Source of the DNA: an uncultured Verrucomicrobia subdivision 3 bacterium
GTDB lineage: Bacteria; Verrucomicrobiota; Verrucomicrobiia; Limisphaerales; UBA11358
Assembly (NCBI GenBank): GCA_903827955.1
Contig: CAIKKJ010000105.1
Coordinates: 1-39,772 of the forward strand
DNA: 39,772 nt
Reading direction: 5' to 3'
The notes under the pieces were generated by a model. It was not told the origin of the DNA, made no database searches, and saw nothing but the letters and a program-made list of their open reading frames with translations. Both the position numbers and the translations under genes were made by a program. Below, piece after piece: positions 1 to 39,772 of this stretch. Within the stretch, counting starts at the first letter, position 1; every line of letters starts with the position of its first letter.

Positions 1-1
1 C

Positions 2-1378
2 GCGCAACACATGGCGGTGATGAAAGATTTTTCTCTCACCGCTGGCCCGGCCACCAATCCGCCGGTCATCCTCGTGCAACCGCAAGGCAAGACCAACGCC
101 GTCGGCGTAAACCTTACCTTCGCCGTGACCGCGACCGGCAGCGGCACGCTAAATTACCAATGGCTGTTCAATGGCGGCAATATTTTTGGCGCGACGACCA
201 ATCCGTTTGTCCTGATCAACGCACAGCTCACGAACAACGGAAATTATTCCGTCGTCGTCACCAATCTTTTCGGCAGCGTCACGAGTTCCGTCACCGCACT
301 GCTCGTCACGAATGCACCGCCAAGCATCACCTCACAGCCACAGGGGCTGACAGTTCTCGCGGGGCAGGGCGCGACGTTCAGCGTGTCCGCCACCGGCACG
401 CCGCCGCTGAATTACCAATGGCTTTTCAACGGCACAAATATTTCGGGGGCGACAACTAATCCATTTTCAATTTCAAACGTGCAGACGGTGAACGCTGGAA
501 ATTATTCCGTCACCGTCACGAATTTTTCCGGCAGCGTGACCAGTGCCGCCGCGTCGCTGGCGATTGTGCTCACGAACCCGACGGTTTTCGCGCAGTGGAA
601 TTTCAACAGCGCCGTCAATGACACTAACACCGGCACTGGGGCGACCACGCCATCCATCGGCAACGGCACCGCATCAGCCATCGGAGGCGTTGTGGCATCG
701 TTCGTGGGCGGCGATTCGGTGATGGATCCGGTCGGCACGAATGATAACACCGCGTGGACTACCACCACCTATCCGGCTTCATCAGCCGGCAACAAAACCG
801 CCGGCGTGCAATTTGCGGTCAGCACGGCGGGGAAACAAAACATCGCCGTCTCATGGAGCCAGCGCAGCAGCAACACCGGTGGAAAATATTTTCGGCTGGA
901 ATATTCGACGAACAGCGGCACGAGTTATTTTGATTATTCCACCCCTGCGGTCGTGGGCGTCAGCTTCAGCGCGTTCACCAACAACCTAGCATCGGCGCCG
1001 GGGGTGAACAACAACTCCAACTTCGTTTTCCGTATCGTTGCAGAATTTGAAAGCACGGCCATCGGCTCGGCGAACGCAAATTATGTCGCCGCCGGAACCT
1101 CCTATGCCCCTAGCGGCACGACGCGTTACGACATGGTCACCGTGTCCGGCACTTCGTTCGTCTCCGGCTCGGCTGCGACGCTCACGCCGCTGACGTTTAC
1201 CAACGGGGTTTTTTCACTCGGCGTCACCGGCGCAGTGACTGCGAACTACGTCATTCAAACTTCAACGAATTTGAATCCGGCGAATTGGCTTCCGGTGTTC
1301 ACCAACGCCTCGCCGTTTAGCTACGGTGAAAGCAACCTCCTCGCGCCGCAGAAATTTTATCGCGCCGTGGCGCAGTGA
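2..1378 (+). CDS. Secreted Ig-like domain protein, 5' end outside window
   Basis: The reading frame is open to the left edge, so this is the C-terminal part (about 459 residues) of a larger protein; the first ATG at 11 lies inside what looks like the end of a preceding domain and is probably not the start. Two consecutive Ig-like modules follow (about residues 18-105 and 106-190). Each has the pattern P-x-I-x-x-Q-P-Q, then NYQWLFNG, then a G-NYSV-x-VTN end. Next comes an Asn/Thr/Ser-rich beta-sandwich of about 200 residues that I cannot assign. The last 60 residues form the C-terminal module shared with other secreted proteins here (YVIQTSTNL, then W, ending FYRAVAQ). It is probably cell-surface or extracellular, with an unknown ligand. 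The stop codon directly abuts the stop of the convergent next gene. Confidence 0.85.
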   Translation, partial: AQHMAVMKDFSLTAGPATNPPVILVQPQGKTNAVGVNLTFAVTATGSGTLNYQWLFNGGNIFGATTNPFVLINAQLTNNGNYSVVVTNLFGSVTSSVTALLVTNAPPSITSQPQGLTVLAGQGATFSVSATGTPPLNYQWLFNGTNISGATTNPFSISNVQTVNAGNYSVTVTNFSGSVTSAAASLAIVLTNPTVFAQWNFNSAVNDTNTGTGATTPSIGNGTASAIGGVVASFVGGDSVMDPVGTNDNTAWTTTTYPASSAGNKTAGVQFAVSTAGKQNIAVSWSQRSSNTGGKYFRLEYSTNSGTSYFDYSTPAVVGVSFSAFTNNLASAPGVNNNSNFVFRIVAEFESTAIGSANANYVAAGTSYAPSGTTRYDMVTVSGTSFVSGSAATLTPLTFTNGVFSLGVTGAVTANYVIQTSTNLNPANWLPVFTNASPFSYGESNLLAPQKFYRAVAQ

Positions 1379-2203
1379 TCAGAGCCGAGCGTAAAGTCGG
1401 CACAGTTCGTAGTCGATGCCTTCCGCGACCAGAAAAATTACCGCCACGCCGATGACCGGCGCAAAGTCCACTTTGCCGATGTGCAGCGGGATTTTTTCCA
1501 GCGGCAGTAACATTTTGTGGGCCGTGACGTTGGTGTATTTCCAGAACGGATGTTTGCCGAAATAAATGTAGCTGTTCACCAGATGCAGCAGCAGCAGCGC
1601 GCCCAACGGGAATTTCCAGAGCAGATAACTGCCCAGCCCGATGATGATGGATTGCTCAAACCGTTCTGCGGGCGAAACTGGTTTGGGCGAGATTTGCAGC
1701 CAGCCGAACACCCAACTTGCCAGCCACCAACACAACGCCGTTGCGAAAAACGGCAAAATGATTTTTGCCCAGCGCGGCCAATCATCCACCCGGCCGAGTG
1801 GGATTTTCACCAGCCGGTGAATCGGTTCCGGCCCGGCCAGCAACGACAGCGGCAGCAGGCACACATAAAAAATTCCGAGCGTCAGGCCGAAACTGAAAAA
1901 CGAAAACGCGAGGATGCGCAGAAACCAGTCGCTGCGGCACGACAGCACCACCGGCCCGAAATCCAGCCGGGCCGTCCAGTTCGCCGCCGAGCCGACCCAC
2001 CAGTAAATCACCGCGCGTAAAAACAGCAGTGCACCGATGAACAGGAGAAAATGCCAACGCTGAACTTTTTTCTGCGTCGCTGGTCGCAGTGTGCCCATTA
2101 GCGTCGCCGGCATCCGCCGGGTGAGCGGGTCAAACCGGATGGAACGCCAGTTCAGCCACAGCAGCAAACCCGCGAGGTTCAGGATGAAATCAACAACACT
2201 CAT
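1379..2203 (-). CDS. YggT-family integral membrane protein
   Basis: A 274-residue polytopic membrane protein. Hydrophobic segments are visible near residues 5-18, 50-70, 92-122, 147-170, 190-215 and 248-265. The C-terminal part (HPFWKYTNVTAHKMLLPLEK, then P-x-x-IGKVDFAPVIGV) matches the YggT pattern of a loop with FW/N...PLL.P followed by a G-x-x-D-x-[AS]-P helix. YggT proteins are poorly characterised small membrane proteins, often near cell-division or osmotic-stress genes. This copy is longer than the usual 80-190 residues and looks like two YggT-like units with an extra central region. It is convergent with the Ig-like protein gene with no spacer. Family assignment is moderate and function is unknown. 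Confidence 0.75.
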   Translation of the reverse strand: MSVVDFILNLAGLLLWLNWRSIRFDPLTRRMPATLMGTLRPATQKKVQRWHFLLFIGALLFLRAVIYWWVGSAANWTARLDFGPVVLSCRSDWFLRILAFSFFSFGLTLGIFYVCLLPLSLLAGPEPIHRLVKIPLGRVDDWPRWAKIILPFFATALCWWLASWVFGWLQISPKPVSPAERFEQSIIIGLGSYLLWKFPLGALLLLHLVNSYIYFGKHPFWKYTNVTAHKMLLPLEKIPLHIGKVDFAPVIGVAVIFLVAEGIDYELCRLYARL

Positions 2204-2213
2204 TCAAATTAAA

Positions 2214-2253
2214 ATTGCGAATCCAGAATGACGAACCATTCAGAATTCGCAAT
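2214..2253. repeat. Imperfect inverted repeat in a short intergenic gap
   Basis: Arms 2214-2230 and 2237-2253 (17 nt each, about three mismatches) flank a 6-nt loop, between the end of sucD and the start of the YggT-like gene. There is no T-run on either side, so it is not a clear intrinsic terminator. It may stabilise the sucD 3' end, or be a decayed palindromic repeat. Confidence 0.45.
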
Positions 2254-2271
2254 TCGTAAGTCGAAAGGAAA

Positions 2272-3174
2272 TCACATCATCTTCAACAGCGTGTCCGCCA
2301 TTTCACTCGGCGTCACGGCCACGCCGATGCCCGCAGCCTTGAACGCAGCGATCTTTGCCTCAGCAGTTCCTTTGCCGCCGCTGACGATTGCCCCGGCGTG
2401 ACCCATGCGGCGTCCGGGCGGCGCGGTTGCACCGGCGATGAATCCGGCGACGGGCTTCTTGCAATGCGCCTTGATCCACTCGGCGGCTTCTTCTTCTGCG
2501 CTGCCGCCGATTTCACCGATCATGATGATACCGGTGGTTTCGGGGTCGGCGTTGAAAAGTTTGATCACGTCAAGGTGCGACGTGCCGTTCACCGGATCGC
2601 CGCCGATGCCGACGCAAGTGCTCTGGCCGACGCCGCGCGACGTGAGTTGCCAGACGGCTTCGTAAGTCAAAGTGCCGCTGCGCGAGACGACGCCGATGTT
2701 GCCCTTCTTGTGAATGTAACCGGGCGCAATGCCGATGCGGCAGCCGCCGTGAGAATCTTTCCCTTCGCCGGGCGTGACGATGCCGGGGCAATTCGGCCCG
2801 ATGAGCCGCGTCTTGAGATTGCCTTCGAGAGCGCGTTTCACACGCACCATGTCGCGCACGGGAATTCCTTCCGTGATGGCGACGACCAAATCAAGCCCCG
2901 CATCCGCGCCTTCGAGAATCGCATCCGCCGCGAACGGCGGCGGGACGAATACGGCGCTCGCGGTCGCACCGGATTGTTTCACGGCGTCCGCGACGGTGTC
3001 GAAGATTGGAACTTTCTTGCCGCCGTGCTCGAAGAATTGGCCGCCCTTGCCGGGCGTGACGCCGGCGACGATGTGCGTGCCGTAATCAATGGAGAGTTGC
3101 GCGTGCTTCGCGCCAAAGCTACCGGTGATGCCTTGGACGAGAACTTTGGTGTTGGGTGTTACTAGAATAGACAT
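2272..3174 (-). CDS. sucD: Succinyl-CoA synthetase, alpha subunit
   Basis: The protein has 300 residues, close to the usual 288-300. With SucC it interconverts succinyl-CoA and succinate with nucleoside diphosphate phosphorylation in the TCA cycle. The N-terminal CoA-binding Rossmann domain shows VQGITGSFG (residues 13-21) and [26 protein letters not shown] (126-137) and [15 protein letters not shown] are typical. The phosphorylated active-site histidine is His259 in [11 protein letters not shown] small insertion (KDSHGG, near residue 140) sits in the loop before the RIGI-x-PG segment. It is the last gene of the sucC-VOC-sucD set, 12 bp after the VOC gene. There is no Shine-Dalgarno motif before the ATG, only an A/T-rich leader. 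Confidence 0.97.
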
Positions 3175-3186
3175 GGAAAAATTAAA

Positions 3187-3561
3187 TTACTTCGTTTTAC
3201 GTTTGTGAATGCCAATTGTGTTGCCGTCGGGGTCAAAAAACATCGCCATGTGGCAGACGGGCGTGGGCATTGGCTCGATGCGGAACTTCACGTTGTGCGC
3301 GCGCAGGTGCGCGACGGCGGCGTCAAAGTCCTCGACCTCCAGCGCCACGGAACAGCCGTCGGGACTCGGCTGGAACATTCCCGGCGCGCAACCGAGCGAC
3401 AACGCATACGGGCCGAATTCGTATTCCGTCCACTGCATCCCACCGAGTTCGCCGACGATCATGGTGGGTTTCAAGCCTAGCACGTCCTCATAAAATTTCC
3501 GCGCCCGCGCCATGTCGGTGACGGCGTAGCAACTGAACGCGATTTCGGTGACTTTGAGCAT
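3187..3561 (-). CDS. VOC (glyoxalase/bleomycin-resistance fold) family protein
   Basis: A 124-residue single-chain VOC protein made of two beta-alpha-beta-beta-beta units. The signatures are YAVTDMARARKFYEDVLGL (residues 13-31) in the first unit and FFDPDGNTIGIHKR near the C-terminus in the second. His and Glu residues at the usual metal positions are only partly evident (Glu45-Glu48 region, and His107 in CHMAMFF), so catalysis is uncertain. It sits between sucC (9 bp upstream) and sucD (12 bp downstream) on the same strand and is almost certainly co-transcribed with them. Methylmalonyl-CoA epimerase is also a VOC protein and would fit succinyl-CoA metabolism, but this sequence resembles generic VOC proteins more than the epimerase. 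The substrate is unknown. Confidence 0.88.
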   Translation of the reverse strand: MLKVTEIAFSCYAVTDMARARKFYEDVLGLKPTMIVGELGGMQWTEYEFGPYALSLGCAPGMFQPSPDGCSVALEVEDFDAAVAHLRAHNVKFRIEPMPTPVCHMAMFFDPDGNTIGIHKRKTK

Positions 3562-3570
3562 TGACAGAAA

Positions 3571-4776
3571 TTATTTACCGACGGCCTTCACAATCTTCTG
3601 CGCCGCGTCGGCCATGGAATCGCCGTTGATGATGGCCACGCCGGATTCGGCGAGCGTTTTCTTGCCGGCGACGACGTTGTTGCCTTCGAGGCGAACGACG
3701 AGCGGGAGTTTGAGACCAGTCTCCTTTACTGCCGCAACGATGCCGGTGGCGATGACGTTGCAATCCATGATGCCGCCAAAAATGTTCACGAGGATGCCCT
3801 TCACGTTCGGGTCGCTCAAAATGATTTTGAACGCCGCCGTGACTTGCTCCTTGCTCGCACCGCCGCCCACATCCAGGAAGTTCGCTGGCATGGCACCGAA
3901 ATGCTGGACGATGTCCATCGTGGCCATCGCAAGGCCCGCGCCGTTCACAAGGCAGGCGATGCTGCCGTCGAGCTTGATGTAATTGAGCGCAAACTTGCTG
4001 GCCTCGATTTCGAGCGGCGCTTCTTCATTCAAGTCGCGCATCTCCAAAATATTCTTGTGGCGATACAGCGCGTTGTCGTCCAAGGAAATTTTTGCGTCGA
4101 GCGCCATGACGGTTTCTTTTCCGTCGGCAAGTTCGACTACAGCAAGCGGATTCAATTCCACCATCGCCGCGTCACATTCCCACCAAGTGTTATAGACGCC
4201 GGTGATGAGTTTCACACCCGCGTTGAACAGATCGCCCTTGAGGCCGAGCGCGGCGGCAATCTTGCGCGCCTGATACGGCATGATGCCAACGGCGGGATCA
4301 ATCGTCTCCTTGCAAATCTTTTCGGGATGCTTCTCGGCGACTTCCTCGATGTCCATGCCGCCCTCGGTGCTGGCCATGATGAGCGGGCGGGAGGTTTCGC
4401 GGTTAAGCAGCACGGCGAGATAAAATTCCTTTTTGATTTTCGCACCGGCGGCGAGCAACAGCGTCTGCACTTGGCGACCGTCTGCGCCGGTTTGTTTCGT
4501 GACCAAAGTTTGGTTGAACATTTTTTCGGCGAAGCCCACGGCCTCGTCCACCGAGCCGGCGACTTTCACACCGCCTTGGAAGCCGCTCTTAAAAGTTCCT
4601 TTGCCGCGTCCGCCGGCATGGATCTGGGATTTGACAACGACTTTGGCGCTGCCCGCCGCGACAATTTTTTCCGCCGCCGGGCGCACTTCGGCGAGCGATT
4701 TAGCGGGGATTTCAAACGGGACGTTGACGCCGTATTGGGCGAGCAACTGCTTGGCTTGGTATTCGTGGATGTTCAT
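3571..4776 (-). CDS. sucC: Succinyl-CoA synthetase (ADP-forming type), beta subunit
   Basis: The protein has 401 residues, slightly longer than the typical 385-395. The start [17 protein letters not shown] is the classic SucC N-terminus. The ATP-grasp region follows: [20 protein letters not shown] (residues 47-66) binds nucleotide. ELNPLAVVE carries the Mg-binding residues, and a glycine-rich loop is seen at FLDVGGGAS. The C-terminal flavodoxin-like ligase domain contains [16 protein letters not shown] and VVRLEGNNV. It is the first gene of the operon with the VOC gene and sucD. The 108-bp gap to the divergent amidase gene must hold its promoter. No Shine-Dalgarno motif is seen. Confidence 0.97.
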
Positions 4777-4884
4777 GCGAAATTCAGGCGCGCATTAAAA
4801 ACCATCGCGCGCTGGAAAACAACTTTTTACCGCGCCCAGCCATTTGCCTTGAATGAAATCGCTGCCGCAGGCAACTTGCGCACA

Positions 4885-5919
4885 ATGAAATTCTTTTCCG
4901 CGCTGTTAGCTTGTCTCGCATTTTTTGCCGGCGCGGCGCGGGCGGAAATCATCAATGGCCGCAACTACGTTTCGTTGGTGAACTGGGCGCGAGCGAATAG
5001 TTTCACCGGCTGGTCGCGCAACGGCGGCACAGAATTCGTCCTCACGAACAAAACGGCACGGCTCGTTTTCCAAAAAGATTCCGCCGACTGCACGGTGAAT
5101 GGCATCGGTCTGCGACTCTCGTTTCCTGTGGCGAAGGGTGGTTACATTTCCCAGCTCGATGCGGACAAGGCCATCCGCCCGCTCGTCTTCGCGCAGAATC
5201 CCTCGCCGAAAAAAATCACGACCATCTGCCTTGATCCCGGCCACGGCGGGAAGGACACGGGCTACCGCGTCGGGCATTTCTGGAACGCGCATAGTGAAAA
5301 GACTTACACGCTCGCTCTGGCGCTGGAACTGCGCCGGCAATTGCAGTCGGCGGGTTTCAACGTCGTGATGACGCGCGATCACGACAGTTATCCGCAATTG
5401 GCCGAACGCGCGGAAATCGCTAACCGGCGCGGCGCGGACTTGTTTTTGGTGCTCCACTTCAATTGTTTCACCGGTGACCCGTCGGCCGTGCTGGGGCCGG
5501 AGACGTATTGCATGACGCCCGTTGGCGCGGCGTCCTCGAACGATTCCGCCGGTGCAGGTGCGAGTAGCCGCGCGTATCCGGCGAACCGCGTGGAGGAAAA
5601 AAGTTTGTTGCTCGCATATCAGGTGCAGCGCGCACTGGTGAAAAATCTCGGCGCGACCGACCGCAGTGTGCGCCGCGCGCGTTACGAAGTCATGCGGCTG
5701 GCGGAAATGCCGACCGCTTACATCGAGGGCGGCTATATGTCGAACCCAGTCGAGGGAAAAAAGATTTTCGACGCGAAATACCGGCAGCAGATGGCGGCGG
5801 CGATTGTGAGGGCGATTGTGAACTATAAAAAACTTACCGACCCGACCGCGCCGCCGCCGAAAAGCAATCTGCCCAGCGCAAAGAAAACTACCAGTTCAAA
5901 AGTGAGATCAGTAAAATAG
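4885..5919 (+). CDS. Secreted N-acetylmuramoyl-L-alanine amidase (Amidase_3)
   Basis: Zn-dependent amidase that cleaves the lactyl-Ala bond of peptidoglycan, acting in the periplasm. I chose the ATG at 4885 because it begins a clean signal peptide (residues 1-20, ending AGAARA). The frame stays open far upstream only because it runs antisense to sucC. Residues 21-105 form a small beta-rich N-terminal domain. The catalytic domain starts at LDPGHGGKDTG, with zinc ligands His120, Glu138 (in SEKTYTLAL) and His191 (VLHFNC, in place of the usual S-x-H-x-N), and catalytic Glu281 in IEGGYMSN. A 30-residue Ser/Ala-rich insertion lies near 215-235. The tail is Pro/Lys-rich and may bind the wall. The total of 344 residues is usual for the family. 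Confidence 0.92.
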   Translation: MKFFSALLACLAFFAGAARAEIINGRNYVSLVNWARANSFTGWSRNGGTEFVLTNKTARLVFQKDSADCTVNGIGLRLSFPVAKGGYISQLDADKAIRPLVFAQNPSPKKITTICLDPGHGGKDTGYRVGHFWNAHSEKTYTLALALELRRQLQSAGFNVVMTRDHDSYPQLAERAEIANRRGADLFLVLHFNCFTGDPSAVLGPETYCMTPVGAASSNDSAGAGASSRAYPANRVEEKSLLLAYQVQRALVKNLGATDRSVRRARYEVMRLAEMPTAYIEGGYMSNPVEGKKIFDAKYRQQMAAAIVRAIVNYKKLTDPTAPPPKSNLPSAKKTTSSKVRSVK

Positions 5920-6023
5920 CCCTTGCCTCATACGCAAGTCCCCAAGGACGCAAAGAATTCTCCCGTCCGTTTTTACTTTTTAACCTTGGCGACCTTTGCG
6001 AACTTGGCGCGAGACGATTTCAA

Positions 6024-6551
6024 ATGAGTATTGCAACCAAGACCGGCGACCACGGAACCACAGGGCTGATGTATGGCCACCGCGTGCCAAAGAACCATCC
6101 GCGCGTCGAAGCGTGCGGGACGCTGGATGAATTAAATTCCGCCCTCGGCCTCGCCCGCGCGACGGCCACGGAAACATTTGTTAGCGACAATTTATTTTGG
6201 ATTCAGAAATCGCTCGTGGATGTCATGGGCGAAGTCGGTGTGCTGACGGAAGATTTGCCGCGCTACGTGAAAGGCGGCTTCACGCTCGTCACGCCCGAAC
6301 TGACCGCGAAGCTGGACGCGCTCGTGAAAGAAATCGAAGCCCAGAACGTGAGCTTCAAACATTGGGCAACGCCGGGAGAAAATAAAAGTTCCGCGACGCT
6401 CGACGTGGCGCGTTCCACCTGCCGCCGCGCGGAACGGCGCGTTTATGACTTGCAGGCGGCGGGTGAATTGTTCAACACGGAGATATTAATTTTCCTGAAC
6501 CGGCTTTCCGATTTGCTCTGGCTCTTCGCGCGGTGGACGGAGCGTTCGTAG
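6024..6551 (+). CDS. ATP:cob(I)alamin adenosyltransferase (PduO/MMAB type)
   Basis: Transfers the adenosyl group of ATP to cob(I)alamin, making adenosylcobalamin. The protein has 175 residues, a typical length for the PduO-type four-helix bundle. The N-terminal ATP loop TKTGDHGTTGLMYG (residues 5-18) is followed by the conserved VEACGTLDELNSALGLAR. The C-terminal signature is STCRRAERRV (about residue 132) and then FLNRLSDLLWLFAR. The Arg/Cys-Arg-Arg-x-Glu block and Asn-Arg-Leu-Ser-Asp are the residues that contact ATP and the corrin. Its gene stands alone, with no other cobalamin genes in the window. The 104-bp leader contains no cobalamin riboswitch that I can recognise. Confidence 0.95.
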   Translation: MSIATKTGDHGTTGLMYGHRVPKNHPRVEACGTLDELNSALGLARATATETFVSDNLFWIQKSLVDVMGEVGVLTEDLPRYVKGGFTLVTPELTAKLDALVKEIEAQNVSFKHWATPGENKSSATLDVARSTCRRAERRVYDLQAAGELFNTEILIFLNRLSDLLWLFARWTERS

Positions 6552-6836
6552 CGCAGTTTCAATTTCGGGTAGTGGCATGGTTTGGAGTGCGGAGCATTAC
6601 TCCCCGCTTCAAGCAACTTGCAAACTGCACCGCTACCTGATTTCGGCACCGCGCAGACAGCGGCGTTCCTTAATTTCAAACGCAGATGCACAAATCAAAG
6701 CGCTGCGGCTTTTGACGCGGGCGAGCCTCCGTCGTAGTCTGCGTTGTCACCACTATTTGCGATTCACCACGCCGGGGAAGTTTGAAACGATACTCCCGAC
6801 CCCAATCGCTAACCACAAATCAACCCCACACGAATT
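6552..6836. other. Intergenic stretch with a decayed palindromic repeat
   Basis: No gene is seen in these 285 bp. Around 6571-6645 there are nested imperfect inverted repeats: GCGGAG at 6589-6594 pairs with a CTCC-containing arm near 6600-6607, GCAGTTT at 6553-6559 with AAACTGC near 6623, and GGTAGTGG near 6569 with CCGCTACC near 6630. This looks like a degraded member of a dispersed palindromic repeat. The last 60 bases lead into the next gene and have no Shine-Dalgarno motif. Confidence 0.4.
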
Positions 6837-9800
6837 ATGTTATCCCTCAACATTTGCCGAAACGCGCTTCTCGCGGCGGCGCTCTTGGTTGCCAGCTTGA
6901 ATTCAGCGCTCGCTACGAATGTTTTCAAAGCGAATAACGCGAACAATCTTAACGACCCGGCGGCGTGGACCGGCGGCGCGACCCCAACCTCGGCGGATGT
7001 GGCGGTGTGGGACAGCACAGTGGCGGCGGCAAACACGGTGTTGCTCGGCGCAAATACGAATTGGTCTGGCATCAAAATCTTGAACCCCGGCGGGCTCGTG
7101 ACCGTCAGCGCGGGCAATGTGCTGACGCTCGGCGCAGCGGGCATTGACGCGAGCCTGGCCACGTTTGGCCTTACGCTCGCGAACTCCAACATTCTCAACG
7201 CGGCGCAAACGTGGAATGTCACCAACGGCCTGACGCTCACCGTGAGCGGCGGCGTGACGAACACTGCAGGATCCATCCTGACGATTGCTGGCGGTGGCAC
7301 GGTGGTCTTGAGCGGCGCGGGTTCGGGTGCGAGCGGCGTCGTCAACAACGGCACGTTGCAGATGACTTCCGCCACCGGATCGGGCACGGGCGCCATCACG
7401 AATAACAACGGCTCTACGTTTCGCATCAACACGGCCACCACACTGGCGAATGCTTTCAACTTCAACGGCACTGTGACGGTGGACTTAAATAATTTCGCAA
7501 ACAACCAAGGCATCGGCAGTCCCGGCGCGATTTCTGGTTCGGGCAATATTAATTTCATCAACCAAAACGTCGCGGTGGTGCGGACGTTCACGTTAGGCGG
7601 CAGCAGTTCTTCTATGGCGAATTATTCCGGCACGGTTAGCATCGGCACGAACAACGGCTTTTTCCGTTTGAATGACGGCGGCGGCAGCGGCAACACGGGC
7701 AGCTCCTCCATGACTCTGGACTTGGGAACCAGCACGGCAAATTTCTTCACCCGCAACCGTGGCGCGGCGGTCAACTTGGGCGCGCTCTTCGGCGGCAGCG
7801 GCACGAAAATCACCCAAGGCTCCAGCAGTTCCGGTATCTCAACCTTCACCATCGGCGGCAAAAATACGCCCTGCCAGTTTGACGGCACGATTTCCGATGG
7901 CGGTGGCGCGACGGCTGGTGTGGCGATCACTAAGACCGGCACGAGCACGCTCACGCTCACGGCCAACAACACATACTTCGGCGCAACGACGGTCAGCGGC
8001 GGCACGCTCCAGATTGGCAACGGCGGCGGCACCGGTTCAGTCGGCACGGGCGCGATCATCAACAACGCCACGCTCACCTACAACCGGACGAGCAATTTCA
8101 CCGTGGCCAACGCCATCAGCGGTTCCGGCACAACCATCCAACAGGGCGGCGGCATACTATCATTCAGCGGTGCTAACTCCTCCTCCGGCACGTTGCTCGT
8201 GAGCACCGGCACGGTGGCGGTAGCGGCCAGCGGCTCCATCACTGGCCCGATTTCCATCGCGACGAACGCGATTTTCGATGTGACCGCGAATCCCACCTTC
8301 ACCTTCAACCAAACGGTTTCCGGCAACGGCGCGATTGTCGGCGGCGCCACTAATATCGGCGGAACCATTAGCCCAGGCGGCAGCAGCGCCGCCGGCACGC
8401 TCACTTACTCGAACGGCCTCGCCGAAACCGGCAACGTGAATCATCAGTTTGAACTCACCGCGCCCGCCGACCCGAACGACCTCGTCAGCATCGTGGGCGA
8501 TCTCACGCTGGCAAACACCAATCCCATTATTCTCACTAAACTTGGTGGCGGCACGCTGGCAAACGGCGTCTATCTGCTCTTTAACTACTCCGGAAATTTC
8601 AACGGCGGCCTCACGAATTTCTCCGTGTCCGTGAGCGGCGTCAGCGCAACGTTGACGAATCCGGCTAATCAAATCGCCGTCATCATCAGCCCGGCCACGC
8701 GCACTGCGACCAACCTCACTTGGGTTGGCGACAGCGTTGGCAACAACTGGGATGTGTCCACCTCCACGAATTGGGCGAACGGCGCAAACCTGTTTAATTT
8801 CCAAGCCGGCGACAAAGTCCGTTTTGATAACACCGGCGCGGCCAACAACACTGTGACACTGAGCGCGGCCAGTCTGTTACTCCCCGCTGCCGTGGTCGTG
8901 GATGCTGCGAACACTTACACCCTCACGGGTAACGGCCTGATTAGCGGCAGCACCGGTCTGACGAAAACGAACACCGGCACGCTCGTGGTGCAAACCACCA
9001 ACTCCTACACCGGTCCGACGGTCGTGGGCCAAGGCACACTGGAAATTAATTCCATTGCCAATGGGAATTCACCCAGCGCCATCGGCGCATCCAGCAGCGA
9101 CCCGACCAACCTCGTGCTGAACGACGCGACGCTGCGTTACACCGGCTCCAGTGCCGGCACAGATCGCGGGGCGACCTTGAGCGGCAGCGGCGGCACGGTG
9201 GAAGTTCCCAGTGGCACGCTCACATTTTCCGGCAGCCAACTTGTTGGCGCAGGATCATTGAAAAAATCCGGCGCAGGAACTTTGACGTTGAGTGTGCCGA
9301 ATTCTTATGGCGGCGGCACGGTCATCAGCAATGGCGTCCTGGCCCTCGGCGCGAACAACGCAAATTACGATGGTAGTTCCGGCAGCGCGCTCGGTGCCAC
9401 CAACAACGCCGTCACCTTTGCCGGTGGCACGTTGCAGTTGTTCGGCTACGCCGGTTCGACCACGCCGAATTATTCCACCTGTTACAATCCGCTCGTGGTT
9501 CCCGCTGGGCAGACCGGCACGCTCCGCCTGTGGTCGCGCGGCCCTGGCAACAGCGGCAACGGCTCCGGCCTCCAGTCCAGTCTTTCCGGCGCGGGCACGC
9601 TCAATCTGGTCATCAATTATGTGCGCGACAACGTTGACGGCAACTGGTCGGCCTTCACCGGCATCATCAACGTCACGCCGAAAAATACGACTGGCGATGA
9701 GTTCCGCATCAACAACAGTTTTGGATATTCCAATGCCGCCATTGTTTTGAACGACAACGTGCTTATGGATCGAGTTTCCACGGCGAACGCCACCATAGAC

Positions 9801-10739
9801 ATTGGCGAACTCTCCGGCACCAGCCTCGCGGTCATCGGCCAAGGCAACCTTACCGCCGCCGCCCCGACTTGGCGCGTCGGTTGGAAAAACACTTCCTCAA
9901 CTTTCGCCGGCACATTCGCCGCCGATGTTTCACTGACCAAAGTTGGTAGCGGCACATTTACGCTCACCAGCGCTAACACACACACTGGCACCACCACCGT
10001 CAGCGGCGGCACGCTCGCCTTGAGCGGCAGCGGCTCGCTGGCGAATTCTACGACGATTGATGTCCAGTCCGGCGCGTTCCTGGATTTGAATGGTATCAGC
10101 CCCGCAACGCTCGCGCTCGGTAGCAGCCAGACGCTCAAGGGCAGCGGCACGGTCACCGGCGACGTGGACTCCACGGGCGGCGGCAACATTGCTCCTGGTG
10201 CAGCCATCGGCAAACTCACCGTGACTGGCACGGCCACGCTGGGCGGCAACTTGACCATCGAATTGAACCGCACCAACTCCGTGCTGACGAACGACATTCT
10301 GGCCGCCAGCAGCATCGTCCTCGGCGGCACGCTCACGGTGACCAACCTCGGCCCGAACCTCGTGGCGGGCGACCGATTCGTCTTGTTCAGCGGGCCGGTC
10401 AGCGGGTCGTTCTCGACGGTGAATCTGCCGGGAAATCTCGGCAGCGTTACTTACACCTGGACAAACAACACGGCGGTGGATGGCTCGATCCAAGTCCTTA
10501 ACGTTGTCAGCGTGAACCCTAACCCGACGAACATAACCACCAGCGTCAGCGGCAACACACTCACGCTCGCATGGCCAGCCGACCACACAGGCTGGCGGTT
10601 ACAGTCGCAGACCAACTCCCTCAACTCTGGACTCGGCGCCAGCTGGACGGACATTCCCGGCACGGACGCGAGCAATACCTTTAACGCCACAATTGATCCG
10701 GTTAATGGCACAGTCTTTTACCGGCTTGTGTATCCGTAA
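6837..10739 (+). CDS. Large secreted protein with autotransporter-associated beta-strand repeats
   Basis: A 1300-residue protein with a signal peptide (residues 1-26, ending LNSALA). The body is Gly/Asn/Thr/Ser-rich and predicted to fold as a right-handed beta-solenoid. At least four copies of the autotransporter-associated repeat (pattern G-[TS]-x-T-L-T, N-x-Y-x-G-x-T-x-V-x-x-G-x-L) start near residues 365, 705, 805 and 1030; an example is NTYFGATTVSGGTLQIG. A break near residues 620-640 separates two solenoid blocks. There is no C-terminal 12-strand barrel, so it is not a classical type V autotransporter. It ends instead in the C-terminal module common to this region (WRLQSQTN, then W, ending FYRLVYP). 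The likely role is a surface or extracellular adhesin or matrix protein. A strong intrinsic terminator follows the stop. Confidence 0.9.
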   Translation: MLSLNICRNALLAAALLVASLNSALATNVFKANNANNLNDPAAWTGGATPTSADVAVWDSTVAAANTVLLGANTNWSGIKILNPGGLVTVSAGNVLTLGAAGIDASLATFGLTLANSNILNAAQTWNVTNGLTLTVSGGVTNTAGSILTIAGGGTVVLSGAGSGASGVVNNGTLQMTSATGSGTGAITNNNGSTFRINTATTLANAFNFNGTVTVDLNNFANNQGIGSPGAISGSGNINFINQNVAVVRTFTLGGSSSSMANYSGTVSIGTNNGFFRLNDGGGSGNTGSSSMTLDLGTSTANFFTRNRGAAVNLGALFGGSGTKITQGSSSSGISTFTIGGKNTPCQFDGTISDGGGATAGVAITKTGTSTLTLTANNTYFGATTVSGGTLQIGNGGGTGSVGTGAIINNATLTYNRTSNFTVANAISGSGTTIQQGGGILSFSGANSSSGTLLVSTGTVAVAASGSITGPISIATNAIFDVTANPTFTFNQTVSGNGAIVGGATNIGGTISPGGSSAAGTLTYSNGLAETGNVNHQFELTAPADPNDLVSIVGDLTLANTNPIILTKLGGGTLANGVYLLFNYSGNFNGGLTNFSVSVSGVSATLTNPANQIAVIISPATRTATNLTWVGDSVGNNWDVSTSTNWANGANLFNFQAGDKVRFDNTGAANNTVTLSAASLLLPAAVVVDAANTYTLTGNGLISGSTGLTKTNTGTLVVQTTNSYTGPTVVGQGTLEINSIANGNSPSAIGASSSDPTNLVLNDATLRYTGSSAGTDRGATLSGSGGTVEVPSGTLTFSGSQLVGAGSLKKSGAGTLTLSVPNSYGGGTVISNGVLALGANNANYDGSSGSALGATNNAVTFAGGTLQLFGYAGSTTPNYSTCYNPLVVPAGQTGTLRLWSRGPGNSGNGSGLQSSLSGAGTLNLVINYVRDNVDGNWSAFTGIINVTPKNTTGDEFRINNSFGYSNAAIVLNDNVLMDRVSTANATIDIGELSGTSLAVIGQGNLTAAAPTWRVGWKNTSSTFAGTFAADVSLTKVGSGTFTLTSANTHTGTTTVSGGTLALSGSGSLANSTTIDVQSGAFLDLNGISPATLALGSSQTLKGSGTVTGDVDSTGGGNIAPGAAIGKLTVTGTATLGGNLTIELNRTNSVLTNDILAASSIVLGGTLTVTNLGPNLVAGDRFVLFSGPVSGSFSTVNLPGNLGSVTYTWTNNTAVDGSIQVLNVVSVNPNPTNITTSVSGNTLTLAWPADHTGWRLQSQTNSLNSGLGASWTDIPGTDASNTFNATIDPVNGTVFYRLVYP

Positions 10740-10753
10740 AATTATTTGATTAG

Positions 10754-10789
10754 AAAACGACGGCATCTCTTAGATGCCGTCGTTTTTTT
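10754..10789 (+). terminator. Rho-independent terminator
   Basis: A perfect 12-bp stem (10757-10768 with 10772-10783; ACGACGGCATCT and its complement) extends by three A-T pairs. It has a 3-nt loop and is followed by a run of seven T. It lies 17 bp after the stop of the autotransporter-repeat gene and isolates that gene from the GH57 gene downstream. Confidence 0.92.
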
Positions 10790-10868
10790 GTGCCCGGAAA
10801 TTCCGCTCGCATATTTATGCGATTGGAAATCTGCGCGATTGGCGTAAGGTTCAACCATTCCGACCTCA

Positions 10869-13800
10869 ATGATTTTTCACTATCGCCTTGCGCTTATCAT
10901 TGCCTTGTCTGCTCTACTCACTCCGCCCGCCGCGTCGGCGGCAAACACTGCCGTCCACACAACGTGGCTCTGGCACCTGCACCAGCCGATTTACTGGCCC
11001 GATCACGCGCCGAACAATCACGCGTTCGATCATTATCAAAATGCCAGGGACACCATCCAACTCGGCAACGTGCATCCGAGCGACACGTCCTTGAACACCG
11101 TTTTCGGCATGGCCGACCGCGTGGCGGCGTATCAAGCCGGCCCGAAAAATTCCCTCGCCAACCTGCTCGGCTACGCCAACGCCGGCGTGCAGGTGAACTA
11201 TTCCGGCGCGCTCATGGAAAACGTCCAGAGCCTCGCGAGTGCTGGCACGCTGGGCTACGGCAACGGCTGGAACAATAATTTTCAGACCGCGCATTCGTGG
11301 ACGACCAGCAGCGGAAAACCGCGCATGGACTTAGTTAATTTTACCTATCATCACGCGCTCGCGCCGCTCCTTTCGGACGAGACGCTCGAAATGGAATTGC
11401 GCATCCACCAGCGGCAGATGCAACTGTTCTGGGGGGCATCGTCGCGCGGTTATTTTCCAACCGAGACATGTTTTAGCGAACGCATGATTCCCATCTTGAA
11501 CAAGGTTGGCATCAGTTGGAGCGTCATTGGCAACACGCATCTTGCGCGTGCCTGTGCAGATTTCCCCGTCGTCACCGGTAGCGGCGGCGAGCAATGTGAT
11601 TTGCCGAATCTCGCCGATCAGTTGAATCCGTCGCAGGGCACGGGAAATTATCGCCGGCTCTCGATTGACCGCGGCTGTTCGCCGATTCAGGTCGCGCCCT
11701 TTGGCTTTCAACTGCACTACGCCCGCTATGTGGATCCAAACACCGGCGCGGAAAGTAAAATTATTCTCGCGCCGAGCGATCAGGTTTTTGGTTGGAAAGA
11801 TAGTTACAGCACCTGGGATTTGGGACTCATTGATTTTATTGCCGCGCGAAATAATGCCTCCAAACCTTCGCTCGTTTTTTGCGCGCACGACGGTGACAAC
11901 GCCTGGAGCGGCGGCAGCTCCTACTACAACGAATGGGTTCCGAACATGGCCGGACAGGCTACCGCGAAAGGCTACGAACCGACGACCATCGAACAATTCA
12001 TTAACGACTTTCCGCCGGACACGAACGATGTCGTCCACGTCGAAGACGGCGGCTGGGTTTTTGCCGACAGCGATTTTGGTTCGCCCATGTTCATCAACTG
12101 GCACTGGCCGCCGAGCTATTCAACGAATGGCGCGAATGTCGTTGATCCCAGCCTCGGCGTCAGCGACAAGGCCGACAACTGGCGCGTCATCATCGCCACG
12201 GAAAATCGCGTGAAGACCGCGCAGCAAATTTCTGGGACGACTCCGCGAGTGGATCAGGTGCGCGACCCCGGAAGTTTTTCCGCCACGCCGAACGCCGTCG
12301 AGCTTGGCTGGCATTATTATCTTGGCTCGCTCGACAGTGGCTTTGTTTATTACGGCTGCACCGCTGATGAATGTCTTCGCGCCATCGTCGCGCAATCAAA
12401 CGCCGTGCGAAACGTGAATTCTCTCCTCTCAAATCTCGCGAACGATACCACGCCGCCGACGGTTTTCATTCCGCAGCGCCATCCGTGGAATCCCGGAGGC
12501 ACGAACTTCGGCGTGCAATACGGCTACAAAACCGTCGTCGCGGCGAATTCTGATTTCTGGCTTTGGACTTATGCTTACGACGTTTCTGGCATCACGAACG
12601 TCAGCCTGTTTCTCCGTGTGAACGGAACCAATCCGCCGACGAGCGACCAGTTCAAAACTTATGTCGGCGGCCCGCTCGCCGGCGCGTGGCAGCCCGCGAG
12701 CATGACGCCGCGCATCACTGGCCACTCCAGCGGTTACACGCCGCAATACCTCGCGGACTATTACTACTCGAAAGTCACCGGCATCTCGAACGCCTTCGTG
12801 GATTACTACGTCAGCGCCACCGACGCACGCGGGAACACTTTCAACTCGTCCATCCAACACGTCTATGTCGGCGCCGGCGGCGGCGCAAGTTCCGGCGGTG
12901 GCACCGGCGGCAATGGGCCAGTGATTCTCTCACCCACCAATCCGATCGCCGGAAATCTCGTGACCATTTCCTACAACCCCGCCGGGCGAAATCTCTCCGC
13001 CGCGAACCCAGTGGCCATTCATCTCGGCTGGAACAATTGGGCTACGGTGATTTCTCCTGATTTGACAATGGTTTTGAACGCTTCAAACCTGTGGCAGTTT
13101 ACGGCGAACATTCCCGCCAGCGCCACGCAGCTTGATTGTGTGTTTAACAACGGCTCCGGCACTTGGGATAACAACAGCGGCAGCGACTGGCATTTCGCCG
13201 TGAGCGCCAGCACCAATCTCGTCTCGCCTGCGCCGCCGCAAAATCTTTCCGCAATCTCCGCAGCCACCAACCAAATTAATTTGTCGTGGTCGGCGGTTTC
13301 CGGTGCGAATATCTATCTGGTGAACCGTGACAATGCAACCATCGGGTCCGCTGCCGCGCCGAGTTTTTCTGACACCGGCCTCGCGGCTGGCTCGTCGCAC
13401 TGTTATTTCATCACCGCCTCAAACAACGTCGGCGTGTCTGCCGCGAGCGCGACGGTTTGCACGAACACGCCCGCCGTGGTCCTTGTTACTAACCTGCCGC
13501 CGTTCGTGATGAACGGCACAAATGATTCCGCCGGCTACCTGCTCGCGAATAACGGCATGACGCTCTACGGCGCGGTGCGCGGCACCACGCTCTATGTCGC
13601 AACATGGTCGCCCGGCAACAGCGGGCTGAACGATCATTTCATTTTTGTCACCGACCAGTTGCTCCCCGCCGGAGCCGCCGCGCCGTGGGCGAAGTCGGGG
13701 ACTGTTGCCGTCAGCGCAAGCAAGCCGTTTCTCGCCGCCGAAAGCCAGGGCACCTACGTCAGTTGGTTCAACAACGCCACCGCCGTCAACTGGCCGTGCG

Positions 13801-14276
13801 CAAAATCCACGACGAATTCCGGCGCACTCGAAGGCACGCTGGATCTTGTCACCGCGTTCGGCTCCGTGCCGACGAATCTCTATCTTTGCGCCGCCGCCTA
13901 CATCACGACGAACGGCGGGTCGCTCATTGCGCAATGCCCCGCCGGCTCCGGTGTGAACATTGAGACCAATGAATTTCTCATCCTGCCGCTCGCCGCCTTG
14001 CGCGATTCCTGGGGCAACGGCACGCTCGATTTGTGCGATTCCGCGCGCGGTTTCAAAATAAATTCCGCCGCCATGCAGAATTCCAATCGCGTGCTGAACT
14101 TCTCCGCGATGCCCGGAAGAAATTATCAAGTCCAGTTCGCGACGCAGCTTGGCGGAGCGTGGAGCAATCTTCCGGCGACGAATTTTGCCGCACCGCCGCA
14201 AACGCTTTTGAACTTCACCGATGCGCCGCCCGCCGGAACCCCGCAGCGATTTTACCGGATTAAACTTCTGCCCTGA
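10869..14276 (+). CDS. Secreted GH57-type glycoside hydrolase with CBM25-like and fibronectin-III domains
   Basis: A 1135-residue protein with a signal peptide (residues 1-24, ending AASA). The catalytic part shows GH57 signatures. WHLHQP (35-40) is the family hallmark, GYFPTETCFSE (194-204) carries the probable nucleophile Glu199, and FCAHDGDNAWSGG (337-349) has Asp341/Asp343, one the probable acid/base. GH57 enzymes act on alpha-glucans such as amylose, glycogen or pullulan. After a Gly/Ser linker near residue 675, a CBM25-like starch-binding domain (about 685-780, with VAIHLGWNNW) and a fibronectin-III domain (about 785-870) follow. A further beta-sandwich ends in the shared C-terminal module (NYQVQFATQL, tail FYRIKLLP). 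Most known GH57 enzymes are intracellular, so export with a CBM is notable. Exact specificity cannot be read from sequence. Confidence 0.88.
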   Translation: MIFHYRLALIIALSALLTPPAASAANTAVHTTWLWHLHQPIYWPDHAPNNHAFDHYQNARDTIQLGNVHPSDTSLNTVFGMADRVAAYQAGPKNSLANLLGYANAGVQVNYSGALMENVQSLASAGTLGYGNGWNNNFQTAHSWTTSSGKPRMDLVNFTYHHALAPLLSDETLEMELRIHQRQMQLFWGASSRGYFPTETCFSERMIPILNKVGISWSVIGNTHLARACADFPVVTGSGGEQCDLPNLADQLNPSQGTGNYRRLSIDRGCSPIQVAPFGFQLHYARYVDPNTGAESKIILAPSDQVFGWKDSYSTWDLGLIDFIAARNNASKPSLVFCAHDGDNAWSGGSSYYNEWVPNMAGQATAKGYEPTTIEQFINDFPPDTNDVVHVEDGGWVFADSDFGSPMFINWHWPPSYSTNGANVVDPSLGVSDKADNWRVIIATENRVKTAQQISGTTPRVDQVRDPGSFSATPNAVELGWHYYLGSLDSGFVYYGCTADECLRAIVAQSNAVRNVNSLLSNLANDTTPPTVFIPQRHPWNPGGTNFGVQYGYKTVVAANSDFWLWTYAYDVSGITNVSLFLRVNGTNPPTSDQFKTYVGGPLAGAWQPASMTPRITGHSSGYTPQYLADYYYSKVTGISNAFVDYYVSATDARGNTFNSSIQHVYVGAGGGASSGGGTGGNGPVILSPTNPIAGNLVTISYNPAGRNLSAANPVAIHLGWNNWATVISPDLTMVLNASNLWQFTANIPASATQLDCVFNNGSGTWDNNSGSDWHFAVSASTNLVSPAPPQNLSAISAATNQINLSWSAVSGANIYLVNRDNATIGSAAAPSFSDTGLAAGSSHCYFITASNNVGVSAASATVCTNTPAVVLVTNLPPFVMNGTNDSAGYLLANNGMTLYGAVRGTTLYVATWSPGNSGLNDHFIFVTDQLLPAGAAAPWAKSGTVAVSASKPFLAAESQGTYVSWFNNATAVNWPCAKSTTNSGALEGTLDLVTAFGSVPTNLYLCAAAYITTNGGSLIAQCPAGSGVNIETNEFLILPLAALRDSWGNGTLDLCDSARGFKINSAAMQNSNRVLNFSAMPGRNYQVQFATQLGGAWSNLPATNFAAPPQTLLNFTDAPPAGTPQRFYRIKLLP

Positions 14277-14312
14277 CTTGTGCGCGCGATTTTTTCAGCG
14301 CATAATTTTTTC

Positions 14313-15734
14313 ATGTCCCGCCCGTTCATAGTTTTCGCGCTGGCGCTTTTAGCCGCGCTTGGTTATTCGTCGGCGCGGGCGGAGATTTTGTGGAGCGACC
14401 CGGCCTCGCGCGTCATTCACGCCACGCCCGACGGTTCGGACATTCTTGGTGGCAAGGTCAAGCGCGGCGACAAGGCGAGCGATGTGCTGTATTTCAAAAT
14501 CCACATTGACCCGCTGTCTGATGCCGCCAATGAGCCTTACTACGCGCTGTTTCAATTGGTCGAGACGAACACGCTGCGCCTCGGCATTGGCAATGCGCTG
14601 GAATCCTGGGGCTACTCGGCCGCCAATGCCGCCGAGACCGGGCCGTTCAACAAAATCCCCGGCGAATTCAATCTGAAGTCCGCGCATCCCGAAGCCGGCC
14701 CGCTCGGTGCGGAGCAGCCTTACGAACTGCCCAACCACAATCACGACAGGACGATTGTCTTCCGCGTGCAATACGTCCCCGGCGGCGACGACCTGGTGAC
14801 GGTCTGGCTTGATCCGAATCTTTCCCACGGGGCGACGGCGGAAAGCCAGTTGGAAAAACTCACGACCAAGTTCAAAGCCAATGCATGCTTCGACGAAATC
14901 CGCCTGCGTTTTGACGGCGGCGGCAACGGCTGGATTTTCAGCGACATGGCGGTGGCGACTTCCTTCAACGATTTTGTCATCGTCCGTTTTTGGCAGACGT
15001 GGTGGTTTATCGCGCTCATGTTGGCGTTACTGCTGGCCGGCGTGGGCGGCACGGTGCGCGCGGTGGAAAAACGCAAATACCAGCTCCGCCTCCAGCGCGC
15101 CGAGCAGGAACGCGCGCTGGAACAGGAGCGCGCCCGCATCGCGCAGGATTTGCATGATGAACTTGGCTCAATGCTCACGCGGCTTTCGCTGCTCGGCGGG
15201 TTATTGGACGCGGACAAGGAAAATCCCCGGCAGATCGAAAGCCACGCCAAAAAAATCACCGAGTCCGCCGACCAGACGGTGCGCGCGCTGGAGGAAATCG
15301 TCTGGGCCGTGCGCCCCGGCAGCGACACCCTGCAAAGCCTTGTGGAATATCTCGCGCATTTTGCGAATGAACTTTTCGACGGCAGTCCGATGCGTTGCCG
15401 GCTAGATTTGCCTCAGGAACTGCCGGCGCTGCCGTTGCCGCCGGATGTGCGTCACAATATTTTTCTGATTGCGAAAGAGGCGCTCACCAACGCGCTCCGC
15501 CACGCCGGCGGCGCAACGGTTTTTGTGCAAGTGCGCGTTGAGGAGAAAAATTTCAAACTCGTCATCGCGGATGACGGCCGGGGTTTCGACGTGAAGAATC
15601 CCGGCGACAACGGCCAACACAACGGCTTGGGCAATTTGCGTCGTCGCGCCCAGGCCGTGGGCGGTAGCCTGAACGTGACCAGCGAGCCGGGTAAGGGCGC
15701 GCGCGTCGAGTTTGAGATGAAATTTTCCAGTTGA
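14313..15734 (+). CDS. Membrane sensor histidine kinase, NarL/DegS class
   Basis: I chose the ATG at 14313, since it begins a signal peptide (ending SSARA); a GTG at 14280 would add 11 residues before it. The protein has 473 residues: signal peptide, a periplasmic sensor of about 200 residues with a beta-sandwich look (unassigned), one membrane helix at about 228-250, and a charged coiled coil (RLQRAEQERALEQERAR). The HisKA_3 phosphoacceptor is RIAQDLHDELGSML with His281, followed by a HATPase domain with NALRHA and the ATP-lid box ADDGRGFD. It starts 33 bp after the GH57 gene and is 14 bp upstream of its response regulator. It is probably co-transcribed with both, so it could sense polymer or breakdown products (inference). 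Confidence 0.92.
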   Translation: MSRPFIVFALALLAALGYSSARAEILWSDPASRVIHATPDGSDILGGKVKRGDKASDVLYFKIHIDPLSDAANEPYYALFQLVETNTLRLGIGNALESWGYSAANAAETGPFNKIPGEFNLKSAHPEAGPLGAEQPYELPNHNHDRTIVFRVQYVPGGDDLVTVWLDPNLSHGATAESQLEKLTTKFKANACFDEIRLRFDGGGNGWIFSDMAVATSFNDFVIVRFWQTWWFIALMLALLLAGVGGTVRAVEKRKYQLRLQRAEQERALEQERARIAQDLHDELGSMLTRLSLLGGLLDADKENPRQIESHAKKITESADQTVRALEEIVWAVRPGSDTLQSLVEYLAHFANELFDGSPMRCRLDLPQELPALPLPPDVRHNIFLIAKEALTNALRHAGGATVFVQVRVEEKNFKLVIADDGRGFDVKNPGDNGQHNGLGNLRRRAQAVGGSLNVTSEPGKGARVEFEMKFSS

Positions 15735-15751
15735 ACCACCGTTGAAAAATT

Positions 15752-16378
15752 ATGCAAATCAAAGTCGCCATCGTGGATGATGATGAAGGCATCCGCAGTA
15801 GCCTGTCCGCGCTCATCAAGCGTGCCAAAGATCTCAAGCTCACCGGTGAATACGCCAACGGCGAGCGCGCGCTAGCCGAGATTCCCAAAAATCTTCCCGA
15901 CGTCGTGCTCATGGACATCAACTTGCCCGGCATGAAAGGCTACGACTGCGTGCGCCAGCTCAAGACTGCACATCCGGCGGTGCAATTTTTGATGCTTACG
16001 GTTTACGAGGATAGCGATTCGCTTTTCAATTCCCTGCGCGCGGGCGCGAGCGGTTATCTGCTGAAGCGCACGGCCAGCGCACGGTTGCTGGAAGCCATCA
16101 AGGATGTTTTTGAAGGTGGTGCGCCGATGTCGCCACAGCTCGCGCGGCGTGTTGTGCAATTTTTCTCGCAGCCCGCGACGGACAACACCTCAATCGCCAA
16201 GCTCACGCCAGCGGAGCGCGAATTTTTGGATCAACTTTCCAAGGGTTACGCATACAAGGAAATTGCCGACCGCATGGACATCAGCATTGACACCGTGCGC
16301 AGCTATGTGCGGACGGTCTATGAAAAATTGCACGTCCATTCGCGCACTGAAGCCGTGGTGAAATACCTGCGCGGCTGA
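15752..16378 (+). CDS. NarL/LuxR-family response regulator
   Basis: A 208-residue partner of the kinase encoded just upstream. The receiver domain (1-120) has the acidic pair Asp10/Asp11, phosphoacceptor Asp55 in VVLMDINLPGM, a conserved Thr in MLTVYEDSD and Lys in YLLKRT. The C-terminal LuxR-type helix-turn-helix (about 145-205) reads LTPAEREFLDQLSKGYAYKE, then IADRMDISIDTVRSYVRTVY, then LHVHSRTEAV. It presumably binds DNA as a dimer when phosphorylated. Targets are not visible, though the adjacent GH57 gene is an obvious candidate. It converges on the glycosylase gene with a 12-bp gap. Confidence 0.94.
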   Translation: MQIKVAIVDDDEGIRSSLSALIKRAKDLKLTGEYANGERALAEIPKNLPDVVLMDINLPGMKGYDCVRQLKTAHPAVQFLMLTVYEDSDSLFNSLRAGASGYLLKRTASARLLEAIKDVFEGGAPMSPQLARRVVQFFSQPATDNTSIAKLTPAEREFLDQLSKGYAYKEIADRMDISIDTVRSYVRTVYEKLHVHSRTEAVVKYLRG

Positions 16379-16390
16379 AATGTTTCCGCG

Positions 16391-17296
16391 TCAGTTTTTC
16401 TTCGTCCGCATGTAGTGAAAAAGATACTGCTGCGCGTAACCGGCATGCGGGCCGAAATGTGTGGCGGCAAATTTTCGCAGCCGCTTTTCACTCGCACGGC
16501 GGCGCGGAAAATAAAGTTCCTGCAACGCGCGTTCGATCCACACATCCACCGGAAACGCGGCATCAAAGCCGTAGCCAAATAGCAAAACGCAGTCCGCAAT
16601 TTTTCCGCCGACGCCGCGCAGCTTCATCAATTCCAGACGCGCTTCGGCGTAATTCATCTGCCGGATGCGTTCCAGGTCGAAGCTGCCATCGGCAATCCGC
16701 CGCGCGGCGGCGAGCAGGCTGGGCGCGCGAAAACCCATTTTGCAATCGCGGAGGTTGGCTTCGGTCAGGCTGGCGATTTTTTCTGCAGTGGGAAATTGGT
16801 GGGGCGAGCGTCCCCGCGAGCCGTCCTTGTCATGCCTCAAATTGTTCGCTGCTCGCGGGGACGCTCGCCCCACCGTGGTTGGTTCGCCAAACCATTCGCA
16901 CAGCAGCGCGACGATCTGCCGGATTTGCACAATCTGTTTCGTCGAGGACAGGATGAACGACGCGAGACATTCCCACGGCTCCTGCCGCAAAAGCCGCAAT
17001 CCGCGACACGCGGCGACGGCGGCGCGCATCGGTTCGTCGTCTGGAAAAGTATTCAGAATGGCGGCGAGATTTACTTCGCTCTGCAAAAATTCGCGGAGAA
17101 AATTCCAGTCGGTTACCGGCGCGGCGGCGTGCGCGTGAATGCCGTCCGCCGTTTGCGTGAGTTGGACAAAATGTTTTCTGATGACGCCGTGCCATAAATT
17201 TTCCACACGCTGCCAGCGAAAAACCTGGCCGGAGTCCAGCGTGGCCGCGAGGTCGTAGTCGCGCACGGGCAACAGAATTTCTTGGGGAGAAGACAT
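16391..17296 (-). CDS. OGG1-like 8-oxoguanine DNA glycosylase/AP lyase with an in-frame palindromic insertion
   Basis: Base-excision repair enzyme of the HhH-GPD superfamily, about 301 residues. The N-terminal OGG-type domain starts LPVRDYDLAATLDSGQVFRW. The helix-hairpin-helix reads LRGVGGKIADCVLLFGYG, with catalytic Lys232 (Schiff-base lysine) and Asp251 in FPVDVW, the two residues that define the class. Residues about 141-167, between EWFGEPT and FPTAEKIASL, are a Gly/Arg/Ser/Pro-rich insert absent from normal OGG proteins. It is encoded by a palindrome with two perfect 24-nt arms (16798-16821 and 16851-16874). The frame continues on both sides and the catalytic residues are intact, so the enzyme may still work. 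Confidence 0.92.
   Translation of the reverse strand: MSSPQEILLPVRDYDLAATLDSGQVFRWQRVENLWHGVIRKHFVQLTQTADGIHAHAAAPVTDWNFLREFLQSEVNLAAILNTFPDDEPMRAAVAACRGLRLLRQEPWECLASFILSSTKQIVQIRQIVALLCEWFGEPTTVGRASPRAANNLRHDKDGSRGRSPHQFPTAEKIASLTEANLRDCKMGFRAPSLLAAARRIADGSFDLERIRQMNYAEARLELMKLRGVGGKIADCVLLFGYGFDAAFPVDVWIERALQELYFPRRRASEKRLRKFAATHFGPHAGYAQQYLFHYMRTKKN
16798..16874. repeat. Palindromic repeat element inside the glycosylase gene
   Basis: Arms 16798-16821 and 16851-16874 are exact reverse complements over 24 nt (core GGGGCGAGCGTCCCCGCGAG), separated by a 29-nt loop. It is translated on the minus strand as a low-complexity stretch containing GRASPRA and RGRSPH. Its G+C-rich framework resembles the shorter insert in the integrase gene at 38296-38334. 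It behaves like a mobile REP-type or Rickettsia-palindromic-element-type insertion. Confidence 0.9.
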
Positions 17297-17346
17297 TTTT
17301 TAACCACGAAATATGCGAGCTACGCGGACTGAAAAAGTTGAAGCAG

Positions 17347-17408
17347 CCCCCTCATCCCGGCCTTCTCACCCAGTGGGGGAGAAGGTGGCCGAAGGCCGGA
17401 TGAGGGGG
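17347..17408. repeat. Intergenic palindromic repeat, same family as the first integrase insert
   Basis: The outer arms are 17347-17365 and 17391-17408 (18 bp paired with one bulged C). An inner stem CCTTCTC/GAGAAGG lies within. It is between the start of the glycosylase gene and the stop of the PAP2-GT39 gene. The left half (CCCCCTCATCCCGGCCTTCT) matches the element at 38917-38973 in reverse orientation, allowing a few changes. It may act as an mRNA 3'-end structure for the PAP2-GT39 transcript only if that transcript were read the other way, so a regulatory role is unproven. Confidence 0.85.
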
Positions 17409-17459
17409 AAACGCGGCCTCCACAAAACACGTCCACTACAATTTTTTCTAAAAATAAAC

Positions 17460-19664
17460 TCATTTCAGTCTGTAGCAGCCGAAGATTTGGACGCGATGAA
17501 AAATCCGGCCGTCGTCAATTTTGATTTCGCGGATGCCGAGGTTGGTCACGGACTCAAATTGCTCGGTCAAAACTTTTGGCGTCGCCTCCGGTAGCGGCAC
17601 GTCGCGGTAATTCAGCGGCTCGTGATGCAGCCATTTCCAAATCCAGCCGTGTTCCAGCTTGTAGTATTCGAGATGGTCAACGTAGATCGCATTTTCGCCG
17701 TGGCGATGCGCGCGGTAATCGTATTCGTCCCAAAAATAAAACTGGTTGCCGGGCTTGCCGCTGCGCAGGCAATAGACGAGCGGCTGCGGCGAGCCGACGG
17801 CGTCGCGGGCGGGCGGCGAATAAAATGAATACAGCCCGGTCGTGCCGTAGCCGTCGGCGATGATGAAACTGTTCGTATCAAATTCGCGGCGCGCTTGCTC
17901 GACGGCGAGCGCAGTTTCGCGCCAGCCTCGCGAACGATGCGCGATGTCCACATCGCCGGGAAGTTTTGCGCCGAAGAAAATTTTCGTCAGGCTCGTGCTA
18001 TGCAGCAGCGCAACTATGGGAATGCCAACGAGAATGCCGGCGATGAGAATTTTTTTGGCCGCGCGGCCGCGTTCGTGCCAGTAAAGCGCGCCGAGGCAGA
18101 ATAGCGGTGGCACGGCGGCGACTGGCCAATTTGGTTGCACGCGCGAGTGGAAACTGTAAAGCCAGTAGCCGTAAAACAGCGGCAGACCCATGCAGGCGAA
18201 AAAAAGCCAGAGCGGTTTTTCCTTGCGTCGTTTCCAAAACGCGACGCTCGCCCAAAGCGCGGCGAAAATGAAAACGGGATTAAGCAGGCCGACTTGCGCG
18301 CCAAAAAACTCGAAGAAAAATTTTAGTGTCGGCTGCCATTTTTGGTCGAGCTGCGCGTTGCCGGCGACGTGGGTGAGGGTAATCCACCCGTGCTGCGAAT
18401 TCCAGATGACGACCGGCAGCGTGCAAATCGCGAATACGACCAGCGCGAGCCAAGGGCCGGATTTTTTCAAGTGCGTTCGTGCCGATGGCAAAAGTGCGAA
18501 GAAAATAATCCAGCAGACGAGTTGCAACGCGGCGGTGTATTTAAATAAAAAACCCAAACCGATGGCGAGGCCGACGAAGAGCCAGTCGCGCGTTTTGGAA
18601 TCGGGTTGCACCGCGCGCCAGCCGGCGATGGTCGCCCACATCCAGCAGAGCACGAGCGGCGGGTCAATGGTCATTAGCACCGAGCCGACGCAGAGCAGGG
18701 GAACGGTGAGCGTGGCGATGAGCGCCCAGAACGCGGTGCGCGGGTTGGTTTCGCGCGCGAGAAAGCGCAGCACGATGAAGCTCAAAATTGCCGCGAGTAG
18801 CGGCGAGCAGAAACGCACGCCGAACGCAGTGTCGCCGCCGATGAACGTGCCAAATTTTTGCAGCAGCGCGATGCCGAGCGGTTTGCTGTAATACGACAGC
18901 GCGAGGTGTTTGGACCATGTCCATTGATACGCTTCGTCGCCGCTCAAATCGAGGATGCCGCTGCGCAGATAAAGCCAGCGCGCAAGCAGCGCCAAAAGAA
19001 TTACGACGTAGCCGAGGTGCAGCCATTCGGCTCCGGGAGCTGCTGGTTGCGGGTTGCGGGTTGCGGGTTGCGGATTCAGCAGCGACGGAACTTTTTCGTG
19101 CCACGCGGGGAAAAACTTTTTACCGAGGGAACTCCAGAGCATTTGTGTGCCAAGCAGAATTGCGATGGCGTAGCCGGTGCCGAGAATCGCGCCGGCGGTG
19201 ATATCAATCGGAAAATGCACGCCGCAATAGACGCGGGAAAACGACACGCCCGCCGCGAGCGGAAACAGGAACCACGCGCTGCGCCGGTAGAAAAAAAACG
19301 CGACGGTCGCGATGGCGAACCAGTTGGCGGCGTGTGCGGACGGAAAACTGTGGTAGCCGCCGCAGGGCAGGCGGGCGATGTCGTCGGCGAGTGCAATGCA
19401 CGGCCGCGCGCGACCGACGGCAGCTTTGAGAGTGCCGATGATAAACGGGTCGCCGATGGCGACGACGAGCAGCATGAAGAGGCCGCAAATTTTCAGGCGC
19501 GGGGAGCCGAAGACGACAGCGGCGATCAACCCAATGACGGCCGCAGGCAGCCATGGCACGCCTTCGCCGCTCAAGATGGGCATGAGCCAGTCGAAGAACG
19601 GATTGGACAACGTGCGGTTGCCGAAATGAAACAGCGCGTGGTCAATGGACAGAAGCCAATGCAT
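17460..19664 (-). CDS. PAP2 phosphatase - GT39 glycosyltransferase fusion
   Basis: A 734-residue polytopic membrane protein with two enzymes. Residues 1-190 are a PAP2-type lipid phosphatase with all three motifs: KAAVGRARP (80-88), PSAHAAN (108-114, Ser replacing Gly of PSGH) and SRVYCGVHFPID (143-154, with catalytic His150). Residues 213-560 are a GT39/ArnT-PMT-like transferase that uses polyprenyl-phosphate sugars. The first loop carries the acidic GDEAYQW (242-248), followed by many membrane helices and a periplasmic C-terminal domain of about 150 residues. The linker (about 195-212, NPQPATRNPQPA) is encoded by four tandem heptamers. A plausible role is glycosylation of a cell-envelope lipid or protein with carrier recycling, but the acceptor is unknown. 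Confidence 0.9.
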   Translation of the reverse strand: MHWLLSIDHALFHFGNRTLSNPFFDWLMPILSGEGVPWLPAAVIGLIAAVVFGSPRLKICGLFMLLVVAIGDPFIIGTLKAAVGRARPCIALADDIARLPCGGYHSFPSAHAANWFAIATVAFFFYRRSAWFLFPLAAGVSFSRVYCGVHFPIDITAGAILGTGYAIAILLGTQMLWSSLGKKFFPAWHEKVPSLLNPQPATRNPQPAAPGAEWLHLGYVVILLALLARWLYLRSGILDLSGDEAYQWTWSKHLALSYYSKPLGIALLQKFGTFIGGDTAFGVRFCSPLLAAILSFIVLRFLARETNPRTAFWALIATLTVPLLCVGSVLMTIDPPLVLCWMWATIAGWRAVQPDSKTRDWLFVGLAIGLGFLFKYTAALQLVCWIIFFALLPSARTHLKKSGPWLALVVFAICTLPVVIWNSQHGWITLTHVAGNAQLDQKWQPTLKFFFEFFGAQVGLLNPVFIFAALWASVAFWKRRKEKPLWLFFACMGLPLFYGYWLYSFHSRVQPNWPVAAVPPLFCLGALYWHERGRAAKKILIAGILVGIPIVALLHSTSLTKIFFGAKLPGDVDIAHRSRGWRETALAVEQARREFDTNSFIIADGYGTTGLYSFYSPPARDAVGSPQPLVYCLRSGKPGNQFYFWDEYDYRAHRHGENAIYVDHLEYYKLEHGWIWKWLHHEPLNYRDVPLPEATPKVLTEQFESVTNLGIREIKIDDGRIFHRVQIFGCYRLK
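19045..19072. repeat. Four tandem copies of heptamer GGTTGCG
   Basis: Four exact head-to-tail GGTTGCG units lie in the linker between the PAP2 and GT39 coding parts. A change of three units (21 bp) would keep the reading frame, whereas a change of one or two would break it. The tract is therefore a possible slippage site at the domain junction. Confidence 0.9.
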
Positions 19665-19779
19665 TGCGGGAAGTGTAGCGGGAAAAATTTGGCGGTGGAA
19701 AGTTGAATCGGCGCTTCCGCGGTGGACAAGGCCGAGGATGAATCGTTGGCTGCGTTTTTTTTAGACAACCTCTCACTGC

Positions 19780-22269
19780 TCACGGCACGACTTTGATTTC
19801 GTAAAATTTTTGCGTGGCGGGCGGGGTGTTTGACATATCCGCGTAGGAAGTTGTCAGGCTGTTGGCCGAAATGGTTCCGCTCACGGGTGCGAAGGGCTGG
19901 GTGAGGTTGGTGGTGGCCAGCACCTGATAATTTACTCCGGGCGTGCTGCTCCATACGACTTGTTGCGCGTTGCTGACCAGGCCGGTGATGGTCAGCGGCG
20001 GCGGCACAATGACCGTTCGCGCGTCGCCCAGCACTACGCCGGTGAGGTTGTTGGAATAAATTATTTGCAGCAGGTTCGAGCCGGTCGTCATGCCGGGGGA
20101 AGTGCTGGTCCAGTTGTAAAGCAGCGAACGCAGTCCGGGGCAGCCGCTCACGGCGCCGACGGGGCGGAAAATAAAATTCGCCGGCGGCTGCGCGACGCCG
20201 TTAACGGTCAGGTTGAACAGGCTTGCGGTGTTCGTGTTCAAGGTGGGGGTGTAGCAAACTTGAAACAAGTAGGTGGTGTTGGTGGCCAGCGAAATGACTA
20301 GTCCATCGCTCGCCGGGCTGGAGAAATACATCACCGGTGGCGCGGCGGCGGTTTGAAACAGCAGCTGATAGGGCGCGGTCAGGGCATTGCCGGAGCCGGC
20401 GTCCACGGCGCCGTTGCTTACCGTCACCGTGATGTTGGTCAGCGGCGCAAACCCTGTGCCGCTGGGCGTGAAGGTGAGCGTCGTGGCATTGGCGGACCAA
20501 CTGAAGTTGCCCGTCGTCGTGGGCGCGGTGGCAAAGGCGGCTTGCACGCTGTTCGTGTTCATCGGCTTGCTGAATTGCAGCACGATGGGCGCAAACACGG
20601 AGACGTTGGCGGCGGCGTGCGCGGGAAAATTAGTCTGCACCACGGGGTCGAGCGGGAGTGTTTGCGATTGCGCGATGAAAATTTTCGCGGTAGTCGGCGG
20701 CACGGAAATCGTCGGCGTCAGTGAGCCGGCGAGAACGGAAATGACTTCGTTGGTGTCGAGCAAGTTCACGAGCGCGGTGGCAGGCGCGTAAGTAATGCTG
20801 CGGTTGGGCAGCGTTTGCGTGGACGCTGCGGTGTTGAAGACGACAAAAATTTCCTGCGTGCCAAGCCGCCGCGAATAAGCGAATAATCCGGCGCCGGTGG
20901 AATTATTCCACTGGTTGACGTGCGCGCCGAGCGCGAGCGCGGGGTAGAGGCGGCGAAAATTATTCAGCTTGGCGATGAACTGGAAGAGCGGGTGCGTCAG
21001 GTTGAAACTGTCCACGCCCGACTGCCCGGCGTCTTTGAACTGGCCGGCGAACATATCCTCGCGGTTGTTCGGATCCGCGCCGCCGTTGAAGGCCTGCTCG
21101 GTGCCTTGATAGACGCATGGAATGCCGCGTGCCGTGTGCAGAAATGCCAGCGCGACGGCCAACTTGTTCGTGTCGCCGTTGGCGTTGGCGGAATTCAGGA
21201 AGCGCGTGGTGTCGTGGTTGTCGAGGAAGGTCACGAGCTGGCTGGTGGTGTTGGTGTCGTAGTTCGCGGCGAGATTATTATAATGGTCTTCGAGCTGCTT
21301 CGTGTTGCCGCCGTTTTCAAAAACATTTTGCGCGGCAAAGAAGAGTGGGTAGTCGAGCAACGAGTCGAGCTTGAACGCACCGCCGCCGTTCGTGCCGGAA
21401 TAGCTGCCGACCTTCGCGTCCGTGCCGTCGAAGACTTCGCCGAACATGAAAAAATTAGTTTTGCCGACAGCGGCGGCGGCGTTGTGGATGCGCGGACACC
21501 AGTCCTGCCAGAAACCCATTTCGGCGTGCTTCACTGTATCCACGCGGAAGCCGTCGAAGCCGGCGTTGGTAATCCAATAGTTGTAAATCGCCGCCATGTT
21601 CGTGCGGACGTAGCCGGTCTCGGTGCGGAAATCATCGAGGCCGGAGAGTTCGCCGAGTTCAACTTGCTGGGTGTTGTTGAAATCCATGATCGCGCCGTAG
21701 TTATGAAAAAGATTTGTGAGCGAGGGGTTCACCGAGTTGGTGTTGAATGGCGCGGCGTATTTTTTGGATGAGTTGGCGTAGGACAAATTATAGCCGCCGG
21801 GATAATTGAACGCGGTGTTGCCGTTGATGTTGTTGAGTGTGCTGCCGTGGTTCACCACCACGTCTTGAATGACGAGCAAGCCACGCGCGTGCGCGGCGTT
21901 GATCATCACCTGCAAATTTGAAATTGTTCCCCAGTGCGGATCCACCGAATAAAAATCGCTGCCGGAGTAGCCGTGGTATTCGCCGTTGCCGTTTTTGACG
22001 ATGGGCGAAATCCAAATCGCGGTGCAGCCGAGCGCCTTGATGTAATCCAGCTTTTGCTCGATGCCGCGAAAGTCGCCGCCGTGAACGCCCGTGCCGCTGC
22101 TGGCGTTGTAGGAACCAGAAGCGTTATTGTTCGCGGCGTCGCCGTCAAAAAAGCGGTCGGTGAAAATCTGGTAGATACTTTGCGCCTGCCAAAAAGTATT
22201 TGGTGCCGCCTGCGCCGAGGCGCAAACGAGCAGCAGCCAGAGCAGCGTGGAAAATATTTTCAAAGGCAC
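19780..22269 (-). CDS. Secreted GH13 alpha-amylase with Big_5-type domain
   Basis: The frame is open to a TTG at 22356, but I place the start at the GTG at 22269 because a signal peptide (ending CASAQA) begins there. That gives 829 residues. The GH13 barrel (about 25-420) has DVVVNH, the nucleophile FDGFRVDTVKH (Asp244), acid/base FMFGEVFDG (Glu278) and FLDNHDTTRF (Asp353). It hydrolyses alpha-1,4-glucans. A C-terminal beta domain follows, then a Big_5/SbsA Ig-like domain (about 515-615, with LQFSKPMNT), another beta-sandwich, and the shared C-terminal module (NYQVLATTNL, tail FYEIKVVP). It is divergent from the SGNH-TPR gene. Exact product profile is unknown. Confidence 0.92.
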   Translation of the reverse strand: MPLKIFSTLLWLLLVCASAQAAPNTFWQAQSIYQIFTDRFFDGDAANNNASGSYNASSGTGVHGGDFRGIEQKLDYIKALGCTAIWISPIVKNGNGEYHGYSGSDFYSVDPHWGTISNLQVMINAAHARGLLVIQDVVVNHGSTLNNINGNTAFNYPGGYNLSYANSSKKYAAPFNTNSVNPSLTNLFHNYGAIMDFNNTQQVELGELSGLDDFRTETGYVRTNMAAIYNYWITNAGFDGFRVDTVKHAEMGFWQDWCPRIHNAAAAVGKTNFFMFGEVFDGTDAKVGSYSGTNGGGAFKLDSLLDYPLFFAAQNVFENGGNTKQLEDHYNNLAANYDTNTTSQLVTFLDNHDTTRFLNSANANGDTNKLAVALAFLHTARGIPCVYQGTEQAFNGGADPNNREDMFAGQFKDAGQSGVDSFNLTHPLFQFIAKLNNFRRLYPALALGAHVNQWNNSTGAGLFAYSRRLGTQEIFVVFNTAASTQTLPNRSITYAPATALVNLLDTNEVISVLAGSLTPTISVPPTTAKIFIAQSQTLPLDPVVQTNFPAHAAANVSVFAPIVLQFSKPMNTNSVQAAFATAPTTTGNFSWSANATTLTFTPSGTGFAPLTNITVTVSNGAVDAGSGNALTAPYQLLFQTAAAPPVMYFSSPASDGLVISLATNTTYLFQVCYTPTLNTNTASLFNLTVNGVAQPPANFIFRPVGAVSGCPGLRSLLYNWTSTSPGMTTGSNLLQIIYSNNLTGVVLGDARTVIVPPPLTITGLVSNAQQVVWSSTPGVNYQVLATTNLTQPFAPVSGTISANSLTTSYADMSNTPPATQKFYEIKVVP

Positions 22270-22386
22270 ATCCAATGATACAGCTATTTGCCGCGGCTGC
22301 GCCCGCACAAAGATGCGGGCGCTTTGGCGTGGTTGCGAGGCGTGTGAAGATTGCAAAGTTTTTCCAAAACCGCTTAACTTCCCGCC

Positions 22387-24537
22387 TTGAACCCGCGCGC
22401 AAAAAAGAAATCAAAACCGGCGGTGCCGTCACCGGCACCCATTTCTCCGCGACGGCTGTGGCTGTTTCGGATCGCCGCGCTGCTGCTGCCGGTTGGCTTC
22501 GCGGTGGCGTTGGAAATTGGTTTGCGCGTGGTGGGTTACGGTTTTGACCCGCATTTTTTCAAGCCGCAAACAATTGGTGGCGAGAATTTCTTGGTTCAAA
22601 ATGATGACTTCAGTTTCCGTTTTTTCCCGCGCGAGACGGCGCGCAGTCCGGGTGTATTGCGGATGCGCGCCGAAAAACCGCCGGGCACGATCCGCATTTT
22701 TATTTTGGGCGAGTCCGCCGCGATGGGCGATCCCGAACCGGCCTACGGCCCGGCACGCTTCATGGAGATGCAGCTGCGGGATAAATTGCCCGGCACAAAA
22801 TTTGAAGTCGTCAACGTCGCGTTCACCGCCATCAACTCGCACGTCATCCTGCCCATTGCCCGCGAATGTGCGCGGCACGACGGCGATTTCTGGATTGTCT
22901 ATATGGGCAACAACGAGATGGTCGGGCCGTTCGGCGCGGCGACGGTTTTTGGCCGGCGTTCGGCGCCGCTGCCTTACGTCCGGCTGGTGACGGCTGTGGA
23001 ATCCACCCGCCTCGGCCAGCTTTTTTCCGCCCTGGCTGGCAAGCTTCGTGGCCAAAAACCTGCCGGGGCTTCGTGGGGCGGGATGCAAATGTTTATGAAC
23101 AACCAGATTGCGCCGGACAGTCCGCTGAAGGAAAACGTCCATCGCAATTTTGAAAAGAACCTCGATGACATCCTGCGCGCAGGCACGCGGGGTGGTGCGA
23201 AAATTTTGCTGAACACGGTGGCGGTAAACTTGAAAGATTGCCCGCCGTTCGCGTCGTTGCCCGCGCCAGATGGCAGCACGGCGGCACAACGGTTCCGCGC
23301 CGGTCAGGACTTGCTGGCACAGAATAAATTTAACGAGGCGCGCCCGCCGTTGCAGTGGGCGAGCGACAACGACGCGCTGCCGTTCCGCACGGACGCGGAG
23401 GAGAATTCCGCCATCCGCGCGGCGGCAAAAAAGAATTCCAACGGCAGCGTGATCTTGCTCGATGCGGCGGAGGAATTGGGCGCGGCCAATCTGGAAAAAG
23501 TCTGCGGCGACGAGACATTTTACGAGCACGTCCATTTTAATTTTGAAGGCGCGCACCGGCTCGGCTTGCTGTGGGCGCAGCAGTTGGAGCAAATGATTTC
23601 CGTCAATTTGAAACGCAACGCCGGCTGGCTCACCGAGGTGGAGTGTGGCACGCGGCTGGGACTCTCTGACTGGAACCGGGTGGCGGTTTGGGAACACATG
23701 GCGGGTCGGCTGCGGCAGGCACCGTTTAGCACCCAGACAAACAGTCCGCAGCGGCTGGAAAAATTGGCGGCGGAAGTGAAGGCCCTGCGCGAAAAATTTA
23801 ATCCCGAAGCCGCTGCGGCGGCGAGGGGTAGCTTTCTTGCGGAGTTGGCGCGGACGCCGGACGATTATTTTTTGCGTGAAAATTTTGCGCTATTTCTCCA
23901 GTCCACCGCCGATCTGGCGGCGGCTGCGGACGAATGGCAGCGCGTGCATGAACTGATTCCGCATGACTACCTGCCGTTTTTTCAGTTGGGTCGTTTGTTG
24001 AGCCAGTTGGGAAATAGACCAGACGCCGAAGCGGCGCTGCGCACGGCGGTGAAATTGCGGCCCAGTCTCACGGAGGCTTGGATTGAATTGGGCAACGTGC
24101 TGGCGGCGCAAAATAAATTAATCGACGCTCTGGCTAGCTATGCGTTGGCGCGGACGCAACGACCGAACGACGCACAAATCTTTTTTCGTAGCGGCAAGGT
24201 TTACGCGCTGCAAAACAATCACGCGGCGGCGGTAGAAAATTATCGCACCGCGATTAAATTAAATCCTGAAAATTGGGAGGCGCACTACGAGCTCGGCGGC
24301 GAGTTGGATGCCGCTGGACAGTTGGATGCGGCGCTGACGGAGTTCGGCGCGGCGGTGAATTTGAATCCGAATTATTCGCGCGTGCATTCTAATTTCGGTG
24401 TGCTGCTGGCGAAACTCGGTCACTTGGATGAGGCGCAAAATGAATTTGAGGAAACGCTGCGCCTTGAGCCTGATTACAAGATTGCCCAAGACAATCTGGC
24501 CAAAATCAGGTTGCTGAAATCGCGGATAAGAAAATAA
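22387..24537 (+). CDS. SGNH-hydrolase-like membrane protein with C-terminal TPR array
   Basis: A 716-residue protein with a TTG start at 22387 (no better ATG nearby). A basic N-terminus is followed by one membrane helix at about 26-46. The extracytoplasmic SGNH domain shows FILGESAAMG (Ser110), MGNNE (Asn175) and DETFYEHVHFNFEG (Asp375, His381/His383), so the Ser-Asn-Asp-His set of an esterase or acetyl-transfer enzyme is present. From about residue 440 to the end there are tetratricopeptide repeats, with A-x-x-x-[YF]-x-x-A-x-x-x-x-P patterns such as NPENWEAHYELGGELDAAG. The start lies 117 bp from the divergent amylase gene. Polysaccharide O-acetylation or deacetylation is possible, but the substrate is not evident. 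Confidence 0.85.
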   Translation: MNPRAKKKSKPAVPSPAPISPRRLWLFRIAALLLPVGFAVALEIGLRVVGYGFDPHFFKPQTIGGENFLVQNDDFSFRFFPRETARSPGVLRMRAEKPPGTIRIFILGESAAMGDPEPAYGPARFMEMQLRDKLPGTKFEVVNVAFTAINSHVILPIARECARHDGDFWIVYMGNNEMVGPFGAATVFGRRSAPLPYVRLVTAVESTRLGQLFSALAGKLRGQKPAGASWGGMQMFMNNQIAPDSPLKENVHRNFEKNLDDILRAGTRGGAKILLNTVAVNLKDCPPFASLPAPDGSTAAQRFRAGQDLLAQNKFNEARPPLQWASDNDALPFRTDAEENSAIRAAAKKNSNGSVILLDAAEELGAANLEKVCGDETFYEHVHFNFEGAHRLGLLWAQQLEQMISVNLKRNAGWLTEVECGTRLGLSDWNRVAVWEHMAGRLRQAPFSTQTNSPQRLEKLAAEVKALREKFNPEAAAAARGSFLAELARTPDDYFLRENFALFLQSTADLAAAADEWQRVHELIPHDYLPFFQLGRLLSQLGNRPDAEAALRTAVKLRPSLTEAWIELGNVLAAQNKLIDALASYALARTQRPNDAQIFFRSGKVYALQNNHAAAVENYRTAIKLNPENWEAHYELGGELDAAGQLDAALTEFGAAVNLNPNYSRVHSNFGVLLAKLGHLDEAQNEFEETLRLEPDYKIAQDNLAKIRLLKSRIRK

Positions 24538-24691
24538 CAGCGTCGGCATTTTTCTCCTCAGAAGCATCACAGCACAAAGATGCGATAGAAGTTTTCCAAA
24601 ACGGGGTTAGTCTGATTCACGAACCCGAACACTGCCGCGTGGTAATTCCATCACGACGAAAACCGTGGGCAGTTTCAGTCGCAAAAAAACT

Positions 24692-26257
24692 ATGAATAAA
24701 AAACTCATCACCCTCGGTCTGGGGGCAATGCTCCTCTTGGCATCACAATCCGTGCAGGCGCAGCTGGCCATTGCCGGTGCTTTCAATGGCTGGAACAACA
24801 CCGGTGTGCCTTCACCCGGAACCGACCCGGCTAATCCCACCATCACCACGAACATCATGACCGGCGGCACGGCTGGCAATCTTAACCCGTTTAAATTTAT
24901 TCGCGATTCGGGCAATTGGAGTGCCACCTTCCCAGCTAATGATTGCAAAATTAATTACGGTCCTGGCGGCAGCAACACCGTTTATTTTTATACCAATACT
25001 TTCAGCGACGGCTGGCTGCCGAGCTCCAAGCGCGTAGGCTTCGAAGACCCGGGCAACATGGCATTTGAAATCTTGGGCGATTTCAACGGCTGGGCCAGTT
25101 CTGCCGGCAACCAACTGGGTTTGAAACCCGGTTCCATTGGTCTATACACGAATATTTACATAATTCCAACCGCTGGCGGACACAGTTTCAAATTCCGCAC
25201 CCAGGGAACGTGGAATAACTTTCAATGTGGCGCGGACTTTAGCGACGGCGCCGGTAATGCCGGCTTTGTCACCACCACCGCCAATCAGCCAATTCTTTTC
25301 CAACTCGACCTGCCGAACGGTCGCTGGCAGGCCGGTGGCCCGCCGGTTTTCTGCGATGTGCAATTCTCGGTGGACATGACCGTGGTGCAAGCTACGGACA
25401 CCGGTTTTGATCCCACTTCGGTCACGGTCAACGGCAGCATGAACGGATGGGGCGGTGCTGCTTGCACAAACAATCCCGCAGCTGCCAACACCAACGTCTA
25501 TACCAGCCCTAAGATCAATATCCTCGCCGGCACGGGCATTCAATACCAATTCCGCTATGTCAGCGGCGGCAACACCGTCTATGACGCCTTGAATGGCGTG
25601 GGCGGCCAGAACCGGAACTACAGCGTGCCGCCGGTGGCGAGCACTAATCTTCCTGCAGTCTATTTCAATGACGCCTTGCCGCTGGACATTTTGAACATGG
25701 ATACGACCGTTAATTTCAGTGTGGACATGACGAACGCCGTTGGCAACGACGCCCATACTTTCGATCCGGTAAACGACTTGCTTTTCATCAATGGCGACTT
25801 CAGCGGTTGGGTAGCATGGACGCCGATTGCCCTGACGACTGCTGGATTGACTTGCGCAAACACTCCTCCGGGCAGCAGCATTTACACATACAGCAAAACC
25901 TTCACCCAAGGTTCGCCCCGCGCGGTGACATATAAATATGCTATCAACGGCGTGGATGATGAAGCGGGCGCCTACATTAATCATTTCCGTTACATCCGCA
26001 GCACCAACGGCGTTTACAACTTGCCGCTGGATGTGTTCGCCAGCATGGTGGTGGAAGCCAAAGTCGGCGGTCTCGCGATCGGCAAGCCGGTCGGCGGAAA
26101 CATTCCGGTAACTTGGTCAGGTTATCCCAGCGTCCGCCTCCAAAGCGCGACCAGCCTGGCTGGGCCGTGGACGGATGTGCCGAATACTGACACCCAAAAC
26201 AGCGCGAGCTTGTCCGCGGGCAGTGGTGCGAAGTATTTCCGCCTCAAGAAACCCTGA
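24692..26257 (+). CDS. Secreted protein with four FNGW modules, putative alpha-glucan-binding
   Basis: I chose the ATG at 24692, giving a textbook signal peptide (ending SQSVQA); an upstream in-frame start at 24665 would add nine residues. The 521-residue protein has no recognisable catalytic domain. It contains four modules of about 100-120 residues, each with a [GN]-x-[FM]-[NS]-GW motif: [24 protein letters not shown] and GDFSGWVA. Modules three and four begin V-x-FSVDMT. This motif is typical of CBM48/CBM20-like glycogen- and starch-binding folds. The gene lies between two GH13 genes, supporting a binding or capture role. It ends with the shared C-terminal module ([13 protein letters not shown], tail YFRLKKP). 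A hairpin follows the stop. Confidence 0.83.
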
Positions 26258-26273
26258 TTAGTCAGTTCATTCT

Positions 26274-26300
26274 GCCGGGCGGGCATTCCGCCCGCCCGGC
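26274..26300 (+). terminator. Strong hairpin after the FNGW-module gene
   Basis: A perfect 11-bp G+C stem (26274-26284 with 26290-26300) and a 5-nt loop are followed by an A/T-rich stretch rather than a pure T-run. It is probably an attenuating terminator, or a processing barrier, between the binding-protein gene and the pseudopilin gene whose ATG is only 13 bp further on. Confidence 0.65.
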
Positions 26301-26313
26301 TAAATTTAAAAAT

Positions 26314-27186
26314 ATGAAATTTCATCCGCCCATTCCAAGCCGCCCCGTTCGCCCAGCGGGTTTCACGCTCATCGAATTGTTGGTTGTTATCGCCATCATC
26401 GCCATTCTCGCGGCGATGCTCCTGCCGGCGCTGAGCAAGGCCAAGGAGCGGGCGATTTCAATTTCCTGCATGAACAATTACAAGCAGCTTGGGCTGGCGT
26501 GGTTCATGTATGCCAATGACAATTCCGACCGTTTGGTCAGCAATGTAGATCGTCAACCCGGCGGAGATAAATCCAAGAACTGGGTTTGCCCCGGCGGCGT
26601 TACGATGGATTGGAGCAACGGCGGCCAGAACTTCGATACATTATACCTTACGGTGGATCAGCCCATTTTAGGAACGGCGCTCATGAGCAGCTATGTGGCA
26701 AAATCGCTCAAAACTTTTGTTTGCCCCGCCGATCGTTTTTTAAGCAGCAATCAATCTGGACATGACAACCGTATCCGCAGTTGTGCCATGAATGGGGCGA
26801 TGGGCGATGGCTCAAAGTATTACACCGGCGTGTGGCCAAATTTTTATAATGCTAAAAAACTGGCTGACATGCACACACCGGCTCCCACCGACTGTTGGGT
26901 ATTGACCGATGAGCACCCGGATAGCAACGATGACGCAACGCTATTCGTCAACCCAAAGGATAGTGACGGCAAAGGAACTACAATGCCTGAAATGCCCGGC
27001 AGCATGCACGGCAAATCGGCTGGAATGGTTTTTGGCGATGGCCACTCTGAAGTTCATAAATGGAGTGGAACGCTCGATACACCGCCAGTCGTTCATAAAG
27101 CCTGGGTTCAAGGTGTTTCGATTGCCGCGGATGCTGCGAGTGTCAAAGATTTGACTTGGTGGGCGCAACACACGCCGCAAAATTAA
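26314..27186 (+). CDS. Type II/IV pseudopilin-like protein with H-x9-DG tail
   Basis: A 290-residue protein with a prepilin leader: a short basic N-terminus, then the cleavage site [10 protein letters not shown] (about residue 17) and the single hydrophobic helix [18 protein letters not shown]. This class is processed by prepilin peptidase and N-methylated on Phe, and is very abundant in Verrucomicrobia and Planctomycetes. The soluble part has paired cysteines (near residues 50, 91, 130 and 152). Near the C-terminus is [19 protein letters not shown], the H-x9-DG motif of the family. It follows the FNGW gene and precedes a GH13 gene on the same strand. No Shine-Dalgarno motif precedes the ATG. 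The family's function is not established. Confidence 0.9.
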
Positions 27187-27240
27187 TTGCCATCCCATCT
27201 TTACCTGGTTGGATTTTAGGGTGTATTGGGAAAATTGAAT

Positions 27241-28641
27241 ATGACTTTTCACCGTCTCGCAAAAAAAATTACTGTCTTTAGTTTGGCGGTTCTGGTCGGC
27301 TCGCTCGTGACGCGAGCAGATTCTAACGTATCAAACATTGCCGCGCGCACCTCTCCTGACTGGCTGCGCTCGGCAACGGTTTACGAAATTTTTCCGCGCC
27401 AGTTTTCGCCCGCCGGAAATCTCGCGGGCATCACCGCCAAGCTGGATGAACTTCACGATCTCGGCGTGACCGTCCTCTGGACGATGCCCATCCATCCCAT
27501 CGGCGAAAAATTCCGCAAAGGCGAATTTGGCAGCCCGTATTCCATCCGCGACTACTACGCCATTGACCCTGCCTACGGCACGCTCGATGACTACAAAAAA
27601 CTCGTCGCCGGCGCACACCAGCGGGGGATGAAAGTTTTCATGGACCTCGTCGCCAACCACACCGCGTGGGACAGCGTGATGATGACGAATAAAAATTTCT
27701 ACAAGCAGGATGCCAAGGGCAACGTCATTTCGCCCGTTCCGGAATGGTCGGATGTCGCCGGCCTCAACTACGCCAACACGGAACTCCGTCGCTACATGAT
27801 TGCGATGATGAAATTTTGGATCAGCGAAGCTGGCGTGGACGGATTCCGTTGCGACGCTGCGCCGATGATCCCGCTCGATTTTTGGGAGCAGGCGCGCACC
27901 GAATTGGAAGCCTTCAAGCCCGGCATCGTGCTGCTGGAGGAAGGTGAGCAGGCGGAATTTTTAACCAAGGCGTTTGATTTCGATTATTCGTGGAAGCTGA
28001 TGTGGAGCGTGAATGACGTGTTGTCCCACAACGCTTCCGCCACGAAAATAAAAAATTCCTGGGCCGCCAGCCGTGCCCAGTGGCCGAAGAATGCGTTGCG
28101 CCTGCGCATCTCCGACGACCACGACGAGACCCGCGCCATCGCCCGTTACGGCATGAATGGCGCGCTCGCCGCTTCTGTGCTCATGTTCACGCTCGACGGC
28201 GTGCCGCTGCTTTACAACGGCATGGAAGTGGGCGACGCCACCGAGTCCGCTGACCCCGCGCTCTTCGACAAGCTGAACATCTGCTGGCATCCGCACGCTA
28301 GCGAACGCCCGCCGTTCCGCGAGATCTACCAGCAACTCATCCAACTCCGCAAAGATTACGCGGCCTTCCGCACGGATGCTGTGAACTGGCTCGAAAATTC
28401 CGAAGATTCCAAAGTGGTGAGCTTCACCCGCAGCGATGAGCACCAAGAATTTCTCGTCCTCATCAACTTCACCAGCCGGCCGGTGAGCGGTGAATTGAAA
28501 AATTTTAATGCGGCAGAGTTTAAGCCCGTCAATATTCGCGGTGCCTCAGACGCCGTGTCGGGAGACCTGCCGCGTTTCCAAATGGACGGCTACGGCTGGC
28601 GCATCTGGCAGCGCACCATCACGCACACCGCTGCGAAGTGA
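27241..28641 (+). CDS. Secreted GH13-family alpha-glucan hydrolase
   Basis: I chose the ATG at 27241 because it starts a signal-peptide-like segment (ending near SLVTRA); an in-frame TTG at 27226 is less likely. The 466-residue protein has VYEIFPRQFSPAG and then the GH13 regions. DLVANH (135-140) is region I, GFRCDAA (201-207) contains the nucleophile Asp205, LLEEGE (231-236) the acid/base, and ISDDHDETR (290-298) the third carboxylate Asp295. A short C-terminal all-beta domain of about 85 residues closes the protein. Unlike the other GH13 enzyme here, it has no accessory domain and no shared C-terminal module, so it may stay periplasmic and act on oligosaccharides (inference). Its stop is 3 bp from the convergent dehydrogenase gene. 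Confidence 0.93.
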   Translation: MTFHRLAKKITVFSLAVLVGSLVTRADSNVSNIAARTSPDWLRSATVYEIFPRQFSPAGNLAGITAKLDELHDLGVTVLWTMPIHPIGEKFRKGEFGSPYSIRDYYAIDPAYGTLDDYKKLVAGAHQRGMKVFMDLVANHTAWDSVMMTNKNFYKQDAKGNVISPVPEWSDVAGLNYANTELRRYMIAMMKFWISEAGVDGFRCDAAPMIPLDFWEQARTELEAFKPGIVLLEEGEQAEFLTKAFDFDYSWKLMWSVNDVLSHNASATKIKNSWAASRAQWPKNALRLRISDDHDETRAIARYGMNGALAASVLMFTLDGVPLLYNGMEVGDATESADPALFDKLNICWHPHASERPPFREIYQQLIQLRKDYAAFRTDAVNWLENSEDSKVVSFTRSDEHQEFLVLINFTSRPVSGELKNFNAAEFKPVNIRGASDAVSGDLPRFQMDGYGWRIWQRTITHTAAK

Positions 28642-28644
28642 GGC

Positions 28645-29931
28645 TCATGCCTTCCAGATTTTCTCCGGCGAAGACTTCACCGCCGCCATCACATTGCGCG
28701 TGTCCACGATGAGCGGCGACCATTCCGCAAGCTGCTCGTAATTCACTGCCGCGTGCGCCGTGGAAATCAGCACGGCGTCAAACGAGGAAATTATTTTCCG
28801 GTTCCACTTCACCGATTTCGTCCCCGTCCAGTGCGGATGTTCGCGCGTCGGTTTGATGACGGGAACGTGCGGGTCGTGGTAAAAAACGTTCGCGCCGCGT
28901 GCCGCCAACAAATCCATCAGCGCGTAGCTCGGCGATTCGCGGTCGTCGTCCACGTTCGCCTTATAGGCCAGCCCGAGAATTAAAATACGCGCGCCGGCAA
29001 TTTTTTTCTTTTGCCCGGCGAGTGCGCGGACGACTTGCCCGGCAATTTTTTTTGGCATCGCGCGGTTGATTTCTCCGGCCAGCTCTACGAAGCGCGTTTC
29101 CTGCCCGACCTGCTTCGCGCGCCACGCGAGATAAAACGGATCGATCGGGATGCAATGCCCGCCCAGACCGGGGCCGGGATAAAACGGCATGAATCCGAAC
29201 GGCTTGGTTTTGGCGGCGGCGATTACCTCCCAAACGTCAATGTCCATCGCCGCGTAAACGACCTTGAGTTCGTTGACGAGCGCGATATTCACGCCGCGAA
29301 AGACATTTTCCAGCAGCTTCGCTGCCTCCGCCGTGCGGCAGTTCGCCACGGGAACCAGCGTGCGAACGGCGCGCGAATAAATTTTCTGCGCCGCCGCCAG
29401 GCAGGCGGGCGTGAAGCCGCCGATGACCTTGGGGATGTCCGCCACTTTGCTCTGCGGGTTCGCCGGGTCTTCGCGCTCCGGCGAGAAGGCGAGGTGAAAA
29501 TCTTTTCCGGCCTTGAGCCGGGAGCCGCGCTCCAAAACTGCGCGCAGTTCGTTTTCCGTCGTGCCGGGATATGTCGTGGATTCGAGGACGACCAGCTGGC
29601 CGCGTTGCAGGTGCGGTGCAATGTTGTTTCCAGTGTTGAGGACAAAGGATAAGTCCGGTGCCCGATTTTTTTTCAGCGGCGTGGGCACGCAAATGAGAAT
29701 CGCCGCGACATTTTTGATTGCGGCGAAGTTGGTGGTGGCAGAAAGTTTTTTGGCGCGGACGAGCTTCTTGATCTCCGCCGCTGGGATGTGCCGGATGTAG
29801 CTGCGGCCGGCGTTGAGCGTGGAAACTTTTTTCGCATCCACATCCAGTCCGATGACGCGCACGCCGCTCCGCGCGAATTGTAGCGCGAGGGGCAGGCCTA
29901 CGTAGCCGAGTCCGATGATGGCGATGGTCAC
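28645..29931 (-). CDS. UDP-sugar 6-dehydrogenase (nucleotide-sugar dehydrogenase)
   Basis: Oxidises a UDP-hexose or UDP-HexNAc to the uronic acid with two NAD+. I place the start at the GTG at 29931, which gives the Rossmann start TIAIIGLGYVGLPLALQFA directly. The frame extends to a TTG at 30012, adding 27 unlikely residues. That leaves 428 residues. Signatures are CVPTPL (81-86), FSPERE (149-154), KLLEN (205-209) and the catalytic cysteine Cys260 in GPGLGGHCIPIDP, with the C-terminal UDP-binding domain showing LGLAYKANVDDDRESPS. The sequence resembles the WecC/TviB branch more than simple Ugd. It likely supplies a precursor for exopolysaccharide or O-antigen. No glycosyltransferase cluster is adjacent. 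Confidence 0.92.
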   Translation of the reverse strand: MTIAIIGLGYVGLPLALQFARSGVRVIGLDVDAKKVSTLNAGRSYIRHIPAAEIKKLVRAKKLSATTNFAAIKNVAAILICVPTPLKKNRAPDLSFVLNTGNNIAPHLQRGQLVVLESTTYPGTTENELRAVLERGSRLKAGKDFHLAFSPEREDPANPQSKVADIPKVIGGFTPACLAAAQKIYSRAVRTLVPVANCRTAEAAKLLENVFRGVNIALVNELKVVYAAMDIDVWEVIAAAKTKPFGFMPFYPGPGLGGHCIPIDPFYLAWRAKQVGQETRFVELAGEINRAMPKKIAGQVVRALAGQKKKIAGARILILGLAYKANVDDDRESPSYALMDLLAARGANVFYHDPHVPVIKPTREHPHWTGTKSVKWNRKIISSFDAVLISTAHAAVNYEQLAEWSPLIVDTRNVMAAVKSSPEKIWKA

Positions 29932-29977
29932 GCAGCCAGCTTGCCGGAGTTGCACGCGCGGCAAAAGTTTTTTAAGT

Positions 29978-30034
29978 GGCGTCCCGCCGCAAACCAACTT
30001 GAACCAAACCAAACCAACCTTGCGACGGGACGCC
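29978..30034. repeat. Inverted repeat with a direct-repeat loop
   Basis: Arms 29978-29992 and 30020-30034 pair over 15 nt with one mismatch (GGCGTCCCGCCGCAA). The 27-nt loop contains repeated ACCAA units. It lies between the cytochrome c stop and the dehydrogenase start, on their upstream/downstream junction. There is no T-run, so it is probably another dispersed palindrome, though it could end the cytochrome transcript. Confidence 0.75.
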
Positions 30035-30053
30035 GAAGTTTGCGTGGTAAAAA

Positions 30054-30383
30054 TTATTTTTTCAGCGTCCGCAGAAACGCGATGGACGCCTTGATGTCAT
30101 CCTCGGCCAGCTCGGATGGCTTCATCAACGTCTTGTCAGCTTTTTTCATACCGTCCTTGATGGACTTCAGCGCCTCGGCATCAGTGAACGAGTCCTGCAC
30201 CTTGGCGTCGGAATAATCGCGCGCTTCAAGTTTCTGGCCCATCTTGGTTTGCCCTTTGCCATCGTCGCCGTGGCATTTGGTGCAATTGTCCGCATACACA
30301 GCCTTGCCATCGGCGGCGAGGATGTTCGGGGTCGCGGCCAGCACTAACGCCGCCGACACTGCGAGGAATGCGATGTTTTTCAT
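30054..30383 (-). CDS. Small periplasmic class I c-type cytochrome
   Basis: A 109-residue protein with a signal peptide (residues 1-23, ending NILAA). The haem motif is CTKCH (34-38), preceded by G-K-A-V-Y-A-D-N, typical of class I cytochromes c. The likely axial methionine is in ADKTLMKPSEL (about residue 87), and the C-terminal helix DIKASIAFLRTL closes the fold. It is an electron carrier in the periplasm; partners are not encoded next to it. It is divergent from the Cys-rich membrane protein gene. No Shine-Dalgarno motif is seen. Confidence 0.93.
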   Translation of the reverse strand: MKNIAFLAVSAALVLAATPNILAADGKAVYADNCTKCHGDDGKGQTKMGQKLEARDYSDAKVQDSFTDAEALKSIKDGMKKADKTLMKPSELAEDDIKASIAFLRTLKK

Positions 30384-30512
30384 AATGTTGATGACACCTT
30401 CGCACCGTAAAGTTTTTTTGGCTCGACGCCGTTTGGCAAATGCTTGACGTGGATTGCGCGGAAAGCCGCTTTGCGTTTGCGTTTATGAAAAATCGCGCGA
30501 CACTTTTCGCCA

Positions 30513-30872
30513 ATGAAGTGCGCAGTTCACCATTCTGAAGCGGTCGGTGTCTGCGTCTATTGCGGTCGCGCGCTGTGTGCCGTCTGCTCGCCGTCGGGTG
30601 CAACGCAGCGGCTAACTTGCTCGGAAAACTGCGCCACGGCGCTCGCGCAAAATGAAAAGGCGCTGTCGATGCTGTTGCAAAAACATCTTCAAAGCGTGCG
30701 CATCAACGCATTTTTTTATCTGCTCTGCGGCGTGCTTTCCATCGCGGGCGCGTTCTGCGCGAATTATTATCTGCCGTCGCCGTTTCTGATCTGGTTCTGC
30801 GCGGGGTGCGGATTGATTTTCTCCGTTTCGGGAATCTGGCAATGGCTGGCCGCCCGCGAACGCGGTCGCTGA
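30513..30872 (+). CDS. Small membrane protein with B-box-like zinc-binding N-terminus
   Basis: A 119-residue protein. The N-terminal 40 residues have Cys/His spacing like a B-box zinc finger: MKCAVHHSEAVGVCVYCGRA, then LCAVCS and two more cysteines (TCSENC). This suggests two zinc sites. A short helical linker is followed by two membrane helices (about 66-85 and 90-110), and the protein ends with charged residues. Proteins of this layout are common in Verrucomicrobia and Acidobacteria, but I know of no function for them. The gene is convergent with the cyclase gene, 8 bp apart. Confidence 0.82.
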   Translation: MKCAVHHSEAVGVCVYCGRALCAVCSPSGATQRLTCSENCATALAQNEKALSMLLQKHLQSVRINAFFYLLCGVLSIAGAFCANYYLPSPFLIWFCAGCGLIFSVSGIWQWLAARERGR

Positions 30873-30880
30873 ATCGCGGG

Positions 30881-31945
30881 TCATGGTGCGGCCGCAGGTG
30901 CTTGCTTGAGAAATTTTTCGCGATCTTCCGGTGACGGTATTTCCGTGGCCAGCATTTGATAAAGTTCTGCCGGCGTCATCACTTTTGCGGCCGCACGATT
31001 CACCAGCAGTTTAGCCATCGGGCCGACGTAAACCGCCAATTCTTTCCGTGCGTGCTCCAAAACAGTCGCTTCCAATTTTGGCAACGACTTCGGTTCCGGC
31101 GGCGCTGGTTCGGCGGATTCTTCCGGTGGCGCGGCGGGAAAAATATCGCCGTAGGCAGTTAGAAATTTTTCCCGGTCGGCCTTCGCCGGGACAAATGCAA
31201 GCAGGTGATCGCGTAATTCCGTTGCTGAGCTGACGCGTTGGCCCACGCTGCGCACGATCCGTTTGGCGATGGGGCCGATAAGGAGCGCGAGATGTTTTTC
31301 CACCGCCGCGATGTTGGCGGCGAACTGCGGTGCGATCCGCCGGATGATCATCGTGTTGGTCACCGGTGCGGCCTCGGCGGCGTTTGGCGGGTGCAGTTCG
31401 TAGAGCGTATGTTCGCGCTGATGCTTGTCTTTCCGCACGCCTTCGTAGCGGAACAGTTGCGCGCAGCCGTCGGTGAGCAGACTGGCGACTTCGTAAAACG
31501 AGCGCGAGACAAGAATCTGATTGTCGCCCGCAAAACTCATCACGCGCTGGCCGACATTGATGCCGTCGCCTGCGGCGGCGAGGTTGCCGTTGATATCGCG
31601 GACGAGCCTCACCGAGCCGAGGTTGATGCCGATACGGACGTGCAGCGGCTTGGGCAGGGGGCCTTTTTCCAAAATGATTTTGCCCAAGACTTCCAGCGCG
31701 CAATGCATCGCCGCTTCCGGTTCGCCCAGAAAAACAATGGCCGCACCGTCGCCGCAGTCGAGGATGACGCGGTCGTGTTCGGTTGTGTTTTTCAAGCCGC
31801 CGCCGAGATATTCTTTGAAGCGCGCCCGCCACTGCGCTTGGACTTCTTGCGACTGCTGGCTGTATTTCACCATGTCCACGAAGAGCACGCTGACGAGCCA
31901 GGTGCGTTCGAGGTCGAAGGTTTCTTCGGTGTGGCCGGTGCTCAT
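30881..31945 (-). CDS. Class III adenylate/guanylate cyclase with tandem C-terminal repeat
   Basis: I take the ATG at 31945, which overlaps the stop of the sensor gene (ATGA), over an upstream in-frame start at 32038. The protein has 354 residues. The cyclase domain (about 15-185) has metal-binding Asp24 in VLFVDMVKYS, the dimer-loop Asp66 in LDCGDG, and NVGQRV (130-135) matching the transition-state Asn/Arg motif. The base-selecting residues do not let me decide ATP from GTP. Residues about 212-262 and 295-347 are two related copies of a module with [IV]GP[IM]AK-x-[IL]V and DREKFL, of the kind found at the C-terminus of some bacterial kinases and cyclases. It has no membrane segment of its own and probably works with the overlapping sensor. 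Confidence 0.9.
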   Translation of the reverse strand: MSTGHTEETFDLERTWLVSVLFVDMVKYSQQSQEVQAQWRARFKEYLGGGLKNTTEHDRVILDCGDGAAIVFLGEPEAAMHCALEVLGKIILEKGPLPKPLHVRIGINLGSVRLVRDINGNLAAAGDGINVGQRVMSFAGDNQILVSRSFYEVASLLTDGCAQLFRYEGVRKDKHQREHTLYELHPPNAAEAAPVTNTMIIRRIAPQFAANIAAVEKHLALLIGPIAKRIVRSVGQRVSSATELRDHLLAFVPAKADREKFLTAYGDIFPAAPPEESAEPAPPEPKSLPKLEATVLEHARKELAVYVGPMAKLLVNRAAAKVMTPAELYQMLATEIPSPEDREKFLKQAPAAAP

Positions 31946-32835
31946 TCCTTGTCCAGCATCTTCATCGCCGCCAGCAGGCTGCGGTGCATCCGGTTGAACG
32001 ACGCGACCAGCATCGAAATTTCGCAGCGGCCGCGGCACGGCAGTTCGGGGCCGTCCAATTTGCCTTCACTGATTTCCTCGGCGCGCTGGGCGAGCTGGCT
32101 CACGGGCCGCGTGACGGTCACCACCAGCACCAGGTTCAAGATTAGCAACGTCACCACGCCGACGCCGAGCAGCAAGGTCATCAACTGCCGGAACTCATGG
32201 TTCGCCATTTCCACGGGCAGCGAGGCCGGCACGGAAACGATTTGCGCCGCGATGACTTCATTTTCCTTCCAGCCAAAACCGTTGGCCGAGCCGTAACGTT
32301 CCACCATTTCCAGTGGTGCAGCCGCCGGCGTAGAATGACATTCCAGACACGAAGCCGCCGCGCGCAGCGGACGCGCTAGGTAGATGGAACGGCCCATCGG
32401 CGTCATGCGTTCGCCGCTGAACACCGCCAATGCCGGATGGGTGCGGAATTGGTTGACGATATCTGCCTCCCAGTCCACGGCGTGGTCACGCAGGTTGGTG
32501 GGATTGAGTGCGGCTTCCTTGTAAAAATAATCGGGAAATTTTTCGTGCAGATAGTTGAACACCTCCGTCGCCGCGTAGGCCGGCACGGTTTCCGGGTGAA
32601 AGGTGTTCGGCATGGCATTCGCTTCGCTGACCGAAGTTTTTCCGATGGCCGGCTTGACCTGCTCGATGGTGTAGCGGCGCATAGCCAACGCTGTTTCCAT
32701 CATGATCTGGGCGCGATCCTTCACCTGTTCCAGCGCGTTTTTTTGGATCAAGGAATAGGAAAGATAACCCGTGGCGGTCAGCCCCAGGCCGAACACTACA
32801 ATGAAGATCAAACTGAATTTTGCTAAAAGTTTCAT
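31942..32835 (-). CDS. Membrane c-haem sensor (DUF3365/Tll0287-like) with HAMP domain
   Basis: A 297-residue protein. A first membrane helix (8-28) is followed by an extracytoplasmic PAS-like DUF3365 domain with a CLECH haem-c attachment site (Cys163, Cys166, His167), preceded by the family's P-x-F-x-P and Y-L-A-R-P blocks. A second membrane helix (about 218-240) leads into a HAMP domain (241-293, VTRPVSQLAQRAEEISEGKL), after which the protein stops. In related proteins a kinase, cyclase or methyl-accepting domain continues from this point. Here the output domain is the next gene, joined by a 4-bp ATGA overlap. Possible signals are redox state, NO or oxygen (inference from c-haem PAS sensors). 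Confidence 0.9.
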   Translation of the reverse strand: MKLLAKFSLIFIVVFGLGLTATGYLSYSLIQKNALEQVKDRAQIMMETALAMRRYTIEQVKPAIGKTSVSEANAMPNTFHPETVPAYAATEVFNYLHEKFPDYFYKEAALNPTNLRDHAVDWEADIVNQFRTHPALAVFSGERMTPMGRSIYLARPLRAAASCLECHSTPAAAPLEMVERYGSANGFGWKENEVIAAQIVSVPASLPVEMANHEFRQLMTLLLGVGVVTLLILNLVLVVTVTRPVSQLAQRAEEISEGKLDGPELPCRGRCEISMLVASFNRMHRSLLAAMKMLDKE

Positions 32836-33069
32836 AACTGTTCCCAGCTTTTGCCCGCGTTGCCTCCACCGGGAGCATAAAAATAACGGACTGATGCTGC
32901 CGGAATTTTTCTATGGTGTCCAACTCCGACTCCGGTGCGCGGCGTATTCGCAATCGAAATCTTTATCCTGATCACCCGCTGGTAAGAATTACAGGCTGAT
33001 TAAGATTTTTACCCACCATACATTTGTCTGGCTTGAAACTTTGCGCGTTTGCCACTAGTTTTCGCACCT

Positions 33070-34002
33070 ATGGAAAAAGTTGTCATAATTGGCTCCGGCC
33101 CGGCGGGTTGGACGTCCGCACTTTACACCGCTCGCGCGCAGCTCGCGCCGCTGGTGCTCACGGGCAAACAACCCGGCGGCTTGCTCACCACCACCAGCAT
33201 CGTGGAAAATTTCCCCGGCTTTCCCGAAGGCGTGGACGGCTTTGAACTCATGACGCGCATGCAAAAACAGGCCGAACGTTTCGGCGCCAAAACCAGTTTC
33301 GGCGTCGTGGTCGAGTCGGTGGATTTTTCCCAGCGCCCATTCGCGCTCACCGTAGACGGCGAAAAAGTTTTGGCGGAAACGGTCATCATCGCCACCGGCG
33401 CGAGCCACAAACACCTCGGCGTGCCCGGCGAACACGAATTGGAAAACAAAGGCACGACTTACTGCGCCACCTGCGACGGCGCGCTGCCGATGTTCCGCAA
33501 CCAACCGCTCGTGGTTGTCGGCGGCGGCGATTCTGCGTGCGAAGAGGCCTCGTATCTCACGCGTTTTGCCTCGGTGGTTTATCTCGTGCATCGCCGCGAT
33601 TCGTTGCGCGCGTCCAAAATCATGGCCGAGCGCACACTGGCCAATCCGAAAATTAAACCGATCTGGGATTCCGCCGTCACTGAAGTGCTCGACGTGAAGC
33701 AGGACAAAGTCACCGGCGTGAAATTGAAAAATCTCAAGACTGGCGCGGAATCAGAATTGCCGTGCGCGGGGGTTTTCATCGCCATCGGTCATGTGCCGAA
33801 CACGGATATTTTCAAAAGCGCGATCACCACGGATGAAAACGGCTTCATCGTCCCGCAGCAAGGCACGATGACCAACATCCCCGGCGTATTCGTGGCCGGC
33901 GATTGTGCGGATCATGTCTATCGCCAGGCCATCACGGCGGCGGGCGCGGGCTGCGCGGCGGCGATTGACGCGGAACGTTTTCTTGCGGCGGCGAACCATT
34001 GA
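33070..34002 (+). CDS. trxB: Thioredoxin-disulfide reductase
   Basis: NADPH-dependent FAD enzyme that reduces thioredoxin in the cytoplasm. I chose the ATG at 33070 because the FAD-binding GSGPAG (8-13) must sit near the N-terminus; a TTG at 33049 would add seven residues. The protein has 310 residues, normal for low-molecular-weight TrxB. The redox-active CATC is at 132-135, the NADPH site is VVVGGGDSACEEA, HRRD is the NADP-phosphate motif, and the C-terminal FAD motif is GVFVAGDCAD. The upstream region is about 230 bp and is shared with the divergent sensor-cyclase operon. There is no Shine-Dalgarno motif. Confidence 0.96.
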   Translation: MEKVVIIGSGPAGWTSALYTARAQLAPLVLTGKQPGGLLTTTSIVENFPGFPEGVDGFELMTRMQKQAERFGAKTSFGVVVESVDFSQRPFALTVDGEKVLAETVIIATGASHKHLGVPGEHELENKGTTYCATCDGALPMFRNQPLVVVGGGDSACEEASYLTRFASVVYLVHRRDSLRASKIMAERTLANPKIKPIWDSAVTEVLDVKQDKVTGVKLKNLKTGAESELPCAGVFIAIGHVPNTDIFKSAITTDENGFIVPQQGTMTNIPGVFVAGDCADHVYRQAITAAGAGCAAAIDAERFLAAANH

Positions 34003-34181
34003 ATTGCCGTTCCGTTTGATTTCCAATCTTCCGTGCCGTGTGGCGCGGAAGATTTTCCATTTTTGTGCTTGTAGCCGGATGGCGTTCGGTGCGATAAACG
34101 GTTGTCCGAATAACCATTCCTGCCGCCTTCAAACCCAGCCATCTTTTGGGTGAAGTGGAATCATCCAGAAAACAACGAGCC

Positions 34182-35411
34182 ATGAAAATCATTCCCCAAA
34201 AAATCTGCGCGTTCCTGATTGTCTTCGTGTTGGCCGCGAGCGCCGTTTCCGCGTCGGCGCAAGGCACGGCGTTCAGCTACAATGGAAAATTAAACAGCAG
34301 CAATGCGCCCGCCAACGGCCTCTTCGATGTGCGCTTCTGGGTTTATGATTCCACGAACTTGCCCGGCACGCTCATCGCCGGGCCGCTGACGAACACCGCC
34401 ACCGGCATCACGAACGGTCTCTTCACCGTCACGTTGGATTTCAGCATCGGCATTTTCACCGGCCCCGCGCGCTGGCTGCAACTCGATGTCCGCACGAACG
34501 GCGGAGCCGCGTTTACCACGCTGACACCGCGGCAGCAAATTTTGCCGACGCCGTATGCCATCATGGCCAACACCGCCAGCAATCTGCTCGGCAATCTTCC
34601 CGCCACGCAAGTCAGTGGCACAATTCCGCTCGCGCAATTGCCCGCCGCTGTCGTGACGAACAATCAGCCGGGCGTCGTCTTCAACGGCATCATCACGACC
34701 ACCAACGTCAGCGCGACGGCGAATCAAAACATTTCCCTGCTTGGTAGCAGCGGTAGCAGCGTGGGCGGTAACGTGACCGTGGCCTCGGGCAATGCCGGCA
34801 TTCCCACCGGCGGTTCCGGCGGTAATCTGAATTTGCAGGCGGGCAATGCCATGGCCGCCGGCGGCTCCGGCTACAGCGGCCTCGGCGCCGCGGGCGCGGT
34901 GAACATTACGGCGGGCAGTGGCTACAATAGCGTGGGCGGCAACATCACACTGTTGTCCGGTGGCAATTCACCGTGGACACAGGCGGCTAACAGCTTTTCC
35001 AAAGTCTCGCTGCAAGGCGGAACCATCAACCTCAACGATGGCGCTGTGATTGATGTCGAGGGCGGGCACAACACGCAATACGGTTCGCCGCCGCAGTATT
35101 CCGCCGGCGGCAATGTGCGGATTGTCGGTGGCAGCGCGACGGGCAGCTACACCGGCGGCAACATTCTTTTGCTCCCCGGCTCCGGCACGCCGAATGGCTT
35201 CGTCGGTGTCGGCAAAAGCAATCCCGCCACTGCGCTCGATGTGAGCGGCACGGTGACCGCCACGTCATTCAGTGGCAGCGGTGCGGGTCTGGTCAATGTT
35301 CCCGCCAGCGCCATCACTGGCGGATTGACGACGAATCTGCCCGTGCTTGTGCCCGGCGGAAAAACCAACACGCTTAACTTCGTCAACGGCATCCTGATTA
35401 ACGTCCAATGA
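34182..35411 (+). CDS. Secreted glycine-rich protein, tail-fibre-like
   Basis: I chose the ATG at 34182, which starts a signal peptide (ending AVSASA); an earlier in-frame start at 34146 lies before it. The 409-residue protein's N-terminal domain (about 26-135) has the pattern FSYNGKL, then G-L-F-D-V-R-F-x-V-Y-D, GPARWLQLDVRTNGG and LTPRQQILPTPYAI. This domain precedes variable repeats in many Verrucomicrobia secreted proteins and resembles phage tail-fibre adaptors. The middle is Gly/Ser/Asn-rich with repeated GGN-[VIL]-x-[VIL] units (about 200-345). The C-terminal part (VGVGKSNPATALDVSGTVTA) is like the region that precedes trimerising tail or chaperone domains, but no peptidase S74 chaperone follows. 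The function is unknown, perhaps an adhesin. The next gene overlaps by 4 bp. Confidence 0.8.
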   Translation: MKIIPQKICAFLIVFVLAASAVSASAQGTAFSYNGKLNSSNAPANGLFDVRFWVYDSTNLPGTLIAGPLTNTATGITNGLFTVTLDFSIGIFTGPARWLQLDVRTNGGAAFTTLTPRQQILPTPYAIMANTASNLLGNLPATQVSGTIPLAQLPAAVVTNNQPGVVFNGIITTTNVSATANQNISLLGSSGSSVGGNVTVASGNAGIPTGGSGGNLNLQAGNAMAAGGSGYSGLGAAGAVNITAGSGYNSVGGNITLLSGGNSPWTQAANSFSKVSLQGGTINLNDGAVIDVEGGHNTQYGSPPQYSAGGNVRIVGGSATGSYTGGNILLLPGSGTPNGFVGVGKSNPATALDVSGTVTATSFSGSGAGLVNVPASAITGGLTTNLPVLVPGGKTNTLNFVNGILINVQ

Positions 35412-35845
35412 AAACAAAATTATTCTTCCTCGCGCTGTTGCTCGCGGCGGTGGTTCAGGCGGATCAATACTCGATTGACTGGTATAAAGTCGCCGGCGGT
35501 GGCGGTGCTAGCACCGGCGGCGTGTTCAGCGCCAGCGGCACCATCGGTCAGCCGGACGCGGGCAGCGCGATGAGCGGCGGAAGTTTTTCCGTGACCGGCG
35601 GCTTCTGGAGTCTCATCTCCGTGGTGCAGACGCCCGGCGCGCCGACGTTGTTCATCAACCACACCGGCAATAGCGTCACCGTTTTTTGGCAGGATGTTTC
35701 CGGTTGGAGCCTCCAGCAAAACGCCAGCCTCACCGCACCCGCCGGCTGGTCGGCCAGCGGCGGCGTCGGTCTGGCGAACGGCACCAACAGCGTCACGATT
35801 TCCGCGCCGACGGGAAACCAATTCTTCCGCCTCACGCATCCTTGA
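35408..35845 (+). CDS. Small secreted protein with shared C-terminal module
   Basis: A 145-residue protein. Its ATG overlaps the stop of the gene before it (ATGA), so the two are probably translated together. The signal peptide ends near residue 18 (VVQA). The N-terminal half has the pattern YSIDWYKVAGGGGASTGG, then V-F-S-x-SGTIGQPDAG and SVTGGFW, a motif block I recognise from many Verrucomicrobia and Planctomycetes secreted proteins. The rest is the C-terminal module (WSLQQNASL, tail FFRLTHP), so the protein is essentially a carrier of that module. The role is unknown, but pairing with the glycine-rich protein suggests a two-part surface structure. Confidence 0.82.
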   Translation: MKTKLFFLALLLAAVVQADQYSIDWYKVAGGGGASTGGVFSASGTIGQPDAGSAMSGGSFSVTGGFWSLISVVQTPGAPTLFINHTGNSVTVFWQDVSGWSLQQNASLTAPAGWSASGGVGLANGTNSVTISAPTGNQFFRLTHP

Positions 35846-35896
35846 ATTGAAAAATTAAGTCGCCATCCGCGCCGGCGCGGTTAGATTTTCCGCGCG

Positions 35897-36703
35897 TTGA
35901 AAAAATATCTCCACGTCATCGGCATTGGGTTGCAAAGTAATTTGCAATACCGCGTGAATTATCTTTCGCGCACGCTGTTCAGCTTTATTCCGCTGTTCGC
36001 CATGGTCTCGCTCTGGCGCACCGTCTATCACAGCAACAGCCGGGCAGGGGAGCACAACGGCTTCACCGAGGCGCAGATCATTTTTTATTACCTGCTGGTC
36101 GCCGTGGTGGACGTCTTCACCGCCGTGAACGAAGACGACTGGCAGATCGCCGCTGACATCCGCGAAGGTAACATCAGTCAGTTTTTGTTGAAGCCCGTGG
36201 ATTACCTGACCTACCGGCTCTGCCTGTTTTTTTCCGGGCGACTGGCGTTTGTTGCCGTCGCCTGCATCCCGCTCGGGATTTTCCTGTTGTGTTTTCGCGG
36301 CTATTGCTTGTGGCCGGTGGATAGCACGGCGGCAGTTATATTTCCCGTTTCACTGGTGTTCACGGCGCTGCTGCAATTTTTCATCTCCTACGCCATGGCC
36401 ATGCTGGCGTTCTGGTTTTTGGAGATCACCACCTTCATCTTCATCGTGTTCGCGTTTGAATACATCGCCAGCGGGCATCTATTTCCGCTCGACCTGCTGC
36501 CGCCGGTGGTGAAGCAGTTGATCTATCTCACGCCGTTTCCGTATCAGATGTATTTTCCCATCAGCATCTACATGGGCAAGGTGGCGGGGGCGGAACTCTG
36601 GCGCGGGCTGCTGATCCAAGGTCTGTGGGTATTTGCCGCTTATGGCCTGGCGCGGTTCATGTGGGCGCGCGGGGTGAAAAAATATTCCGCGTTCGGCGGC
36701 TGA
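35897..36703 (+). CDS. ABC-2 type transporter permease
   Basis: A 268-residue protein with TTG start and six predicted membrane helices (about 25-45, 60-80, 110-135, 145-165, 170-195 and 230-250). The start matches the ABC-2 group in which the permease begins with a charged segment and then LQYRVNYLSR, and the cytoplasmic motif D-x-R-E-G-x-[IL]-x-x-[FL]-L-x-KP is visible (IREGNISQFLLKPVDYLTYR). In related operons an ATPase and a second permease lie next to it. None is present here, so partners must be elsewhere or the gene is an orphan. The substrate is unknown. Confidence 0.87.
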   Translation: MKKYLHVIGIGLQSNLQYRVNYLSRTLFSFIPLFAMVSLWRTVYHSNSRAGEHNGFTEAQIIFYYLLVAVVDVFTAVNEDDWQIAADIREGNISQFLLKPVDYLTYRLCLFFSGRLAFVAVACIPLGIFLLCFRGYCLWPVDSTAAVIFPVSLVFTALLQFFISYAMAMLAFWFLEITTFIFIVFAFEYIASGHLFPLDLLPPVVKQLIYLTPFPYQMYFPISIYMGKVAGAELWRGLLIQGLWVFAAYGLARFMWARGVKKYSAFGG

Positions 36704-36724
36704 TCTCGCAGCCAGTGCGAGCAA

Positions 36725-36763
36725 ATAAAAAAACCGCCGGCGCATGACGTTGCCCCGGCGGTT
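36725..36763 (-). terminator. Rho-independent terminator for the fibronectin-III gene
   Basis: A 9-bp stem (36732-36740 with 36755-36763, AACCGCCGG and its complement) is followed on the minus strand by a run of seven T (the A-run at 36727-36733). It lies just past the stop of the minus-strand gene at 36792 and would also stop read-through from the ABC-2 permease gene. Confidence 0.85.
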
Positions 36764-36791
36764 GATGGTTTGATGGGCCTGGCTCAATGCT

Positions 36792-37412
36792 TCACACGAC
36801 CCGCTGGCTGATCGGATCGCTCCAATCGCTGGGGCCGGCGGAACCCACCACATTACACTCCACGTTATACAACACGCCGGGGGTAAGGTTATCAAACGTC
36901 GTGCGCGCGGCGGTGGTCTGGTCCGTCTGCACCACGGTGTTGGGCGCATCGGCGGCGGTCACGCGCCAGTTATAGATGGCTGCGCCGTTCACCGGCGCGG
37001 CGATCGCATAAAGTTCGCCGCTGCGGTCGCCCAGCGTGACCGTCAGACTGCTCGGCGGCTGCAAAACGCCGATGGGCGTGCGATTGGGTTTTTGCGGGGG
37101 AAATCCGCTCGTCAGCAACACGGCCAGGTTGCCATTGCAGGCCACCTGCACATAGCTGGCCAGCTGGCGGAGCAACGCCACCAGCGCGGCGCGCTTCTCA
37201 TTCTTGATGGTGGTCAGGGCCACACCGCCGTTCATGGCATCCGCCACGGCGTTGGCAAAAGCATTTTTTGCCGTCGTGATCACCGCCAGCGTGGGGGCCG
37301 GCGTGGGATAGCTGGCGTTGCCGGTCAGGCCGGTGAGGATGTTTTCTGTGTCAGTGATCAACTGCGCATCGCTGTCGCTGTTGAGGAATGAGATGGAAGG
37401 TTTGATGACCAT
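36792..37412 (-). CDS. Fibronectin type III domain protein
   Basis: A 206-residue protein without a signal peptide. Residues 1-105 form a helical domain (LNSDSDAQLITDTENILTGL, a Pro/Thr-rich loop, then KNEKRAALVALLRQLASYVQ). Residues 115-206 are one fibronectin-III domain (IYNWRVTAADAPN, then TFDNLTPGVLYNVECNVVGS, then WSDPI). I have the impression that this two-part layout is recurrent in environmental bacteria but know no function. Upstream of the ATG is AGAAAG, one of the few Shine-Dalgarno-like leaders in the window. It is near the integron but not within it, and a good terminator follows. It may act as a binding or adaptor protein in the cytoplasm, or be exported by a route without a signal peptide. 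Confidence 0.8.
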   Translation of the reverse strand: MVIKPSISFLNSDSDAQLITDTENILTGLTGNASYPTPAPTLAVITTAKNAFANAVADAMNGGVALTTIKNEKRAALVALLRQLASYVQVACNGNLAVLLTSGFPPQKPNRTPIGVLQPPSSLTVTLGDRSGELYAIAAPVNGAAIYNWRVTAADAPNTVVQTDQTTAARTTFDNLTPGVLYNVECNVVGSAGPSDWSDPISQRVV

Positions 37413-37590
37413 AGTTTTAACTTTCTAACTTACAGGTTACGTTATTAGTTCAGTTACGACATCCGCCGACACACGCCGCCGGACAAAATTTTTGATACCA
37501 AGTTTTGTGCCAACTTTTAGATTGGATTGCGGGATCATATATTCGATGAACGCAACGGTATGGACGCTGCGCGGCAGTCTGTGATTGTAG

Positions 37591-37609
37591 CGGCGGTCTA
37601 TGACCGCCG
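37591..37609. repeat. Short palindrome CGGCGGTC-TAT-GACCGCCG
   Basis: A perfect 8-bp stem with a 3-nt loop in the gene-poor stretch left of the integron. There is no T-run, so it is not a terminator. It is probably part of a dispersed palindromic element. Confidence 0.7.
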
Positions 37610-37703
37610 TGGTTGGCGATAAAAATTACGTCCTGCGGCGCTCACCGGGCGCTGCTGCAAAAAATCCTGCTCCCTCGTGGGGGCGCAGGGTGAATGGATG
37701 GTA

Positions 37704-37726
37704 GGGACAGACCGCCGGGCTGTCCC
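37704..37726. repeat. Short palindrome with arms GGGACAG/CTGTCCC
   Basis: A perfect 7-bp stem around a 9-nt G+C-rich loop, with flanks GTA on the left and CGCCCG on the right. The left flank (GGTAGGG) matches the beginning of the insert at 38299 in the integrase gene, suggesting a common family. Confidence 0.65.
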
Positions 37727-37885
37727 CGCCCGCGCTTTTCAGTCTTCGGCGGGCGGCTGTGAAATGCCACAGGCCGGATGCGGGAGAACCATGGCGATCC
37801 ATTGGCTAAAATCTGCTCGGCCAGACCTGGCGGAAACCCTTGGTTGGTCAAAGCTTTGCCTGCCTAAACCAAGCCAGACTTTTCC

Positions 37886-38047
37886 ATGGTTAAAGCAATG
37901 GTTTCCTTGGTTAAGAAAATGGTTTCCTTGGTTAAGAAAATGGCTGGCCAACCCCTGATTAGGCCTCAATGGGGCAAAAATGAAGCGGCAAAAAACGACC
38001 GCGTGGGAAAATTTTACCGGCCCAAACCATCGAGGTTTCACCGCTAG
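37886..38047 (+). CDS. Small ORF with 21-bp tandem repeats, overlapping the integrase stop
   Basis: A 53-residue ORF: MVKA, then two exact copies of MVSLVKK (21-bp units at 37898-37918 and 37919-37939), then MAGQPL and a basic C-terminus ending [11 protein letters not shown]. Its last four bases overlap the integrase stop on the other strand. The N-terminus would be an amphipathic or membrane-active helix. There is no Shine-Dalgarno motif. The ORF could equally be a chance reading of the tandem repeat, so I treat it as a possible small gene only. Confidence 0.35.
37898..37939. repeat. Two tandem 21-bp units
   Basis: Two identical 21-bp copies beginning ATGGTTTCCTTGG are followed by a third partial start (ATGG) at 37940 and preceded by a related ATGGTTAAAGCA. 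There are no spacers, so this is not a CRISPR array. Confidence 0.85.
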
Positions 38048-39135
38048 GTGTCCAACGGACTCCGCACGCCCAGCCCCGGCTTCTGCATCACATGCGTATA
38101 AATCTGCGTCGTGGAAACATCCTTGTGCCCCAACAAATCCTGCACCGTCCGGATGTCATAGCCATTCTCCAACAGATGCGTGGCAAAGGAATGCCGCAAC
38201 GTGTGCGGCGTGACCGCCTTGGCAATGCCCGCCCGCACCGCTGCCGCCTTCACCGCCCGCTGCACATTCATCTCATTCACATGATGCCGCCGTAAAATGG
38301 TAGGGCGTGCCACTCCGTGCGCGCCGTGTGGCCTTGTCTCCGGGTCCACCGCCAACCCTTTAGCCGGAAACACCCACTGCCAAATCCACTCCCGCTCCGC
38401 CTTGGGATACTTTGTGCGCAACGCCCCCGGTAACCACACCGCCCCGCAACCCGCCGCCAAATCCTGCTCATGCAAAATCTTCACCCGTTCCAAATGCTGT
38501 TGGAGTTCAAGCTTTAGCTTGTCTGGCAACATCGTCACCCGATCCTTAAAACCTTTGCCATCGTGAACCACCACCTGATTCCGTTCAAAATCCAAATCTT
38601 TGACGCGCAACCGCAGCCCCTCCATCAGCCGCAGCCCCGTGCCATAAAGTAACCGTGCAATTAACGCCGGCGTCCCCTCCATCACCGTCAACAACCGCTG
38701 CACCTCCCCCTTGCTCAACACCACCAGCACCTTGGGCCGCCGCAACGGACGCTCCACCGCCCCCAGCTCATCAAACGGCTGATGCAATACTTCCCGATAC
38801 AGAAACACCAGCGCGTTCAAGGCCTGATTCTGTGTTGCCGCCGCCACCTTTTTATGGGTCGTCAGATGCGATAAAAACGCCTCAATCTCCGGCTTACCCA
38901 TTTCCCTTGGATGCCGCCAGGTTTTCTCCCTCGCCCCCTCGGGGGAGAGGGCCGGGGTGAGGGGGCCACCACCCCGATGAAACGCCAAAAACTGCCGAAT
39001 CCAAACCCAATAAGCCTCCTCCGTGCGCAGCGAAAACTGTTTAAACCGCATCACCTCGCGCACCTGCTCCCGCAAACGCAGCTTGGGATTGGGCCGAAAG
39101 CCCTCCCCACGTTTTGAGGTATTTGCTGCTTCCAT
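38044..39135 (-). CDS. intI: Integron integrase (tyrosine recombinase) with two palindromic in-frame inserts
   Basis: Site-specific recombinase that moves gene cassettes between attC and attI. I place the start at 39135 ([11 protein letters not shown]); the frame is open to 39171. The protein has 363 residues against the usual 320-340. The catalytic set is present: Arg169 ([10 protein letters not shown]), His311 and Arg314 (PHTLRHSF), His337 (LLGHKDV) and Tyr346 (TQIYTHVM). The IntI-specific extra domain is clear ([20 protein letters not shown] and RRHHVNE). Residues about 55-73 ([15 protein letters not shown]) and 268-280 ([11 protein letters not shown]) are Gly/Pro/Arg-rich inserts that ordinary IntI lack, encoded by palindromic repeats. 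Catalytic residues lie outside both inserts. The orientation, divergent from the cassette, is the classical arrangement. Confidence 0.93.
38296..38334. repeat. Palindromic insert two in intI
   Basis: About 39 bp starting near GGTAGGGCGTGCCACTCCGT, encoding residues about 268-280 on the minus strand, inside the IntI-specific domain just before RRHH. The imperfect stem is GGCGCGC with GCACGCCC. Its layout parallels the larger element in the glycosylase gene. Confidence 0.7.
38917..38973. repeat. Palindromic insert one in intI
   Basis: About 57 bp encoding residues about 55-73 on the minus strand. The central stem 38928-38938 with 38941-38951 pairs 10 of 11 positions around a 2-nt loop. Read on the minus strand it runs CCCCCTCACCCCGGCCCTCT, the same family as the intergenic element at 17347-17408. 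The length is a multiple of three and there is no stop. Confidence 0.85.
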
Positions 39136-39241
39136 AATAATTCTTGTTTTAACCAAAATACCAGTGGACACAACTCAAAAAAGCGATTACAACAGCAAAC
39201 ATGGAAAGTGATAAACCACGAAAGTGTGGTTCACTATTATG
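39136..39241. promoter_or_regulatory. Putative attI region with promoter for cassette and intI
   Basis: The 105 bp between the intI start and the first cassette boundary should contain attI and the divergent promoters. It includes an inverted repeat AACCAC/GTGGTT (39214-39231), possibly part of an integrase-binding site. On the minus strand, TTGTGT-16 bp-TAAAAC is a candidate intI promoter, though weak. The right edge is the recombination point G|TTAGGC at 39241/39242. Exact attI limits cannot be read by eye. Confidence 0.55.
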
Positions 39242-39692
39242 TTAGGCGTCTTATGATTGCGCTCGCTGACATTATCGCCGATGAGCTTGCAAAGCCTGAT
39301 GGTCATATCCTTCAGGATCGGTTACTTCAGGCGATGTTCATGTTTGAGCGTTTCCGTGGCATTAATGCCGGTTGGCGGGATATAGTTTCAGAGGTTGCGG
39401 AGGCGGATGTTAGTCCAGATGCTATCAGTCGTCTCGCACAGGCGCTACGGACATTCATACTTACTCACAAGCATCACCCTGATATTGGGTCAGCGATTTT
39501 TGCTCTCGGCAAGCTTCGAGCTGATGAGGATGCAGCTTTATTTGAAGCGGTGCTCAAGGATAGCAGCGAGTATGGCACGTTTGCTCGTGAGCAGGCACAG
39601 TTTATTTTGAATGTGATTTGACCATGAACCAGACGCCTAACAAGATTAGATGAGAAGGCAGACCACTGACGCAATGATGCGTTGGTGCTAAA
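39241..39692 (+). mobile_element. First integron gene cassette
   Basis: The unit runs from the junction at GTTAGGCGTC (39241) to the proposed attC end near 39693 and carries the 122-residue ORF. The 10-bp complementarity between the left core and inverse core GACGCCTAAC (39632-39641) is what is expected for R' and R'' of one cassette. Its position next to a divergent intI supports the call. Confidence 0.7.
39253..39621 (+). CDS. Integron cassette protein, unrecognised
   Basis: A 122-residue protein starting at 39253, 11 bp inside the cassette after G|TTAGGC. The same frame opens upstream at 39208, but that start lies in the attI region. I do not recognise the protein. It is predominantly helical and acidic. 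Its C-terminal half (HPDIGSAIFALGKLRADEDA, then ALFEAVLKDSSE) has the spacing of one or two HEAT-like helical repeats. There is no signal peptide or membrane segment. Base composition is visibly more A+T-rich than in the neighbouring genes, consistent with recent transfer. Such cassette genes often encode stress, phage-defence or toxin-antitoxin functions, but nothing here allows a choice. Confidence 0.8.
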   Translation: MIALADIIADELAKPDGHILQDRLLQAMFMFERFRGINAGWRDIVSEVAEADVSPDAISRLAQALRTFILTHKHHPDIGSAIFALGKLRADEDAALFEAVLKDSSEYGTFAREQAQFILNVI

Positions 39693-39699
39693 GTTTGCC
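39635..39699 (+). other. attC site (59-base element) of the first cassette, right end degenerate
   Basis: It begins with the inverse core GCCTAAC (39635-39641, RYYYAAC), the exact complement of the core GTTAGGC at 39241-39247; the match extends to 10 nt with GACGCCTAAC. The interior folds: CACTGACGCA and TGCGTTGGTG pair over 10 positions (two G-T wobbles) around ATGA, and TTAG (39646-39649) pairs with CTAA (39688-39691). The expected right core would be GTTTGCC (39693-39699), which fits GTTRRRY at only five of seven positions. So the left half is secure and the right boundary is tentative. Confidence 0.6.
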
Positions 39700-39700
39700 T

Positions 39701-39772
39701 ATGAAAACCACTACTAAAAAAACCAGTCCTACTCCGTCCGTCGTATCCACCTCCACGCCTGCTGTTGTCAGC
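39701..39772 (+). CDS. Start of a Thr/Ser/Pro-rich ORF, runs off the window
   Basis: An ATG at 39701 opens 24 codons to the window edge, reading MKTTTKKTSPTPSVVSTSTP and on. The low-complexity Thr/Ser/Pro stretch looks like an N-terminal linker. It begins one base past the tentative right core of the attC, so it may be the gene of a second cassette. It could also be the first non-integron gene. Too little is visible for any function. Confidence 0.5.
   Translation, partial: MKTTTKKTSPTPSVVSTSTPAVVS

What the first reader, a model, noticed from the sequence alone, without database searches (positions are those of the whole stretch)
39136..39772. Chromosomal integron with an unrecognised cassette
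A divergent intI, a GTTAGGC core, a 122-residue ORF and an inverse core complementary over 10 nt give a classical integron layout. The cassette ORF differs in base composition from its surroundings and shows no known family by eye. A second ORF begins right after the tentative attC, so the array may continue outside the window.
Basis: partly seen in the sequence, partly recalled or inferred. Interest (0 to 1): 0.65.

Follow-up and report, generated by a model that had tools for sequence, protein, structure and literature searches.

The report
Integron cassette site split by transposon

Summary
The ORF has no relative in the collections tried.

The right-hand part was misread. No intact attC lies in the window. 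From 39643 to the contig end (39772) is the left end of an IS1111-group insertion sequence, inserted one base after the R'' box GCCTAAC; the "second ORF" starts its transposase. The same DNA follows other cassettes on two more contigs of this genome and occurs in 14 of 36 genus genomes. A sister genome holds a complete 1,443-bp copy: 370-aa DEDD transposase, 12-bp subterminal repeats, 7/3-bp extensions, and a downstream non-coding region with a covarying hairpin whose loop matches attC around the insertion point. Joining the window's left flank to a right flank from contig C181 gives an attC 93 of 99 identical to an uninterrupted one in a sister genome.

Known kind: chromosomal integron plus an attC-targeting IS1111 element; the lineage appears new. 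Two genomes carry 371/373-bp transposase-less versions that keep the guide region, the most novel part.

The parts
38044..39135 (-). intI, integron integrase, 363 aa from ATG 39135 (375 aa from an upstream GTG)
   Evidence: TIGR02249 411.9 bits against a cut-off of 265; Phage_integrase and Phage_int_SAM_4; the R, H, R, H and Y motifs of tyrosine recombinases seen by eye in the alignment
39136..39241 (.). presumed attI region, ending at the G of the core site
   Evidence: lies between the divergent intI and the first cassette; GC 0.34; attI function is inferred
39241..39247 (+). core site GTTAGGC at the attI/cassette boundary
39253..39621 (+). cassette ORF, 122 aa, predicted all-helical, no known family
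39632..39641 (+). inverse core GACGCCTAAC: the R'' box (39635-39641) of the cassette's attC and its 3-nt extension; the only part of the attC left in the window
39643..39772 (+). left end of an IS1111-group insertion sequence, cut off by the contig end: AGATTAG extension 39643-39649, subterminal repeat ATGAGAAGGCAG 39650-39661
39701..39772 (+). first 24 codons of the IS110/IS1111 DEDD transposase gene
   Evidence: the near-identical L031 copy reads on into GLDLGDRAHHVCVLD; complete relative in L042

Best explanation
The window ends inside a chromosomal integron. Its integrase gene faces away from an attI site, and the first cassette carries a 122-aa helical protein of unknown role. The attC that closed this cassette has been entered by an IS1111-group insertion sequence between the R'' box and the L'' box, one base after GCCTAAC. 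Shown by sequence: the element's ends, its transposase in a sister genome, its repeated presence at the same base of attC, the empty site, and a conserved hairpin in the non-coding region after the transposase gene. Inferred: that an RNA from this region (a seekRNA or bridge RNA) pairs with the two sides of the attC and guides the transposase there; and that, with R'' moved about 1.4 kb away from L'', L' and R', the attC no longer folds and the cassette is locked in place until the element leaves.
For: Integrase 411.9 bits. The 130 bp after GCCTAAC[A/C] are shared by the window and C164, 99% identical, behind different cassettes; C181 has a 70% identical copy behind a third cassette. 14 of 36 genus genomes (own included) and 0 of 23 others of the order match this DNA. 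L042 holds a complete 1,443-bp copy: 370-aa transposase (NCBIfam transpos_IS110 219.7 bits, cut-off 140; both Pfam IS110 domains over cut-off), 12-bp subterminal repeats, extensions of 7 and 3 bp. Of 28 distinct left ends, 23 follow GCCTAAC exactly and 26 within one mismatch. Right ends in L019, L042, L051 and L040 are followed by AGTCGCCGGAGCC, the L'' side of attC; L035 has AGTCGCCGGAGCT. Window-left plus C181-right gives a 99-bp attC, 93 of 99 identical to the uninterrupted L031 site. Non-coding region: 27 pairs, 7 with changes on both sides, 97.0% of cells paired, covariation score 0.407 against 0.155 (sd 0.032) in shuffles, 0 of 500 reaching it. Its loop carries [T/C]GGCGAC, then TAAC[A/C]AG, the stretches that match the target's two strands, in the order reported for IS1111 seekRNAs. 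In 4 of 4 copies where left end and guide are both seen, the variable base agrees (A in L042, L035/L052 and L081; C in L040).
Against: The copy in the window is cut at codon 24, so whether it is complete is unknown; 2 of 28 left ends are not at an attC-like site (L034, L050) and 3 more differ from GCCTAAC by one base. Guide matches are weak one by one: 17 to 90 of 500 shuffles do as well when wobble is allowed; exact matches to both strands are reached by 3 to 123 of 1000. The 7-pair count itself was reached by 19 of 500 shuffles. No complete transposase or non-coding region was found in the own genome. That C181 is the right-hand partner of the window is not shown; C164 is an equal candidate. 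Right flanks of L079 and L081 are only partly attC-like.
Confidence: 0.9

Rival explanations
1. One reading: a complete first cassette with its own attC, followed by a second cassette whose ORF starts at 39701.
For: Different cassettes in a chromosomal integron often share very similar attC sites, which could put like DNA after different ORFs; the inverse core is present.
Against: No attC in the window by the model; the shared DNA includes the start of a coding region, and in relatives this reads into a DEDD transposase; the complete copy has IS1111 ends and empty sites exist.
Confidence: 0.04
2. The shared DNA is a decayed remnant only: the insertion sequence in the window is truncated just past the contig end, as in C181, and nothing moves today.
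For: Several left ends are followed by unrelated DNA within about 150 bp (C181, L032, L037, L038, L044, L046, L048); own-genome transposase matches are fragments at contig ends.
Against: C105 and C164 are 99% identical over the shared part and both contigs stop inside it, as expected when an assembler meets a longer recent repeat; an intact 370-aa copy exists in the genus.
Confidence: 0.25
3. A cassette array read from the other side: the shared DNA is the attI and leader of another gene, and GCCTAAC is a core site on the - strand.
For: On the - strand the layout CTAATCT[T/G]GTTAGGC looks like an attI core.
Against: The gene that starts there is an IS110-family transposase, not an integrase; integrases already lie on the other side in both contigs.
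Confidence: 0.01

Closest known systems
IS1111 family attC-targeting elements (ISKpn4, ISPst6, ISPa25, ISPa21; 'IS1111-attC group')
   Same: IS1111-type ends with 7- and 3-bp extensions, DEDD transposase, non-coding region after the transposase gene, insertion at one end of attC sites without added bases, guide stretches in the same order (family features from passages of PMC11187229).
   Different: Found here only in Limisphaerales/Verrucomicrobia subdivision 3 genomes. Base-level comparison of the insertion point with ISKpn4 was not possible: the defining papers are not held.
Sedentary chromosomal integrons
   Same: Divergent intI, attI core, attC sites alike within the genus, cassettes of unknown function.
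   Different: Two integrons in one genome, at least one cassette site in each broken by the same element; repeat-derived peptides inside intI. Verrucomicrobiota are already listed among phyla with integrons (PMC8618304, passage seen).
MITE-like, transposase-less IS derivatives
   Same: L040 (373 bp) and L081 (371 bp) keep both ends without a transposase gene.
   Different: They also keep the guide-bearing non-coding region, so they would bring their own guide (inference).

Membership tests
Integron | IntI with the integron-specific region | tested here: met
   TIGR02249 411.9 bits, cut-off 265
Integron | core site next to a divergent intI | tested here: met
   GTTAGGC 39241-39247 beside intI; recombination itself untested
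Integron | cassette closed by an attC | tested here: inconclusive
   No intact attC in the window. R'' is present, and the joined empty site with C181 is 93 of 99 identical to an intact attC, but the partner is not proven. The sister integron on C164 has an intact attC (91.8 bits).
Integron | integrase recombines attI and attC | not testable with these tools
   needs a recombination assay
IS1111 family | DEDD (IS110-type) transposase | tested here: met
   on the complete relative L042: transpos_IS110 219.7 bits, Pfam domains; the window holds only 24 codons
IS1111 family | subterminal inverted repeats of 11-13 bp with 7- and 3-bp extensions | tested here: met
   12 bp, 7 and 3 bp in L042; left half seen in the window; values for the family from PMC11187229
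IS1111 family | long non-coding region after the transposase gene | tested here: met
   L042, L051, L052, L062
IS1111 family | no target duplication | tested here: met
   joined flanks equal the empty site without extra bases
IS1111 family | seekRNA bound to the transposase, circular intermediate | not testable with these tools
   only the fold and the guide matches were examined
IS1111-attC group | insertion into attC sites in one orientation | tested here: met
   26 of 28 distinct left ends follow GCCTAAC within one mismatch
IS1111-attC group | same insertion base as ISKpn4/ISPst6 and transposase kinship with them | not tested
   no ISKpn4-type sequence was at hand; no such name appeared among the 100 plasmid rows shown (40 best, 60 spread) of at least 5000 records

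The most novel reading that the evidence does not exclude
In this genus an RNA-guided IS1111 lineage lives on integron attC sites, together with small non-autonomous elements (371 and 373 bp) that have lost the transposase but keep both ends and their own attC-directed guide RNA, so that guide-carrying passengers spread through cassette arrays on a borrowed transposase and freeze cassettes by parting R'' from the rest of attC.
Probability: 0.35. Interest if true: 0.6.

Novelty: new member of a known kind. Interest (0 to 1): 0.42.

Why it matters
It corrects the reading of the window and shows one RNA-guided element entering cassette sites again and again in a phylum where integrons are little studied. 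The genus gives a natural series of attC sites, element copies and guide regions in which guide and target vary, so guide-target pairing and the effect of such insertions on cassette mobility can be tested directly. A 2024 paper notes that experimental evidence on how IS1111-group insertions affect integron function is limited (PMC11616780, passage seen).

Tried and rejected
Rejected: intact attC plus second cassette. Rejected: the - strand attI reading.

Led nowhere or came out negative: Rfam on 37400-39772, no match. A simple pattern GCCTAAC-(35 to 65 bases)-GTTAGGC in the own genome, no match against 5 and 5 for the control; the genus's attC sites are 98-135 bp, so the pattern was too short. 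Cassette protein: Pfam none, plasmids none, phages none, viral contigs 21 candidate stretches but no relative, solved structures none at E <= 1, 387 genomes of the phylum none except itself. Its single-sequence model (mean pLDDT 76.2) gave 195 structure matches at E <= 10 and none at E <= 0.001, so the HEAT- or TPR-like look is only a hint. Guide matches do not stand on statistics alone. Complete insertion sequence in the own genome: not found; transposase matches are fragments and the guide-region model has no hit there. The search for a named attC-targeting IS1111 element among plasmids showed none in the rows printed. Six literature searches listed no title on IS1111 elements in Verrucomicrobiota integrons, but only listings and starts of abstracts were seen, plus passages of five papers (PMC11187229, PMC12444791, PMC11616780, PMC11089894, PMC8618304). 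Tetu and Holmes 2008 and Post and Hall 2009 were seen only as citations.

Full report
What is there. The window is the whole of contig C105 (39,772 bp) of a 3.86-Mb, 213-contig genome. At its right end an integron integrase gene (38044-39135, - strand) scores 411.9 bits against TIGR02249, cut-off 265. It faces away from a GTTAGGC core (39241-39247), a 122-aa ORF (39253-39621) and GACGCCTAAC (39632-39641), the exact reverse complement of the cassette's first ten bases.

A second integron. Contig C164 (L004) has another integrase (410.6 bits), its own core, a 126-bp attC (91.8 bits) and two cassettes, one with a zinc-ribbon-like protein (best Pfam match just under its cut-off). An attC model built from five genus sites finds 7 places in the own genome at E <= 1, four of them at 42 bits or more: C164, C181, C54 and C73. 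The C73 site looks poor by eye. C54 has two sites with a 135-aa ORF between them; the second site scores only 19.7 bits. In the genus, 21 of 49 genomes have an integron integrase at E <= 1e-60, 19 over the cut-off.

The right-hand part is an insertion sequence. The window's last 130 bp are 99% identical to the start of C164 read on the other strand, and 70% identical to a stretch of C181, each time right after GCCTAAC and a different ORF. In relatives, 14 of 36 genus genomes (own included) match and 0 of 23 other genomes of the order. The nearest copy that continues (L031, 91%) reads on into GLDLGDRAHHVCVLD, the start of an IS110-type transposase. L042 is complete: 1,443 bp, AGATAGA + ATGAGAAGGCAG at the left, CTGCCTTCTCAT + GGA at the right, a 370-aa transposase, transpos_IS110 219.7 bits. 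Transposase relatives at E <= 1e-20 occur in 8 of 49 genus genomes. A scan of one genome per species for 84,980 species with two conserved peptides gave 8 loci from 44 candidate stretches: 7 in Limisphaerales / Verrucomicrobia subdivision 3 MAGs, and 1 weak (27 residues) in an unnamed bacterium. That scan reaches close relatives only.

Target. Twenty-eight distinct left ends were held when counted: 23 follow GCCTAAC exactly, 26 within one mismatch, and two (L034, L050) do not. Many of these loci were fetched with a query that included GCCTAAC, which favours such copies; those fetched by the transposase alone include both L050 and attC-sited copies (L042, L053, L056, L057, L059). Right ends are followed by AGTCGCCGGAGCC in L019, L042, L051 and L040 and by AGTCGCCGGAGCT in L035; L081 has AGTCGCTGGAAAA and L079 has AGCTTGAGCATGG, so not all are clean. 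Uninterrupted sites in the genus read GCCTAACAAGTCGCCGGAGCC...GTTAGGC. Joining the window's GCCTAACA to the C181 right flank gives 99 bp that fold as an attC and agree with the L031 site in 93 of 99 positions, with no extra bases. The element thus parts R'' from L''. C181 may be the partner of C105 or of C164.

Guide region. After the transposase gene five copies share a hairpin. RNAalifold gives 27 pairs, 7 with changes on both sides. Counted against shuffles: 97.0% of cells paired (83.4% expected), covariation 0.407 (0.155, sd 0.032), none of 500 shuffles reaching either; pairs with changes on both sides 7 against 4.5, reached by 19 of 500. The model finds 8 of 49 genus genomes, five of them in the model and three new (G019, G027, G033). 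In the internal loop lie [T/C]GGCGAC on the left (complementary to GTCGCC[G/A], the target just right of the insertion; up to nine bases TCCGGCGAC in L051, L062 and L081) and TAAC[A/C]AG on the right (the target across the insertion point). This order, and the overlap in the target, are those reported for IS1111 seekRNAs (PMC11187229, passages). G033's copy (L083) has only the right part conserved. Where left end and guide are both seen in one copy, the variable base agrees in 4 of 4 (L042, L052/L035 and L081 with A; L040 with C). Statistically the matches alone are weak (3-123 of 1000 shuffles for exact pairs; 17-90 of 500 with wobble and spacing), so the guide role rests on place, order and covariation together and remains an inference.

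Mini-elements. L040 (G018) and L081 (G019) are 373- and 371-bp versions with both ends and the guide region but no transposase gene. Neither genome has a transposase match at E <= 1e-20 (completeness 85 and 96). In G019 the mini-element lies next to a run of three attC sites (72 to 110 bits, L086), and another left end of the element follows it.

Cassette protein. No relative in 387 phylum genomes apart from itself, plasmids, phages, viral contigs or solved structures. NCBIfam's DVU0298 family matches residues 51-114 at E = 0.01, far below its cut-off. The single-sequence model is all helical, mean pLDDT 76.2, with no structural match at E <= 0.001. A helical-repeat binding protein is a guess.

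Mechanism. Shown: an integron layout, a split attC, IS1111 ends, a transposase in the genus, an empty site, a structured guide-like region. Inferred: RNA guidance to attC, loss of cassette mobility, continuation of the array beyond the element.

Verdict. A known kind of system (chromosomal integron) carrying a known kind of parasite (attC-targeting IS1111 element), both in a new lineage. The literature seen is limited to listings and passages; Tetu and Holmes 2008 could not be read.

Noticed in passing
window 38917-38973 and about 38296-38335 (inside intI): intI carries in-frame, repeat-like inserts at two loops ([18 protein letters not shown] and HGAHGVARP). In the alignment of genus integrases other proteins have different inserts at the same loops: L099 and L105 at loop 1; L105, L108, L110 and L111 at loop 2, several with repeat-like peptides such as SPHPDPLPSLRGSGEGG (5 of 25 rows empty). 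The DNA of the first insert has one related copy elsewhere in the window (17,349 counted in + coordinates) and the second has one in locus L075.
   Followed up: partly
L040 558-942 and L081/L086 (G018, G019): Transposase-less 373- and 371-bp derivatives of the insertion sequence that keep the guide region.
   Followed up: partly
window 37881-37943: Three 21-bp tandem copies of TTTCCTTGGTTAAGAAAATGG downstream of intI; a GGTTAA-like rhythm also lies downstream of intI on C164 (L004 about 2255-2340, by eye).
   Followed up: no
L019 (C181) 1-720: Right end of one copy with half an attC, a 94-aa lipoprotein-like cassette (weak BamE match), then a truncated left end that runs into a chromosomal region with a gene read by eye as lepA.
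   Followed up: partly
L004 653-1027 (C164): In the first cassette of the second integron the longest ORF (124 aa) runs against the cassette direction and starts inside the attC; no Pfam match.
   Followed up: no
L028 end (C142) and L029 end (C90): Two more contig ends of the own genome stop inside fragments of an IS110-type transposase, so this repeat breaks the assembly at several places.
   Followed up: partly
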